In this document: positions 1-64,000 of the stretch, piece by piece
Layout: every line of letters begins with the position of its first letter
Position numbering within the stretch: the stretch's first letter is position 1
Source: Microcoleus sp. AS-A8
GTDB taxonomy: Bacteria > Cyanobacteriota > Cyanobacteriia > Cyanobacteriales > Coleofasciculaceae
Direction: 5' to 3'
DNA length: 64,000 nucleotides
Assembly (NCBI GenBank): GCA_039962225.1
Contig: JAMPKV010000001.1
Coordinates: forward strand, 496,001 to 560,000
The notes under the pieces: model-generated
Seen by the model: the letters and a program-made list of their open reading frames with translations, nothing else
Databases searched by the model: none
What the model was told of the DNA's origin: nothing
Translations under genes and position numbers: made by a program

Positions 1-1
1 A

Positions 2-583
2 CTATTCGAGCAAGCACAGCAACTAGAGAAGCGAGGAACGGCAGAACAGAGGCAACAGGCACTTGCCAAATACGAAGAAGCACTCAAAATCTGGCAGCAA
101 TTGGCGGTTAATGAAGCACCTCCGTATGTGGCTGGCACTTTTGAAGCTACGACTCTTCTCAGCATGGGCACGATCTACTATGTCCAGAACGAGCTTCAGA
201 AGGCGCTGGATTATTTGGAACGGGGGCTATCTGTCAGTCGCAAGTTGAAAAACCACCTTCAGGAATCGCTCGCTCGCACCTCTGCCGATAATTCTGGCTC
301 CAACTCAGACGGCAAACAAAAACTGCTCGACTCGTATAAGCAAGCACTTGTAACCACCAACGTTGGGGAAGCTATCCTGCTCAATTCCCTCGGCAATACT
401 TACTCCCGCTTGGGCGAAACGCAAAAAGCGCTCGAATCTTACAACCAAGCCCTGTCGCTGTTTCGAGCAGAGAAACGACCTTTGAATGAAGCTCTTACAC
501 TGAGCAACATCGGTAATCTCTACCTTAATTCGGGCAAGTCTCAAGAGGCACTCGATTCCTACAATCAAGCACTGGAGATCTAA
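2..583 (+). pseudogene. TPR-CHAT protein, N-terminal part (5' end outside window)
   Basis: The reading frame is open from the left edge and encodes tetratricopeptide repeats of about 40 residues, with recurring ALxxYxQAL signatures. It ends at a TAA (581-583), but the same frame continues straight on with RAEKDTAAQ and further repeats into the downstream reading frame that ends at 3607. The stop falls where a neighbouring repeat reads DIQRR (here EI*RAE), so a CAA to TAA change is the simplest explanation. The downstream part has only a TTG (650) as an early start and no visible ribosome binding site. I read the two pieces as one gene broken by a nonsense codon. A sequencing error or stop readthrough cannot be excluded. 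Confidence 0.75.
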
Positions 584-649
584 CGTGCCGAGAAGGATAC
601 CGCCGCACAAGCCCAGACACTCCAGGCTATCGGCTTAATCTACGATAAC

Positions 650-3607
650 TTGGGCGAATCGCAACAGGCGCTTGCTGCTTACGAACAAGCATTGAAAATC
701 CAACAGGAAAGGCAGGATTTGGCTGGGCAAGCGAATATTCTCAACAGCATTGGCTCGCTCTACTTCTCGTTGGGTCAGTATCAGGAGGCGCTTGACTCTT
801 TTAACCAAGCGCTGGAACTCCAACAAGCAGCACAGGAAAATCTATCTGGAACAGAATCAGCCTTAAACCTTTCTCAGCAAGCTCTGATTCTCATGGGTAT
901 CGCTTCAACCTACACCTTTGGATTTAGCGATTATTCCAAAGCGCTGGACTCTTATAACCAAGCGCGATCGCTTTACCAAAAGGCGGGAAACCAATATGGC
1001 GAAGCGTCGCTTCTCCTCAACATCAGCTCTGTCTACAATCAATTGGGGGAAACGCAGAAAGCCCTCAACGTTTTAAATCAAGGACTCGTGATGTGGCGTG
1101 CCATTCCCGCTCCCGATAGGGAAGCTTTTACCCTCCGGAAAATCGCTGATATCTATCATTCAATGGGTCAGCCTCAGCAGGCGCTCGACGATTACAACCA
1201 AGCCCTAGATATCCAGCGTCGCGTGGACGATCGCACTCAAGAAGCCGTCACCCTCAACAGCATTGCTGAAGTCTACAAGTCCTTAGGGGATTATAAGCTT
1301 AGTATCGATACAAAGACCCAAGCACTAGAGATATTCAAAAGCATTGGCGATCGTACCCACCAAGCTGAAATCCTTGACGAGATTGGCATCCTCTACCAAG
1401 AAGTAAAAGAATATGAGAAGTCGCTGGAGTATCACAACCAAGCGCTGGCTCTGACGAGACAAAACGACGATTTCTCGCGGCAAGGCAGCATACTCGCCTC
1501 TATTGTTAGAGCGTATGAGTCATTGAAGGATTATCCCAAGGCGCTTGATGCCGCTAACCAAATCCTTGCACTGTCGCGCCAACAGAATAGCAGCTTTAGG
1601 GAAGCCATGTACTTCATTATGAGCGGCAGAGTGTATTCAGCATCGGGGGATTATCACAAAGCACTGGAATACACTAATAAGGCAGTGACTGGGTTCCAGA
1701 AGGTAGGGAATCGCCTAGCTGAAGCCAACGCCCTGTACAACCTGGGCAAGATCTACAATTCATTGAAGCAGTACGAAAAAGCGCTCTCAACCTACGATCG
1801 CGATCTAGCACTCAGGCGGATGTTGGGCGATCGCACAGGGGAAGCGCATACACTCTATAACGTAGCGATTACACAACGCGATAAGGGTAATCTCAACGAA
1901 GCCCGTACCCAAATCGAAGCAGCAATCAAAATCGTTGAGGATATACGCACCAGAGTCACCAGCCAACAACTGCGTACTTCCTACTTTGCCTCCGTGCAGA
2001 ATTACTACCAGTTCTACATCGACGTGCTGATGCAGTTGCACAAAAAAGAGCCTTCTATTGGGTACGATGCTCTAGCACTACACGCCTCGGAACGCGCCCG
2101 CGCCCGGAGTCTTTTGGAACTCCTAACCGAGGCTAATGCTGATATTCGGCAAGGAGTCGAGCCAAAGCTCTTAGAACAAGAGCGCACCTTGCTTTCAAAA
2201 CTCGATGCTGTGGAAAAACGCCGAATCGAGCTATTTAACGGACAATGGACTGACAAACAGGTAGAAGCGCTAGAAAAAGAGACGGCAGCACTGCTCACAG
2301 AGTATCGGCAAGTCCAGGAACAAATCCGTCGCACCAGTCCGCGCTATGCCGCACTGGCTCAGCCACAACCGCTTACCCTGGCAGAAATTCAGCAGCAGGT
2401 ACTCGATAACGACACGATGCTGTTGGAATACTCTTTAGGGGAAGAACGCAGCTATCTCTGGGCAGTGACTAAAACAGGCATCACTAGCTACGAATTGCCG
2501 AAACGCGAGGAGATTGAAACTGCTGCCAAGGAATTTTATCAGTTACTCAACAACCGAGACTATCACTTGGGAACGCAGAAAGGGTTTGGGGTTGAAGGGC
2601 ATCCAGGTTCCTCCGTCGATACCAACGAAGCCGCTACCAAGTTGAGTCAGATGCTCATCGCACCTGTGGCTGCACAATTGGGAAACAAGCGCTTACTTAT
2701 TGTTAGTGATGGTGCGTTGCAGTATGTGCCGTTCGGTGCACTGCCAGTACCAGGAACGCTAGGGGTAGGGGCACGACATGTCGTGCCCTTACTGGTTAAT
2801 CACGAAATCATCAACTTGCCCTCAGCCTCAACACTAGCCGTGTTGCGAAAGGAATTGAACGATCGCAAAAGTGCTGCTAAAGCGATCGCAGTTCTTGCCG
2901 ATCCTGTCTTTGGTACAAACGATCCGCGTCTTAAGTCAAGTTCGGGACAGGGTTCTGGTACGCAACCGGAAAACAGTAATATCAACCGCCGAGCCTTGGA
3001 GCGATCGGCTACAACAGCTAATGTTAGCTTTAATCGTTTACCCTTTAGCCGACAGGAAGCTGAGCAGATTTTGGCGCTAGTCCCTACAACGGAGCGAATG
3101 CAGGCGTTTGACTTTGCCGCCAATCGTGCGATCGCAACCAACCCTGAACTGCAAAACTATCGCATTGTTCATTTGGCGACTCACGGCATCCTGAATAGTA
3201 CGCAGCCAGAATTATCAGGAGTCGTGCTGTCGTTGGTGGATGAAAAAGGTACCCTGCAAAATGGTTTTTTACAACTGCGTGATATCTTCAACCTCAACCT
3301 GCCAGCGGAATTAGTTGTCCTGAGTGCTTGTGAAACCGGGCTGGGTAAGGAAGTCAGGGGAGAAGGATTGGTGGGCTTGACAAGAGGCTTTATGTATGCG
3401 GGTACTCCACGAGTGGTGGTGAGTTTGTGGAGTGTGAGCGATCGAGCCACATCGGAGCTGATGGTGAAATTTTACAAAAAAATGCTGCAAGATGGACTGA
3501 AACCAGCAGCCGCTTTGAGGGCAGCACAGATAGAAATGTGGCAACAAAAGCAATGGCAAGCCCCGTATTACTGGGCAGCTTTTACACTACAGGGCGAGTG
3601 GAGATAA
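650..3607 (+). CDS. TPR-CHAT domain protein (caspase-like protease), C-terminal part
   Basis: The first half (to about residue 440, counting from the TTG at 650) is a run of TPR units. A coiled segment follows, and then a CHAT domain of the caspase/separase clan. The catalytic dyad is visible: His845 in HLATHG and Cys894 in LSACETGLG, followed by the usual RGFMYAGTPRVVVSLW strand and helix. CHAT proteases cleave protein targets, and TPR arms usually bind the partner or sense a signal. In the intact frame this would be the C-terminal three quarters of a longer protein that begins before the window. The frame upstream is interrupted by TAA at 581-583. The TTG is only the earliest possible restart and may not be used. 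The protease domain itself looks intact, so the disruption may be recent. Confidence 0.8.
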   Translation: MGESQQALAAYEQALKIQQERQDLAGQANILNSIGSLYFSLGQYQEALDSFNQALELQQAAQENLSGTESALNLSQQALILMGIASTYTFGFSDYSKALDSYNQARSLYQKAGNQYGEASLLLNISSVYNQLGETQKALNVLNQGLVMWRAIPAPDREAFTLRKIADIYHSMGQPQQALDDYNQALDIQRRVDDRTQEAVTLNSIAEVYKSLGDYKLSIDTKTQALEIFKSIGDRTHQAEILDEIGILYQEVKEYEKSLEYHNQALALTRQNDDFSRQGSILASIVRAYESLKDYPKALDAANQILALSRQQNSSFREAMYFIMSGRVYSASGDYHKALEYTNKAVTGFQKVGNRLAEANALYNLGKIYNSLKQYEKALSTYDRDLALRRMLGDRTGEAHTLYNVAITQRDKGNLNEARTQIEAAIKIVEDIRTRVTSQQLRTSYFASVQNYYQFYIDVLMQLHKKEPSIGYDALALHASERARARSLLELLTEANADIRQGVEPKLLEQERTLLSKLDAVEKRRIELFNGQWTDKQVEALEKETAALLTEYRQVQEQIRRTSPRYAALAQPQPLTLAEIQQQVLDNDTMLLEYSLGEERSYLWAVTKTGITSYELPKREEIETAAKEFYQLLNNRDYHLGTQKGFGVEGHPGSSVDTNEAATKLSQMLIAPVAAQLGNKRLLIVSDGALQYVPFGALPVPGTLGVGARHVVPLLVNHEIINLPSASTLAVLRKELNDRKSAAKAIAVLADPVFGTNDPRLKSSSGQGSGTQPENSNINRRALERSATTANVSFNRLPFSRQEAEQILALVPTTERMQAFDFAANRAIATNPELQNYRIVHLATHGILNSTQPELSGVVLSLVDEKGTLQNGFLQLRDIFNLNLPAELVVLSACETGLGKEVRGEGLVGLTRGFMYAGTPRVVVSLWSVSDRATSELMVKFYKKMLQDGLKPAAALRAAQIEMWQQKQWQAPYYWAAFTLQGEWR

Positions 3608-3883
3608 GACATACTACTGCTGGTACGGCTTCAGTTGACCGCCATTAATGGGTTTAAAGCTCCTCCTATAAGCTCCGGCTTCTTCTAGTCAGTTTAGAAT
3701 CTGGCTTGAACTCACATCTTGGCACCTGGAAATTTGAATATATATTCCGTTTAAACCTTAAAATTGGAATCATTCAATGAAATGATCGACTTCAGCTCAT
3801 ACGCGGATCGAGAAACCTTATCCCTTGCTCTGCCAACACCTCAATGATCTGAGTCTGGAAAACCTAATTCCTAAAGCGAAATC

Positions 3884-4780
3884 ATGACTGATTGCATTGA
3901 ACACGTCATTGAGCCACATATTCAAGATCTGGGCGGATTTCAAGCCCGTCGCCTTCTTCCCTCAGATGTTGTGACACTGGTAGGCCCGTTCATCTTTTTC
4001 GATCATCTCGGACCTGCGGTATTTCCACCAGGCAAGGGCGTTGATGTCAGACCCCATCCCCATATCAACCTGGCAACAGTTACCTACCTGTTTGAGGGAG
4101 TTTTGTTGCATCGCGATAGTGTGGGCAGTGTTCAGGAAATACATCCGGGTGCCGTGAACTGGATGACGGCAGGGCGAGGAATTGTTCACTCAGAACGGAC
4201 ACCTGAGCATGTGCGGACTCAAGAAGCCACCCTGCACGGAATCCAAACTTGGATAGCACTTCCTGATGAACATGAGGAAACAGACCCCTGGTTCCGGCAT
4301 CATCCGGCAACTGATCTGCCGACTTGGGAAGATGCAGGAGTTTCATTTACACTGATTGCGGGAGAAGCGTATGGTCGTACTTCTCCAGTACAAACGTTTT
4401 CTCCCATGATTTATTTAGATGTGCAACTGTCTGCCGGAGCGCAGTTTACCTTACCAAGCAATTACACTGAGCAAGCGGTTTACAGCGTAACTGAAGGATT
4501 GCTTGTTAATGGTGTCCCTCTGGAGCAACATCGGTTAGCAGTTCTGACTCCAGGTACATCGATAGATATCTCTTGCGAACGCAATGCTCGCTGTATTGTG
4601 GTTGGAGGTGAATCTGTAGGTAAGCGCCATAAGTGGTGGAATTTGGTCTCCAGCCGCCTCGATCGCATTGAGCAAGCGAAGCAGGATTGGAGAGAGGGAC
4701 GGTTTGAGCAGGTTCCTGATGAAACAGAATTCATTCCATTACCAGAAGAATCGAATCCCAAAGAAGGACAACCGCTATAG
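3884..4780 (+). CDS. Pirin family protein
   Basis: A bicupin of the pirin family, 298 residues. The metal ligands of the N-terminal cupin are present: His58 and His60 in RPHPHIN, His102 and Glu104 in GIVHSER, matching His56/His58/His101/Glu103 of human pirin. The stretch NWMTAGRGIVHSER is the family signature, and the C-terminal cupin is present. Bacterial pirins bind iron; some act as quercetin dioxygenases or modulate metabolic enzymes. The substrate here is not predictable. The gene stands alone, 276 bp after the CHAT gene and convergent with the histidine kinase. Confidence 0.9.
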   Translation: MTDCIEHVIEPHIQDLGGFQARRLLPSDVVTLVGPFIFFDHLGPAVFPPGKGVDVRPHPHINLATVTYLFEGVLLHRDSVGSVQEIHPGAVNWMTAGRGIVHSERTPEHVRTQEATLHGIQTWIALPDEHEETDPWFRHHPATDLPTWEDAGVSFTLIAGEAYGRTSPVQTFSPMIYLDVQLSAGAQFTLPSNYTEQAVYSVTEGLLVNGVPLEQHRLAVLTPGTSIDISCERNARCIVVGGESVGKRHKWWNLVSSRLDRIEQAKQDWREGRFEQVPDETEFIPLPEESNPKEGQPL

Positions 4781-4921
4781 GTATAGGAGTATCCTTCCTA
4801 CGGCTTGTGAGTTGTGAGAGAACCGAGGTTTATTTTTGTTCAGCTTCAACTGTGATCTGGCACCTGACCAGACAAAGCTCAAAGCTCAAAACCGTGGTGT
4901 TGTAACCAGGGTTGAAGTTGT

Positions 4922-7561
4922 TCAAAATTCTCGAATAATACCAGAACTAAAACTTGAGGAAATGGGAATAACCTCGTTGATCGTTTTTAATAAGTCGGTT
5001 GTTGTGTAGGGCTTCGCCAAAAAAGCTTGAGCGCCAGAGCTCGTGGATTGAGTCAGTCGAGTGCTGGATATAAGGCCACTAACCGCAATAATCTTGACCT
5101 GAGAATTGATTTTCTTCAAGGTGCGGATTGTCGTTGCTCCATCCATCAAGGGCATCATCATATCAACCAACACTAGGCTAATTTCATGCTGATGTTGGGC
5201 GTATAACGAGATCGCATCAATTCCATCATTTGCTGTAAGTACCCGATAGTTGTAAGTTTCCAACGAAGTTTTAGTCGTTTCACGAATCGCCGCTTCGTCA
5301 TCCACCACTAAAATTAATTCCCCCTGTCCTTGTGAGAATTCACTATCTGAAATTTGGGGAATTTGGGTTGCCTCGCTTGCAGGTAAGTAAACAGAAATTT
5401 GTGTTCCTTCGTCTACCTTACTTGTCACCTCCAAAAATCCACCGTGGCTTTTCACAATAGACAGTACAGTTGAAAGTCCTAATCCCGTGCCTTTACCTAG
5501 CTCTTTTGTGGTGAAAAATGGCTCAAAGATTCGCTCCATAACTTCAGGAGGCATACCGATTCCCGTATCTTTAACGGTGAACACCACATAAGCTCCCACA
5601 TGAGCATCAAGATTCATTCGCGCATAACTTTCATCGATGACAATATTGCCAGCACTTACACTCAAAGTGCCGCCTCTTGGCATAGCATCACGAGCATTAA
5701 CACACAGATTAATTAAAACCTGATGTAGCTGTGTCGCATCTCCAGAAACTATCCATAGATCTTGCGAAATATCTGTATTAATTTCAAGGGATTTAGGAAA
5801 TGTCTCGTTGACAATTTGCCGAATTTCTGAAATTAAATGTTTCAGTTGAATAGCTGTCCGCTGACCTTCGACACCCCGAGCAAATGATAAAACTTGCTTG
5901 ACCAAAGCCGCCCCACGTTTAGCACTACTTTCAATAGTCTTTAGCAGCTCTGGCTTCTTTTTCTCCGAGAGTTGGGTCTGTGAAAGCAGTTGAGCCGACA
6001 TCAGAATGGGTGCCAGCACATTGTTTAAGTCATGGGCGATGCCGCTAGCAAGAGTACCGATACTATCTAATCGTTGAGTACGAAGAAACTGGGCTTCAAG
6101 TTGTTTTCTTTCGGTAATATCAGTATTAACAACTAAGAAGGCTTTGGGTTTATCCTCCTCATCGTACATCAGCGTCCAGCGACTTTCGACAAGGATTTTT
6201 TTGCCATCTTTCCTAACTTGATGCAACTCACTCTGCCAATTGCCTTTCATCGCAACGGTTGAAAGAACGGCTGCCAGTTGAGGCGTTTTTTCTTCGTTCA
6301 ACAGAGGTTGAGCCTTCTTGCCAAAGGCTTCTTCTGCCTGCCAGCCGTATAATCGACTCGCTCCTTGGTTCCAAAATAAGATTTGGTCTTGTAAATCTCG
6401 CACCAGAATAGCGTCGGTTGTGATGTCGAGCAGAGCCGCTTGGAAACGAATTTTCTCTTCAGCCTGTTTGCGTTCGGTGATATCAGTCTGAATACCAATA
6501 AAGTAAAGTAAATCGCCTTGCTCTGAGAAGACGGGCGAGATTTTCAACTCGTTCCAGAAAGGCTGACCATTTTTACGATAGTTCAGCAGCGTCGCTTTCA
6601 CTTCTTGTCGTTGGGCGATCGCATTACGAATCGATCTCAGGGCTTCTGAGTCAGTCTCTGCACCCTGCAAGAAACGACAGTTGCGACCAAAAATCTCTTC
6701 GGGTTGATAGCCGGTAATCCGCGAAAAAGCTGGGTTTGAGTAAATAATCGGGTTGCCAGGTTGGTTTGGATCGGTGATCAAAACCCCATCAGAGACGGAG
6801 GCGATCGCACGGGCAAGTCGCAGATTCTCTACTGCTGCCTTCCGCAACTCCTGTTGATGATGCTGTCGCAGAGCGTTGGCTGCCAACTGTTCCGCCCAAC
6901 TACGTTGTTCTAGCTTGGCTCTTTCCCAGTAGTTTTTGAAGAAGTCAGCCAAACCTGGCTCTTCTTTAACCAAAGCATCAAAATGAGCGATCGCTCGCTT
7001 GTCAGCTAAATAACTTACTTCCGGATGGGCTTCCATCCACATATGACAGCTTTTTACGTAAGCGATAAACGTCACTAAATGCTGGTAGTTTACACAACCC
7101 AACAGACGCCGCAACTCCCTACGGCAATGTTCAGCTTGGTCTCGTTCCTGGGCAATAAAAATTGAGCAATACAGTAAACTATTTTCTAGTGTTGAGTTCT
7201 CCTGTGGCCATAGTGTTAGGCCATTTAGCTGCGTCGCTAGCAAACTCAGGTGTTTATCAATATCTATTTGACTTGGGAGAGGCGATTCAAGTAGCTCCAA
7301 CACCTCCCGTGCCTGCATTCCTAAGGAATACAAGGAACAACTGTGACAAATCATGCAATAAGGAACAACACAGAAGCGCGAGAGGTAAGCAGAAAGCTTT
7401 TCCTTAAATAGATCGGGTAGCGGATTATTGAGATAGGCATACATTGTCTGATGCCATAAATTTTCTAGCACCTGTGGAGTCTGTAGTGCCGGACTAAAGA
7501 AGGGTGGAAAAAAGCCCAGCTTTTCCGCAATTTCTGCCTTGATCTGTTCGCTTGTTCGCAT
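4922..7561 (-). CDS. AhpD-like/LOV/PAS hybrid histidine kinase with receiver domain
   Basis: 879 residues. Residues 1-180 look like an AhpD/carboxymuconolactone decarboxylase-type helical domain with a CxxC-His (Cys69, Cys72, His73). Residues about 247-362 are a full LOV domain: GRNCRFLQG with the flavin-adduct Cys295, NYRKNGQPFWN, and YFIGIQTD with the flavin-contacting Gln. A second PAS follows (about 370-485), then HisKA with phospho-acceptor His510 (GIAHDLNN), HATPase_c with N box (NLCVNARDAM), G1 (DTGIGM) and G2 (GKGTGLGLS), and a C-terminal receiver with Asp800 (VLVDMMMP). It should be a cytosolic blue-light-sensing hybrid kinase, with no membrane segment seen. The CxxC domain suggests an additional redox input (inference). 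No cognate output regulator lies next to it. Confidence 0.92.
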   Translation of the reverse strand: MRTSEQIKAEIAEKLGFFPPFFSPALQTPQVLENLWHQTMYAYLNNPLPDLFKEKLSAYLSRFCVVPYCMICHSCSLYSLGMQAREVLELLESPLPSQIDIDKHLSLLATQLNGLTLWPQENSTLENSLLYCSIFIAQERDQAEHCRRELRRLLGCVNYQHLVTFIAYVKSCHMWMEAHPEVSYLADKRAIAHFDALVKEEPGLADFFKNYWERAKLEQRSWAEQLAANALRQHHQQELRKAAVENLRLARAIASVSDGVLITDPNQPGNPIIYSNPAFSRITGYQPEEIFGRNCRFLQGAETDSEALRSIRNAIAQRQEVKATLLNYRKNGQPFWNELKISPVFSEQGDLLYFIGIQTDITERKQAEEKIRFQAALLDITTDAILVRDLQDQILFWNQGASRLYGWQAEEAFGKKAQPLLNEEKTPQLAAVLSTVAMKGNWQSELHQVRKDGKKILVESRWTLMYDEEDKPKAFLVVNTDITERKQLEAQFLRTQRLDSIGTLASGIAHDLNNVLAPILMSAQLLSQTQLSEKKKPELLKTIESSAKRGAALVKQVLSFARGVEGQRTAIQLKHLISEIRQIVNETFPKSLEINTDISQDLWIVSGDATQLHQVLINLCVNARDAMPRGGTLSVSAGNIVIDESYARMNLDAHVGAYVVFTVKDTGIGMPPEVMERIFEPFFTTKELGKGTGLGLSTVLSIVKSHGGFLEVTSKVDEGTQISVYLPASEATQIPQISDSEFSQGQGELILVVDDEAAIRETTKTSLETYNYRVLTANDGIDAISLYAQHQHEISLVLVDMMMPLMDGATTIRTLKKINSQVKIIAVSGLISSTRLTQSTSSGAQAFLAKPYTTTDLLKTINEVIPISSSFSSGIIREF

Positions 7562-8175
7562 AAATAACGTATTTGTACTGTTGTCTTAATGTCAACAGCG
7601 AGTACCAATTCCCGATTCTCAATAACTGTTAGGCTCAATCGTCGCTAAGTATCGCTAGCGCAGGGAGAGGCTGAATTTTCGTTGAACTTGCCTGGTGCTT
7701 TCGTGTTAACCGAGCAATAAGTTGGCAGTTTCAAGCAAGGGAGTACATCTACATTTGTAACTCGCTCAGCTCTGAGTCCAAAGTATTTGAAATTACAACA
7801 CAACCTGCTCGAAAGCACTGAAGAATTTTCCTTTACCCTTTTATGTGTACCCATATCTACTACTTTAGACGTAAATTCTCAGGATGTGTGAAGTTTTTTC
7901 CGCTCTGAGGGGGTCAATCGTCCCATCTCTTGAGTTCGGTTTATGATTTGGGAGAGTTGCAATCTTCCATTGAAAGATACAATGATTTAAAATGTTACAA
8001 GCTTCAGATTTCAGCTTGATTTTGTGGGAAAATTAGACTCCTAGATTGTAAAATTTCCTAACTTCTAATCCCTATTTTATAAATAGCCGTCTTTTACTAC
8101 TGTAGGGATTCAGTTTAGGGTTGAGGACTAATAGAGAAAATACTCAGTGACTTCCTCTAAACGGCACCAGAAAAG
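7562..8175. other. Intergenic region, 614 bp, no gene seen
   Basis: This region separates the divergent kinase and xylulokinase genes and should hold both promoters. A 69-codon minus-strand frame (7645-7854) shows no recognisable protein features. A weak hairpin (CAAGCT 7998-8003 with AGCTTG 8013-8018, then ATTTT) is the only structure noted. No RNA gene was recognised. Confidence 0.5.
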
Positions 8176-9642
8176 ATGCTACTAGGTATTGATTTAGGTA
8201 CCGGCTCTGCTAAAGCCTTGCTTTTGGATATAGATGGAACTGTAATTAATGAGGCATCGAGTTCTTATCCTGTCCAAGCACCGCATCCTGGATGGGCTGA
8301 GAGTAATCCCGTAGACTGGTGGTTAGCTGTTGCTGTAGCTGCCCGCAAGGTCGTAGAAGATCGAGAGCATCAAGTCAGAGCGATCGCACTTTCCGGACAG
8401 ATGCATGGTGTCGTTTTGACGGATAGTTTGGGGAAACCGCTGCATTCGGCTATCCTCTGGGCAGATACTCGCTCAACGCAGATGCTGGAAGGTTATCACT
8501 CCCTTGATGTCAGTATCCGCAAGCGTTTGGGTAATCCCATTACAGTAGGAATGGCGGGTACAACTTTATTATGGCTGCGAGAACACCAGCCTCATATCTA
8601 TGCAGAAGCGCGCTGGGTACTTCAGCCTAAAGATTGGTTGCGTTTACAACTAACCGGAGAAGTTGCCACAGAACCATCCGACGCTTCTGGTACCTTACTT
8701 TATGATGTCGTCTCAGATGATTGGGCTTGGGAAGCATTAGATGCGCTCAATCTACGGAATGATTGGCTACCAACTATTGTGCCATCAAGTGCGATCGCAG
8801 GTTTTTTGACAGCGACGGCTTCAGAACATCTTGGCTTACCCGTTAGTGTACCTGTAATCGCAGGTGCGGCGGATACGGCAGCAGCAGCGCTGGGCAATGG
8901 ATTGGTAGAGCCTGGATTAGTACAGTTAACCATTGGTACGGCGGCTCAAATTATCACAATTCGCTCTCAACCTGTTCTCGATCCCCTGGGTTGTACCCAT
9001 CTTTATCGGGCAGCCTTGCCGAACCAGTGGTACACTTTGGCAGCTATGCAAAATGCGGGGTTAGCGCTGGAGTGGGTACGAACTATTCTGGGCTTGAGTT
9101 GGCAGCAAGTCTATCAAGACGCGTTTACCATTCCCCCAGGATGTGAAGGATTGACCTTTTTGCCCTACCTTACAGGAGAACGAACACCCCACCTCGATCC
9201 TCATGTACGAGGTGCCTGGGTGGGATTGGGACTACATCATACCAGGGCGCATCTCATGCGTGCCGCATTGGAGGGGGTAGCGTTTTCCTTAAAGCAAGGA
9301 ATGGAAGCCCTTGCGGCAACCAGTGTAACTGTGACAGAACTGCGCTTGGCAGGTGGGGGAACGTTAGAGAGGGATTGGCAACAGTTACTCGCTGATGTGT
9401 TGAGAGTTCCCCTGTACACCACGACGGTTGTAGCCGCTTCGGCACGAGGTGCTGCTTTACTGGCGGGGATTGGAATTGGGGTATATAAGGATGCGAAGGC
9501 AACAGTTAATTTAACACCGACGCCAACGCTGGCGGCAACTCCTAACTCAGATGAGTCAGCATTTTTAGAGGCTTGGAGGCGATATCAAAACCTATATCCG
9601 CAGCTCAAAAATAAGATTCACGAGTCCAGAGAGAACCGCTAA
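8176..9642 (+). CDS. xylB: Xylulokinase (FGGY carbohydrate kinase)
   Basis: 488 residues, the usual xylulokinase length. The N-terminal phosphate loop GIDLGTGSAKALLLD, the substrate-site SGQMHGVV and WADTRS motifs, and the catalytic base Asp233 in AGAADTAAAALG (same number as in E. coli XylB) are all present. The C-terminal ATPase lobe has AGGGTLERDWQQLLADV. It would phosphorylate D-xylulose to xylulose 5-phosphate, feeding the pentose phosphate pathway. It converges with a ROK kinase with 3 bp between stop codons. No xylose isomerase or sugar transporter is nearby, so in a cyanobacterium it may serve scavenging of free xylulose. Another FGGY sugar is possible but less likely. Confidence 0.9.
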   Translation: MLLGIDLGTGSAKALLLDIDGTVINEASSSYPVQAPHPGWAESNPVDWWLAVAVAARKVVEDREHQVRAIALSGQMHGVVLTDSLGKPLHSAILWADTRSTQMLEGYHSLDVSIRKRLGNPITVGMAGTTLLWLREHQPHIYAEARWVLQPKDWLRLQLTGEVATEPSDASGTLLYDVVSDDWAWEALDALNLRNDWLPTIVPSSAIAGFLTATASEHLGLPVSVPVIAGAADTAAAALGNGLVEPGLVQLTIGTAAQIITIRSQPVLDPLGCTHLYRAALPNQWYTLAAMQNAGLALEWVRTILGLSWQQVYQDAFTIPPGCEGLTFLPYLTGERTPHLDPHVRGAWVGLGLHHTRAHLMRAALEGVAFSLKQGMEALAATSVTVTELRLAGGGTLERDWQQLLADVLRVPLYTTTVVAASARGAALLAGIGIGVYKDAKATVNLTPTPTLAATPNSDESAFLEAWRRYQNLYPQLKNKIHESRENR

Positions 9643-9645
9643 CTA

Positions 9646-10581
9646 CTAACCACCAACTTCTAGCTTTTGCCAAGCCAATTTTGCTGCCCCCACCATCCCC
9701 GCCTGATTGCCCAACTCAGCCACCAGTAACTCTAAACCTGCACGGGAACTTGGCAACACTCGTTGCTCAATTTCAGCTAAAGCCGCCGGAAAGAAAAACT
9801 CCGCACTCGCACTGACTCCACCGCCAATCACAATCGCTTCCGGAGTCAGAACATAGATCAGGCTAGCTAACCCAATTCCTAAGTCGCGTCCATAGTTTTG
9901 CCAAAATTCCAAAGCGGACTTATCACCCGCTTTCGCCATAAATCCAAGTTCGGCGGGTTCCTTTCCAGTGCGGCGTCGAATAGCCTGAACCGAGACATAT
10001 TGCTCCAAAGAACCTTGATTCCCGCTATTACACATTGGGCCATCCGGGCTTAACGTAATTAACCCCAACTCCCCGGCAGCCCCCTGATGACCGGTAAAGA
10101 GTTTGCCATCTAAAATAATCGCACCGCCAACCCCCGTGCCTAACGTCAGCAAAATCAGATGGCAAAACCGCCGCCCCGCCCCTAACCAAGCTTCTCCCAA
10201 ACCGGCACAGTTGGCATCATTAGCAATAACGGTAGGGCAACCTGTCTTGGCTTCTAACATATCCGCTAAAGGGACATCTTGCCAGCCTGACAGATTAATC
10301 GCGACTCTGGCAATCCGACCGGCTGCATCAGTAGGGCCAGGTGTACCCACACCAATCGCTGCAATACTTGGGGGATTAGCATTAAGTTGGGTAATAGCTT
10401 GGGTTATTGCCTCCACAACCGCCGTTGGTGTTGCGGGTTGAGGGGTTGCCACAGTTACAGACTGTAAGCAATTCCCCTCTTTGTGAAATCGTCCCAGCTT
10501 GATTGCAGTTCCCCCTAAATCGATGCCAATGACCTCGGACTCACTCCATTTCTCTATAAGACCATCCCTATCTATACCCAT
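9646..10581 (-). CDS. ROK family sugar kinase (putative glucokinase)
   Basis: 311 residues. ATP-site motif GIDLGGTAIKLG near residue 19, catalytic Asp122 in NDANCAGLGE, and the LTLGTGVGGA phosphate motif identify a ROK kinase, probably acting on glucose or a related hexose. The zinc site normal in ROK proteins (GH plus CxCGxxGCxE) is degraded: here GELGL replaces GELGH, and the Cys motif reads CNSGNQGSLE with only one cysteine. It may therefore fold without zinc. No helix-turn-helix is present, so it is an enzyme and not a ROK repressor. It converges with xylB. Confidence 0.85.
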   Translation of the reverse strand: MGIDRDGLIEKWSESEVIGIDLGGTAIKLGRFHKEGNCLQSVTVATPQPATPTAVVEAITQAITQLNANPPSIAAIGVGTPGPTDAAGRIARVAINLSGWQDVPLADMLEAKTGCPTVIANDANCAGLGEAWLGAGRRFCHLILLTLGTGVGGAIILDGKLFTGHQGAAGELGLITLSPDGPMCNSGNQGSLEQYVSVQAIRRRTGKEPAELGFMAKAGDKSALEFWQNYGRDLGIGLASLIYVLTPEAIVIGGGVSASAEFFFPAALAEIEQRVLPSSRAGLELLVAELGNQAGMVGAAKLAWQKLEVGG

Positions 10582-10679
10582 ATCGCAACCCGTGAAAGCT
10601 TAATCTGGTTTTACCATAGAGTAGCTGTTGCTCTTTATGGTTCCTCTACCCCATGTCGCGACTATGATGAGCGCATAAT

Positions 10680-11435
10680 TCAGCGACTTGTCCTCAATTG
10701 ATATATCGATTCTATGACTGAGGGCTGACGAAATTGCTCCAAAGTTGACCAATCATAATTAAACTCGCTGTTGATATCCCAGCTTAAAACATGAAGACCA
10801 TTCCAAAATGTCCAATGACCATCTTGTGCAGTTTGTATATCCAATAGCAAATGACATTGAGGATGAGTTGCCATAAAATCCCAGTTAGCTTGCTTCACAG
10901 GAAGCCAGTTACTATCATCTACAATAATTAAGGCTTGGTCAGCCAGAAAAGGTTTAACTAAAAGCAGCCCTAAAAGTTGAGATCGGTAATCATGAGCTCC
11001 ATCATAAAAATAGACACCGATCTTATCTGCGGTCTGCATTGTTCTCAGAGCAACAAAAAACTCTTCAAAACTTTGATTACAAAAACATACCTGTTCTTTT
11101 AAATTAAATTTTGTCAAATTTTCGATTAATTTTTCTATGTTTTCGCCCGAAGTGTCGAACTCAGAGAAATTATCTACAGCATAGGCCATTTGGTTAGGAT
11201 GATCCAGGAGTGCACCGATTAAAGTTGAACCCTGAAAACAACCCACTTCACAGTAAATTTCATCAGGTTCCAGGCAGTCTACAGCAAAGTTTAAGAGCTG
11301 CATTACATTAGCTGTAGTCATTCCCTTAAGTTGCTGTAGTACTTGAGCAAACCGATGAGATTTGGGAGAAACTGAGATTTGATTCCAGTTTTCATATAAA
11401 TCGGGGAGCTGTTGAATAAATTTCTGATAGTGCAT
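10680..11435 (-). CDS. Class I SAM methyltransferase-like protein (TylF/Methyltransf_24 type)
   Basis: About 251 residues from the ATG at 11435. The frame can extend to a TTG at 11453, but the ATG aligns with the paralogue and leaves a 4-bp gap after the upstream stop. The SAM-binding motif YCEVGCFQGSTLIGALL is present, with a later FYDGAHDYRSQLLGLLLVKPFL and an acidic IIVDDSN strand. It is clearly homologous over its whole length to the N-terminal 245 residues of the next gene upstream (shared LKGxTxANVMQLLNFAV), so the pair arose by duplication. The acceptor substrate is unknown; the setting suggests a sugar or peptide of the surface-modification pathway. Confidence 0.8.
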   Translation of the reverse strand: MHYQKFIQQLPDLYENWNQISVSPKSHRFAQVLQQLKGMTTANVMQLLNFAVDCLEPDEIYCEVGCFQGSTLIGALLDHPNQMAYAVDNFSEFDTSGENIEKLIENLTKFNLKEQVCFCNQSFEEFFVALRTMQTADKIGVYFYDGAHDYRSQLLGLLLVKPFLADQALIIVDDSNWLPVKQANWDFMATHPQCHLLLDIQTAQDGHWTFWNGLHVLSWDINSEFNYDWSTLEQFRQPSVIESIYQLRTSR

Positions 11436-11439
11436 GTGT

Positions 11440-14400
11440 TTATTGACCAACAATTTTATTTTCTATAGCTGTAGTAGCTGACTGAACTTCCTGAACTACG
11501 CGACGGTAAAATGCTTCAAGCGCTTCTACACAAGTTTTATCGTCATATAGATTACCGTGGTGTTCTATCATTCGCTGGACGAGACTCTCTCGCCACGTAG
11601 AATCAAGACCTAACCTGACCGCAATATCTATATACTCCGCTTCAGTTTTAGCAATCGTTTCTGTTACTCCTAACTGTCTTAAAATACCGTAAGAATGACG
11701 GCCCCGCATAAACTCACCGGGACAAGTAACAATGGGCAAATTACATGCGATCGCTTCCAATGTCGTATTACCACCCGACCAACTTAATGTATCTAAATAA
11801 ATATCTGAAACTAAGTTCAGACTGGCATACCCAACCCAATCTTGGCGCGGTACTATGACGCAGTAGTCATCACTGTTCAGGCTAAAACGAGCAAATGCCT
11901 GCTTGAGACGTTTCCTAAATTTTTCCGTAATCGGCAAACTCAAGTGATGAGAAAGGAAGGCAAATTGAGCTTGAGGAACCTGTTGCGCGATCGCTGGAAA
12001 AATATAATCATATTGCGGTAGATATTTAAACAGAGATTGGCAAGATAAATACACAGTTGTATCATCTCGCAACTGAAAGTCTGAACGTGATTTGGTTACT
12101 TCAGGAAGATTTGGTTTTTCATAACAAATTCCGATGTTGGGCAAACAAACCAACCTTTCGGAATAATGTTCTTGTGCATTATTTGGCTCCATCAAATCAC
12201 TGGATATGTAGTAATCAATTGTGGGTAAACCCGTAGTTATCGGATGTCCCCAGGAGACACATTGAATAGCAGCGAGACGTAATCCAGCGATTTGATTGGT
12301 ATTGGTATCCATCCCGATATCGGGGAAAACCAGTATATGCAATTGATCAGCTACTATTTTTTGACAGACAGCGTCCAAATCATCGGGTAAATGATGGAAA
12401 GCATGGCTGTAAAGTTGAAATTTTCGAGTCATTTGATCGACTTTACGTCCCGTGTAGTAACAATGAACTTCAAAATCCTGTTGGTTATGATGTTTAACCC
12501 AGCCAAACATCAACTTACCGACTGTCTGATTTTTAAAGTTATTGGATATATAACCAACGCGAATCTTCTCTCCTTCATTGATGGGTAACAACGGCAGCGA
12601 TTTTGACCAACTTGGATAGTTAGCCGCCATAACTCGATGAACAAATTCTCCATATTGCCTTTGTAGATTTAAATCATTTTTCCCTTGATACTGTAAGTAA
12701 AAATTTGTTCTAGAACTGATGCCCATTAAAGCATTGTTTATCTCTTCTGGGGTATCTAATCTTGTCTGCTGCACTAGGGCTGATAGACCTTGAGTGAATC
12801 GTTGTCTGTAAATCTCAATTTCTTCAGGATTTTCATAAATAATCGGAAGCATTAACTGCTGATAAATCTGCAAAGTTAAATTATCAGGTAACTCTTGTAA
12901 TGCTTCTGTTAAAACAGCGATTGATTTTTCCGTATCCCCAAAATCTTGAAAACCCAGTCCTAAGTTTAAGTAAAGCCAGCCTGCTTTGGGATACAGCCTA
13001 ATTGCTTCTCGGTAAATATTTATTGCTTCTGTATAGTGATTAAGAGCTTTATAACAATCCGCAAGAGCTACATAAAAAGCCACGTCTCCTGTTTTAGTCT
13101 CTAGAAATTTTTGATAATAATTAATCGCTTGTTTGTAGTTTCCTTGACGATAAAAAGAATATCCAAAGTAGCTGTATGCCTCAGCTTGGTCATTTTTTGC
13201 CTCAAATGCTACCCCCAAGTTATGAAGGATATCAGGGTCACGAGGTTTTAAGGAAAGCGCTTTTTCATAAGCTTCTATGGCTTCCTCAACGTGATGTTTA
13301 GCCATCAAGATGTTCCCTAGGTTAATATAGCCAGCGCAATGATCGGGACAGGCTGAAAGGACTTGACGGTACATGGATTCTGCCTGCTCTAACTCTCCAG
13401 ATTCAAACCAAATATTTCCTAAGCTGTTATAAGCAGAAATCCATTGTGGATCGATCACGAGCGATTCTTGATACGCTCGAATCGCTTGGGGAAGAGCACC
13501 AATTTTTTCCAGTACCACGCCTAGATCATAGTGCCAGATTGCTTTTGATGAATCTAGCTCTAAAGCCCTGAGTAAAGACTCCAAAGCATCTTGATAGCGT
13601 TGAGTTTGGTAATAGATCTTACCAAGGTTGTACCAAGCCTCTGCTTGGCTCATATCACAGCTTAATATTTGTTTATATTTCTGTTCGGCTTTTTCAGGCT
13701 TTCCTGAAAAGTACAGTTCGATCGCTTCTCTATACCAGCTATCTACTACCTTTTGGCGGGAATTAATATGAAGTTGAGAAATGGAACTAATCAAAGCGGG
13801 CTTTCGGAATTCCTGAAAGCTTGACCAATCCATTGTATGATTGGCATTGACATCCCAGCTAATCACTTGCAAACCATTCCAACCTATAGAAGTATTACTT
13901 TGATCTTTTGAGAAATCCAGCACTAATCGGCTTTGAGGATGAGAGGCTATAAAGTCCAGACTTGCCTGATAACAGGCTTCCCAATGACACTGACTTAAAA
14001 CAATAATAGATTGGCTTGCCAGGAAGGGCTTAACTAAAAGAAGCCCCATTAAACGGGAGCGGTAATCTTGTGCCCCATTATAAAAATACAATCCAATTTT
14101 CTCTTCAATCTTGCTGGACTTAAATTCAAAAAAGAAGTCTTCAACTTCCTGATTGCAAAATATAACTTGCTCTTCTAGATCAAAATTATATATATTCTCT
14201 ATTAATTTATCAAAGCTATCTTCCAAGGAATTAAAATGCGAAAAAGTATCAACAGCATAAGCCATGCGCTCTGGATGTTCGAGCAAAGCTCCAATTAAAC
14301 TGGCTCCCTGAAAGCAGCCTACTTCACAGTAGACTTCCTTGGCTTCCAGGCACCCCACTGCGAAGTTAAGTAACTGCATTACGTTAGCTGAAGTAATCCC

Positions 14401-14511
14401 CTTAACTTGCTTTATTATAGGTTCAAATTGATTCGATTTTGGATATACTGAATCTTTACCCCAGTTATCATAAAAGTTGGCAAGTTGCTCGATAAATCTT
14501 TGATATTTCAT
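11440..14511 (-). CDS. Methyltransferase-TPR-GT41 (SPINDLY/OGT-like) fusion protein
   Basis: About 1023 residues from ATG 14511 (a TTG at 14520 is possible). Residues 1-245 form a class I SAM-methyltransferase-like domain, YCEVGCFQGASLIGALL. Residues about 265-560 are eight or more TPRs (AWYNLGKIYYQTQRYQDALE and similar). Residues about 610-1010 are a GT41 O-GlcNAc-transferase/SPINDLY catalytic region, with IQCVSWGHPITTGLPTIDYY, LFKYLPQYD and the nucleotide-sugar motif SWSGGNTTLEAIACNLP. GT41 enzymes transfer GlcNAc or another sugar to Ser/Thr of proteins bound in the TPR groove. The methyltransferase may modify the same target or sugar (inference). The next gene, 4 bp downstream, duplicates the first domain. 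Confidence 0.9.
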   Translation of the reverse strand: MKYQRFIEQLANFYDNWGKDSVYPKSNQFEPIIKQVKGITSANVMQLLNFAVGCLEAKEVYCEVGCFQGASLIGALLEHPERMAYAVDTFSHFNSLEDSFDKLIENIYNFDLEEQVIFCNQEVEDFFFEFKSSKIEEKIGLYFYNGAQDYRSRLMGLLLVKPFLASQSIIVLSQCHWEACYQASLDFIASHPQSRLVLDFSKDQSNTSIGWNGLQVISWDVNANHTMDWSSFQEFRKPALISSISQLHINSRQKVVDSWYREAIELYFSGKPEKAEQKYKQILSCDMSQAEAWYNLGKIYYQTQRYQDALESLLRALELDSSKAIWHYDLGVVLEKIGALPQAIRAYQESLVIDPQWISAYNSLGNIWFESGELEQAESMYRQVLSACPDHCAGYINLGNILMAKHHVEEAIEAYEKALSLKPRDPDILHNLGVAFEAKNDQAEAYSYFGYSFYRQGNYKQAINYYQKFLETKTGDVAFYVALADCYKALNHYTEAINIYREAIRLYPKAGWLYLNLGLGFQDFGDTEKSIAVLTEALQELPDNLTLQIYQQLMLPIIYENPEEIEIYRQRFTQGLSALVQQTRLDTPEEINNALMGISSRTNFYLQYQGKNDLNLQRQYGEFVHRVMAANYPSWSKSLPLLPINEGEKIRVGYISNNFKNQTVGKLMFGWVKHHNQQDFEVHCYYTGRKVDQMTRKFQLYSHAFHHLPDDLDAVCQKIVADQLHILVFPDIGMDTNTNQIAGLRLAAIQCVSWGHPITTGLPTIDYYISSDLMEPNNAQEHYSERLVCLPNIGICYEKPNLPEVTKSRSDFQLRDDTTVYLSCQSLFKYLPQYDYIFPAIAQQVPQAQFAFLSHHLSLPITEKFRKRLKQAFARFSLNSDDYCVIVPRQDWVGYASLNLVSDIYLDTLSWSGGNTTLEAIACNLPIVTCPGEFMRGRHSYGILRQLGVTETIAKTEAEYIDIAVRLGLDSTWRESLVQRMIEHHGNLYDDKTCVEALEAFYRRVVQEVQSATTAIENKIVGQ

Positions 14512-14693
14512 GCTAAACAAGCAAAATTATTAGTAATTAAATTATAATACGGACTAAAAGTTAAAATTTATCGTCATCACCTATACTAAGTCAGATGAAG
14601 GTTTGAAGTGCCTTAACTAATGTCGCTGACTCAGCTTCTTTTTTTTTAAACTGCCGTATATGTATTTTCCTAATTTAGATTTTTTAAACTTTT

Positions 14694-15404
14694 TTAGGCT
14701 TTATTTGATAGAATAAAATTGTAATGTAATGCTAAATTTAAATTATTTTCAACTGACTTTTGCATAGCTTCAGCCAATATATCTAAATAATCTGTCTGTA
14801 TCGTAAAATCTTTATCGTGTTGAATTAACTTGATCTCAAGAGAATTATTCCAAATAAAATAGGTGTTCCAATAAAGGGGACCGGAATTGAGAATTTCCAC
14901 CATATTATCTTCTTCATCGCCGAAGTGAAGATGCTCGATCACTGGATATTTGGGAAGAAAGGTTAATACGTCTTCATCACTCCAAACAAGATACCGATGA
15001 TGAATGTAGCCCCGCCAAGGAGGTGAACCAGCATCCACACCGCGACAAGTTTCGGCAACGGGTGAGGGAGTCTCAATATACCCAGCCTTGGCAACTCGTG
15101 ACATCTCTTTGCACAGCCAGAATGGATTGTATAAATCTTCAAGAGTATGCCGACAATAGATAAAATCTACACATTTGTCCTCATAGGGTAGCGGATCGTT
15201 GTTGATATCCAGGCAATGAATAGTCTTGCCAGCCAAGCTTGGTGAAGTCTGCCAATCTACAAATTCAGTTGCCAAGGCAAAAGGAATGTGTCCAGGGCCA
15301 ATTTCCACTACCAACGAGCTTTCGGATGCAATGGAAGCCATCACTTGCTGCATGGGTGAGTAAGGTATCCAATGATGCTTTTTTATTTGGCGTCTATTGT
15401 GCAT
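14694..15404 (-). CDS. SAM-dependent methyltransferase (Methyltransf_11-like)
   Basis: 236 residues with SAM motif VVEIGPGHIPFALA, followed by IHCLDINNDPLPYED and CVDFIYCRHTLEDLYNPFW, the post-I and motif II/III pattern of class I methyltransferases. The small cysteine-rich centre (AETCRGVDAGSPPWRGYIHHRYLVW) is unusual for a generic Methyltransf_11. It reads in the same direction as the GT41 fusion gene and probably belongs to the same group of surface-modification genes. The substrate is unknown. Confidence 0.8.
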   Translation of the reverse strand: MHNRRQIKKHHWIPYSPMQQVMASIASESSLVVEIGPGHIPFALATEFVDWQTSPSLAGKTIHCLDINNDPLPYEDKCVDFIYCRHTLEDLYNPFWLCKEMSRVAKAGYIETPSPVAETCRGVDAGSPPWRGYIHHRYLVWSDEDVLTFLPKYPVIEHLHFGDEEDNMVEILNSGPLYWNTYFIWNNSLEIKLIQHDKDFTIQTDYLDILAEAMQKSVENNLNLALHYNFILSNKA

Positions 15405-15449
15405 TGTTTAACTAAAATTTGAGTTTTTTAGTTACCTAGAAAAATCCAA

Positions 15450-15713
15450 TTATCCGCTATAATTCTCAATTGTAATATCGAAATTTCTAAAAACAACAAA
15501 CGACTGATATCCTGTATCTATGAGCATGTGTTGAAAAATCCCCTCATCAATAAGTTCATCAATGACTTTTTTAACAGGGAAATTATTTCGTCCTTCATTG
15601 TCATACCAACCGAAATAATCATGTAAAATAAAATAGCCTCCTGGTCGTAAGTTCCAAGGCTGGTTTTTTGGAAGAAATTCAGTCTGCATGTGTTGTTCCG
15701 GACTAGAGGCCAT
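15450..15713 (-). pseudogene. Methyltransferase fragment (C-terminal remnant)
   Basis: 87 codons that read as the last third of a class I SAM methyltransferase: LRPGGYFILHDYFGWYD (strand 4/5 with HDY) followed by VKKVIDELI and a terminal YQSFVVFRN strand. The SAM-binding N-terminus is missing. The frame closes four codons upstream of the ATG (TAA on the minus strand at 15723-15725), and no other frame nearby supplies the missing part. It is probably a decayed duplicate of the island's methyltransferases. A small stand-alone protein is less likely. Confidence 0.6.
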
Positions 15714-15828
15714 AAATCTGTTTTAACAACAAAAATTTTAAAATTACTCTTAAGAAAGAATAAGAGCTAATTGCCCTCAGGTTGGCGGGTTTGAGGAGTA
15801 ATTGTTTAAACCCTATTCAAGAAAAGTT

Positions 15829-16707
15829 CTATCGCTGCCACCGAGGATTGATGAACTCGCTCAAACCCTCTCCTAAAAGTGACAATCCCACCACCATTAA
15901 GGTCATGGCTAAACCCGGGAAAAGGGCTGTCCACCAAATTCCAGTGGGGAGGGCGCTGAGTGCTAGACGTAAATCTTGGCCCCATTCTGGCGTCTGTTCT
16001 GGCAGTCCCAGTCCCAAAAATCCCAAGCCACCTAAAATTAAGATGGCATCTGCTGCGTTGAGGGTAAATAATACAGGTACACTCTGAATCACGTTGAGAA
16101 ATAAGTAGCGAGACAACACTCGGTTTGTGGAAGCGCCCATAGCTTGAGCTGCTTCGATGAAGAGTTCATTTTTAACGCTAGCCGTGTGGTTGCGAACTAC
16201 TCGATAGTACTGGGGGATGTACGAGATGCTGAGTGCGATCGCAGCATTTAATATCCCCCGTCCAACCACAAAAGCTAGCGTTACTGATAATAGCAGTCCC
16301 GGTAGTGTATAGATGGTATCCATAAAAAACAGCAACACCCGATCTAATTTGCCACCCAGATAACCACTGACCAAACCCAAGGGGACACCGATAATCAGAC
16401 TCAGGGTTGTCGCCAGCAATACGACTCGTAAGGCAGCTTGAGAAGCAAACAAAGTACGAGAGAAGACATCATAACCCTGGTTAGTCGTCCCGAACCAGTG
16501 CTTTGCACCTGGAGGCTCATGAATTGGGTTACTTAGTGATTCTATAGGATTTTGCAGCCATCCCCACGTCTGAAAGGTGGGAGCGAGAATAGCGACGGTT
16601 ACGAAGAAAACTGTGATTACTAGCCCTATCGCCATTAGCTGCATTGAGAGGCTGGGACGTTCAGAAAATTTCAAAAATTGGGGTAACCGTAGTCGAGTCT
16701 GAGTCAT
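15829..16707 (-). CDS. ABC transporter permease, dipeptide/nickel (DppC/OppC) type
   Basis: 292 residues with an N-terminal membrane anchor, a periplasmic loop (HWFGTTNQGYDVFSRTL, typical of OppC/DppC) and five further hydrophobic segments. The EAA loop that contacts the ATPase is clear: EAAQAMGASTNRVLSRYLF. The C-terminus has GLGFLGLGLPEQTPEWGQDL. It would form one half of a membrane channel for oligopeptides, nickel or glutathione. No partner permease, ATPase or binding protein is adjacent, so its partners are presumably encoded elsewhere, as is common in cyanobacteria. Confidence 0.9.
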   Translation of the reverse strand: MTQTRLRLPQFLKFSERPSLSMQLMAIGLVITVFFVTVAILAPTFQTWGWLQNPIESLSNPIHEPPGAKHWFGTTNQGYDVFSRTLFASQAALRVVLLATTLSLIIGVPLGLVSGYLGGKLDRVLLFFMDTIYTLPGLLLSVTLAFVVGRGILNAAIALSISYIPQYYRVVRNHTASVKNELFIEAAQAMGASTNRVLSRYLFLNVIQSVPVLFTLNAADAILILGGLGFLGLGLPEQTPEWGQDLRLALSALPTGIWWTALFPGLAMTLMVVGLSLLGEGLSEFINPRWQR

Positions 16708-16872
16708 AGAGCAATCATTTTGTAAAAGCTATTGCAAAAAGTATCAGTATTGTCTAATTATGTCTGATTTTTTCTAAGTTGATGTAAAGTAAACACCAAG
16801 ACATAGGACTGGCTCAAATGCGGCTAGTGCATTGCGCCTAATGCTCATAGCACATTAAAACTTTTAAAAAGT

Positions 16873-18468
16873 ATGCCTCACTTTACTCTTCGTATTAAAC
16901 AATATTACATTACTGCGTTAGTTATAAGCTTTTCCTGTTGGCTACTCCTGTTACTCAGCAGTGGAGCTTTTTATGATGGATACCATTTGGTTGACGATCA
17001 TGAGTTTGCCTCTATTTATTACGATCTTGATATTAAGAAGATTGGTCTAATTAAGAGTATCCTTGAATGGCTTCAAAATGATCATGTGTTCGGCAGATTT
17101 AGACCTGTCTACTATATCCATAGAATCTTAATTATTAAAATATTGGGATTTAATTTGTTTGCCTTGTCAGTTTATAACTTGTTTTTGGCAGGTTTTTCAA
17201 CATTTTTCCTATTTATATTTGCCAAGAAACTCGGTTTTACTTTTACTGAATCACTTTTATTCTCATTTTTTAACGTGTTGGGGCTACAATCAGAAGTTTG
17301 GTGGCAGCTAGGGCCAGCTGAAACCCTAGGAACTTTTTTTCTTTCAGTAACTTTGATGTGTTTAGTGTTTAGTGTTTTATCAGAAAAGTTTAAAGCCATT
17401 TGGAAATTTTTATTTTGTTTTTTTACTATTTTAATGTCTTTAACTAAAGAGAGTTTTAGCCTGATTATCCCAGTTATGATTTTTATAAATGTTTGGTTTT
17501 CACATGATATAAATAATCTTTCCTGGCATGAATCGTTTAAAAAAAACAGCACATTAATTGTTTTTTTATCATTTTTTTTTAGTTTAGAAATTGCTTATAT
17601 AAAATATTTTGTAGGTACTGATTTTGGTTACGCTGGTTATGAAGGTTTTCATTATCTTAAATTTTTTCAAACTTTAAATAGTATCAATCAGTATGTTTCA
17701 GGTTGGCTGATCTTATTAAGTCTGATTTTAGTCATTTTGGTAGCTAGAGTAATTAAAAATCAATCATATATTTATATAGCCCAAAAACTATATAAGCCAT
17801 TTGCTGCATTTATTCTAGTACTACTTCCTCAACTATTGCTCTATTCTAAATCGGGAATGTCTGACTACAGATATTTACTCCCTGTTGTTTTTGGTTATGC
17901 TCTCTTGATTTTATTTATTACAGATTTTCTGAAAACCTATAAAACTGTATCTGTTTTATTCTTGTTAATCCTTAGCCTGAACCTTTGCGGAAAATTTTAT
18001 TTAGCTTGGAATAATTCTTTTCTGTTTTCAAATTCTGGCAAGATTACAACAGCATTACTAAATACCCTAGAAATGAATACTCAGCCGGAAAGTAAAATAT
18101 TAATAGTGGCTGATCCCACAACTCATCAGCAGTGGATACTATCTCTAAAACGATATCTTAAGTATATTGCTAGAAGAAACCATTTATATTTAAACGATGA
18201 GGAATTTAAAGATTTTCGTACTACGCTTCTTAACCCTAAGCGTGCAAAAATTTTTGAATATTATCACCTTTCGAGTGAACTTACAGGCAAAAACCAATTT
18301 GATTGTGTAGTTATATTAACACCAGATTTGAATAAAAAATTTACCCAAAAAGCAGAAAATTCGTTTGTAATTGATAAATTTAAGCTTAATATATTCAAGG
18401 CTGCTACGAGTCCCAATAGTGTTTTTAAAATATACTTGTATACCAGAAAAGTTAGTAACAGCGTCTAG
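16873..18468 (+). CDS. Polytopic membrane protein, possible GT-C glycosyltransferase
   Basis: 531 residues with about ten hydrophobic segments and a soluble C-terminal region (from about residue 400). The first extracytoplasmic loop carries an acidic motif VDDHEFASIYY (Asp41, Asp42, Glu44) right after the first membrane helix. That is the position of the catalytic acidic residues in GT-C enzymes that use lipid-linked sugars. Base composition is strikingly AT-rich with long T runs, unlike its neighbours, which suggests acquisition by transfer. I recognise no specific family. Its place in the island fits a role in sugar transfer or polymerisation outside the membrane (inference). Confidence 0.7.
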   Translation: MPHFTLRIKQYYITALVISFSCWLLLLLSSGAFYDGYHLVDDHEFASIYYDLDIKKIGLIKSILEWLQNDHVFGRFRPVYYIHRILIIKILGFNLFALSVYNLFLAGFSTFFLFIFAKKLGFTFTESLLFSFFNVLGLQSEVWWQLGPAETLGTFFLSVTLMCLVFSVLSEKFKAIWKFLFCFFTILMSLTKESFSLIIPVMIFINVWFSHDINNLSWHESFKKNSTLIVFLSFFFSLEIAYIKYFVGTDFGYAGYEGFHYLKFFQTLNSINQYVSGWLILLSLILVILVARVIKNQSYIYIAQKLYKPFAAFILVLLPQLLLYSKSGMSDYRYLLPVVFGYALLILFITDFLKTYKTVSVLFLLILSLNLCGKFYLAWNNSFLFSNSGKITTALLNTLEMNTQPESKILIVADPTTHQQWILSLKRYLKYIARRNHLYLNDEEFKDFRTTLLNPKRAKIFEYYHLSSELTGKNQFDCVVILTPDLNKKFTQKAENSFVIDKFKLNIFKAATSPNSVFKIYLYTRKVSNSV

Positions 18469-18551
18469 AGTTATTACTTTTTAAAGGTTTGTAAAATCTT
18501 GTCGGCTTGCTCCTGAGCTACCTTGAAATGAAGGTTAAATAAATACGAGTA

Positions 18552-20063
18552 ATGCGAATTGCTTTTATAGACCCGATTACATGGGAATACAACATTGCCA
18601 GTGCTTACCAGATGCCGATGGGAGGTTCTGAGTCAGCCCTTTGTTACCTGGCTGAGGCACTTGCTAAACAGGGACATCAAGTATTTTTACTCAATAACAC
18701 CTCAGTACCTGGCAAGTCCCGTGGAGTGATTTGCCTACCCTTAAATACTGTGCCTCAGCAAATACTACAGTCCCTTGATGCTGTGATTGTGCTAAAAGTG
18801 GCAGGACAGGGAACGCACATCAAACCTCTCATTGCAGAGAATACTCGTCTGATTCTCTGGACACAACACGCTCACGATCAGCCATCTGTGCAGACTTTGC
18901 AAAACCCCGTTGAGCGAGATATCTATGACGGCATTGCTCTAGTCAGCGATTGGCAGCGCGATCGCTTCCATGAGAACTTTGGCATTAACCTAACTCGTAT
19001 TGGGGTTTTGCGTAATGCGATCGCACCGTCTTTTTGTGGACTGTTCTCCGATAGCATTCCCATCCTCACACACAAGTCCAAGCCACCCATCCTTGCCTAC
19101 ACCAGTACACCCTTTCGGGGACTAGATATCCTACTAGACGTTTTTCCCAGAATTCGCAGCGCCGTACCGGGAACGAGACTCAAGGTATTTTCTAGTATGA
19201 AGGTCTATCAGGTTGCTGAAGCTGAAGATGAGTCTGAGTATGGTTCACTCTATCGTCGATGCCAGGAAACAGCAGGAGTGGAATACATAGGTTCTCTACC
19301 ACAACCTGAGTTAGCTCGCGAACTTCAGTCAGTTATGGTATTCGCCTACCCCAACACCTTTGCCGAAACCTCCTGTATTGCAGTGATGGAGGCGATGGCC
19401 AGTGGTTGCTCAATTGTTACTAGTGACTTAGGCGCATTGCCGGAAACCACAGCTGGATTTGCCCGTTTAATACCCCTTGAAGATGACTGGGAATTCTACA
19501 AAGACTGTTTTGTTGAAGAGACTGTGCAGCTTCTTAGACAATGTACCGCTACAGACACAACAGATATCGAAACACATCTGAGGCAACAGGTGGAGTATGT
19601 TAATTGTGAATACAGTTGGTTCGTTCGCGCTCAGCAGTGGGTTCAGTGGTTGAGTAATATTGGGGCAAAAAGTGCGATCGCCGCATCTGTGGGGCCCCTA
19701 GACTCAACTCTAATTAAGTCAGCCGACTTGGCGTTACTAGCCTACCAATGCCTGATTTATGGAGAATATCCTCAAGCGGCGACCTTCTATGAGCAGGCGA
19801 TTGAGAGTTACCCTACAGTCATGTCTAACTACTGGTATCTTGGCTTGACACTCCTTTTACAAAATCAAGAAGAGGATGCCCAAGCCACTTGGATGTTAGC
19901 AATGATCAATGGTGAGTCAGAGCAAGTCGATTTGTGGAAAGCTGAATTGGTGCAAGTGTTAAAAGCAGAAGCAAAGCGCTTAGAAGACGTTGCAGATGAG
20001 CATATTGTTGAGCGAATTCAACACTATATTCAAGAAATTACAACCGATTCCCTTTCAATTTAG
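18552..20063 (+). CDS. GT4 glycosyltransferase with C-terminal TPR-like module
   Basis: 503 residues. Residues 1-375 are a GT-B fold, family 4: N-terminal GGSESALCYLAEAL, then FAYPNTFAETSCIAVMEAMASGCSIVTS with the nucleotide-sugar Glu motif. Residues about 390-503 are a TPR-like helical module (YGEYPQAATFYEQAIESYP, then YWYLGLTLLLQNQEEDAQATW). This closely matches the N-terminus of the GT41 protein at 25262-27511. It would transfer a sugar from a nucleotide donor, with the helical tail likely mediating protein contacts. Its stop is 2 bp from that of the convergent GT2 gene. Confidence 0.88.
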   Translation: MRIAFIDPITWEYNIASAYQMPMGGSESALCYLAEALAKQGHQVFLLNNTSVPGKSRGVICLPLNTVPQQILQSLDAVIVLKVAGQGTHIKPLIAENTRLILWTQHAHDQPSVQTLQNPVERDIYDGIALVSDWQRDRFHENFGINLTRIGVLRNAIAPSFCGLFSDSIPILTHKSKPPILAYTSTPFRGLDILLDVFPRIRSAVPGTRLKVFSSMKVYQVAEAEDESEYGSLYRRCQETAGVEYIGSLPQPELARELQSVMVFAYPNTFAETSCIAVMEAMASGCSIVTSDLGALPETTAGFARLIPLEDDWEFYKDCFVEETVQLLRQCTATDTTDIETHLRQQVEYVNCEYSWFVRAQQWVQWLSNIGAKSAIAASVGPLDSTLIKSADLALLAYQCLIYGEYPQAATFYEQAIESYPTVMSNYWYLGLTLLLQNQEEDAQATWMLAMINGESEQVDLWKAELVQVLKAEAKRLEDVADEHIVERIQHYIQEITTDSLSI

Positions 20064-20065
20064 GG

Positions 20066-21229
20066 TTAAAAGGATGAGCGCTCTACTAGGAGTCGTTTAA
20101 TTTGGTTCAAATTTTGTTGAGCCACGTTGCAGTTGGGATCGAAAGATAGTGCAAGTTCAAAGGAGTCTTCTGCTTCCTGCCAGCGGTTCATAGCTAAGTA
20201 AGCTGCCCCTAAACCACAAGCTGGCTCCGTTGTCGTGAAACCCAACTCAAAAGGTTCTCCCGTATAATAATTGCCCTCTTGGCCTAATTGAATACAGGTT
20301 TTGAAGTACGTTATCGCTCCCAGCGGAAATCCTAATTCTATTAAAGTAAAACCAGTAATATAGTTTATGGGTGGGAAATTGGCGCACCATTCAAGACCCC
20401 GTTGACAGAGCAATCTGGCCGTTTCATAATCCTTCTGCTGTAAAGATTGCCCTGCTAAGGTAAAAAGAAGAGAGGGAACAAACTTGAAGTCCTCAGGGGG
20501 ATTTCCTTCGATTAAATTGGGTAGGAGTCGCTCAAACGCTTCTACATAGCATTCTTGAGCTTGCTCTGGTTGCTGAGTCGCGTTATACATTCCCGCAAGG
20601 CAGTACAGAAGCATTAAACTCAGACCTTCTTTCTTTCGGATAGATTCTAAGATGGGAATGTTACGGGTGAGATTTTTCTGTAGTACCTGTTGCTCTGCAT
20701 AACCGTAGTGCACAATCCTAGGGCTTTCTAGGTGTCCGATTAAGTGCGGCTGAATCGGTTGATTCTGATACTGTAGTTGCTCATGAAACCGATTGACATA
20801 TCTAAGTTCTGGAAGATTGCGGAATAATCTAAGGGTATATAAAGGGGTCATCCCCTCTTGATCATGGACTTCAGTTCGGATTAAGGAATAGGCTAAAAAT
20901 TCAGGCTGAGAAGTTAGCTGTCCTCTTAACTCATCTTTGGTTACAACTAGCTCCTCATCTGCATCAAGTACTAAAATCCAATTACCAGTGGCTTGGGAAA
21001 TTGAATAATTCCGAGCCCCTGCAAAATCATCGCACCACTCGAAAAACTTCAGATTTGCTCCATAGTGAAGCGCGATCTCAGGTGTACCATCCTGAGAACC
21101 TGTATCGATGATAATAATTTCGTCAACGTAAGGTTTAACGCTATCTAAACAACGAGATAAATTTTGTTGTTCATTTTTGACAATCATACAGAGAGACAAT
21201 TTAGGGAGAGATTTTGGAATTTTATTCAT
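20066..21229 (-). CDS. GT2 glycosyltransferase with C-terminal TPRs
   Basis: 387 residues. The N-terminal GT-A domain has SLCMIVKNEQQNLSRCLDSV, IIIDTGSQDGTPEIA and the metal-binding VLDADEEL (DxD). This is the TPR-GT2 type common in cyanobacteria and Bacillus, related to the SunS peptide S-glycosyltransferase. Residues about 190-380 are helical TPR units, the last reading MNRWQEAEDSFELALSFDPN. It would add a sugar to a protein or peptide acceptor. It reads towards the GT4 gene. Confidence 0.88.
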   Translation of the reverse strand: MNKIPKSLPKLSLCMIVKNEQQNLSRCLDSVKPYVDEIIIIDTGSQDGTPEIALHYGANLKFFEWCDDFAGARNYSISQATGNWILVLDADEELVVTKDELRGQLTSQPEFLAYSLIRTEVHDQEGMTPLYTLRLFRNLPELRYVNRFHEQLQYQNQPIQPHLIGHLESPRIVHYGYAEQQVLQKNLTRNIPILESIRKKEGLSLMLLYCLAGMYNATQQPEQAQECYVEAFERLLPNLIEGNPPEDFKFVPSLLFTLAGQSLQQKDYETARLLCQRGLEWCANFPPINYITGFTLIELGFPLGAITYFKTCIQLGQEGNYYTGEPFELGFTTTEPACGLGAAYLAMNRWQEAEDSFELALSFDPNCNVAQQNLNQIKRLLVERSSF

Positions 21230-21478
21230 CTATAAGCCTCTTTGTTGCCGCTTTAACAATAGCAGTCGCCAAGGGGATTAGGACTCTCGCCACATACTGA
21301 AACCAAGACCCGTCAATATGCATCCCTTCTGCCGTTTGCCGTCTGCTCTCTGCCTTTTGCTATAAATCCACGAAAAGAAATAAAGACAACCTATATATTA
21401 AAGTAGCTGGATTCAACTCAATAAAAACACTCAGTTTAACTCAGCTAAATCCAGCGGCGAGTTGCTACCAGGCTAACC

Positions 21479-22879
21479 TTAACTGTTTGCTGAAACACTG
21501 GCTGGCAGATACTTCTCAATTATCCGGCGAAACTCACTCTTGGACTTGACACCTTGAACCTGCTCCAATAATTCCTTATCTTTAAAGAACTGCACTGTAG
21601 GTGTACCTATGATCTGGGCATTCTCAGCAATGTCTGGATCTTCCGTAATATCAATTTCGACAAAGTGAATTTTGCCCTCAAACTCTTCTACCACCCTGTT
21701 AAGAATTGGTTTTAGGGTGCGGCAAGGACCGCAGGAGGGAGAAACATACTTCACCATAATCAGGCGATCGCTCTCATGGAACAACTTCCGCAACGCATAT
21801 CCACCTTCATGCCGCGTGTTGTTAACATCCAACGTCCCTTCGGGTGTTGCTGTCGTCTCTTCTTGGGTCAGTTCAGCTGCGGGTGGACTTTCCGAGGACT
21901 GTAGCTGCTGATGGTGTTCAGTAATCAAGTGATTCACCGAAAGCCAGCGTTCTGCCAGCATTGCCGCCATACAGCCCGTCCCTGCTGCGGTGATTGCTTG
22001 ACGAAACTCGTGATCTTGGACATCGCCAGCGGCATAAACACCTTCTACACTGGTTTCCACTGACCCTGGCTTGGTCACAACGTAACCGACTTCATCCAAT
22101 TCTAGCTGTCCTCTAAATAAGGAAGTGTTGGGTGTGTGACCGATCGCGTAAAATAGCCCCTTAACATGCAGGTTACGCTCTTCGCCTGTCTTGGTATCGC
22201 GGAGTTTCACCCCTGTCATGCGATCATTCTCACCGAAGATATCTAATGGTTCAGTGTTCCAGTGAACCGTAATTTTGGGGTTGTTTAACACCCTGTCTTG
22301 CATAGTTTTACTCGCCCGCATCTGATCGCGACGTACCAGCAAGTGGACGCGATCGCCGTATTTTGTCAAATACACCGCTTCTTCAGCCGCTGAGTCACCA
22401 GCCCCTACGACTGCCAGTTCCGCACCGTGGAAAATTGGAGTTGCACCATCGCAGATCGCACAAGCAGAGATTCCACGGCTCCAGAACACCTTCTCACTGG
22501 GTAGCCCCAACCGTTTCGCTGTAGCACCCGTGGCAATAATCACGCTGTGAGTTCTAAATTCCCGTTCCTCAGAACGAACAATAAAGGGACGCTGGCTCAA
22601 ATCCACAAACGTGACATCTTCTGTATAGCACTGTGTCCCCCAGCGTTCAGCTTGCGTTTTCATCCGTTCCATCAGTTGTGGACCCGTAATCCCTTCCGGA
22701 AAACCAGGAAAGTTCTCTACTTCCGTCGTAGTCATCAACTGTCCACCCGGTAGCCCTCCAGCTTGAAAGCCTTCAAACATAACAGGTTTCAGGTTTGCCC
22801 GTGCGGCATAGATGGCAGCCGTATAACCAGCAGGACCAGAACCAATGATTACAAGATTTTCTACAGTTGGGTTGGACAT
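21479..22879 (-). CDS. ntrC (NTRC type): NADPH-dependent thioredoxin reductase C (TrxR-thioredoxin fusion)
   Basis: 466 residues. FAD motif GSGPAG (13-18), redox-active Cys140/Cys143 in CAICDG, NADPH motif [10 protein letters not shown] (159-168), and a C-terminal thioredoxin domain with CGPC at 383-386. This fusion is the NTRC enzyme of cyanobacteria and chloroplasts. It passes electrons from NADPH to 2-Cys peroxiredoxin and other targets, keeping redox balance especially in the dark. A linker of about 40 residues ([14 protein letters not shown]) joins the halves. It is a core gene surrounded by glycosyltransferases with no evident functional link. The common symbol clashes with the nitrogen regulator NtrC and should not be confused with it. 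Confidence 0.95.
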
Positions 22880-23125
22880 AAACTAAGCAAACTCATAACG
22901 ACTACGTTTATTTGCAGTATAGCGGTTTTTCATCCGCTCGTGCAGCCCCTTGATTGTTAGTGTAGTCTGGGGTCAATCAACCTCTATCAGTCGCCTGCAT
23001 TGGCAAGGGCAGCAAGCAATTGAGCTGATGAGTTTAATTCTTGACGACAAAAGGGGAATCCTTAAACTGGGTTAATCTATCCCTCCTAGGTTGACTGCTC
23101 CTAGGATTTAAACAATTCTTCATTA

Positions 23126-24463
23126 ATGAACATAGGTGCCATGGATAAACATACCTCTGAATCACTCGACAAAATTCGTCAGCAATTCGATAACAGCCCC
23201 TATCCGAGAAATCCTCTGGAAGAATCTCCCAAAGATAATTTAGGGTGGATCTATATTCAAAACTTAGTAACTCCCTATTATTTAAGAAATAAGAAAGTTA
23301 TTACAACCGAAGGGAAATTTATTTTAGATGCAGGATGTGGAACTGGATTTACATCCTTAGTTTTAGCCGAATCTAATCCTGGTGCAAAGATTATTGGTGT
23401 GGATTTATCCGAAGAATCTGTTAATCTTGCTGAAAAAAGATTAGAATATCACGGCTTTACAAATGTTGATTTCCATGCATTGGCGCTCGAAAATGTCCCT
23501 AATTTAGGGATTGAATTTGACTATATCAACTGTGATGAAGTTCTTTATCTCTTACCCGACCCAGTCATTGGTTTAAAAGCGATGCAGTCCGTGTTAAAAC
23601 CTGAGGGAATTATCCGATCCAATCTTCATAGCGCAATCAATAGAGCAAATTATTTCCGCGCTCAAGAAGTCTTTAAAATGATGGGCTTGATGGAAGGAAA
23701 TCCACGAGAAATGGAGATTGAATTAGTTCATGAAACCATGAACGCTTTAAAAGATAAAGTGGTGCTGAAACGGCAAACTTGGGGTTCTGTATTTGAAGAG
23801 AATAAAGAGGCTGTCCTTACTAATCAGTTACTTCTGGGTGACAAAGGCTTTACTATTCCAGGCATGTTTTCTGCATTAAGAGCTGCGGATCTGGAATTTA
23901 TCAGCATGGTCAGTTGGCGGAAATGGGAACTGATGGATTTGTTCAAAGACCCAGACAATCTTCCCGTATTTTTAGCATTGAGCTTACCAGAGACTTCAGC
24001 AGAGGAGCGGCTGCATTTGTTTGAACTATTAAATCCCATCCACCGGGTGTTGGATTTCTGGTGCGGACATCCGAATCAAGCTCAACCTTTTGTACCCATG
24101 ACTGAGTGGACAGCTTCGGACTGGCATAACACTAAGGTTTATCTCCATCCCCAGATGAGAAGACCTGAAATCCAGGCAGAACTGATCAGATGCGTAACCC
24201 AACTGCAACCCTTTGAAATCAGTCAGTATCTACAGGTAACGGCACAGTCGAGTCTAGTGGATAGTACTGTTGCGGCTTGCCTATTACCCCTATGGGAGTC
24301 AGTTCAGGATCTGCCGTCTCTAGTGGCACGATGGCTGCAATTAAGACCCGTTAATCCTATAACTTTGGAGCCAACCACTCAAGAGGAGGCTCTTGAAGTC
24401 CTTACAGAGACGCTGAGTGGGCTAGAAGAATGGGGATATGTACTGTTAGAACGTCAATCATGA
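23126..24463 (+). CDS. SAM-dependent methyltransferase with C-terminal extension
   Basis: 445 residues. SAM motif I is FILDAGCGTGFTSLVLAES, motif post-I IIGVDLSEESVNLAEKR, and motif II FDYINCDEVLYLLPDP, as in Methyltransf_11/25 enzymes. Residues from about 290 form a separate C-terminal region (SLPETSAEERLHLFELLNP and so on) seen in cyanobacterial methyltransferases of unknown substrate. A second ATG 15 bases downstream (MDKHTSES) is an equally good start, and no clear ribosome binding site decides. It precedes the pilin gene by 122 bp on the same strand. Confidence 0.85.
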   Translation: MNIGAMDKHTSESLDKIRQQFDNSPYPRNPLEESPKDNLGWIYIQNLVTPYYLRNKKVITTEGKFILDAGCGTGFTSLVLAESNPGAKIIGVDLSEESVNLAEKRLEYHGFTNVDFHALALENVPNLGIEFDYINCDEVLYLLPDPVIGLKAMQSVLKPEGIIRSNLHSAINRANYFRAQEVFKMMGLMEGNPREMEIELVHETMNALKDKVVLKRQTWGSVFEENKEAVLTNQLLLGDKGFTIPGMFSALRAADLEFISMVSWRKWELMDLFKDPDNLPVFLALSLPETSAEERLHLFELLNPIHRVLDFWCGHPNQAQPFVPMTEWTASDWHNTKVYLHPQMRRPEIQAELIRCVTQLQPFEISQYLQVTAQSSLVDSTVAACLLPLWESVQDLPSLVARWLQLRPVNPITLEPTTQEEALEVLTETLSGLEEWGYVLLERQS

Positions 24464-24585
24464 GTGGTTCAAGATGGCACCCGGCAAAATTTTTTGAGGT
24501 GGGTGATAGGAAAAGCCAAGAGACTGGGTAAGCTACATCCAGGCGTTATTCATCAAGCATCACAGACCTCAAGGAGAGAATTACT

Positions 24586-25146
24586 ATGAAGCCGGAATTT
24601 CAAGCCAAGTTCCTGCAATACCTGAACCGCCAGAAAAAAGATGAGGGCTTCACGCTGATTGAGCTGTTGGTCGTCATTATCATCATCGGTATTCTAGCGG
24701 CTATTGCCCTACCCTCGTTGCTTGGTCAGGTTAATAAAGCCAAGCAAGCGGAAGCCAAAAATAATGTTGGTGCTATCAACCGGGCGCAACAGGCTTACTT
24801 CCTGGAGTATCAAGAATTTACAACTGACCTCACTCAACTCGGCGTCGGGATTAAAACCCAAACGACCAATTTCTTTTACACGATCGCGGATGCCAGTGGC
24901 GTAATTAACAGCAAGGCTTATTCAGACCCAGCTCTAAACAAGAAGGGACTCAAAGCCTATACTGGAATTGTGGGTACTGTTATAGGAAACACCCAAACGG
25001 GTGAAGCTCTCACAGTTGCCTTTGCTTGCGAGTCTAATACCCCCACCTCAAATGCTGCGGAGAACGTATCAAACGTATCCACTCTTACCAACGGTACTAG
25101 TTGTCCATCAGGCTACAAGGACTTGGCTGGAACTGGCAACAAGTAA
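24586..25146 (+). CDS. Type IV pilin-like protein (PilA family)
   Basis: 186 residues. The class III leader ends at Gly with GFTLIELLVV (cleavage before Phe, Glu at +5), followed by the hydrophobic helix and NKAKQAEAKNNVGAINRAQQAYF, typical of cyanobacterial PilA. A C-terminal Cys pair (FACESN and TSCPSG) would form the D-region disulfide. A strong ribosome binding site, AAGGAG, sits before the ATG. Prepilin peptidase would process it for export by the type IV pilus machine (motility, DNA uptake or adhesion). It lies directly before a GT41 gene in a glycosylation island, so it is a natural candidate acceptor. Confidence 0.92.
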   Translation: MKPEFQAKFLQYLNRQKKDEGFTLIELLVVIIIIGILAAIALPSLLGQVNKAKQAEAKNNVGAINRAQQAYFLEYQEFTTDLTQLGVGIKTQTTNFFYTIADASGVINSKAYSDPALNKKGLKAYTGIVGTVIGNTQTGEALTVAFACESNTPTSNAAENVSNVSTLTNGTSCPSGYKDLAGTGNK

Positions 25147-25202
25147 GACAGAAGTTGTATTTTAGCTGGAGTATTCCCGGTCAGTACGAGCTAGAGTTTT
25201 GC

Positions 25203-25244
25203 AGAGAAGTGAGTAGTGTGACTCTAAACTACTCACTTTTCTCT
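25203..25244 (+). terminator. Stem-loop after pilin gene
   Basis: An 11-bp perfect stem (AAGTGAGTAGT with ACTACTCACTT) around a 10-nt loop is extended by AGAG/CTCT past a 2-nt bulge. It sits 57 bp after the pilin stop and 18 bp before the GT41 start. It has no immediate T tract, although TTTTTT occurs at 25255-25260. It could end the abundant pilin message while allowing some readthrough, or protect the 3' end of the message. Confidence 0.55.
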
Positions 25245-25261
25245 ATTGGAAGCGTTTTTTC

Positions 25262-27511
25262 ATGAGCGATCAGTCTTCAATCCTAACTCACAAGCAATGG
25301 CAGAAGCAGGGCTATCAGTTCCTGCTGCAAGGAAACTACCATCAAGCCGCAACGCTTTACGAACAGGCAATAGCAGCCGAACCGGATGTTAAGTTTCACT
25401 ATTGGTACCTGGGGCTAGTATTGCTGTTGCAGGGGCAAGAGTCAGAAGCCCAAACCACTTGGTTGATGGGGATGATGGAGGGGGACTCCAGTCACGTTGA
25501 GCAGTGGACAGAAGAATTGCATGAGGTGCTGCAACAAGAGGCGAATCGGCGGGAGACTCTTGAAGACGAGGCTGCTGCTTTGACGATTCGGCATCACATT
25601 CGGGAAATTTGTCCCACAGATATTAATAATTTGTTACGCCTCGTGCAGTTGGCAATCAAGCAAGATACCTATACGGGTGATGAATTAATCGAGTTGGGTA
25701 TCATTGAACTGCTCAAGTCGGAGCCACTCATAGACGTAGACTGGGACATATTACTTTCGGGGTTGCAGAGTGTTTTAGAGTATGCCCCTGTGCTTCCCTC
25801 CTCGGTGGAATTGGCAGAAGCTTGTTTGCCGTATATTACACAAAGAACGAGGTTATATCACTTTCTCAATCTCCTGCTGCCAACGGCAGTAGAAATAGCC
25901 TACTCTTACAGTCAGCCTGGAATCGCTGCACGCTTTTTAGAGTTGGGTGTACGTTTAGACCCGAAAAATCTGGAGTGTCTGCGTCACTTAGCCCATTGTT
26001 ATCAAAATTCCGATCAATTCGAGCGGGGGATAGAAACAGCTAAACTCTATTATTCTCTCTTAGAATCCTTGCCTGATAAAACCGCTGCTAACTCGGTGAT
26101 TTTGAGAGGGTTGATGAGTGCTGCCGGGAATTGGCAAGAAGCCTTGACAATCTTTAAACGGCAACAGTCCCTCTTAAGCGAAGTCATTGAGAAACATCGC
26201 ACACCGCTGCCATCAATTATCATCTCGCGTCTACTCAATTCAAATTTTTTTGCACCGTATTTTCAAGACAAGCCGAGGCAATTTAGGCAACTTCAGAATC
26301 AATTATCGGCATTTTGCCAAACCAATACAGAAATTGAGGCAAAGGAGCAAGCTGAACGATATCGCCAGCGACATGCAGGGCAGCAAGGGTCAGGGGTAAC
26401 GACGAAACCGCTTAAAATTGGCTACATCTCTCACTGTTTCAGATTGCATTCGGTGGGCTGGCTAGCACGATGGTTATTTCAGCATCATGACCGTGAGCGT
26501 TTTCAACTCTACGCCTATTGCATGGCTTGCGACCCAATCTTTGACCCTTTACACGATTGGTATTTAAAGCAGGTTCACAAAACTTACAAATCAAAAGGTA
26601 GCGGAGATGTTGCCGAGGAAATTTTTCAGGATGAAATCGATATTCTCGTTGATTTGGATAGCCTAACCCTGGATGGTACCTATCAGGTGATGCAGCTAAA
26701 ACCGGCACCCATTCAAGTGACTTGGTTGGGTTGGGATGCTTCAGGAATCCCTGCCGTTGATTACTTTATTGCCGATCCTTATGTTTTACCGGAGTCAGCC
26801 CAAGAGTATTACCAAGAAAAAATCTGGCGATTACCTCAAACTTATATTGCGGTGGATGGTTTTGAGGTGGGTGTGCCAACCCTACGCCGTGAACATCTAG
26901 GGATTGAGAGCGATGCTGTAGTTTATCTGAGTGCTCAACGGGGATACAAACGTCATCCCGATACAGCACGACTGCAAATGAAAATTCTCAAACAAGTACC
27001 TAAGAGTTATTTCTTAATCAAAGGAGGATCTGACAAAGAATCGATAAAACGCTTCTTTACCCAGCTAGCAGAAGAAGAAGGGGTAGAGAGCGATCGCCTG
27101 CGATTTTTGTCGTCCGATGCCACAGAAGCCACTCATCGTGCTAATTTAGGCATTGCAGATGTGGTATTGGATACTTATCCCTACAACGGCGCAACTACAA
27201 CGCTCGAAACCCTTTGGATGTGCATTCCCTTAGTAACGCGAGTGGGCGAACAATTTGCGGCGCGTAACAGCTACACCATGATGATGAATGCTAGCATTAC
27301 AGAAGGCATTGCCTGGACAGATGAAGACTATGTCGAGTGGGGAGTACGCCTGGGTAAAGACGAGGCACTACGGCAAAATATAGCCTGGAAACTGTGGCAG
27401 TCAAGGAAAACCGCACCTCTATGGAATGGCAAGCAGTTTACCCATGAGATGGAAAAAGCTTACGAGCAAATGTGGCAGAGGTATGCTGGCGCTAGTCCAA
27501 AAGGCTTGTAG
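25262..27511 (+). CDS. TPR-GT41 (SPINDLY/OGT-like) glycosyltransferase
   Basis: 749 residues. Residues 1-110 are a TPR-like module (FLLQGNYHQAATLYEQAIA, then YWYLGLVLLLQGQESEAQTTW) shared with the GT4 protein at 18552. Residues 170-300 are further TPRs. Residues about 375-745 are the GT41 catalytic part: LKIGYISHCFRLHSVGWLA, IQVTWLGWDASGIPAVDYF, and the donor-site YNGATTTLETLWMCIPLVT. It should be a cytosolic protein O-glycosyltransferase. It starts 115 bp after the pilin-like gene on the same strand. Confidence 0.9.
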   Translation: MSDQSSILTHKQWQKQGYQFLLQGNYHQAATLYEQAIAAEPDVKFHYWYLGLVLLLQGQESEAQTTWLMGMMEGDSSHVEQWTEELHEVLQQEANRRETLEDEAAALTIRHHIREICPTDINNLLRLVQLAIKQDTYTGDELIELGIIELLKSEPLIDVDWDILLSGLQSVLEYAPVLPSSVELAEACLPYITQRTRLYHFLNLLLPTAVEIAYSYSQPGIAARFLELGVRLDPKNLECLRHLAHCYQNSDQFERGIETAKLYYSLLESLPDKTAANSVILRGLMSAAGNWQEALTIFKRQQSLLSEVIEKHRTPLPSIIISRLLNSNFFAPYFQDKPRQFRQLQNQLSAFCQTNTEIEAKEQAERYRQRHAGQQGSGVTTKPLKIGYISHCFRLHSVGWLARWLFQHHDRERFQLYAYCMACDPIFDPLHDWYLKQVHKTYKSKGSGDVAEEIFQDEIDILVDLDSLTLDGTYQVMQLKPAPIQVTWLGWDASGIPAVDYFIADPYVLPESAQEYYQEKIWRLPQTYIAVDGFEVGVPTLRREHLGIESDAVVYLSAQRGYKRHPDTARLQMKILKQVPKSYFLIKGGSDKESIKRFFTQLAEEEGVESDRLRFLSSDATEATHRANLGIADVVLDTYPYNGATTTLETLWMCIPLVTRVGEQFAARNSYTMMMNASITEGIAWTDEDYVEWGVRLGKDEALRQNIAWKLWQSRKTAPLWNGKQFTHEMEKAYEQMWQRYAGASPKGL

Positions 27512-27563
27512 TTGGCTTTAGCGCTTAAGCTACAACTACGAACCCCAGTGGAGTTTCTTTTAG

Positions 27564-30500
27564 CTACGCCAGACGTTCCCGAACGACCTGTTTGTATAAT
27601 GCTTCAAGCCCTGCAATACAGGCTTTGTCGTCATAGAGATAGTTGTGACGCTCGTTCATGCGATCAGCAACGTGACGTCGCCAAGTGGGGTCTAGACCTA
27701 ATTTCACAGCTATTTCAATGTATTCTGCTTCATTTTGAGCGATTGTGTCCGTTACTCCCAGCCTTTTTAGAAAACTGTCGGAGTGACGAGTTCGCATGAA
27801 TTCTCCCGGACAGGTGACGACGGGAAGATTGCACGCGATCGCCTCTAATGTTGTATTCCCACCTGACCAGCTGAACGTATCTAGATATACATCTGAGAGT
27901 AAATTAATCATCAGATAATCAAACCGCTCTGGAATGGTGCGGAATACACAGTAATCCTCGCTCTTGAGTCCCACCTCCGCAAAAGCACGGTTTAGGCGCG
28001 GTTTAAGTAAATGACCACGAAGAAACAAGAATTGAGATTGAGGAACACGACGAGCGATTTCAGCAAACACAAAATCATAGTGCGGTAGGTACTTAAAAGG
28101 AGCTTGACAGCATAGATAAATAACCGCATCATCCCGTAACTGAAAATCAGCTCTAGTTTTTGTCACTGTTGGAATGTAAGGTTTGGGATAAGAAACACCA
28201 ATATTGGGTAACCGAATTAGGGTTTCTGAATAATGGTCTTGAGCCTTTTCCGACTCCATTAACTCACTAGATAAAAAGTAATCCATTGTTGGCAAACCGG
28301 ATGTAACGGGATGACCCCAAGCAACGCATTGGATTGGCGCAAGCCGCAGCGCTGCGATTTGCAGGGTTTGCGGGTTCATACCAATTTCGGGAAATACCAG
28401 GATGTGAAGTTGATCGGCAATGATTTGTTCACAGGTAGCTTCCAAATTATGAGGAAAATGGTGGAACACATCACTAGAGTTTTGAAACTGTTGGGTAACT
28501 GGATCTATATAATCCCCAATGTAATAACAGTAAATTTCAAAATTTTCTTTGTCACAGTATCGCAACCAACCCGTTAACCAAAGTGTGCCACTATAAGCGT
28601 GAAAATAGTTAGAAACGTAGCCAATGCGAATTTTTTGATTATCTTTAAGCGGTGGCATTGACAAAGGAGCAATCCAGTTAGGATAGTTAGCTGCCATGAT
28701 TTGATGGACTAACGTTCCATACTGACCTAAAAGCTCTCTGTCATTTTGATTCTGATAGGAAAGGTAAAAATTTGTGAACCGAGCAATACCTGCTAGCGCA
28801 TTTTTCTGTTCTTCAGGAGTTTCTAAAGAGGTCTGCTGAATTAATGTTTGTAATCCTTTTATAAATCGCTGTCGATGAAGGTTAATTTCTTCTGAAGTCT
28901 GGTAGATAATCGGTAAAAGTAAGTTTTTAAGGAGTTTAAATGTATAATCATGGGGTAAAAGCTGGCAGGCAGTATTTGCACAAGATAAAGATTCTTGAAT
29001 ATAACCATTAAGCTGCAAATTGATGATAGCTGAAAAATAAAAATTGCCGACTGTCCCGTAAATCTGGATTCCTTCTTGAAGAATACTCGACGCACGTTCG
29101 GGACGATTAAGTTGTCTAAAACACTCACTTAAGCACCAATAAAGCTCAGGAGTTCCCGTTTGAGCTTCTATAATTTTTTCATAGTAGTCAATTGCCTCCT
29201 GCCATTTAGCTTGCTGGAATAGTTCGTGGCTGAGTGGAGGAAGAACCTGTCCAGATTGTTTATTGATCAGGCTATCTAATTCATAGACTTGAAGCGTTTC
29301 TGCTTTAGCTTGTGCCATCGCCTGCTGATTTTCATTTTCTAGAATAATTCGAGCCTGGATGCGAGGCAGAAGCGCTTGCCACTGAATTTCCCCCAGCCTG
29401 TGAACCAGAGAAATTTCTAGTCCTTGAGTAACATCTAAATCCTCTTCCATCAGCAGATTCATTGCAGCACCGGACACAATCAGATTGGCATCCTCCTCAG
29501 AAATGCCGCTAGTGTCGATGAGCAAAGTCATCTGGTTTTTATCTGGGTGAGATGCGATCCAACGAAAAACCCGTTCTAAGTCTACGATAAGCGACTCTTC
29601 TGGCTGTGACCAATTGGGAAAAATAATGTAGTTAATTTCGCTCAGATGAACCGGGAGTGAAAGCGTAAGGGAATAGTCCTTTCTCCATAATCTGCTATCT
29701 CCCGACAAAGGGTTTCCCCTGATCGTCTCCAGAAACCGAACCGCCGTAGGAACCGGACTATAATTTTCAATTGCCCACTGGTGTCCTGCTACAGAAATGC
29801 GTTCTAAAAGTCCTGGATCGCTGGCAATGCGGTGAACGGTATCCTCGATATTATCTAAATCAATGCCGATGTAGTGCCGCCAGTTCTCCGGCATTACTGG
29901 CAAGACAGCACCATACTTCTGTAAATCAACATGAAAGGTCACGCATCCCGCTGCCAAGGACTCCCAAAATCGCCAGCTATCCCACCATTCCAAGTAAGGA
30001 GGTTGGCTATCTCTGGGTGGAACCAGATATCCGCCAAAAGCAGCGCAAGCTGCTGCCGCTTTCAATCGTTGGTAGTAATTCGGGTAATGACGCCGATCGG
30101 TTTGCTGCCACTGTAAGTAGTGATAAGGGTCTGAGGGGGGTTCATCAAAATAGTCAACGGTATCTTCAACTGGTAAAATCGCCTGAAAGCGGGAACAGAA
30201 CTGTTCGCCAAACAGCTTTCTCAGAGGATGCTCAACCTTTAGCTGCGTCGAGTTGATTCTAGCCATTCCTGGAGGCAGGGGAGGCTGAACATCTCCAAAA
30301 TACATCAATGTGATTTTGTCTTGAGTAACGCGGAAATTCGCCAGCATGTATTTGTTTCGCTGCTGGAAATCTGGTAGATTGCAAGTTTCTCTAAGTACAC
30401 GATTAGAAAGCCCAAAAACCCATGGCAAAAAGTTAGTAGGATACTCCGCTTGGCTATTTAAATGGGTTCTAAAGATGAAGTCAAAATTTCGAGAAGCTGG

Positions 30501-30860
30501 ATACCAAGCGGGCGAAATCGGCCCATCCATATCATCTAAATAGACCGTTATATAGTTGCGCCCTGGGTGAAAAAGATTTTCTGGAAGAGAATGATGTTGG
30601 ATAACCCATCCTTTTTCGACGACGACAACGGTACAATCATCGGGAGTCATGTTGGGATGATAGCGAAATAGATAGTCTTCTCTCTCAGGTGAAATCTTCC
30701 AAAAATCGACATTGGAGTAAAACGGAATTCCTAGTTGCTTGAGTCCTTCAGCCAGACAGATGCTTAAAGGCTGGTAACCGCTTGGCAGGCAATAAAAAAA
30801 TATTTGACCTTCAAAGGAACATTGAGGAGGGGATGGGACGTTAGCAAGAGCATCGTTCAT
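27564..30860 (-). CDS. GT-B-like / FPNW-module / TPR / GT41 fusion glycosyltransferase
   Basis: 1098 residues. Residues 1-385 resemble a GT-B glycosyltransferase: the C-terminal half has FWESLAAGCVTFHVDLQKYG and a late RISVAGHQWAIENYSP helix. Residues about 400-540 are an uncharacterised module (YIIFPNWSQPEESL, LLIDTSGISEEDANL, MNLLMEEDLDV, ARIILENENQQA), which also ends the next protein upstream. TPRs follow (545-650). GT41 runs from about 690 to the end, with IQCVAWGHPVTSGLPTMDYF, PFKYLPHYDFVF and SWSGGNTTLEAIACNLP. It could add two sugars through two active sites. It lies 29 bp downstream of the GT2-methyltransferase-GT4 gene and is probably cotranscribed. Confidence 0.88.
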   Translation of the reverse strand: MNDALANVPSPPQCSFEGQIFFYCLPSGYQPLSICLAEGLKQLGIPFYSNVDFWKISPEREDYLFRYHPNMTPDDCTVVVVEKGWVIQHHSLPENLFHPGRNYITVYLDDMDGPISPAWYPASRNFDFIFRTHLNSQAEYPTNFLPWVFGLSNRVLRETCNLPDFQQRNKYMLANFRVTQDKITLMYFGDVQPPLPPGMARINSTQLKVEHPLRKLFGEQFCSRFQAILPVEDTVDYFDEPPSDPYHYLQWQQTDRRHYPNYYQRLKAAAACAAFGGYLVPPRDSQPPYLEWWDSWRFWESLAAGCVTFHVDLQKYGAVLPVMPENWRHYIGIDLDNIEDTVHRIASDPGLLERISVAGHQWAIENYSPVPTAVRFLETIRGNPLSGDSRLWRKDYSLTLSLPVHLSEINYIIFPNWSQPEESLIVDLERVFRWIASHPDKNQMTLLIDTSGISEEDANLIVSGAAMNLLMEEDLDVTQGLEISLVHRLGEIQWQALLPRIQARIILENENQQAMAQAKAETLQVYELDSLINKQSGQVLPPLSHELFQQAKWQEAIDYYEKIIEAQTGTPELYWCLSECFRQLNRPERASSILQEGIQIYGTVGNFYFSAIINLQLNGYIQESLSCANTACQLLPHDYTFKLLKNLLLPIIYQTSEEINLHRQRFIKGLQTLIQQTSLETPEEQKNALAGIARFTNFYLSYQNQNDRELLGQYGTLVHQIMAANYPNWIAPLSMPPLKDNQKIRIGYVSNYFHAYSGTLWLTGWLRYCDKENFEIYCYYIGDYIDPVTQQFQNSSDVFHHFPHNLEATCEQIIADQLHILVFPEIGMNPQTLQIAALRLAPIQCVAWGHPVTSGLPTMDYFLSSELMESEKAQDHYSETLIRLPNIGVSYPKPYIPTVTKTRADFQLRDDAVIYLCCQAPFKYLPHYDFVFAEIARRVPQSQFLFLRGHLLKPRLNRAFAEVGLKSEDYCVFRTIPERFDYLMINLLSDVYLDTFSWSGGNTTLEAIACNLPVVTCPGEFMRTRHSDSFLKRLGVTDTIAQNEAEYIEIAVKLGLDPTWRRHVADRMNERHNYLYDDKACIAGLEALYKQVVRERLA

Positions 30861-30889
30861 TGTTCAAATTGCGCCAATTTGGCTGAATT

Positions 30890-33800
30890 TTACTGCAAAG
30901 TTCGCATCTCTAACAGACTATCGAGATCGCAGCTGGGAAGACTCCCCGCTTTCACTTTAGCGATCGCTTGTTCATTTTCATTCTCCAAGATAATGCGAGC
31001 CTTGAGGCGAGGCAAAAGCGCTTCCCACTGGATGTCTTCCAGATTGCTAACCAGAGAAATTTCCAGTCCTTCAGTTACATCTAGACCCTGCATGAGCAGA
31101 TTCATCACAATTCCCGACAAAGCCAGATTGGCATCCTCTTCAGAAATGCCGTTGGTATCTATCAGAATCGTCATCTTACTTCTATCCGGATGATTGGCGA
31201 TCACCGCGAGTACTCGTTCGATTGCTATTTCCAGTGAGTCTTCGGATTGAGACCAATTCGGGAAGATAATTAAATTGATGTCTTTCAACTTTAAGGGTCT
31301 AAGAGTGGCATCGATTAATACAGAACTCACGATTCTTGCCATTTTTGACCATGAGAACTTTTGCGCTTGTTGAAGTCCGGCGGCTATCAAAGATTTACGA
31401 ATATCAGGCTTTTGGACTTCACAAAGAGCATCAACCATTCCATCAACATCCTCATCATTCACGTATATAGCCGCTTCCCCCGCTACTTCAGGAATAGAAG
31501 CATTGGGGCAAGTAATAACTGGACAAGCACAAGCCATTGCCTCAAGTACAGGCAAACCAAACCCTTCGTACTTCGATGGATAAATCAGCGCCACAGCCCC
31601 AGAATAAGCAACTCGCAATTCTTCATCACTAAGTTGCAGCATATGAACGGCGCTGCCTAATGTATAAGTTCTAAATTCTGGTTCTAGTAAAGTTCCGCTT
31701 CCAGTACAGACAATTTCAAAGCCGTGTTTACTAACAAGTTGGGCAAACGCTTTGAAGAACAAAATTGAGTTTTTATAGCCACTGCCAGCCCCAACTAATA
31801 TAAAGTAGGGTCTGGTAATGCCGTACTTATTTTTGAAATAATTTATAGTTTCAACGTTTGCAGGGGAAAAAACTGCTTTGACTCCGCTATGGGCAATGGT
31901 TATTGACTCTACAGGAATTTCAGGAAACCAATTTGCTAGATCGTTTGCCGTATTTTCTGAGATAGCTATATAGTCACAGCCGTGTTTAATTCCGTAGTGT
32001 TTCTCTACCCACATGGGATGATTAAGATCCCATCCCATGTATTCTGGAATCATATCGTATGCCATGAACACAGAAGGAGTAGATAGGGGTGTTGTATAAT
32101 AAGTTGAAATAAATAGGTTAGCTTCTTCTTCATCGCATACTTGCTGTAGCATACTCCGGTCGGCTTCTGTGTTGTTGTAGTCATATTGGGATACAGTCCG
32201 ATACCAGAGACCAGAAATTTTTGGGGCAGTTCCAGCTCGATCTAATATAACTAGATACCGACCGAAATCATTATCACTCCACTCCTCTAATAAAGATTTC
32301 CATAATCTAGCAATTCCGGTTTGATATAACTGAAAAAATACGCCATCTACTATAATTTTTATATTTGTTTTGCTTGCTTCTTGACGTTCTTGTTTCTTCT
32401 TGTTTGAACTACTAATAGTTTCGCTATCATCCAAATAAGCCAGAGCTTTCAAGTAATCTTTGGAGATTAGTGACTCTTTTTCCAGTTCTATCTGTTCAAA
32501 ACGAAATAAATTCTCAATTTGAGAAGCCGATAATTTTTTTTCAGTTAGCAAGTGGAGAGTTGAACCTTTGGAGTAAAGATTAAGGCTAAACTTCTCCGCT
32601 ATGAAAAGCAGGGCCTTGTTTGTATAAAGAGAAATATGCTGACCTTCTTCAGGTGCATAGTACCACCATTCATGTGGCTTAGGGTTATTGTCGGGCAGCA
32701 ATTCAGTACTGAACAAAATATTTTTAGAAAATTTTAATATTTTTTCAATTTCTGGTAAAGGATTGACGAAATGCTCAAATACTTCAAAGGCTGTAACGAG
32801 TTCATAATAAGTATCTCCATTTTGCCCAACTTCAAACCCCAGCGCAAATAAATTAGGACAAAAAGTATCATGCCAATAGAAATCGAATCCCATATCTCTC
32901 ATCATCCGAACAAACAAGCCATATCCGCCTCCATAGTCTAAAAATTTGGCCTCATGAGCGAAAATCTTAAAGATCAGTTCGCTAGTTATTCGCGAAAAAT
33001 TAGTGTTCCTAAAAACTAATCCAACATCACTCTTTGCTATGGGTGATGAATAAGCTTCTTTGAGCCAGTAAGGTTCCTCTGTTTGGATGAACCCGCAGCT
33101 TGAACACTGAAAATAATCTACATAATATTTATTTAGTAATTTAGAATTGGCAATTTTCAAGGATTCGGCTTCACAAACTTTGCATTTCATGGGAATATTG
33201 TCCAGTATTTTTTTTACAGATGGCAGAAGATCCTTACTTTTCCATTTTTTTAACTTGAGATCATTAGTGTTAGGTAAATAGTAATGTGGCATCCCATCTT
33301 TTGAAGTTACCTGAGAATACTGCATGACCTTTTGTTTTCTGCAAAGCTCAGAATTTATAAATAAATCTAAATGATATATACTTACCCCTTCTATAAACAC
33401 ACCTGAATGCTTTAATTCGTGAATAAATTCATGGATTTTTCCAGAATAGTAAAGATTTTTATTGTATTTAAACAAACGGCGCTGGGGATCGGGATAATGA
33501 GGATTCTGAGCGATATAATGTTGCTTACTAAATGGACTAATCCACTTTCTTGTTATCCACAAATTGTCAACTTCTATTGGATTGCCTTCCTGTTGGGTTT
33601 CCAAGGCATTTCCTTTTTCCTTTATATTTATCAAAAGATTGAGAGTTTCTTTATCTATAAATTCATCGGAATCCAATACAAAAACCCAATCAGTTTTTAC
33701 TTCCTGCAAATAAATATTTCTTTGTTGAGAATGGTTACCAGTCCAAGGAGAGTGAATGATTCGGCTCCCATACCTTAAAGCAATGTCACAAGTTCCATCA

Positions 33801-33916
33801 TTGCTACCTCCGTCAACAATTATCAATTCATCATAAACATAATTCAAAGATTCTAGGGCAATTGCTAGGGTTTTTTCTGCATTTTGCACCATCATACAAA
33901 CAGAAATGCTAGGCAT
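30890..33916 (-). CDS. GT2 / methyltransferase / GT4 / FPNW-module fusion protein
   Basis: About 1008 residues from ATG 33916 (a TTG at 33934 adds six). Residues 1-230 are a GT2 domain with ISVCMMVQNAEKTLAIAL and VLDSDEF. Residues about 243-500 are a Methyltransf_23-type enzyme with a Cys4 cluster (CKVCEAES, CSSCGF) and SAM motif LDYGGGYGLF. Residues about 510-860 are a GT4 domain with GTGIARL-like QTGIARLWKSLLEEW, YFILVGAGSGYKNS and IYPSKYEGFGLPVLEAMACACPVI. Residues about 865-1008 are the module INLIIFPNWSQSEDSL shared with the downstream gene. One chain thus carries two sugar transferases and a methyltransferase. It is transcribed away from the FkbM gene, 56 bp apart. Confidence 0.9.
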   Translation of the reverse strand: MPSISVCMMVQNAEKTLAIALESLNYVYDELIIVDGGSNDGTCDIALRYGSRIIHSPWTGNHSQQRNIYLQEVKTDWVFVLDSDEFIDKETLNLLINIKEKGNALETQQEGNPIEVDNLWITRKWISPFSKQHYIAQNPHYPDPQRRLFKYNKNLYYSGKIHEFIHELKHSGVFIEGVSIYHLDLFINSELCRKQKVMQYSQVTSKDGMPHYYLPNTNDLKLKKWKSKDLLPSVKKILDNIPMKCKVCEAESLKIANSKLLNKYYVDYFQCSSCGFIQTEEPYWLKEAYSSPIAKSDVGLVFRNTNFSRITSELIFKIFAHEAKFLDYGGGYGLFVRMMRDMGFDFYWHDTFCPNLFALGFEVGQNGDTYYELVTAFEVFEHFVNPLPEIEKILKFSKNILFSTELLPDNNPKPHEWWYYAPEEGQHISLYTNKALLFIAEKFSLNLYSKGSTLHLLTEKKLSASQIENLFRFEQIELEKESLISKDYLKALAYLDDSETISSSNKKKQERQEASKTNIKIIVDGVFFQLYQTGIARLWKSLLEEWSDNDFGRYLVILDRAGTAPKISGLWYRTVSQYDYNNTEADRSMLQQVCDEEEANLFISTYYTTPLSTPSVFMAYDMIPEYMGWDLNHPMWVEKHYGIKHGCDYIAISENTANDLANWFPEIPVESITIAHSGVKAVFSPANVETINYFKNKYGITRPYFILVGAGSGYKNSILFFKAFAQLVSKHGFEIVCTGSGTLLEPEFRTYTLGSAVHMLQLSDEELRVAYSGAVALIYPSKYEGFGLPVLEAMACACPVITCPNASIPEVAGEAAIYVNDEDVDGMVDALCEVQKPDIRKSLIAAGLQQAQKFSWSKMARIVSSVLIDATLRPLKLKDINLIIFPNWSQSEDSLEIAIERVLAVIANHPDRSKMTILIDTNGISEEDANLALSGIVMNLLMQGLDVTEGLEISLVSNLEDIQWEALLPRLKARIILENENEQAIAKVKAGSLPSCDLDSLLEMRTLQ

Positions 33917-33972
33917 ACGCTTTACAAAAATCAATCAAGCATTATAAAAATAGCTTAATAAGGAGTTTAATT

Positions 33973-34944
33973 ATGTCATTTTTCCTCGCTAGTCTCAAAG
34001 AAAGTGGAAAGCTTGATAATGTTTTTATGACGGTGGGTATTGTTGGTTCTCGCAAATTATCAATTGGTGATGATTATGGTTCGGCTGACTGGAGGTTACT
34101 GGCACCTAATCTGACTATTTACGGATTTGATGCTGATGATGATGTTTGTGAAGAAGCTAATACCGATATAGCAGTACGGCAGGTCAATTGGAAAGAGAAA
34201 CATATCCCTCTGGCTCTAAATAGTTCTGTAGGAGAATCTACCTTATATGTTACCGAACAGTTAGCTTGCACCTCTTTATATCCACCTAATAGTACTTATT
34301 TGGCGCGGTTTACTCAAATTATTCCAGATTCTTTTAGGGTAAACCTTACTCTTGAGATGGAAACGACAACATTAGACACTTACTGTCAGCAGGAAGGTAT
34401 TAACGAAATAGACTTTTTGCAAATAGATGTTCAAGGAGCTGATCTGGATGTATTAAAAGGTGCATCTTTGTTATTAAGTCGTAGTGTTTTAGCCATTCAG
34501 ACAGAAGTTGAATTTTCTGCTCTTTACATGAATCAACCTTTATTTGCTGATATAGACATTTATCTCCGAAAAAAAGACTTTACGCTATTCGATCTAGAAG
34601 GGTGTAGCCGATATACCCGTTCTCGATCACCGATTTATTCACCGAAGCGTGGAGGTCAATTACTTTGGGCAGACGCTTTATACTTTAGAGATTTAATTCG
34701 AGAAGATATTAATAGCCCCTTAAAAACACCATTGCACATATTAAAATTAGCTTGTATCGCTGACATTCTTGGCTTTCCTGACTATGCTTTGGAATTACTA
34801 GAATATTTGACGGTGCATCATGGTGATGATCCGAAATACAACTTAGCTAACCCCATTATTAAAAGTTTATCCCAACTGCCAGAGTTAGTTGAACGAGGAT
34901 TGGACTCTCTACCTGTAGTTACTAATATTCGTACTCGCCTTTAA
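33973..34944 (+). CDS. FkbM family methyltransferase
   Basis: 323 residues. The FkbM pattern is clear: IYGFDADDDVCEEAN after a degenerate motif I, LNSSVGESTLYV, TTTLDTYCQQEGINEIDFLQIDVQGADLDVLKGA (the IDVxGxE-like strand), and IQTEVEFSALYMNQPLFADID. FkbM enzymes O-methylate sugars or natural products. A good ribosome binding site (AAGGAG, 33960-33965) precedes the ATG. It is divergent from the large fusion gene and probably methylates the glycan made by the island. Confidence 0.9.
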   Translation: MSFFLASLKESGKLDNVFMTVGIVGSRKLSIGDDYGSADWRLLAPNLTIYGFDADDDVCEEANTDIAVRQVNWKEKHIPLALNSSVGESTLYVTEQLACTSLYPPNSTYLARFTQIIPDSFRVNLTLEMETTTLDTYCQQEGINEIDFLQIDVQGADLDVLKGASLLLSRSVLAIQTEVEFSALYMNQPLFADIDIYLRKKDFTLFDLEGCSRYTRSRSPIYSPKRGGQLLWADALYFRDLIREDINSPLKTPLHILKLACIADILGFPDYALELLEYLTVHHGDDPKYNLANPIIKSLSQLPELVERGLDSLPVVTNIRTRL

Positions 34945-34953
34945 TTAATTTTC

Positions 34954-34984
34954 ATACCCGCATTGTCATGTTCAATGCTGGTAT
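34954..34984. terminator. Bidirectional hairpin between convergent genes
   Basis: 12-nt arms ATACCCGCATTG (34954-34965) and CAATGCTGGTAT (34973-34984) pair with one mismatch around a 7-nt loop. It lies between the FkbM stop (34944) and the stop of the convergent TPR gene (34994), as expected for a shared terminator. Confidence 0.6.
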
Positions 34985-34993
34985 ACTCCTATT

Positions 34994-35398
34994 TTAGCGA
35001 TCGCCCTTTTTCCCTGTTGTACCTGCTGTACCGACGCGCTCCTTGATTCCCGTCAGCAATGCTTTGTATTGAGCATTATCAGGATTTAACTTAGCCAGCT
35101 TCTCCATCGGTGCAACTGCCCCCTCTAGGTCGTTCATCTGTATCCGAATTTCAACTAACTTTTGCAAAGCAAACTGATTCTCTGGTTCCCGCTCTAAAAC
35201 TCTTTCATATCCCTTTTCTATCTCTTTCAGTTGAGAGTTGGGCGAGGGGGTAGCTGTCTGAGCATTTTTTGGAGGTTCTTGGAAGCCCTTCATGAATAGC
35301 TCAGCCATACCAAATATTGAGGTACCAGCAAAGGCTAAGCCGGAAAGGATGATGAGAAACCGCATTAGAGGTTTCTGAGAAGATGTATTTTGAGTCAT
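34994..35398 (-). CDS. Small membrane-anchored TPR protein
   Basis: 134 residues. One N-terminal membrane helix (FLIILSGLAFAGTSIFGMA) is followed by a Pro/Ser linker and about two TPR units (ALQKLVEIRIQMNDLEGAV, KLAKLNPDNAQYKALLTGI). It resembles a conserved cyanobacterial family of small TPR proteins of unknown role. The C-terminus ends in a basic Gly/Lys tail. Confidence 0.75.
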   Translation of the reverse strand: MTQNTSSQKPLMRFLIILSGLAFAGTSIFGMAELFMKGFQEPPKNAQTATPSPNSQLKEIEKGYERVLEREPENQFALQKLVEIRIQMNDLEGAVAPMEKLAKLNPDNAQYKALLTGIKERVGTAGTTGKKGDR

Positions 35399-35609
35399 GC
35401 CCTAGTCTAAAGTTATGTCAGGTTATGGATCATCGAGCTTTTTGGCTTGTTCATGCACCTTGGGGGTCAGTGAAAGAGCTATCTTTAACTTACCCAGTTC
35501 ATGGCCTTTAGCGATCAGCGAGAGCTGGTGCCGTAGGCAATCGCCCCCAGTTAAATTTTCCACCGTGGCAGCTGAGTAGCGCCTGCTGAAAACTATAATC
35601 GCTCAGTAG

Positions 35610-36425
35610 TTGACTGATGTGTTTATGCTTTCCCCATCTCGTCACAGCCTAAGTCAAGTGGTTCCCACATCTATTATTGCTGTAGTGTGTGTTTTAGCCG
35701 TTGGTATGCTACAGGTTCCTCAGCTGAACGCTCTGAGGAGCGGAACCCAAGACGCAACACCCGAAGCTCTCCAGCGAGAAGTCAACTCTGAGAACTTACG
35801 TCTCAATCTCCTTGGGCAAACTCCGGCTTTTGGCTTTGACAATTTGCTAGCCGATTGGGTCTTCCTGAATTTCCTACAATATTTCGGAGATGATAATGCT
35901 CGTTTACAAACGGGTTATGCTCTCTCTCCAGACTACTTCAAAATTATTATTGCTCGCGATCCCCGGTTTTTAGGTGCTTACATCCCTCTGTCTACCAGTA
36001 TTTCTTTGTACGCTGCAAAGCCAGATTTATCAGTCGCTTTGATGGAACAGGGGTTAAAGTCAATGTCTCCCAAGTCACCCCCCAAGTCCTACTACGTTTG
36101 GCGTCTTAAGGGAATTGATGAGTTGTTGTTTTTAGGCAATCCTCAGGCAGCAAGACAATCTTTTGAGAAAGCAGCCGAGTGGGCAACCCTCTATCCCGCT
36201 CCAGAAAGTCAGAAAATCGCCGCATTTTCACTCCAAACGGCTCAGTTTCTAGCCCGTAACCCTTTGAGTAAGTCGGCTCAAGTGGGAGCTTGGGCAATGA
36301 TATTCAGTAACGTCACGGATGAGCGGACTCGTCAGATTGTTATAACCCGCATTGAAGCGTTAGGAGGTCAAGTGATTGTGACACCTCAAGGAGAGGTAAA
36401 AATTCGACCACCACAGAGCGATTGA
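35610..36425 (+). CDS. Conserved cyanobacterial protein with N-terminal membrane helix
   Basis: 271 residues from TTG 35610. An ATG at 35625 is the likelier start (MLSPSRHSLSQ), because a TATAAT box lies at 35594-35599. One membrane helix (IIAVVCVLAVGML) is followed by LLADWVFLNFLQYFGDD and a helical region with a TPR-like unit (GNPQAARQSFEKAAEWA). It looks like a protein conserved in cyanobacteria without known function. The bulk would be periplasmic or lumenal, anchored at the N-terminus. Confidence 0.75.
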   Translation: MTDVFMLSPSRHSLSQVVPTSIIAVVCVLAVGMLQVPQLNALRSGTQDATPEALQREVNSENLRLNLLGQTPAFGFDNLLADWVFLNFLQYFGDDNARLQTGYALSPDYFKIIIARDPRFLGAYIPLSTSISLYAAKPDLSVALMEQGLKSMSPKSPPKSYYVWRLKGIDELLFLGNPQAARQSFEKAAEWATLYPAPESQKIAAFSLQTAQFLARNPLSKSAQVGAWAMIFSNVTDERTRQIVITRIEALGGQVIVTPQGEVKIRPPQSD

Positions 36426-36481
36426 GCTTCAACACCTCTGAATTAGGTCAAAGATTATTTCCTCCCGAAGCAATATGCTCT

Positions 36482-36931
36482 TCACCCAGGGAGTAAATTC
36501 TTGGTGTCAATAGGCCAATCCCACAGCTTCGCCAAGATACCTAAACCAAAACCAGTTAGGGAAACGACAAGGAGAATCCCAAAGGCTTGCCATTTGTTGT
36601 AACTTTCCGTCTGAAGATCTAACCTAGCCAACGCACTAGCAGAGATCAGAACCAGAACTCGGAAAAAAACCTCGATCCAATGCATGATGACAACAGCTAC
36701 AAAAGCTCCAACAATCACAGATACAAACGCTCTGCTATCAGATTGCAGGAAATTCCCATAAAATCCCTTCAGCAGCTCCCAAGGAGCCGTCATGGCGGAA
36801 CTAATTAGCAAGGTATATGCTGCTCCCATCAGCCAAATTAACCCAGAACTATCCGAGGCTGTGATCAACCAACCAAAGATGCTATAGGTACATAGCAGAA
36901 GCAACAGTGAAGTCCAGGGCAGTTTCTTCAC
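36482..36931 (-). CDS. Conserved membrane protein, unknown function
   Basis: 149 residues with about four membrane segments (LLLLLCTYSIFGWLI, LMGAAYTLLISSAM, FVSVIVGAFVAVVIM, ILLVVSLTGFGLGIL). The frame opens with GTG at 36931. I recognise no named family; it resembles small membrane proteins conserved in cyanobacteria. It converges with the preceding gene, 56 bp apart. Confidence 0.65.
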   Translation of the reverse strand: MKKLPWTSLLLLLCTYSIFGWLITASDSSGLIWLMGAAYTLLISSAMTAPWELLKGFYGNFLQSDSRAFVSVIVGAFVAVVIMHWIEVFFRVLVLISASALARLDLQTESYNKWQAFGILLVVSLTGFGLGILAKLWDWPIDTKNLLPG

Positions 36932-37414
36932 GAGGGACAGGGCTCAAGGTGAGCTATAGCGAGTGTAATCGTTTCCGAAAAGCGGAGTGGAAAGCAGTGA
37001 ATATGCTTTTTTGGGAGTTTTTGAGAGTGATCAGATTCACAAAGGTCGGCTGATCCAGATCGCCCTATACACATTACAGGCTTTTGCATACTAAAGAACG
37101 ACTGAACTCGACGCGAGTCATCAATAGGGAACACACAATGAGCCGGCAGATTCTCCTGTAGAAGCTGTCGGTGTTTTGTCTGAAGTTCTGAGTCAAGGGT
37201 GGGTTCAGCATAGCTGTTGCTGAAGATTAGGAGTAGGCAAGGCTAGCCGGTTGAAGGTTAGAACGTTAAAGGTTAGAAGGTTAGAACGTCTCAACTGACC
37301 GTAACGACCAGGGGAGTACATTTTCCAACCTGCCAACTTTTCAACCTGCTAACTTTCAACCTGGCGTTGAACTGGTTACTATTGACTAACAACGAAGGTG
37401 CTTTTGCCCAAAAA
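36932..37414. other. Intergenic region, 483 bp, with heptamer repeats
   Basis: No convincing gene; a 68-codon minus frame at 36928-37134 has no protein features. The second half contains two blocks of heptamer-type repeats in opposite orientation, listed separately. The first part (about 36940-37140) shows no structure that I can identify. Confidence 0.5.
37250..37363. repeat. Heptamer short tandem repeats in inverted arrangement
   Basis: Block 1 (37250-37289) repeats GGTTGAA/GGTTAGA-type units. Block 2 (37323-37363) repeats the complementary CCAACCT/TCAACCT units. The two blocks could pair into a long imperfect hairpin. These resemble the short tandemly repeated heptamers known from filamentous cyanobacteria. 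The same unit recurs at 51571-51613 and briefly at 39457-39470. Confidence 0.7.
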
Positions 37415-37900
37415 TTAGGACATGGCTTGAATGATGTAATCAAAGTAAGGAGCCGCTGCTAAGGCATCTTCCTGGCTCAGCAAGCTCACAGAAGCATTTT
37501 TTAAACAACGGATTGATTCAGCCATCCCGGCGACGGGGACACCGAGGGAGTTGTACATTTCCCGCACCCCAATCAGACCAATTTTTTCAATGGGTTCTTT
37601 GTCACCAGACAACACCCCATAGGTAATCAGTCGTAAATACCAGCCGTAGTCGCGTAAGCATAGTGCCCGCTGCTTCTCTCCATAGGCATTTCCGCCGGGA
37701 GAAATGAAGTCGGGACGTTTCTGCCAAAGCTGCTTACTGGCCTCTTGAACGATCTTTTTCTCATTTTCAGCTAGCGTGGAAGCAATCCGCGTCCGCTGTT
37801 CGCCCGTTTTCAAAAACTCATTGATACTCTTGAGTTCGCCGGAGCTCGGATATCGGAGTTCGTCGTCTGCTCTGAGAATAACTTGGCTAACTACGCTCAT
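37415..37900 (-). CDS. apcD: Allophycocyanin B alpha subunit
   Basis: 161 residues, the exact family length. The sequence opens [20 protein letters not shown], characteristic of ApcD rather than ApcA, and has [22 protein letters not shown] with the phycocyanobilin-binding Cys81. ApcD is a terminal emitter of the phycobilisome core that passes excitation energy to the photosystems, notably photosystem I. It is monocistronic, as in other cyanobacteria, and divergent from rlmD with a 73-bp shared upstream region. Confidence 0.95.
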
Positions 37901-37973
37901 CTTATCGGGTTAACTTAGGTAACATTTGTAGTTTAACGACTCAAGGCGACACAAATAAAGGGAGGAGAAGACT

Positions 37974-39383
37974 GTGTCTACAACCCAGATGACTGGCAAT
38001 ACAAATCAAAAAAGTCGCGATCCCACCCCAGACTTTTGGCAGCAAGGTCAGCTAGTGGAGGTGACGATTACAGACCTAAATGATACAGGCGAAGGTGTTG
38101 GACGCCTGGAAGGTCGGGTCATTTTTGTGCCCGATACCGTAACGGGCGATCGCGTTTTAGTTCGCCTCGTCCGCGTCAAATCCAACTATGCCAATGGTAA
38201 GGTTCACCAACTCTTGGAGCCGTCTCCCCACCGCATCCGACCGAACTGCATCGTGGCGGATAAGTGCGGCGGCTGCCAGTGGCAACATATTGATTACCAC
38301 TACCAGCTAGAAGCAAAACAAAACTTAGTCATCCAAGCTCTAGAACACATTGGCGGATTCACTTCACCCTCTGTGGCCCCGATCTTAACCACTGAAACGT
38401 CCCTTGCCTATCGCAATAAGGCAACCTATCCCCTGAAACGTTCAGCAACGGGTCAAGTGCAGGCCGGTTATTACCACCAAGGCAGCCACCAACTGATTAA
38501 TCTCAATCAATGCCCTGTACAAGATGCGCGATTGAACCCCCTGTTGGCAGAAATCAAGCAGGACATCGAGCAGTTGGGGTGGTCAGTCTATAACGAAGAG
38601 CGCCATCAGGGACGGTTGCGTCACCTATCGCTGCGGATTGGACGGCGGACAGGGGAAATGTTGTTGACCTTGGTAACAACGGACTGGAGGTTACAGAACC
38701 TTGATGCCCAAGCCCAAAAGTGGCTGAGTCGTTATTCCAAACTGGTGGGCATCTGTGTGAATCGAAATCCAAACCGCACGAATGTGATTTTTGGGGATGA
38801 AACTCGTTGTATTGCAGGTCAGCCTTATTTACGGGAAGAATTTGCGGGTCTTCAGCTACAACTGAAAGCTGAAACGTTTTTCCAAGTCAATACCGAAGTG
38901 GCTGAGGCGCTGTTAAATGCCATTGTGGAACAGCTAACGCTCAAAGGGGATGAAATACTACTTGATGCCTACTGTGGCATCGGTACGTTCACCCTACCCC
39001 TAGCACAACGTGTTCGGCAGGCCATGGGTTTAGAAGTACACCCAGCCTCCGTGGAGCAAGCACAACTTAATGCCCAGCTCAACGGGATCAGTAATGTGAC
39101 GTTTAAGACTGGAGCAGTAGAAACCTTGCTGCCTCAACTAGAAATCAAGCCAGATGTCGTATTACTCGACCCACCCCGTAAGGGATGCGATCGCGCAGTC
39201 ATCGAGGCTCTGCTGATGAGTGCCCCCAAACACATTGTGTACATCAGCTGTAAGCCCGCTACCTTGGCACGGGATCTGAAACTTCTGTGTCATACAGGTC
39301 GTTACCAACTAGTCCATGTTCAGCCGGCTGACTTGTTTCCCCAAACGCCTCATGTTGAGTGTGCTGCCTTTTTAGTGCGCTGA
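37974..39383 (+). CDS. rlmD: 23S rRNA (uracil-C5)-methyltransferase, RlmD/RumA type
   Basis: 469 residues from GTG 37974, chosen because a strong ribosome binding site (GGGAGGAG) lies just upstream. A TRAM RNA-binding domain (about 21-85) precedes an iron-sulfur motif C-x5-C-x2-C (Cys92, Cys98, Cys101) with a fourth Cys in NQCPVQ. The SAM domain has LLDAYCGIGTFTLPLA, DPPRKGCDRAV and the catalytic Cys in YISCKPATLARDL. It methylates a uracil of 23S rRNA or possibly tRNA. Which uridine cannot be told from sequence. Confidence 0.92.
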   Translation: MSTTQMTGNTNQKSRDPTPDFWQQGQLVEVTITDLNDTGEGVGRLEGRVIFVPDTVTGDRVLVRLVRVKSNYANGKVHQLLEPSPHRIRPNCIVADKCGGCQWQHIDYHYQLEAKQNLVIQALEHIGGFTSPSVAPILTTETSLAYRNKATYPLKRSATGQVQAGYYHQGSHQLINLNQCPVQDARLNPLLAEIKQDIEQLGWSVYNEERHQGRLRHLSLRIGRRTGEMLLTLVTTDWRLQNLDAQAQKWLSRYSKLVGICVNRNPNRTNVIFGDETRCIAGQPYLREEFAGLQLQLKAETFFQVNTEVAEALLNAIVEQLTLKGDEILLDAYCGIGTFTLPLAQRVRQAMGLEVHPASVEQAQLNAQLNGISNVTFKTGAVETLLPQLEIKPDVVLLDPPRKGCDRAVIEALLMSAPKHIVYISCKPATLARDLKLLCHTGRYQLVHVQPADLFPQTPHVECAAFLVR

Positions 39384-39872
39384 GCCAGGAAGAGATTGGG
39401 AAGAAGAGTTGAAAGTTAGCCCAGAGGAAAAAGACCCAGCTCAAAGTTTGGAATGTTCAACCTTCAACCCAGTCTCTAGACTGATTTGAGACATAGCTCT
39501 GGTGTTTAAGAAAGTGTTTCGATACAATGGAAAGTAAAGGTTCCTCGCTATTAAGCGAGAGAACATCTACTCCTCTAGAGGCAAGAAGTAAGCGCACTTC
39601 ATTACTATCCGTTGGCAAGCAAGCAGTAGCTGTAGCCAATCCACGGAAAAGGTTGTAGAGCAGTTCCAAACAATCGCCAAATCTCCACGCTATGTCTGTG
39701 CGGATTTTAAAGATTTTTGGAGCTGACGCTCAACAGCCCGGACAACTTAGTCATGCCTAAGCTAGAGCCTCTGGTTTGGGAAATACTGAGACTAAATTGG
39801 CACGGCAACTAGGCACAGCAACTAGCTGTGTAAAGTATAGAGTCCACCAAATAAAAGCTAGAGGTTTCTTGA
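39384..39872. other. Intergenic region, 489 bp, no secure gene
   Basis: Holds a short heptamer-repeat stretch (39457-39470, TCAACCT units), a 6-bp stem with 4-nt loop at 39544-39559, and a CCTCTAGAGG palindrome (39572-39581). A 70-codon minus-strand frame from a TTG (39457-39669) has coding-like codon use but no recognisable domain. A plus-strand frame ending near 39729 also looks coding-like (SPRYVCADFKDFWS), so a decayed gene is possible. Confidence 0.4.
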
Positions 39873-40322
39873 GTGATTGCTATATCAACGCGTCCCATAG
39901 GGCGCAACTGGGGAACGATTAGCTTCGCTTCTACCCTCTACCTTGCCCCAATTCTCGATTTGCTTCTTGAACAGATCCCCCATCAATGGCAGCCGGAAAT
40001 CCGGCTTGGACTGCAAGAGGCTTTAGTGAATGCGGCAAAGCACGGCAATAATTTAGACCCAAGCAAGACAGTAGTGGTTCAATTTTCAGTAGCTCATGAT
40101 GAATATTGGTGGGTAATATCAGACGAAGGTTCCGGTTTTTCTCACACCAGTTGTAACCATGACGAAGAGGGCTGTATCCTGCCGTGTGATGAGTCAGAAA
40201 ATGGTAGAGGGTTGTGTCTTCTCCACCAAATTTTCGATCGAGTTCATTGGAATCGCCAGGGGACAGAACTAAGACTCTGTAAACAGGTAAACAGCCGCTC
40301 CCGATTGCCCTTAATTCCCTGA
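39873..40322 (+). CDS. RsbW-like anti-sigma regulatory ATPase/kinase
   Basis: 149 residues from GTG 39873. This is a HATPase_c_2 (GHKL) domain of the anti-sigma factor type: N box LGLQEALVNAAKHGNN, G1 VISDEGSGF, and G2 ENGRGLCLLHQIFD. Such proteins bind a sigma factor or phosphorylate an anti-anti-sigma STAS protein in partner-switching. No sigma factor or STAS gene is adjacent, so the partner is unknown. The middle has a Cys-rich insert (SCNHDEEGCILPCDE) that is unusual for the family. Confidence 0.88.
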   Translation: MIAISTRPIGRNWGTISFASTLYLAPILDLLLEQIPHQWQPEIRLGLQEALVNAAKHGNNLDPSKTVVVQFSVAHDEYWWVISDEGSGFSHTSCNHDEEGCILPCDESENGRGLCLLHQIFDRVHWNRQGTELRLCKQVNSRSRLPLIP

Positions 40323-40604
40323 TCTACCATGATCCCCATGAGAGGGGCATGGAGGCGCAGAGATTGAGCGATCTAGCCATCGTGACGCCTGTTGGAATCG
40401 GATCAGAGCTTCTTCAGGTTGTTCCTTCAGTAGGAATACCAAGGCGGCAGTAGCTTGTTCACAAGCTCTGGCTTTGCGATTAGATTTTAATCGGTGCCAA
40501 TCATTGGGCGTGATAGTCAGACGCTCTGCAAGCGCCTGCGCGAGTTCAAGAGTACTAAATTCACTAAGCGCATTGATTTTGGTCAGTTGAGTGGGTTCAG
40601 GCAT
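40311..40604 (-). CDS. Conserved cyanobacterial protein, unknown function
   Basis: About 97 residues from the ATG at 40604 (MPEPTQLTKINALSEF). The frame can extend to 40697, but that would overlap the divergent gene and adds a poorly conserved-looking segment. The core, LAQALAERLTITPNDWHRLK followed by ACEQATAALVFLLKEQPEEAL, is all-helical and looks like a family restricted to cyanobacteria. Its end overlaps the convergent anti-sigma gene by 12 bp. Confidence 0.65.
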   Translation of the reverse strand: MPEPTQLTKINALSEFSTLELAQALAERLTITPNDWHRLKSNRKARACEQATAALVFLLKEQPEEALIRFQQASRWLDRSISAPPCPSHGDHGRSGN

Positions 40605-40651
40605 GACTTCAGGTTCATTCTCAATTACTCTTACTTTACTGCAAATTGAAT

Positions 40652-41044
40652 ATGCCTGAAGATCCCCTACAGCGCTCGCCTTCTGGTTCAGACCCAAACC
40701 AGCCGGATACCGATGCAGACGACTTTGAGCAGGCTTTGTCAGAAGTAGAGCGAGATCTGCAAGCTTTAAAGGAACGCTATGAGCAGGTACAGCGCGATCG
40801 CCAGCGGAAAGCCGAACTCCAGCATCGTCGAGAACAAATCAGGCACTCACCGCGCCAAAGTAGCAATAGGCAAGCGCTGCAAGCAGAATTAAAGCAAATT
40901 AAAGAGCAACTGGAAACAATAGAACTAAATTTAGAAAGCCGACTATTTTCTTGGGGCAGTCTCAAGGAACCCTTTTGGCAAGCTGTTCGCTTTGGAGGAC
41001 TGGGTGTGGTTGTTGGTTGGATACTGAAGTCTTGTGCTGGCTAA
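40652..41044 (+). CDS. Coiled-coil protein with C-terminal membrane segment
   Basis: About 130 residues from ATG 40652; a TTG two codons upstream is less likely. An acidic N-terminus precedes a charged coiled coil (about 25-95, VERDLQALKERYEQVQRDRQ), then FWQAVRFGGLGVVVGWILKSC, a short C-terminal membrane or amphipathic helix. It resembles small tail-anchored coiled-coil proteins of cyanobacteria. The function is unknown. It is divergent from the preceding small gene with a 47-bp gap. Confidence 0.65.
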   Translation: MPEDPLQRSPSGSDPNQPDTDADDFEQALSEVERDLQALKERYEQVQRDRQRKAELQHRREQIRHSPRQSSNRQALQAELKQIKEQLETIELNLESRLFSWGSLKEPFWQAVRFGGLGVVVGWILKSCAG

Positions 41045-41047
41045 CTT

Positions 41048-41485
41048 TTAGGTTGCAACAAGGCCAATATCTTGCAAAGCTTTCCAGCTACGAGTTGAGC
41101 AGGTATCACGAGTTAACTCAGTAACGGGTAACCACAGGACTCCCTTCGTTCCCACTTCGCGATCCCCAGTTGGGTAAACCACACATTCGCCCTCAACAGC
41201 GCATTCGTAGATGATGATCAAAGAATGTAACAGCTTTCCTCGCCAATTGGCAAAAAAGCCTTCCACAAGGGTTAAGAGATTTCCGACTCTAACGTCCCTT
41301 AAACCCGTCTCTTCCCGGATTTCTCGTTTTAAAGCTTGAACTATGGGTTCACCGGGTTGGAGTCCACCACCAGGTAAGTCCCAGCAGTCGGGTTCTGGCC
41401 CTGTCATTTTGTGAATCATTAGTACAGTGCCAGATTGGACAAATAAACCCATAACGCTGATTCGTAATCTAATATCTGGCTCCAC
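41048..41485 (-). CDS. Nudix hydrolase
   Basis: 145 residues from GTG 41485. The Nudix box GX5EX7REXXEEXG is complete: GGGLQPGEPIVQALKREI followed by REETGL. A leading DLPGGG strand is present. It would hydrolyse a nucleoside diphosphate linked to another moiety; the substrate cannot be predicted. It converges with the coiled-coil gene, 3 bp apart. Confidence 0.88.
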   Translation of the reverse strand: MEPDIRLRISVMGLFVQSGTVLMIHKMTGPEPDCWDLPGGGLQPGEPIVQALKREIREETGLRDVRVGNLLTLVEGFFANWRGKLLHSLIIIYECAVEGECVVYPTGDREVGTKGVLWLPVTELTRDTCSTRSWKALQDIGLVAT

Positions 41486-41641
41486 AGAATTTACCCTTCC
41501 TTTTGCTCAAAATTGATTCAGCGCTCTCAGTTTTCCTCCGATCCCCGCAGGCAATAGTGATTAAACTGAGGTTAATGCTGATTGCTTTTCTTAGTATTTT
41601 GTATTGTTTATTAGATTGACCTATTGGGGATTGTCTGAAAC

Positions 41642-43033
41642 ATGGTAACTCAACGGATTGTAGAACTATTACGAAACGGTCAGCCTGACGAATCGGTAAC
41701 CATCAAAGGCTGGGTACGCACGAAACGGGAATTGAAGGGATTTGCTTTTATCGAGGTCAACGATGGCTCATCGATGGCTAATTTGCAAGTTGTACTCAAT
41801 TCTGACTTGCCAGAGTATGAAGCTGTACTCAAGCAAGTGAACACTGGCGCTTCTGTAGAAGTGACGGGTGTGCTGGTAGAGTCTCCGGCGAAAGGGCAGC
41901 GAATTGAGTTAAAGGCTTCGTCTGTGCAGGTTTATGGCGAGGCTGATCCCGAAAAATACCCATTACAAAAGAAACGCCATTCCTTTGAGTTTTTGCGGGA
42001 AATTGGGCATTTGCGATCGCGCACAAATACCTTGGGTGCTGTCTTCCGTGTCCGCAATGCTTGTGCTAATGCCATCCATCAGTTCTTTCAAGAGCGAAGT
42101 TTTTTGTGGGTTCACTCCCCGATTATCACAGCAAGTGATTGTGAAGGGGCAGGTGAGTTGTTCACCGTTACCAACCTGAACTTAAAAGACGTTCCTAAGA
42201 CTGACAATCAAGAAGTTGATTTTAGCCAGGACTTTTTTGGACGCCGCGCTTACCTAACCGTCAGTGGGCAATTGGAAGCTGAGGTGATGGCAATGGCATT
42301 TTCCAATGTCTACACCTTTGGCCCCACGTTCCGGGCAGAAAATTCTAACACCTCCCGACATCTGGCAGAGTTTTGGATGGTGGAACCTGAGATGGCGTTC
42401 TGCGATTTGCAAGGGGACATGGACTTGGCGGAGGAGTTCCTCAGGTACATCTTTAAGTCGGTGATGGAGAAGTGTCCAGAGGACATGGAATTTTTCAACC
42501 AGCGGATTGATAATACGGTTCTGGCAACGGCGGAGAATATTATCAATAACCAGTTTGAGCGGATTACTTATACGGATGCGATCGCACTTTTGGAAAAAGC
42601 AGACCGTAAGTTTGAGTTTCCCGTTGAGTGGGGTGCAGATTTGCAATCCGAACACGAGCGTTACTTGGCAGAAGAACTGTTTAAAAAGCCCGTGATCGTC
42701 AGCAATTACCCCGTGGGGATCAAAGCCTTCTATATGCGTTTGGACGATGACGAGAAAACTGTCTCTGCAATGGATGTTCTCGCGCCTAAGATTGGTGAGA
42801 TTATTGGCGGTTCTCAGCGGGAAGAACGTCTGGATGTTTTGGAGAGGCGGATTAAGAGTCAGGGGATGAATCCAGAGGATTTATGGTGGTATCTGGATTT
42901 ACGTCGCTACGGTACTGTACCTCATGCAGGGTTTGGTTTGGGATTTGAGCGGGTGGTGCAGTTTATGACGGGTATGGGGAATATCCGTGATGTGATTCCG
43001 TTCCCTCGGACGCCGTTGAGTGCGGAGTTTTAA
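41642..43033 (+). CDS. asnS: Asparaginyl-tRNA synthetase
   Basis: 463 residues, a class IIb synthetase. The N-terminal OB-fold anticodon domain reads [20 protein letters not shown]. Motif 2 region [20 protein letters not shown] and motif 3 [16 protein letters not shown] are present, and the C-terminus [16 protein letters not shown] is typical of AsnRS. It charges tRNA-Asn in the cytosol. The start is ATG 41642 after a 156-bp gap. Confidence 0.95.
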
Positions 43034-43080
43034 TGAGATCCCGTCCTAACCGCCCTTGAAAACGGGAGAGTTTTAATTAG

Positions 43081-43127
43081 ATCCCCCCAGCCCTCCTCAC
43101 TAAAGCTCCGGTTAAAAAGGGGGGAGT
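43081..43127. repeat. GC-rich dispersed repeat, short copy
   Basis: Starts CCCCCCAGCCCTCCTCACT, continues AAAGCTCCGGTTAAA and ends AAGGGGGGAG. The C and G runs can pair as a hairpin. The same unit appears in longer form at 43529-43646. This copy reaches into the last codons of the minus-strand gene at 43112-43501. Confidence 0.7.
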
Positions 43128-43501
43128 AAGAGACCTAAGTCTGGTTTTTTCCCAAGAATTGCCCAATGTTTTGCCCAGAATTGGCACAAAAATGGGTAAT
43201 GCTCATCGGCGTACTGTTCTTTGTGTTTGGTGTAATCGTGTTCGATCGCAAGCCATAGTGATCGCAGTTGTTGCCAGGTTGAGCAGTTTTGAATCTGGCA
43301 GGCAACGGCATTTTGCCATTGTCGCAATTGGCGGTAACTGATGAATTGTCCGCCCCGATCCCCGCGATGGACAAAGAGGACATACGCCCAGCATTCGACG
43401 CGCACAATTAGGTGTTTGGGGATTTTTAGGAGTTGTGCGATCGCGCCTATTGTAATTCGGAATTTCTGAGCGGGTTGGAGGCGGCGAAATAATCGGGTCA
43501 T
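43112..43501 (-). CDS. Unknown small protein, last gene of a three-gene operon
   Basis: 129 residues, basic, rich in Trp, Gln and Arg. It opens MTRLFRRLQPAQKFRITIGA and later has WQQLRSLWLAIEHDYTKHK. No family is recognised and no membrane helix or clear catalytic motif is seen. It starts 7 bp after the stop of the gene before it, so it is probably translated from the same message. A GC-rich repeat overlaps its 3' end and supplies the final residues (LLLPPF). Confidence 0.55.
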   Translation of the reverse strand: MTRLFRRLQPAQKFRITIGAIAQLLKIPKHLIVRVECWAYVLFVHRGDRGGQFISYRQLRQWQNAVACQIQNCSTWQQLRSLWLAIEHDYTKHKEQYADEHYPFLCQFWAKHWAILGKKPDLGLLLPPF

Positions 43502-43508
43502 GATGGTT

Positions 43509-43835
43509 TCACTCCTCGGTTGACCTAACCCCCCCAGCCCTCCTCATCCTCACTAAAGCTCCGGTCGCTCCGGTTCCCTTCAAGGGAAGGGGGGAGCCTG
43601 AATCTAACTCCCCTCTCCTAGGAGGAGAGGGGTTGGAGGAGAGGTCTTCCGAATCGCTGCATTCTGGCGTGATGTCGAACATAATTTGGTAGGCAACACT
43701 TGGAATCATTCGCTTGAGGACTCGCAGATGTCCTTCGGCGTCACTGCGGTTGCGGAAGCGTCCGACGATTTGAGTCCGCATGTTGGGGAAGGGGCAGATG
43801 ATGCACCACGGATAAAGTTGAGCTTTGTAGTTCAT
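43509..43835 (-). CDS. Unknown small protein, C-terminus extended by a repeat
   Basis: 108 residues. Residues 1-64 (MNYKAQLYPWCIICPFPNM, then RFRNRSDAEGHLRVLKRMIP) look like a compact alpha/beta protein. From about residue 65 the coding sequence is the GC-rich repeat at 43529-43646 and reads as low-complexity Pro/Gly/Arg (SSNPSPPRRGELDSG). The ancestral protein was probably about 65 residues. Its ATG overlaps the stop of the preceding gene as ATGA, indicating translational coupling. Function unknown. Confidence 0.55.
   Translation of the reverse strand: MNYKAQLYPWCIICPFPNMRTQIVGRFRNRSDAEGHLRVLKRMIPSVAYQIMFDITPECSDSEDLSSNPSPPRRGELDSGSPLPLKGTGATGALVRMRRAGGVRSTEE
43529..43646. repeat. GC-rich dispersed repeat, two-hairpin copy
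   Basis: The first unit (43529-43596) has the same start and end as the copy at 43081 with an inserted CGGTCGCTCCGGTTCCC segment. The second unit centres on a 10-bp perfect inverted repeat, CCCCTCTCCT (43610-43619) with AGGAGAGGGG (43623-43632). It resembles small mobile intergenic repeats. A related GC-rich stretch lies at about 49444-49475. Confidence 0.65.
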
Positions 43836-44119
43836 GAGACTTTGCTGGTAGTGGTTTTGGGTTGTTTGGCTAATGTGTTTTGAATGAGGGTTAAGAGGGT
43901 TTGGCGGTTGGGTTGGTCGTTTTGGGGATGGAGTACCCAGGCGCTGAGGGGAGCGGGTTGATAGGTCAGCAGATAGCTCTCGTTTGGCTTCACAGAAATA
44001 GCCCAGGCTGCTTGTTTGGGTTGTTTACGAATTGTGTAGCCGCGTTTATTGAGTGCTGCTCGGATGGCAGCAACATCTGTCGCGACTCGTAAGGCTTCGG
44101 TCGCTTTTGATTTCCTCAT
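43832..44119 (-). CDS. Unknown small protein, first gene of the three-gene operon
   Basis: About 95 residues from ATG 44119 (MRKSKATEALRVATDVAAI); the frame is open to an upstream ATG at 44173. It is basic and helical at first (AALNKRGYTIRKQ), then a beta-rich part (AWAISVKPNESYLLTYQPAP). No known family is recognised. It is coupled to the next gene by an ATGA overlap and transcribed away from the XRE regulator at 44382, which may control it. Confidence 0.5.
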   Translation of the reverse strand: MRKSKATEALRVATDVAAIRAALNKRGYTIRKQPKQAAWAISVKPNESYLLTYQPAPLSAWVLHPQNDQPNRQTLLTLIQNTLAKQPKTTTSKVS

Positions 44120-44320
44120 GGATATTCGGATTGATAGAGGGATGCCCGTCAATTCACCGAGAAGGCATAACAAAGTTGGCGACCATCGGTCACTTCCTAG
44201 GTGTTGGTGGAATGACGGTTATGTAAGACACTGAGGAATGGGCAGGCATCTGAGAAGCGCTGGAGGCAACTGCTCCAGACTGGGGCTTTCCAGATAACCT
44301 ACTTGTTTATCCTATATATC

Positions 44321-44366
44321 TTATCCAAGCAAACTTGTAATTGTTTTGTCAAGTCTGCTTGGATAA
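44321..44366. promoter_or_regulatory. 17-bp inverted repeat over the XRE gene promoter (likely operator)
   Basis: Arms 44321-44337 (TTATCCAAGCAAACTTG) and 44350-44366 (CAAGTCTGCTTGGATAA) pair with a single mismatch around a 12-nt spacer. A candidate promoter overlaps the repeat: -35 TTGTTT (44341-44346), 17-nt spacer, -10 TAATAT (44364-44369). A third GCTTGGA half-site is at 44371-44377, directly before the start codon. This layout fits autoregulation by the XRE protein and possibly control of the divergent operon. Confidence 0.65.
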
Positions 44367-44381
44367 TATTGCTTGGAAAGA

Positions 44382-44618
44382 ATGACGGAAGAACGACAGC
44401 AAGAGCGAGAGTCACCCCTAAGAAAGCGAAGAGAGGAACTAGGCTTAACGCAAAGAGACATTGCCCTAGCTCTGGGGAAGACCGATCAAACCATCAGTAA
44501 TTGGGAGACAGGCATATATGAGCCAAAGATGACTCCTCGCGAAGTCAAAGCGCTTTGTCGGCTACTGAAGTGGACGTTAGAAGAAATGCCGGATGACTTT
44601 GGCGCAGTGCGATCGTAA
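44382..44618 (+). CDS. XRE family helix-turn-helix regulator
   Basis: About 78 residues from ATG 44382 (a TTG at 44373 is possible). A Cro/CI-type HTH is clear: LRKRREELGLTQRDIALAL, then GKTDQTISNWETGIYEPK. The predicted -10 box ends only 12 bases before the ATG, so the leader is very short. It is divergent from the three-gene operon and carries a strong inverted repeat at its own promoter. It resembles regulators of toxin-antitoxin or phage-like modules. Confidence 0.88.
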   Translation: MTEERQQERESPLRKRREELGLTQRDIALALGKTDQTISNWETGIYEPKMTPREVKALCRLLKWTLEEMPDDFGAVRS

Positions 44619-44660
44619 TCCCAAAGTGATTAGGTGAGCGATGAACATCCTCAATATTCT

Positions 44661-45668
44661 TTAATAGTTATCCATGAAAATTTCTCCAAAGTAATGAATA
44701 AACTCCTCTAGGATTTCCCTTGAATTGATATACGCTTTCCGAGTATGTGGAAAAAGTCTATCGATGTTATTCATGCTTATGCAGCAATCACTCTGGTCTA
44801 GACGAGCTATGAGATCTCCGTGATCGAAATGCCAATCAAAACCAGGAGCTTCGCTACGTTTAAGTTTGAATCCTTGTAAATGTTTATGTATTACGTCATC
44901 AGTATCGATTCCTTTTGGATCGAGATAAAAACTACCTGTTGATTCACCAGAAAAAATATCTTTGTAATCTTGGCTTATCCCCAAAAAAATATCTTCTTTA
45001 CTGGGTATCACCCAATATAGATGGTTAAACTCTTGGCAGTCAGCTTCATCATAGTCATATTCATTCCTTACCCAAACATCATCATAAAACTTCAACTCTA
45101 GTACATAGGGATTTAAGATATCTCTAGAAATAGAAATACATAACCCCTCTTTGTATTGGGTTAAAACAAGTAGATAGCTTTTAGCTCTTTCTCCAGGTTT
45201 TTTGAGCCGATAGCCTGTATATTGAGAGGTTCGATTCACCTGAAATTTTTGGTTGAAACCAATTTGCTCCAGAATACTGGTAGCAAAAGACATCAAAATC
45301 TCCCCTGAACCCGCCTTGCTCTCTACTAATTCTTGGGACGGCTTGGCGATTGCCTCTTCCTGCTCCACAGCATCAAGAACTTCAGGAATGCGATCGCTGA
45401 TTAACTCAGGCATATACCTGGCAAATAAAGAAATCAGCAATGGTAACTTACGTGCCCCTGAGCGCCGATCATCTGCGTCATTCCAAGCAGTATCGATGCG
45501 GAAATTCTTATACAGCTCCTTCAAATGACCTGTTAGAGCAGCATCACTGGGAATATCAGCATCAATCATGATTTTTTCCCGACTATGACCTGCTAAAAAC
45601 CCTACAAGTACCTTTCGGCGCTTGGACGGTAGCTTATTGAAGATATCGTTTACTTGTTTTGGGGTCAT
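44661..45668 (-). CDS. HTH-like N-terminal domain protein with unknown C-terminal domain
   Basis: 335 residues. Residues 1-95 look like the LuxR-like helical domain found at the N-terminus of many cyanobacterial conflict-system proteins: LPSKRRKVLVGFLAGHSREK, then LTGHLKELYKNFRID and LPLLISLFARYMPELI. In those proteins it is followed by NB-ARC, peptidase or WD40 effectors. Here, residues 125-335 are an unrecognised alpha/beta domain rich in acidic and aromatic residues (LELKFYDDVWVRNEYDYDEA). No membrane helix. Function unknown; the setting beside toxin and regulator genes suggests defence or conflict (inference). Confidence 0.65.
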   Translation of the reverse strand: MTPKQVNDIFNKLPSKRRKVLVGFLAGHSREKIMIDADIPSDAALTGHLKELYKNFRIDTAWNDADDRRSGARKLPLLISLFARYMPELISDRIPEVLDAVEQEEAIAKPSQELVESKAGSGEILMSFATSILEQIGFNQKFQVNRTSQYTGYRLKKPGERAKSYLLVLTQYKEGLCISISRDILNPYVLELKFYDDVWVRNEYDYDEADCQEFNHLYWVIPSKEDIFLGISQDYKDIFSGESTGSFYLDPKGIDTDDVIHKHLQGFKLKRSEAPGFDWHFDHGDLIARLDQSDCCISMNNIDRLFPHTRKAYINSREILEEFIHYFGEIFMDNY

Positions 45669-45766
45669 ACTGATAATTTCTCAGAAAACTGAGAATTGTC
45701 TCACCACCAATTTATGACATTCTCAAAAGCTTAACTGTTAATAGATAAGCTACAGAGATAAAATTT

Positions 45767-46081
45767 ATGGTGAACCGAGCTGGCAAACCCTATCCCTGTG
45801 TCATTGACCCAAGAACAAACAACCCAATCCCGTTTCCAACTGGGGACATAGTTAAAGTTCCGAAGTCTGACAGAGTGGCGTGGGGAAGGAAAGAGCGTGG
45901 GGAGTATATTGCAGAATGGTATCGCAGAGGTTACGACACTCCTCCTGGAGGCTGGAGCCTATATGATATCCACCACATCAAACCCAGAGAATACGGTGGG
46001 ACAAACGATTTCGAGAATCTTGTCCCTGTTTTGAGACAGGTTCACATCGACGAATTCAATGCCTTCTGGCGGGACTGGTAG
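45767..46081 (+). CDS. HNH nuclease toxin module (orphan polymorphic-toxin tail)
   Basis: 104 residues that match in layout the C-terminal toxin tip of polymorphic toxins: a GKPYPCVIDPRTNNPIPFP lead-in, the RxERGEYIAEWYRRGY helix, then the HNH core YDIHHIKPREYGGTNDFENL and a final HIDEFNAFWRDW helix. His of HH, Asn and the last His are the expected metal and catalytic residues. It should cut DNA. A stop codon 21 bases upstream (TAA, 45746-45748) excludes an N-terminal delivery domain in this frame. The immunity-type gene starts 9 bp downstream. Confidence 0.85.
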   Translation: MVNRAGKPYPCVIDPRTNNPIPFPTGDIVKVPKSDRVAWGRKERGEYIAEWYRRGYDTPPGGWSLYDIHHIKPREYGGTNDFENLVPVLRQVHIDEFNAFWRDW

Positions 46082-46090
46082 CAGTTAATT

Positions 46091-46624
46091 ATGGCAGAAC
46101 AAGACATCGATAAATTAATCCATACCATTGAATCTATAGGCATTGTTGATTCTCCAGATGTATCCATTCCAATGCCAATGCATTGTCAAGTTCTACCACC
46201 CCAACCTTGGGATAAAAAGGCATTTGAGGAGTCACTCGGAATTACTTTGCCCTTAGCTATCATCTACCTGTGGGATAGAACATCAGGGTTACATTTATTT
46301 GAGGATGTAACCTATGGGCAGTGGGGTCTAATATTCTGGTCTCCAGATCGGGTTATTACAGAGCAAGACAAACGAATTACCCAAAGGCAAGAAGATTTCT
46401 GTCCCGGAGACTTAATCATCGCAGAGTTCCTGGGTGATAGTGACCTTCTTGTACTACGGTGCGATGCCACTGCCCCAGACTTCGGCAATGTGATAATTGC
46501 ACTACCGTTAGACTCCCGTGAGGAATGGTATCTTGCTGCCAACTCCTTAGAAAATTTCTTGAGTCAGTTTCTAGCAGCCAATGGAGACAAATTTTGGGAG
46601 AACCAAGCCCAACTCACGGCTTGA
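46091..46624 (+). CDS. SMI1/KNR4 family immunity protein
   Basis: 177 residues with the SMI1/KNR4 (SUKH) pattern: FEESLGITLPLAIIYLWDRTSG near residue 46, a beta-rich centre (LIFWSPDRVI), and a late DSREEWYLAANSLENFLSQF helix. SUKH proteins neutralise nuclease toxins by direct binding. Its position just after the HNH module identifies it as the cognate antidote (inference from family and context). Confidence 0.85.
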   Translation: MAEQDIDKLIHTIESIGIVDSPDVSIPMPMHCQVLPPQPWDKKAFEESLGITLPLAIIYLWDRTSGLHLFEDVTYGQWGLIFWSPDRVITEQDKRITQRQEDFCPGDLIIAEFLGDSDLLVLRCDATAPDFGNVIIALPLDSREEWYLAANSLENFLSQFLAANGDKFWENQAQLTA

Positions 46625-46664
46625 GTAACAGGTAAGGTAGCACACTCATCTGGAGACATCCGCA

Positions 46665-47228
46665 ATGGTCAAATCTCAACACCAACTCACCCTAGAAGAA
46701 TTTCTCGCACTGCCAGACAATGATGTAGCTTGTGAGTTAATCGATGGTCAAGCTGTACCCAAGATGTCACCCAAGTTTTTTCATTCAATGGTGCAGTCAG
46801 CTCTACTGATTCTTATCCGTGAGTGGTGTGAGGGTCGAGGTCGAATGGGTACAGAATGGTCAGTTATCCTGAAACGCCAAGGGAAAGACTGGGTGCCAAC
46901 ACCAGACCTCCTCTACATTTCCTACGAACGTCTAGCAGCAGATTGGATAAAGGATGAGGCTTGTCCTATCCCTTGCGAACTTGCCATTGAAATTATTTCT
47001 CCTGGACGAACCTTTGGAGAACTCACAGCTAAAGCCACCGACTACCTAGTAGCGGGCATCCTGAGAGTTTGGATTGTAGATACGCAAGCTCAAAGTATCA
47101 CCGTCTTTTATCCCGATGCACCCCCTCAAACCTGCACGGGAACGATGTCACTAGCAGACCCGATTTTCCCTGAACTGCAACTCACTCCTGAGCAAGTTTT
47201 CAGAAAAGCAGGATTATCGAAAAATTAA
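46665..47228 (+). CDS. Uma2 family (DUF820) endonuclease-fold protein
   Basis: 187 residues. The Uma2 features are present: LTLEEFLALPDNDVACELIDGQ at the start, the PDLLYIS strand with the acidic residue of the PD-(D/E)XK core, and CELAIEIISPGRTFGEL. The family is very abundant in cyanobacteria. It has a restriction-enzyme-like fold but no proven biological role. It is separated by 40 bp from the immunity gene. Confidence 0.9.
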   Translation: MVKSQHQLTLEEFLALPDNDVACELIDGQAVPKMSPKFFHSMVQSALLILIREWCEGRGRMGTEWSVILKRQGKDWVPTPDLLYISYERLAADWIKDEACPIPCELAIEIISPGRTFGELTAKATDYLVAGILRVWIVDTQAQSITVFYPDAPPQTCTGTMSLADPIFPELQLTPEQVFRKAGLSKN

Positions 47229-47304
47229 GAGTCAACTATCCAAATGCTCCAACTACAAGTGCGATCTGCTGACAAGCAGCAGCGCAAGCTATCGCACCTT
47301 TACC

Positions 47305-47682
47305 TCACTTGAAACCCCAAGCCGCGATCGCCAGACACCCCCAACCCAGCATAAACGCCACACCTCCCAACGGCGCGATCGCACCCAGCCACTTAATCCC
47401 ACTCAAACTCAAGGCGTATAAACTACCCGAAAACAGAGCAACGCCAACAATAAAAGCCGAACCCGATGCCGTCAATAAATTTTGCGAACTCTCAGCACGG
47501 GTTAACAACAATGCCACCATCAGCAACGCTAGGGCATGATACATCTGATAACGAGCGCCAGTCTCAAAAATTTCCAAGGCACGCTCAGTTAGCTTTTCTT
47601 TTAGGGCATGGCTGGCAAACGCTCCAGCACCCACGGCTAAGCCTGCCAAAATGGCAGCAATAACAATAAAAATTCGAGTCAT
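47305..47682 (-). CDS. DUF423 family membrane protein
   Basis: 125 residues with four membrane helices. The DUF423 signature is clear: GAGAFASHALKEKLTERALE, then FETGARYQMYHALALL and the C-terminal LGAIAPLGGVAFMLGW. It is a small inner-membrane protein of unknown function found across bacteria. Confidence 0.92.
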   Translation of the reverse strand: MTRIFIVIAAILAGLAVGAGAFASHALKEKLTERALEIFETGARYQMYHALALLMVALLLTRAESSQNLLTASGSAFIVGVALFSGSLYALSLSGIKWLGAIAPLGGVAFMLGWGCLAIAAWGFK

Positions 47683-47699
47683 AAATCAACTTTAATCAC

Positions 47700-48101
47700 C
47701 TAAAGAATAAAGTAATAGAAAATACCACCTTCTTCATTAACGCCAAAATCAGCATCAAACTCTTTAGCTTTCTCATCTAAATATTGCTTTGCCGCCGCCG
47801 CCGATAACTGAGCCTCCATTGCAAACCGCATGACGGTAATTTGCCCATTACCTTGTTGGAGCAATCGGTAAAACGTAGAGTGAAGGCGATCATATCCTTC
47901 ATTTTGATTTTTGCGCTTGAGGCTCCAGGCTAACCACCCTCCCCAGGCAGCCGCCGGAAAACCCAGCACAGAACCACCTATGGCATCCATCCGATCCTCT
48001 GGGGTTGCGTCTTGCCTCGTTAGCACCACCACTGGAACCATCAAAAACACAAATCCAATGGTAAGGAGCAAACCCGCAGAGATTTTTTTGAATGCCTTCA
48101 T
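47700..48101 (-). CDS. Unknown membrane protein, paralogue of the next gene
   Basis: 133 residues with two membrane helices (LLLTIGFVFLMVPVVVL and LGFPAAAWGGWLAW). A cytosolic part follows, with a winged-helix-like pattern (FYRLLQQGNGQITVMRFAME, then AAAKQYLDEKAKEFDADF). It is homologous to the upstream gene (48131-48637) over its full length, so the two arose by tandem duplication. Function unknown. Confidence 0.7.
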   Translation of the reverse strand: MKAFKKISAGLLLTIGFVFLMVPVVVLTRQDATPEDRMDAIGGSVLGFPAAAWGGWLAWSLKRKNQNEGYDRLHSTFYRLLQQGNGQITVMRFAMEAQLSAAAAKQYLDEKAKEFDADFGVNEEGGIFYYFIL

Positions 48102-48130
48102 GGTTACAATTCTGCCTGGATTAATTCTAT

Positions 48131-48637
48131 TTAGTTTAAATCTCTTTTTCTTTTGCGCTTCTTTTTTTTGGGTAAAGCGGTAGGAACTGTATAACTTGAA
48201 GCCTCTATATATTGAGATTGAGAATCAATAGCTCCAATGTTGAAAAAATAAAAAATTTCGCCCTGATCGTTAACCTCAAAATTGCCATTAAACTCTCTAG
48301 CTTGCTCATCCAGAAATTGCCTTGCTTCAGTTCCGGTTAGCTTTGCCTCCATCGCAAACTGGAGAACTGTGAGCTGACCCTTGCCTTTTTTGAGCAGTCC
48401 GTAAAAGATTGACTGGAGGCGATCGCGTCTTTTGTTCTTCCCTTGTTGATGCAACCGCCAAGCCATCCATCCGCCTGCGCCAGTCACAGGTAAGCCAAAG
48501 AGGAGACAAGCGAGCGCTTCGCTGCGTTGCTCCTCCGGGCTAATTTCGTGATTAAATGGGGCATAAGCTGCGGCGAACAAACAAATACTTCCTAGCGTCA
48601 GGAGAAAGCCTGCTGGCAATTTCTTGATGAGCTTCAT
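48131..48637 (-). CDS. Unknown membrane protein with basic C-terminal tail
   Basis: 168 residues. It has the same two-helix plus FYGLLKKGKGQLTVLQFAME, EARQFLDEQAREFNGNF layout as its neighbour downstream, 29 bp away. A unique 40-residue C-terminal extension ends in a very basic tail (LPKKKKRKRKRDLN), which could bind nucleic acid or lipid head groups. Function unknown. Confidence 0.7.
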   Translation of the reverse strand: MKLIKKLPAGFLLTLGSICLFAAAYAPFNHEISPEEQRSEALACLLFGLPVTGAGGWMAWRLHQQGKNKRRDRLQSIFYGLLKKGKGQLTVLQFAMEAKLTGTEARQFLDEQAREFNGNFEVNDQGEIFYFFNIGAIDSQSQYIEASSYTVPTALPKKKKRKRKRDLN

Positions 48638-48676
48638 TGATTCAATGAATGCGTCAAGGTCACCAAAATTCTAACC

Positions 48677-49363
48677 TCATTGACGGGTAGCTTCCAGAAG
48701 GCGAGAGAAGTAAAAGCGAGTACTCGTCATCGCATTACGCTGAATTGAAAAGCCATTACTTTCCAATATTTTGATAATGTCGGCTTCACGATGCAGGTAG
48801 GCGCGGGTAGTTTTACTCGGTCCTGGAAACAACTCTCCAACTTTCTTGAGCAAACTGTAGCACAAGGTTTTGGGAGCAAAGCTGAGAATTAGGCGAGACT
48901 CGGCAAGCGAGGCAAGATGGGCAATCATTTGGGCGGCTTTATCTTGGGGATAGTGAATCAGCACATCCAGGCAAATGACGGTGTTGTATTTGCCATTCAA
49001 TCCCTCTAAATCCTGTGCGGCAAACGTAAGATTGTCCGCATTACCCAAGCTATCCTTGGCTCTATCCTTGGCTTCCTCCACCATTTTTTCCGAGATATCG
49101 CTGCCAAAGACTTTAGCACCCGCTTTCGCCAAGGGGATACTCAGGCTACCAACGCCACATCCTGCATCACAGATGGACAAACCCGCTAAATTGCCATCAG
49201 CCTCCAGCCAACTGAGGACGGTATCGACGGTTTGCTGATGTCCAGTGCGGATATCGAGCTGAACCTTATTCACCTCGCCATCGCCGTAAATCCGCCGCCA
49301 ACGGTCAAATCCCGTAGCATTAAAATATTCTTTGACAACGATTTTGTCATCAATGGTGTTCAT
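48677..49363 (-). CDS. chlM: Magnesium protoporphyrin IX methyltransferase
   Basis: 228 residues. It opens VVKEYFNATGFDRWRRIYG, typical of ChlM/BchM, followed by SAM motif ICDAGCGVGSLSIPLA and SFAPKTLCYSLLKKVGELFPG. ChlM methylates the C13 propionate of Mg-protoporphyrin IX, the second committed step towards chlorophyll, at the thylakoid or plasma membrane. No other chlorophyll gene lies beside it. Confidence 0.93.
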   Translation of the reverse strand: MNTIDDKIVVKEYFNATGFDRWRRIYGDGEVNKVQLDIRTGHQQTVDTVLSWLEADGNLAGLSICDAGCGVGSLSIPLAKAGAKVFGSDISEKMVEEAKDRAKDSLGNADNLTFAAQDLEGLNGKYNTVICLDVLIHYPQDKAAQMIAHLASLAESRLILSFAPKTLCYSLLKKVGELFPGPSKTTRAYLHREADIIKILESNGFSIQRNAMTSTRFYFSRLLEATRQ

Positions 49364-49620
49364 AAAGTTGGATGGTCATGAGGAATTGGGGACGGTTACT
49401 TACTTTACCAGTTGTTGCGGATAGAGGGTAAATCCTGCTCCGGCTCTCCCCCTTGTGGGAGTGGGGGTTGAGGGTAAGAGCAAGATTGTCCTGATTACCC
49501 TGATTCCTCATCTCATCCAACTCATAACACTCAACCTGTTAATAACATGACGTAAGTTTTTGTCTTTTTGGGTAATGCTCGATTTAACAATTTAACGCGA
49601 TCGCAGAACTCATGAGTTCA

Positions 49621-50226
49621 TCACATCCCACTCACGGCTGTGATAATTAAATCGGCAATCTCCCCCAGTCCAGATGCAAAACCACCACTAAAGATAATCA
49701 TTAAAGCCAACAATCCATAAGGGCTATTTTCCAGCGGTTTAAAGCTAGGGAAAAATTCACTAAACACATGAAACCCATCTAATGGTGGAATGGGGAGAAG
49801 ATTAAACAGAAACAATATCAAGTTGATGCGTGCCCCTAGCAACAGAAATTGAGAACTGACAATTCCCTCTAAAGGGGAGTTGTAAGATACTTTGAGCAAT
49901 ATCAGAAACAAAATACCCAGAGCGAGATTGAGCAATGGCCCTGCGGCAGATACCAGAATATTTCCCCACTTTGGAGAGCGGAACTTAGACGGATTTACAG
50001 GCATTTGACCCCAGCAAATGCCACCAATACAGAGGAAGATGATGGAGTACCAACCCATGTGAACTACTGGATTGAGTGTCAAATGACCTGTTTTTCTAGG
50101 CGTCTCATCGCCCTGGCTGACAGCCGCCCACCCGTGAGCGAGTTCGTGTAGGCAAACAGAAGCGATGACAATGACGATAATCCGGAAGAAGACTAAGGGG
50201 TTGATGAGTAATTCGTTAATCAACAT
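49621..50226 (-). CDS. Site-2 protease family (M50) metalloprotease
   Basis: 201 residues with about five membrane segments. The zinc site HELAH is at residues 27-31 inside the first helix region, and the third ligand is the Asp of LLPIPPLDGFHVF. This is the minimal M50B form without PDZ or CBS domains. It would cleave substrates within the membrane. The substrate is unknown. Confidence 0.88.
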   Translation of the reverse strand: MLINELLINPLVFFRIIVIVIASVCLHELAHGWAAVSQGDETPRKTGHLTLNPVVHMGWYSIIFLCIGGICWGQMPVNPSKFRSPKWGNILVSAAGPLLNLALGILFLILLKVSYNSPLEGIVSSQFLLLGARINLILFLFNLLPIPPLDGFHVFSEFFPSFKPLENSPYGLLALMIIFSGGFASGLGEIADLIITAVSGM

Positions 50227-50347
50227 AGGTTGTGCTTAGGAGTAGACAGTACCTGTAGTACTTATCTCCCTAACCTCTGCTTCTTATGCAATTCATCGGG
50301 TGATTAACGGAATTATTCAGTCTTGTTAGGCTTGCACAAACGCCACT

Positions 50348-51529
50348 TTAATGGCTTATAGTTTTTTCCAGGATTAAGTGTTGCCAGGTGAGTTTGGATG
50401 TTGCTTCATCCACATGCCAGCGCAACAGATTTGCCGCTTGATCCACAGCCATTCCAGGTAGACCGATCGCATGTCGAGGCGCTTCTGTAGCCAGTGCGAT
50501 CGCTTCTTCTACTCCACACATCCCCCACTGCACCAAATTCTCGACCCCCACCAACAACGGCAGCGTTGTCCCCGCCAAGGTACCATCGGGTAGTCGTGCT
50601 GTGCCATTCTTCACTTCAATCTGGCGCATATCCCAAGGGTAAACCCCATCTGATAATCCGATCGGTGCCAAGGCATCGCTAACCAAAAACAGCCCTTTCT
50701 CGTAGCAACCCGCACGTAGAAGTAGCTGTATCATCGTTGGACTGACATGCTGCCCATCCGCAATTAGACCACAGTAGACGCCAGGATAAATAAGGGCAGC
50801 ACCCAAAAGTCCCGGTTCTCTATGGTGCAGCCCCGGCATGGCATTAAAGGCATGAGTTACCATTGATGCTCCCAGTTTAAAGGCGTCTTCAGCTTGCGTA
50901 GCTGTTGCCTGAGAGTGTCCCAAACTCACAGTAATCCCAAGCGATCGCAAATAAGGAATCACCTCCCCCGTTGTGTCTAATTCCGGTGCCAGCGTCATCA
51001 CTTTCACAATATGGGCATAATCCCCCAACACCCGCTTCACCTGATCTATCGTCAACGGCAGCAAGTACTCGGCGGGATGTGCTCCTCGTTTTTGGGGATT
51101 GAGAAATGGCCCTTCTAAATGGACACCCAAAATCTGAGCAACATCTTCTCGCCCCCCCTTAGTAAACTCAGCCATGACGGAAAGCGATCGCTGAATATTT
51201 TCCACCGAAGTCGTGACGAGAGTCGGCAGGAAAGCATCAACGCCCTGATTCCATAAGTATTGACAAATTTCTTTTAATGTGTATTTATCATCTAGACTCA
51301 AGTCCGTAAATGCTAACCCCAATCCCCCATTAATCTGTAAATCAACACCCCCCAGCGACACCCAATCCCCAGCCACATCCATCTGTAACGATTCATGAGC
51401 TGCCCCTATAGATAATTGGCTGTCCATCGGCTCAATGCAGGCAATAATGCCCTGCTCATCCACCCTAATTTGCTGCAAACCCTGATAACCGGGCACACGA
51501 GCATTGATAATATCCAGATTGGGAGACAT
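50348..51529 (-). CDS. nagA: N-acetylglucosamine-6-phosphate deacetylase
   Basis: About 393 residues from ATG 51529, preferred over a TTG at 51580 because an AAAGGA ribosome binding site lies just upstream. Amidohydrolase features: LQINGGLGLAF, metal-binding Glu in HLEGPFLNPQKRGAH, GHSQATATQAEDAF, THAFNAMPGLHHREPG, and a final DGTLAGTTLPLL. It converts GlcNAc-6-P to GlcN-6-P in amino-sugar and cell-wall recycling. It is divergent from purE, with heptamer repeats between them. Confidence 0.92.
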   Translation of the reverse strand: MSPNLDIINARVPGYQGLQQIRVDEQGIIACIEPMDSQLSIGAAHESLQMDVAGDWVSLGGVDLQINGGLGLAFTDLSLDDKYTLKEICQYLWNQGVDAFLPTLVTTSVENIQRSLSVMAEFTKGGREDVAQILGVHLEGPFLNPQKRGAHPAEYLLPLTIDQVKRVLGDYAHIVKVMTLAPELDTTGEVIPYLRSLGITVSLGHSQATATQAEDAFKLGASMVTHAFNAMPGLHHREPGLLGAALIYPGVYCGLIADGQHVSPTMIQLLLRAGCYEKGLFLVSDALAPIGLSDGVYPWDMRQIEVKNGTARLPDGTLAGTTLPLLVGVENLVQWGMCGVEEAIALATEAPRHAIGLPGMAVDQAANLLRWHVDEATSKLTWQHLILEKTISH

Positions 51530-51570
51530 GTGTGCTTTATCCTTTCTTTGGTTGAATGTGTTGCAGCTTA

Positions 51571-51613
51571 TAACTTTCAACCTTCAACCTTCAACCTTCT
51601 AACCTTCAACCCT
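51571..51613. repeat. Heptamer tandem repeat (CAACCTT units)
   Basis: About five consecutive near-perfect copies of TCAACCT-type heptamers lie in the divergent nagA-purE promoter region, ending 7 bases before the purE start codon. They are the same unit as at 37250-37363. Confidence 0.8.
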
Positions 51614-51620
51614 TTGACCA

Positions 51621-52148
51621 ATGACTACTGACAAACCTTTAGTTGGCATTATTATGGGCAGCGATTCAGATTTACCCACGATGCAGGGTGCGATCGCAGT
51701 TTGTGAAGAATTCAGTGTGCCCTGCGAAGTGGCGATCGTTTCTGCCCACCGCACCCCAGAACGAATGGTGAAATACGCCCAAGAAGCCCATCAACGTGGC
51801 CTTAAGGTGATTATCGCCGGAGCTGGAGGAGCGGCTCATCTACCGGGAATGGTAGCCTCGCTGACGCCTTTGCCTGTGATTGGCGTTCCTGTAGCCACTC
51901 GCCACTTACAAGGCGTTGATTCTCTCTACTCGATTGTGCAAATGCCTGCGGGAATTCCAGTGGCTACAGTGGCGATCGGCAATGCCAAAAATGCAGGTTT
52001 GTTAGCCGTGCAGATTTTGGCCTCTCACCAGCCAGAATTACTCGAAAAAGTACAGCAATATCGCCACAATTTAGCTCAATCTGTTTTAGATAAACAAGCC
52101 CAGCTCGACGAACTGGGCTACCAACAATACTTAACGAAAATGCCTTAA
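51621..52148 (+). CDS. purE: N5-carboxyaminoimidazole ribonucleotide mutase
   Basis: 175 residues, class I PurE. The substrate loop [15 protein letters not shown], the [13 protein letters not shown] motif with the catalytic His, and [14 protein letters not shown] are present. It catalyses a step of purine synthesis. The start codon follows a heptamer repeat tract with no clear ribosome binding site. Confidence 0.95.
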
Positions 52149-52216
52149 GTCAAGAGAAAATCTAGTGTTAGATAGGGGAAGGGTTAAATCACGATCACGG
52201 CTTTAGGGATGTTTCC

Positions 52217-53464
52217 TTATCTTCCAGATGGTGTTGAGATGGTAGTAATGCTATTGACGTAGAAGTCAGAACCAACGGTCAACTGTAAATCGATGGCTGG
52301 GTCAAGAACAATGGGTTTCTGTTGTTGGCTAGCCGTAGAAGAGCGACCTGTTAAGACGCCAGTCAGGACATTAATTGCAGCCTCTCCTAGGCTTCGTGGT
52401 GCCTTGGGAGCCTCAGGTTGCTGAGTGGTCAGAAGTGAGGATGTTACGTTGATATTGTTATAGGATTCATCAGCAATGATCAATCTTTGAGCCACGAATT
52501 GAGCGCCTAGAAACTGAGCGCCACTATAACGCGATACAATTTGACCCTCTATTTCACTATCCCTTGGAATTAAGATTTCTCCCCGTGAGTTTTTGATGTC
52601 TTCAGCAACCACTAATGTCAGGTTTCGAGTTTCGCCAGGAGCTAAAATGATCTGCTCTGATTGCTGGTATTCAATATTGATGGGCGTTCCTTTTGTCACT
52701 TTGTATTGCACCGTTCGGGTATTTCTGTTGGTGCTTACATTTTGGTTATTAGGGCGGTTGCTTATGGTTTGATTAGTGTTAGAATCCACTCGCACAATAT
52801 AGCTAGACGCTTGTGTTCGGCTGGAAATGGGAGCTAATACTCCTTCATTGGCCAAGGCTTGATAAATAAAAGCGGCAACATCAGCACGGGTTGCAGTCTT
52901 AGTGGGGTCGAGATAGGTAACATCAGGATAGTTGACAACGATTCCCCCTTGTGTAGCAGCCGCTACGGCTTCTCGTGCATAGCTAGGGATTCTTGAGGCG
53001 TCGCTGTAGACGCTTAAGCTATTATTCACTGAACCTTTTGGAGACAAGCCCAAACCATCCGCTAGGGCAGCAAGCACCTGCGCTTTGCTCAGGGGGCCAG
53101 ATAAACGCGACTGACGACTCGATGCCCTGTTAGTCCTGTTATTGCCAAAGTCGCGGCTGATCCAATCGTCAGCGGCAACCTGATCGAACTCTACGTTACT
53201 CTCGTCAAAGGCTTGTTGAATCATTGCCGAAAACTGAGCACGAGTCACCGGTTGATCGGGTCTAAAGGTTTGATCTGAAAATCCATTAATCAGGTTTTCT
53301 TGCGCCAAGGCTTCAATGAAGGGTCGCGCCCAGTGACGTTGAATATCTACAAAGTTAGCAGCGGTAGCTGGTGCTGAAATTACAATTGGCGCGGTGGCAC
53401 CAACAGCTAATCCCAAAACCAACAGGGCAGAGCTTCCTGAGTTCCAAACAGACAAACGAGACAT
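52217..53464 (-). CDS. S-layer homology (SLH) domain envelope protein
   Basis: 415 residues with a signal peptide (hydrophobic 12-33, likely cleavage after SAPATA). The first SLH motif is clear: FVDIQRHWARPFIEALAQEN, then GFSDQTFRPDQPVTRAQFSA. A second, less regular one follows (YSDASRIPSYAREAVAAATQ, LDPTKTATRADVAAFIYQAL). The C-terminal half is beta-rich (TLVVAEDIKNSRGEILIPRD) and of unknown role. SLH motifs bind cell-wall polymers, so the protein is likely attached to peptidoglycan or the outer envelope. Confidence 0.9.
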   Translation of the reverse strand: MSRLSVWNSGSSALLVLGLAVGATAPIVISAPATAANFVDIQRHWARPFIEALAQENLINGFSDQTFRPDQPVTRAQFSAMIQQAFDESNVEFDQVAADDWISRDFGNNRTNRASSRQSRLSGPLSKAQVLAALADGLGLSPKGSVNNSLSVYSDASRIPSYAREAVAAATQGGIVVNYPDVTYLDPTKTATRADVAAFIYQALANEGVLAPISSRTQASSYIVRVDSNTNQTISNRPNNQNVSTNRNTRTVQYKVTKGTPINIEYQQSEQIILAPGETRNLTLVVAEDIKNSRGEILIPRDSEIEGQIVSRYSGAQFLGAQFVAQRLIIADESYNNINVTSSLLTTQQPEAPKAPRSLGEAAINVLTGVLTGRSSTASQQQKPIVLDPAIDLQLTVGSDFYVNSITTISTPSGR

Positions 53465-53850
53465 AAACCACTGTCCTCTAAAAAAGAATTATTTAACCTT
53501 ACCGAAGTTTTGGCTTTTCGGAGGCTACAGACTTTGCCTTCACTTATTGCAGACGGAGACGAAAGGGAGACCGTAAAAGTTCCAATTTTTTAATTTTTTT
53601 TACAAAAAACTAAAAAAATGCTGCCATCATAGAGAATTAATATCTTAAAATTTGCCATGACTGGCTTCAAAGAACTAGTTAAATAAACAAAAAAAATTGC
53701 CAAAAATCCATCAAAAATCTAAATATAGTATTGACAAGGTAGAACCTTTCCCCTTCTTTTTCTGAAAGCTATTTACAACTAAGTAAGCTGCCTAAGATAT
53801 TTTTCCCTCCTCTGGAACCGACTCAAGTTTCACAGTCTCAGATGCAAAAA

Positions 53851-53864
53851 GTATATTTTGATAC
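53851..53864 (+). promoter_or_regulatory. Candidate NtcA box upstream of first amt
   Basis: GTATATTTTGATAC fits the NtcA consensus GTA-N8-TAC exactly. No good -10 box lies 22 nt downstream; a weak TACAAA is at 53884. It is 317 bp from the start codon. The amt context makes NtcA control plausible, but the promoter geometry is incomplete. Confidence 0.45.
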
Positions 53865-54006
53865 AGAAACCGGATTGAGAACATACAAAACTTGAAACTT
53901 CTGGACTCTGAATAACCTGCTATTTAGAGGAATTCAGCCTCTTGACTATCTCCCCACTTATTTGTACGGTTTTGTCTTATAGATGACAATTCAGCTTAGA
54001 AAAGTG

Positions 54007-54028
54007 ACTGCTGGCTTAAGCCAGCAGT
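54007..54028. repeat. 22-bp perfect palindrome
   Basis: Each half is ACTGCTGGCTT on its own strand, meeting at a TTAA centre. It sits 153 bp before the amt start. It could fold as a hairpin in the leader, bind a dimeric protein, or be one copy of a dispersed palindromic repeat. Confidence 0.75.
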
Positions 54029-54180
54029 ACTCTAACAACTGACAGTAGAACCTGTAAAGAGAAGCCGATTTATCTCGTACAGATTCTATGAAGTAAGCTG
54101 TGATTGCAAATTGTATTTGGATTGATTGACAGCTTTTTGGTTAAACATGGGGATGTGTTTCACACATTAAGGAAAGTTCA

Positions 54181-55818
54181 GTGAAGATGTCTAGACTAAG
54201 GTTCAAAAAAAATTTCAATAAGAAAAAATCGCCCAATCAAAGGAGGCGACACCAGGCAAGTCAACCCGGCCAATTTTTGAGTACATCTTTATTTTTCCAG
54301 AAATTGACGGCTGGAATTAAGCGGCTGAGTCCCAGTTGGAAAGCCTGCATCCCCCTAGCCTCAATTATTTTCTTGGTTTGGAGTTATGCCGCTGTTGCTC
54401 AGGCTCCTCCCAGCACCGAAGAGCAATTAGCCAACCTCAAGGTGGGTCTAGATACCATGTGGGTCATGGTTGCTGCCATGTTGGTGTTCTTTATGAACGC
54501 TGGCTTTTGTATGTTAGAAACGGGCTTCTGCCGCCAAAAGAATGCTGTCAACGTTCTGGCTAAGAACTTGATTGTGTTTGCTCTGTCTAGCATCGCCTTC
54601 TGGGTCATTGGTTTTGGCTTGATGTTCGCCGATGGAAATAATTTTATTGGGACTGGCGGATTCTTTTTAAGTGGAGCAGATAACAGTCCCGCAACCGGAG
54701 AAGCCTACAAAGGAATATTCGGTTCCCTCAATTGGACTGGAGTACCGCTGCTAGCCAAGTTCTTTTTCCAATTGGTGTTTGCTGGAACAGCAGCAACTAT
54801 CGTTTCTGGTGCTGTAGCTGAACGGATTAAGTTCATTGACTTCTTGATTTTCAGCCTCTTACTCGTGGGGATTGCCTATCCGATTACTGGACACTGGATT
54901 TGGGGCGGTGGCTGGCTGATGAAATTAGGCTTCTGGGATTTTGCGGGTTCTACGGTGATTCACTCGGTTGGAGGCTGGGCAGCCCTGATGGGGGCGGCCT
55001 TCTTGGGGCCTCGGTTGGGTAAATATCAGGATGGTCAAATCACCGCACTTCCTGGACACAATATGAGTATTGCAACTTTAGGTTGCTTGATTCTCTGGCT
55101 AGGGTGGTTTGGATTTAACCCAGGTTCCACCATGGCAGTTGACCCTGGTGCGATCGCTCATATTGCCATCACCACCAATACAGCGGCGGCATTTGGTGGT
55201 GTGGCTGCCACCGCTACGGCTTGGCTGTATATGGGTAAGCCTGACCTCTCCATGATTATCAACGGTATCCTAGCAGGTTTAGTTGGAGTGACAGCCAGTT
55301 GTGCTTGGATTAACATTCCGTCCGCTGCGATCATTGGCGTTGTGGCGGGCATCCTAGTTGTTTTCGCCGTCACTTTCTTTGACAAAATCAAGATTGATGA
55401 CCCCGTAGGTGCTACGTCTGTTCACCTCGTTTGCGGTGTGTGGGGAACCCTAGCCGTGGGCTTGTTCAGTGTTGGTCCTGGTGGTTTTCCTTGGATGGTT
55501 GACCTTGCAGGTAAGCCTGTAGGACCACATGGACTACTTTTTGGAGGGGGTGTCAGTACACTTATTCCTCAGATTGTTGGCATTTTGACAGTAGGAGGAA
55601 CAACTGTTCTCCTGAGTACTATCTTCTGGCTGGCACTCAAGGCAACCCTGGGTATTCGTGTGACTCCAGAAGAAGAACTAGAAGGTTTAGATATTGGCGA
55701 ACATGGAATGGAAGCCTACAGTGGTTTTCTCAAGGAAACGGGTGCAAGCGGCCTTCATAGTAGGTCTAGTGGTATAGCTGGTAGCACGGGTAATGTAATT
55801 GATAGCCCGATGCGGTAA
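54181..55818 (+). CDS. amt: Ammonium transporter (Amt family), long N-terminus
   Basis: 545 residues from GTG 54181 (ATG at 54187 also possible). A basic 50-residue extension precedes a hydrophobic segment ending AAVAQA. Eleven membrane helices follow, with the Amt signature [17 protein letters not shown]. The twin pore His residues are in [19 protein letters not shown] and [19 protein letters not shown]. It conducts ammonium or ammonia into the cell. The cytosolic tail has [19 protein letters not shown], a common Amt C-terminus that contacts GlnK/PII proteins. A second, shorter amt lies 1.2 kb downstream. Confidence 0.93.
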
Positions 55819-55947
55819 ATGTTAAGCGGAAACACATGCAACTTTTTCTACGCCTAATTGCTTGATTTGTCGAAGAAAAACCTTCAGTTTTCAAGGCATC
55901 TGTGAGAGTCGTAGCAACTCTGGTTCACTGTTATCTAGTTAACGAAT

Positions 55948-55989
55948 AAAGGAGTGGTGTTCAGGTTGAAGCCACTCTTTCTGTTTTTT
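55948..55989 (+). terminator. Rho-independent terminator after first amt
   Basis: The stem AAAGGAGTGG pairs with CCACTCTTT (one bulge) around a loop of about 14 nt, followed by CTGTTTTTT. It lies 130 bp after the amt stop codon. Confidence 0.65.
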
Positions 55990-56073
55990 GGGCAAAAACC
56001 TGGGAATGATCTGAAGCTAACTCTCTGGCAAAGAGGTTGTCGTTGCGATCGCAATTTTCACGATTGCCTTGAT

Positions 56074-56529
56074 CTATCGATAGCGCTCCATCTTCCAGAT
56101 TCTTTCTAAGGTTTCAATTTGCTGAAGTAGAATTGCCGCCCGACGCGAACGATATTTTCTATACTGAAGGCCTCCTAAGACGTAGCCAATTAAGAGGAAG
56201 ATGACAAAAATTCCTCCTACGATGTTATTGGTATTGACCTGAGCGGTTTGAGTAGAGGAGTTCGGTTGACTAGATTCAGCGGACTGAGAAGCGGCAGTAA
56301 TAAAAGAGGTTGTACTCTCACCAGGGAATTGAGATTTTAGGCTCAATCCTTGAGGGTTCGTTAAGACAGGACTATCACTTCTAGTGTTGCCTTTCTCATA
56401 CATCAACGTCTGTGGCACTTCTACATTTGCCTGAAGCTCGATACTATGCGCGAAGGCTTCTGGCGTCGGTGCTAGCCATATTGAAGTGGCACAGGAGACA
56501 GAAATAAGACTAAAAAATTTACGCTTCAT
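56074..56529 (-). CDS. Exported protein with C-terminal membrane helix, unknown function
   Basis: 151 residues. A signal peptide (SLISVSCATSIWLAPTPEAFA) leads into a Ser/Thr/Gln-rich periplasmic region, then one membrane helix (IVGGIFVIFLLIGYVLGGL) and a basic cytosolic tail (RKYRSRRAAILLQQIETLER). No family is recognised; similar short anchored proteins are common in cyanobacteria. It lies between the two amt genes on the opposite strand. Confidence 0.7.
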   Translation of the reverse strand: MKRKFFSLISVSCATSIWLAPTPEAFAHSIELQANVEVPQTLMYEKGNTRSDSPVLTNPQGLSLKSQFPGESTTSFITAASQSAESSQPNSSTQTAQVNTNNIVGGIFVIFLLIGYVLGGLQYRKYRSRRAAILLQQIETLERIWKMERYR

Positions 56530-56988
56530 AAAGACTTGAGGATAAGTTCCGCTGCTGGAGGAGTTAAAAATTCGCTTTCAACTTATCTATGCGTACTTAA
56601 AATCTTTTCTAACCGTTGCATATTCACAAGCTAACCGCATATTCTGTAGCTTATGATACGATTATATGTCTCCTATCCTGCTAAGTGTCCACCCTCCTTT
56701 GGCTCAGCTCATGAAAAGGAGGAAGGTTGTCATGCAAATTCTGCATGAATGAAAATTGCAGTTCCTTCTCACCCCCGCTTCACTCATTTTTCTGGCTCCA
56801 GCCAGAGAGAGCCGATCACTGGCTTGTGTGACTGGGCAACGGAAGCATCAGGAAACGTTTGTTAGAAATATTTAAAAAATTTATCTTTCATGCCATCTTC
56901 TGTAGTTTCTGATACAGATAGACCGTTAGGGAATTGGTGTAATCAGATACATTTCTGACTAGAGACATACGTAGAGGATTCAAACGAA
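56530..56988. other. Intergenic region, 459 bp, with amt promoter
   Basis: Contains the NtcA promoter listed next. It also has two small inverted repeats: CCTCCTTT (56693-56700) with AAAGGAGG (56715-56722), and TCATGCA (56730-56736) with TGCATGA (56742-56748). No gene is seen. Confidence 0.6.
56902..56943 (+). promoter_or_regulatory. NtcA-activated promoter of second amt
   Basis: GTAGTTTCTGATAC (56902-56915) is a perfect GTA-N8-TAC box, flanked as TGTA...TACA. Exactly 22 nt further is a -10 box, TGTAAT (56938-56943). This is the class II NtcA promoter layout, in which NtcA replaces the -35 element. Transcription would start near 56950, about 40 nt before the start codon. Expression should rise under nitrogen limitation. 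Confidence 0.85.
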
Positions 56989-58386
56989 ATGCTAAAAAAA
57001 GTTTTAGCCTTCGGGGCTATTGCCCTGTGGTTCTTGTGCGGCCCACTCATGGGTAGTGCAATGGCTCAAACAGCGGAAGCTAATCCTGTCAATAGTGGCG
57101 ATACAGCCTGGATGTTAGTGTCGTCGGCTCTTGTGCTGTTGATGACTCCAGGGTTGGCCTTCTTCTATGGGGGACTGGTGCGATCGCGCAACGTCCTCAA
57201 CACCATGATGATGAGCCTGATCCTCATAGCCGTAATTGGTGTGACCTGGGTTTTGTGGGGTTACAGTTTAGCCTTCGAGGTTTCTACCCTCAAGGACGGT
57301 TTTGCCCAAGGCTTTGAAAAGTTTTTTGGCAATGTCAACTGGATGTTTTTAAACAACGTTGCCTTCGACAAACCCGATCCCATTGGCTATGCCCCAACGA
57401 TTCCGCATCAGGTGTTTATGGTTTATCAGATGATGTTCGCCATCATCACCCCGGCTCTGATCTCAGGAGCCATTGTGGAACGGATGAGTTTCAAGGCGTA
57501 TTTCTTCTTTATCCTTCTGTGGTCTACTTTTATCTACTCTCCTTTGGCGCACTGGGTTTGGGGCAAAGGCTGGATCGGTGCCCTGGGCGCGTTGGACTTT
57601 GCGGGCGGTACAGTCGTCCACATTAGCTCTGGCGTGTCTGCCGTAGTAGCGGCTTGGATGCTTGGTCCGCGTAAAACCTACCCTGATCGACCCGCTGCAC
57701 CCCATAATCTCCCCTTCGTTTTGTTGGGAATTGGACTACTGTGGTTTGGCTGGTTCGGATTTAATGCCGGTAGTGCCTTAGGAGCCGGCTCTCTCGCCAC
57801 CGTCGCCTTTGTCGCTACGACAGTTTCTCCAGCCTCTGGAGGTCTTACCTGGGTCATTTTGGAATGGGTACTCAGAGGCAAACCAACGGCACTGGGGATT
57901 GCCAGTGGGTTTCTCGCAGGACTCGTCGGCGTTACTCCCGCCGCAGGATTTGTCACTCCCATCGGGGCGATTTTGATGGGTTCTATTACGTCGGTTTGCT
58001 GTTTCTTTGCCGTCAGCCTGAAAGTCAAGTTGCAGTTTGATGACTCTCTCGATACTTACCCTGTACATGGAGTCGGTGGTACAGTTGGTGCAATTCTCAC
58101 GGGAGTGTTTGCCACCAAAGCGGTGAATAGTGCCGGAAATAATGGGTTACTTTATGGGAATGCAGGACTATTAGTGCCACAAATTGTAAGTGTTGTCGCA
58201 ACCTACATTTTTGCGGCTGTGGGTACCTTCATCATTCTCAAGCTTCTCAGTTTTGTTATGGACTTGCGGGTCAAACCCTCACAAGAAGAACAAGGTTTGG
58301 ATATTAATGAGCATGGTGAAGAAGGTTACGGAGAGGAATTTACGTCCGGATTGGGTCTGTCTGGAGCCTCTGGGGAATTGCGTTAA
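56989..58386 (+). CDS. amt: Ammonium transporter (Amt family)
   Basis: 465 residues with a signal-peptide-like start (hydrophobic to SAMAQTAEANP) and eleven membrane helices. The conserved GLAFFYGGLVRSRNVLNTMM motif, and pore His residues in FAGGTVVHISSGVSAVV and DTYPVHGVGGTVGAILTGV, identify an Amt channel of the AmtB/Amt1 type. The tail has PSQEEQGLDINEHGEEGYG, a PII-interaction type end. A class II NtcA promoter precedes it. It differs clearly from the upstream amt, so this is not a recent duplication. Confidence 0.95.
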   Translation: MLKKVLAFGAIALWFLCGPLMGSAMAQTAEANPVNSGDTAWMLVSSALVLLMTPGLAFFYGGLVRSRNVLNTMMMSLILIAVIGVTWVLWGYSLAFEVSTLKDGFAQGFEKFFGNVNWMFLNNVAFDKPDPIGYAPTIPHQVFMVYQMMFAIITPALISGAIVERMSFKAYFFFILLWSTFIYSPLAHWVWGKGWIGALGALDFAGGTVVHISSGVSAVVAAWMLGPRKTYPDRPAAPHNLPFVLLGIGLLWFGWFGFNAGSALGAGSLATVAFVATTVSPASGGLTWVILEWVLRGKPTALGIASGFLAGLVGVTPAAGFVTPIGAILMGSITSVCCFFAVSLKVKLQFDDSLDTYPVHGVGGTVGAILTGVFATKAVNSAGNNGLLYGNAGLLVPQIVSVVATYIFAAVGTFIILKLLSFVMDLRVKPSQEEQGLDINEHGEEGYGEEFTSGLGLSGASGELR

Positions 58387-58546
58387 CCTGTCTGTTCTAC
58401 CGAGCAGACACCTTTGCACTTAGAGACTTTGTGATCCATCATGGGGCACTGCGAGACGGTTGGGACATTGACCTGGAAAAGTTTGTTTGAGTGGATGAGT
58501 ACAATGCCACTAAAATCTGATTCAAACCCGATGCTAGATTGATCAA

Positions 58547-59389
58547 GTGTCCACTCACTCGAAGACTTTTCCGACTTGGGCGTTCTTTTCCCTCGCGGCT
58601 AATGGGTTACTCATGTTAGCGATCGCCTTAGTATTACTACGCAAGTACGATTGGTCAATGGCCTCTCCCATGATTCACTCAGCGGCAGCAACACGCTTAT
58701 CTGACTCGAAAGCGTCTGACTCAGCGTCTGAATTAGGGCCACGCCACCTGCTCAATTACCAACAGTGGGTAGAATTGCTAGGGCGAGAAGCAGATGTTAT
58801 CGCACGACAGCAGCCCAAACGTTTGACCATCCTCGCTGGAGATTCACTCTCGCTGTGGTTTCCCAGCGAGATATTGCCCTCAGAATGCACTTGGCTAAAT
58901 CAGGGAATTTCCGGCGAAACCTCAAAGGGTTTGTTGAATCGATTGGCTCTATTCGACAAGACTCAGCCAGAAGTGATTTTTGTGATGATCGGAATCAATG
59001 ATCTGATTCGGGGGATCACAGACGAGACCATTTTGGCTAACCAAGAGCTGATTATTCGCTACTTACGGCGAATTCATCCTCGCAGCAAGATAGTCCTACA
59101 ATCGATTTTGCCCCACAGTGCCGAACGCATCACCTGGGAAGGACGCGCTCGCCTTCTTCCTATCCCCAATCGTCGCATCCGAGAGCTGAACGAACGGCTG
59201 AGGGCGATCGCCAAAGAGGAAAATGTGATTTTCCTTGACCTTTACCCCCTGTTTGCCGACGCCGATGGTAACCTGAAGACTGAACTGAGTACGGATGGCT
59301 TGCACCTCAATCCTCAAGGCTACTTAGTCTGGCGCAATGCACTCTTAGTTCTCAACCAACTCGTCCTCGAACCCGTCGCGGTGAAGTGA
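58547..59389 (+). CDS. SGNH/GDSL hydrolase with N-terminal membrane anchor
   Basis: 280 residues from GTG 58547. One membrane helix or signal (FFSLAANGLLMLAIALVLL) is followed by the four SGNH blocks: ILAGDSLSLWF (nucleophile Ser), GISGETSKGL, MIGINDLIRG, and STDGLHLNPQGY with the catalytic Asp/His. It is probably a periplasmic esterase acting on acyl or acetyl groups. The substrate is unknown. It precedes ispH. Confidence 0.88.
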   Translation: MSTHSKTFPTWAFFSLAANGLLMLAIALVLLRKYDWSMASPMIHSAAATRLSDSKASDSASELGPRHLLNYQQWVELLGREADVIARQQPKRLTILAGDSLSLWFPSEILPSECTWLNQGISGETSKGLLNRLALFDKTQPEVIFVMIGINDLIRGITDETILANQELIIRYLRRIHPRSKIVLQSILPHSAERITWEGRARLLPIPNRRIRELNERLRAIAKEENVIFLDLYPLFADADGNLKTELSTDGLHLNPQGYLVWRNALLVLNQLVLEPVAVK

Positions 59390-59482
59390 AAAGATAACTC
59401 TCCCAGTAACAAGACTCTGACATTCTATGATCAAGGGGAATTAAGACTTATTTACAATCATTCATTGGGTAGGACACGCTGC

Positions 59483-60688
59483 ATGGATACAAAAGCCTTC
59501 AAGCGATCGCTCCATAGTTCAGAAAATTACCATCGCAAGGGATTTGGTCACGAAGCCGAAGTTGCCACTCAGCTACAGTCAGAATATCAAAGTAACCTGA
59601 TTCAAGAAATTCGCAATAACAACTATCGACTTCAGCGGGGAGAGGTTACCATCCTGCTGGCGCAAGCCTTTGGCTTTTGTTGGGGTGTAGAGCGAGCCGT
59701 GGCGATGGCTTATGAAGCTCGTCAACACTTCCCCTCTGATCGCATTTGGATGACCAATGAAATCATTCATAATCCCTCCGTCAATCAGCGCTTGCAGGAG
59801 ATGGAAGTAGGGTTTATCCCAGTTCAGAGCGGGAAGAAAGACTTTTCGGTTGTCGATGGCGGTGACGTGGTTATTTTACCAGCTTTTGGTGCTAGTGTCC
59901 AGGAGATGCAGTTGTTAAACGACAAAAACTGCAAAATTGTCGATACTACCTGTCCCTGGGTGTCCAAAGTTTGGAATACGGTTGAGAAGCACAAGAAAAA
60001 AGACTACACCTCCATTATTCACGGCAAGTACAAACACGAAGAAACTGTCGCTACCAGTTCCTTTGCAGGCAAATACTTAGTGGTACTCAATATCAAAGAG
60101 GCAGAGTACGTCGCGGATTACATTCTCCACGGCGGAAATCGTGACGAGTTTATGACCAAGTTTAGCCGCGCTTGCTCTTTAGGGTTTGACCCGGATCGGG
60201 ATTTAGAGCAAATTGGCATTGCCAACCAAACCACCATGCTCAAGAGTGAAACCGAGCAGATTGGTAAGCTGTTTGAGCACACGATGATGAAGAAATATGG
60301 CCCTACCCAGTTAAACAATCACTTCCACAGCTTTAACACCATCTGTGATGCCACCCAAGAGCGGCAAGATGCCATGTTGGGGCTAGTCGAAGAAAAGTTA
60401 GACTTGATGGTGGTTATTGGCGGCTTCAACTCGTCCAACACCACCCAACTGCAACAAATTGCGATTGAGCAGGGGATTCCTTCTTATCACATCGATAGTG
60501 CTGCACGAATAGGGCCAGGAAATCAGGTGGAGCATAAGCCCTTAGGACGTGATTTGGAAGTCACCCACAACTGGCTTCCTTCGGGAGAAATTGTTGTCGG
60601 GGTTACTTCTGGGGCATCCACGCCGGATAAAGTGGTAGAGGATGCGATCGAGAAGATTTTTGCGCTTAAGGTGGTGGCGGTGGTTTAG
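59483..60688 (+). CDS. ispH: 4-hydroxy-3-methylbut-2-enyl diphosphate reductase
   Basis: About 401 residues from ATG 59483; a TTG at 59465 would add six. The three cluster-binding cysteines lie in [14 protein letters not shown] (Cys66), [10 protein letters not shown] and [14 protein letters not shown]. The longer form with an N-terminal extension and insertions is typical of cyanobacteria and plants. It performs the last step of the MEP pathway, making IPP and DMAPP with a 4Fe-4S cluster. Confidence 0.95.
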
Positions 60689-60705
60689 CTTTTTCGCGCT
60701 GGTTA

Positions 60706-60731
60706 GTCGGGTTGGGCGATGCTCACCCGAC
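60706..60731 (+). terminator. Hairpin after ispH
   Basis: GTCGGGT (60706-60712) pairs perfectly with ACCCGAC (60725-60731) around a 12-nt loop, 18 bp after the ispH stop. A T-rich stretch follows only loosely (GGATTTTAT), so termination strength is uncertain. Confidence 0.45.
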
Positions 60732-60911
60732 CCCAGGATTTTATCAGGCGATGTCGTCACTCGAAACTGGCGTAAAAGTATTTCTAAGCTGATGTGCATT
60801 TAACAATCCTTTCCCATTGATTTTTTCCGCTCAACAGATACCTAGTTGAGTAGAGGAGATTGTTATACTGCGACTGGGGAGATACTTTTTAATTGGAATT
60901 CATTATAGGAA

Positions 60912-63572
60912 ATGCAGCCCACAGACCCGAACAAGTTCACGGAGACAGCCTGGAAAGCGATCGCACAATCTCAAGACGTTGCCAAACTCTTCAAGAACCA
61001 AACGCTAGAGGTAGAGCATGTGGCGGTCGCCCTGCTGGAACAAGACGGGCTGGCGAATCAAATTCTTACCAAGGTGACGGTTGATGTGGCTCGGTTTAAG
61101 CAACAACTGGAAGCCTTCGCCAACCGCCAACCGAAAGTGAGTACGCTTGACCAGCTCTACCTCGGTCGCGGCTTGGATATCATGCTGGATAAGGCTGAGG
61201 CGTTCCGCACCTCTTTTCAGGATGAATACATTGCTGTAGAACATTTGCTTTTAGCGTTAGCCGAAGATGACCGAGTCGGACGCCGCTTGCTCAAAACCCA
61301 CAATGTGGACACCCCAAAGCTGGAAGCCGCCGCTAAAGCCACACGGGGGAGTCAAAAAGTTACCGACCAAAATCCTGAAAATCGTTACAACGCCCTAGAG
61401 AAGTATGGGCGAGATTTAACAGAGCAAGCTAAAGCGGGGAAACTTGACCCGGTGATTGGGCGGGACGAGGAAATCCGTCGCGTGATTCAGGTCCTCTCTC
61501 GCCGCTCTAAGAATAACCCAGTCCTGATCGGAGAGCCGGGAGTGGGGAAAACCGCGATCGCAGAAGCCCTCGCCCAGCGTATCGTTAATGGCGATGTTCC
61601 CGAATCGTTGAAAAATCGCCAACTCATTTCCTTAGATATGGGTAGCCTGATTGCCGGGGCCAAATATCGAGGAGAATTTGAAGACCGACTTAAAGCCGTC
61701 CTGCGAGAAGTGACCCACTCCGATGGTCAAATTGTCCTATTTATCGATGAATTGCACACCGTTGTCGGTGCAGGGGCAACCCAAGGGGCAATGGATGCGG
61801 GGAACTTGCTCAAACCCATGCTGGCACGGGGGGAACTGCGCTGTATTGGAGCCACCACCCTGGATGAGTTCCGCAAGCACATTGAAAAAGATGCAGCGCT
61901 GGAACGTCGCTTTCAACAAGTTTATGTCAGTCAACCGACCGTAGAGAATACGATTTCGATTTTGCGCGGACTCAAGGAGCGTTACGAAGTCCACCACAAT
62001 GTGATTATTACGGATTCGGCGCTGGTGGCAGCAGCTACCCTTTCCGACCGCTATATTACCGAGCGTTTCCTGCCGGACAAAGCCATTGACTTAGTCGATG
62101 AAGCCGCAGCCAAGCTGAAAATGGAGATGACCTCCAAGCCGGTGGAATTAGAGACGATTGAGCGACGGCTGATGCAGCTCAAGATGGAAAAGCTGTCTCT
62201 AGATACAGAAAATCAACAGAATCTGCCCACCACCAGCAACGCCTACCGTGCTTCACGAGAACGTCTCGAACGCATTGAACAAGAAATTCTGACCCTGGAA
62301 GAAAAACACGCCACGCTGGAAGGGCGGTGGGAAGAGGAAAAGAAACTTCGCGAAGAAATCAACAACCTGAAAAAAGAAGAAGACCAAATTCGGGTGCAGA
62401 TTGAGCAGGCAGAACGCGCTTATGACCTGAATAAGGCAGCTCAACTTAAATATGGGAAGTTAGAGACGTTACAGCGCGATCGCGATAGCAAAGAAGGTAT
62501 GCTCTTAGAACTCCAAGCGGAAGGGCGTGCCTTATCCCGTGAACAAGTCACCGAAGCGGATATTGCTGAAATTGTGGCGAATTGGACGGGGATTCCGGTT
62601 AACCGCTTGCTAGAGACGGAACGCCAGAAGCTATTGCAGCTAGAAGGGCATTTACATCAACGGGTAATTGGACAAACTGAAGCGGTTACTTCCGTGGCGG
62701 CGGCTATTCGTCGCGCAAGGGCGGGAATGAAAGACCCCGGACGCCCCATCGGTTCCTTCTTGTTTCTGGGGCCAACGGGCGTGGGTAAGACGGAACTAGC
62801 AAGAGCGATCGCGCAATTCCTGTTTGACAGCCAGGATGCCTTAGTCAGAATTGACATGTCCGAGTATATGGAAAAACACGCCGTCTCGCGGCTAGTGGGT
62901 GCGCCTCCGGGATATGTGGGCTATGAAGAAGGCGGGCAACTCTCTGAAGCGATTCGCCGCCGTCCTTACTCGGTCGTGCTGTTGGATGAGGTGGAAAAGG
63001 CGCATCCGGATGTGTTCAACATTTTGCTGCAAGTCCTCGATGACGGACGCATCACCGACTCTCAAGGGAGAACGGTGGATTTTTCCAATACGATCATCGT
63101 GATGACTAGCAATATTGGCAGCGACCATATTTTGAATGTGGCTGGGGATGATTCGCAGTACGAAGAGATGCGGAAACGGGTGACGACGGCCTTACGCAAA
63201 CACTTCCGTCCCGAATTTGTCAACCGTGTTGATGACATCATCATCTTCCACACCTTGAATCGCAGCGAACTCAGCCAGATTGTCAAGATTCAGCTCAAAC
63301 GGATCGAACGTCTATTAGCTGACCAAAAAATTAAGCTTGAACTTTCGTCAACAGCTCAAGACTACATCGTCGAAGTCGGTTACGATCCGGTATACGGGGC
63401 GCGTCCACTTAAACGAGCGATTCAGCGAGAACTGGAAAACGCGATCGCTACCAAAATCCTTGAGAATACTTTTGTTGAGGGGGACACTATTATCATTGAT
63501 TGTGCCGATAACGCCCTCACCTTTAACAAAAAGCAACGGCTAAGCTTATCAGTACTCCCAACTCCTAGCTGA
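60912..63572 (+). CDS. clpB: ClpB disaggregase (Hsp104 family AAA+ ATPase)
   Basis: 886 residues. Clp N domain (1-145), first AAA+ with Walker A GEPGVGKT (207-214) and a GYRGE-like [10 protein letters not shown] pore loop, a long coiled-coil middle domain (about 405-525), and second AAA+ with GPTGVGKT (about 620) and pore loop [13 protein letters not shown]. Length and middle domain mark ClpB and not ClpC. It rescues aggregated proteins with DnaK. Cyanobacteria often have two clpB genes; which one this is cannot be said. Confidence 0.95.
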
Positions 63573-63711
63573 TAGAGTTTGAGCTGGATTCTCAAAAAAG
63601 GAGGGAACTCATTAAGTTATCTGTTGAGCAAGTCAGATAGCATGAGATGTATCTGTAATAGATGCATCCACAGCATATTATTGTGGACAGCATTATATTC
63701 AAAAGGATCTT

Positions 63712-64000
63712 ATGGATCTTTCAAAGCTAGAAAAAATCAGGGATAGTCTCCAGAGTTCTCTAGAAAAAATTGGGATATTCGAGCAGTGTGCGTTACTGGA
63801 CTATCCGGATTATTTCAATATTGGAGATCACCTGATTGGTCTGGCTACAATTTTTTACATCACGGATGTAATCAAAGCCAAAATTAACTATATTGCCAGC
63901 ATTGATGATTTCTCTGAGCAACGGCTAGAACAACGCCTCAGTCAAGAAGCGCCGATCATTTTACAAGGTGGCGGCAACTTGGGCGACCTGTGGCCTCACC
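63712..64000 (+). CDS. Polysaccharide pyruvyl transferase family protein (5' part only)
   Basis: The first 96 codons run off the right edge. An AAAGGA ribosome binding site precedes the ATG. The visible motifs, LLDYPDYFNIGDHLIG and then ILQGGGNLGDLWP, match the start of PssM/EpsO-like polysaccharide pyruvyl transferases, which add pyruvate ketals to exopolysaccharide sugars. A glycosyltransferase of related fold is an alternative. Confidence 0.75.
   Translation, partial: MDLSKLEKIRDSLQSSLEKIGIFEQCALLDYPDYFNIGDHLIGLATIFYITDVIKAKINYIASIDDFSEQRLEQRLSQEAPIILQGGGNLGDLWPH

Follow-up and report, generated by a model that had tools for sequence, protein, structure and literature searches.

Our best reading of the kinase gene studied here is that its N-terminal domain (NTD) is an undescribed sensory input domain with the fold of AhpD, one that has been shuffled into place ahead of photosensors and other kinds of module. 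The gene lies in the window, by which we mean the whole 64,000-nucleotide stretch that was analysed. The NTD family is the main object of interest, and its fusion to a blue-light LOV domain is one recurrent form. We give a probability of roughly 60% to the full statement that the protein is a hybrid histidine kinase with two stacked inputs, in which the NTD acts as an AhpD-fold sensor and, in most of its family, not as an AhpD-type peroxidase. With this reading, a fold, a residue signature, and a pocket open to testing would be assigned to an input domain that dozens of cyanobacterial genomes carry and that no Pfam or NCBIfam model covers. Among the matches listed in the open-licence literature, titles and abstract starts revealed no AhpD/carboxymuconolactone decarboxylase (CMD) domain in signalling, and a word search of PMC6798134, which reviews photoreceptor histidine kinases, returned no AhpD, carboxymuconolactone, or peroxid. 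Within that scope, the statement of an earlier note on this DNA that the architecture was not known as described still stands.

Layout of the kinase and its LOV domain

The minus-strand reading frame starts with ATG and encodes a product of 879 amino acids (Table 1). Pfam detected two PAS domains, HisKA, HATPase_c, and a receiver in this product, while the residues before 248 had no match. The last three domains all scored above their curated cut-offs, identifying the protein as a hybrid histidine kinase. In the one second genome of the same genus that was searched, the whole protein is kept, with 91% identity over the first 380 amino acids, and the NTD recurs at 55–68% identity in 44 other places. 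This conservation indicates that the NTD is not a chance feature.

Table 1. Features of the kinase gene, with positions in the window
Feature	Position	Strand	Basis
Whole gene, hybrid sensor kinase NTD-LOV-PAS-HisKA-HATPase-receiver, 879 aa	4922..7561	(-)	ORF and Pfam
NTD (N-terminal AhpD-fold domain), about residues 1-215	6917..7561	(-)	AlphaFold2 model, VIA-align, hhalign
Glu54, on AhpD relay Glu	7400..7402	(-)	Glu in 100/102 rows; alignments
Cluster Cys64-x4-Cys69-x2-Cys72-His73-x-Cys75, residues 64-75; Val66 at AhpD first catalytic Cys	7337..7372	(-)	Alignments
Cys172-His173-x-Trp175 motif, NTD second half	7037..7048	(-)	Row alignment
Predicted helix 202-254 between NTD and LOV	6800..6958	(-)	Low confidence; block-mean pLDDT 44-69, residues 211-260
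LOV domain, residues 255-363	6473..6799	(-)	Pfam PAS, signature, PDB matches, model
Cys295 codon (putative flavin adduct) inside GRNCRFLQ	6677..6679	(-)	Sequence motif
Second PAS, residues 376-482, GKKAQPLL, without LOV signature	6116..6436	(-)	Pfam and motif
HisKA, residues 502-563; phospho-acceptor His510 in HDLNN	5873..6058	(-)	Pfam and motif
HATPase_c, residues 607-729; boxes DTGIGM, GTGLGLS	5375..5743	(-)	Pfam and motif
C-terminal receiver, residues 750-861; acceptor Asp800 by motif	4979..5314	(-)	Pfam and motif

Judged by its sequence, the first PAS domain is an orthodox LOV domain. The motif GRNCRFLQ occupies residues 292–299, which places the adduct cysteine at Cys295, and Asn294, Gln299, Asn327, Asn337, and Gln358 are all present. 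The domain thus unites the PAS fold, GxNCRFLQ, and the flavin-contact Asn, Asn, and Gln that mark a LOV photoreceptor. These results agree with the earlier note, which had reported a full LOV signature with Cys295 and flavin-contacting Asn and Gln positions and had called the protein a LOV hybrid kinase. Against solved structures, the LOV part matched LOV chains with a best E of 2.4e-35; it matched 136 distinct solved sequences at E ≤1e-10, and LOV proteins topped the best 60 of the 136. The predicted model of residues 1–380 superposed on several LOV structures at 0.6 Å over 105 residues (Z ~20.6). Brucella LOV-HK and the YtvA-FixL fusion (4gcz) likewise carry a full-signature LOV domain upstream of a histidine kinase, but the window protein also begins with an AhpD-fold domain and ends with a receiver, neither of which those two proteins are known to carry.

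Fold and residue signature of the N-terminal domain

The proposal that the N-terminus is an AhpD-like helical domain was upheld by structure and profile–profile comparison, although no curated sequence model recognizes it. None of the 45 NTD members matched CMD (PF02627) at E up to 1, other Pfam models gave only a few weak matches (best E 0.023, ≤2 members each), the NCBIfam search of the window NTD returned nothing at E up to 1, and a phmmer search of the NTD against the PDB did not support AhpD membership. The sequence models for CMD, AhpD, and TIGR01926 therefore do not place the NTD among AhpD-like proteins. By contrast, the AlphaFold2 model built from the 45 relatives (pLDDT 89.1) is all helical, with the helical fold of AhpD as predicted. 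The first 26 Foldseek rows were AhpD or CMD proteins at probabilities of 0.95–1.00, with E-values of 1e-2 and worse. The top 13 VIA-align rows were also all AhpD/CMD, running from Z 14.3 (3c1l) to 11.6 ahead of an unrelated row at 9.4, with the caveat that helical models can attain Z 14 by chance. The closest structures by this measure (3c1l, 2pfx, 2prr, and 6k40) are all AhpD-like, and Mycobacterium tuberculosis AhpD itself reached a Z of only 6.9. Because such scores can arise by chance, sequence support for AhpD homology was sought.

An NTD profile (A1, which excludes L044 for its internal stop) matched a TIGR01926 protein of the window's own genome, L001, at E 2.8e-10 (best domain 3.7e-8) among 260 ORFs from 20 loci chosen for AhpD-like genes. 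Only three distinct proteins among these ORFs matched at E up to 10 (L001, L163, and L161), and L001 was absent from the results of the A1 genome searches of the phylum and order sets. In hhalign, the NTD profile aligned with nine cyanobacterial AhpD-like proteins (profile A2, from 9 of 19 AhpD-like loci) over 82 columns, at probability 92 and E 6.5e-7. When A1 was run against the PDB, two C4HR1_4r chains and one NUP58 outranked AhpD 2ouw (E 0.39) and 6k40 (E 1.0), so this search proves nothing alone, and only its agreement in register was used. On the predicted fold together with the profile–profile comparison, we accept that the NTD is homologous to the AhpD-like superfamily.

Three alignments to AhpD-like proteins (A1-PDB, A1-ORF, and profile–profile) agree on one gap-free register at the motif. 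Glu54 coincides with the relay Glu, Cys69 with the second Cys, Tyr68 with the residue just before it, and His73 with the His, while Val66 occupies the position of AhpD's first Cys, meaning that the CxxC of the NTD is displaced by one helical turn. The corresponding residues, according to excerpts of PMC3141380, are Glu118, His132, Cys133, His137, and first Cys Cys130 in M. tuberculosis AhpD and Glu36, Tyr50, Cys51, His55, and first Cys Cys48 in PA0269, with both sets of numbers transferred by motif spacing, not by direct alignment. The same excerpts term Cys48, Cys51, and His55 invariant in PA0269's family and, because TTHA0727 has Ser in place of the first Cys, infer that it lacks peroxidase activity.

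The CxxC-His described previously is indeed present, as C69-M-I-C72-H73, but the “peroxidase-like” function drawn from it is not supported by the register. Catalytic AhpD carries Cys130, Cys133, Glu118, and His137; the window protein has the equivalents of the last three, with Val66 at the first, and position 66 is Cys in 0 of the 102 rows covering the region. The cysteines themselves vary: Cys64 is kept in 91, Cys69 in 83, Cys72 in 92, and Cys75 in 95 of 102 rows, and their joint patterns are CCCC in 75 rows, xxCC in 10, CxCC in 7, CCxx in 6, CCxC in 2, CxxC in 1, and none in 1. Where Cys69 is lost (19/102), Glu54 and His73 are both retained in 17 of the 19. Glu54 (100/102), Tyr68 (101/102), and His73 (100/102) are nearly constant, as are Cys172 (95/103), His173 (99/103), and Trp175 (103/103) in the second half of the domain. 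Since Glu-Tyr-His and His-x-Trp are better kept than the cysteines, a binding pocket is favoured first and thiol chemistry second.

Overall, the NTD shares with the AhpD/peroxidase-related proteins (TIGR01926, CMD PF02627) the helical fold and the Glu-Tyr-Cys-His relay positions. Unlike them, it lacks the first catalytic Cys, has no curated model, occurs in signalling proteins, and bears additional Cys64, Cys72, and Cys75 and His173-x-Trp175, which are peculiar to the NTD family. The AhpD guess is thus correct in fold and wrong in chemistry, and AhpD-type peroxidase action across the family is unlikely from these residues.

Distribution and partner modules

Among genomes sampled from the phylum, at least 10 of 386 carry the NTD, as do at least 50 of 388 from the order; both figures are lower bounds because at most seven candidates were scored per genome. 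Our comparison covered 105 NTD rows, window included, from the phylum and order genomes, 45 GTDB species-set loci, and one plasmid; some are fragments, and duplicates were removed only when identical or contained. Domain strings came from small home-made profiles that missed some domains (Pfam showed a GGDEF in L072 and the acyltransferase and glycosyltransferase of L073 and L127), and any domain in front of the NTD is invisible in these strings because rows were trimmed to the NTD start.

A count of the NTD-LOV architecture, which the earlier note had suggested, revealed it to be recurrent but not unique to the window. In 12 of 105 rows, an intact LOV domain immediately follows the NTD (11 by a first pattern, with L074 added by profile). 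Eight of these, including the window and its same-genus partner, read NTD-LOV-PAS-HisKA-HATPase-receiver, and four have other strings. The remaining 93 rows, some of them fragments, have no intact LOV behind the NTD, indicating that the NTD is not LOV-specific. Two of these carry a Cys-less LOV-like domain in that place (Trp in L127, Phe in L073). In 21 rows a GAF domain comes first, with a bilin-type Cys-His in 18 (17 under a stricter Cys-His pattern), and the one GAF tested, from L003, matched the phycocyanobilin-binding structure 6oap at E 1.6e-61 with its Cys-His aligned. This structure is PPHK, as given in an excerpt of PMC11480761. Sister proteins reading NTD-GAF-PAS-HK-receiver, comparable to cyanobacteriochrome kinases and PPHK, exist, and in the window protein LOV occupies the slot that GAF takes in these sisters. 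The NTD leads directly into GGDEF-EAL in seven rows by the home-made profiles, with L019 confirmed by Pfam, and directly into HisKA in L120 (494 aa), where no other input domain was found. By the home-made profiles, a kinase is present in 81 of 105 rows.

On a quick tree of 100 of the 105 rows (fragments L150 [two], L153 [two], and L154 omitted), the LOV label of the 12 LOV rows needs 7 changes, with many deep forks weak; a tree with 11 LOV rows gave 6 label changes, at least 2 of them forced by starred branches. A single LOV-fusion event is therefore not supported. Together with the variety of LOV, GAF, PAS, GGDEF-EAL, and HisKA behind the NTD, the 7 changes suggest that the module in this position has often been exchanged. 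Some proteins have another domain before the NTD: reading frames of at least 50 residues run ahead of it in 9 of 104 rows, and a GAF precedes it in L068 (3934–4533, +) and L122 (245–844, +), the two being 88% identical there. By eye, ~76 residues before the NTD in the L102 gene resemble the tail of such a GAF.

Several other members were observed along the way. In L073 (3170–7186, +) and L127 (2039–6067, −), a single protein of ~1340 aa joins the NTD and the Cys-less LOV-like PAS to an acyltransferase and a glycosyltransferase, both seen with Pfam, with L073 weakly PgaC/CelA-like; from their sequences these are possibly signal-gated exopolysaccharide synthases. In Nostoc indistinguendum (L029), a pair of NTD-GGDEF-EAL genes lies within ~6 kb, one on each strand (1273–3420, +; 5007–7259, −). 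A Pseudomonas plasmid (L063; 3959–4741, +) carries a stand-alone NTD homologue with 29% identity; it is annotated as hypothetical and sits amid genes for sensor kinases and response regulators.

Proposed signal integration and genomic setting

The kinase is probably soluble. Blue light would form the Cys295-flavin adduct, and the resulting change would reach the kinase by way of the PAS domain and the helical linkers, with the phosphoryl group passing from His510 to Asp800 or onward; for both steps we draw on the intact signatures and the known behaviour of LOV kinases. The NTD probably provides a second sensory input, perhaps linked to LOV through the long predicted helix, and would bias the same kinase. 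Its signal is probably a small molecule or redox state, read at a pocket of Glu54, Tyr68, and His73, to which His173-Trp175 from the second helical half possibly contributes. We read it as an input because of its position in these proteins and because in L120 it stands directly before HisKA. The two foremost candidates for what it senses are a ligand bound in the pocket and redox state, and it may respond to peroxide or thiols. Support for this reading is slightly reduced by the NTD not always being the first domain and by profile evidence drawn from few proteins; moreover, all four cysteines persist in 75 of 102 rows, as would be expected of a thiol function more than of a purely structural one.

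That count also favours a more specific, tentative alternative, in which the NTD would sense peroxide or thiol state: Cys69 would form a reversible disulfide with Cys64 or Cys72, His73 and Glu54 assisting, and the kinase would integrate oxidative state with blue light, in line with the joint sensing of light and peroxide or thiol state suggested in the earlier note. The NTD fills four of the five positions of the AhpD relay, and Cys64, Cys69, Cys72, Cys75, Glu54, Tyr68, and His73 are all retained in 11 of the 12 LOV rows. However, the twelfth (L074) has Leu54, Pro69, and Tyr73, the first AhpD Cys is absent throughout, as in TTHA0727, and Glu54 and His73 mostly persist where Cys69 is lost. The same four clustered cysteines with His73, plus Cys172-His173, could suggest that haem, a metal, or an iron-sulfur cluster is bound in the pocket, making the NTD a sensor of metal, oxygen, or NO, and C69-M-I-C72-H73 can be read as a CxxCH motif. 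We consider this unlikely, as relatives lack the cysteines in various combinations yet mostly retain His73. Covalent c-type haem attachment happens outside the cytosol, and the first predicted helix begins at residue 4, leaving no space for an export signal before the NTD, so the CxxCH reading was set low.

An NTD that serves dimerisation or partner docking, with no signal of its own, would be in keeping with the oligomeric nature of AhpD-like proteins, with the hexamer of PA0269 in the crystal (reported in an excerpt of PMC3141380), and with the stand-alone plasmid copy among kinase and response-regulator genes. Yet the polar Glu54, Tyr68, His73, His173, and Trp175 are near-invariant, and L120 would become a kinase without any sensor found, which makes such a role improbable. 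Returning to the sensor reading, a broader and still doubtful extension is that cyanobacteria have repeatedly placed this undescribed domain before LOV or bilin GAF photosensors, creating coincidence detectors of light and intracellular redox state whose outputs are kinases, cyclic-di-GMP enzymes, and an exopolysaccharide-type synthase. If the NTD does sense redox, light and photo-oxidative state would be joined within single proteins, which would help in asking how phototrophs separate useful from harmful light.

Convergent with the kinase gene is a gene (window 3884–4780) that, by its sequence, appears to belong to the pirin family. The same-genus locus L174 (19.9 kb) retains the CHAT/TPR and ROK neighbours of the kinase gene; the pirin neighbour had no match there, and xylulokinase matched only as a 46-residue piece. 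At nine other LOV loci, no window neighbour was found at E 1e-15. On this small test, we rejected an operon with the window neighbours. The TIGR01926 AhpD-like protein of the window's genome (L001/L158) has Ser/Ala at the two catalytic Cys positions and keeps the His, and AhpD-like matches in genomes of the phylum (L155, L156, and L159) each contain a single in-frame TGA that may encode selenocysteine.
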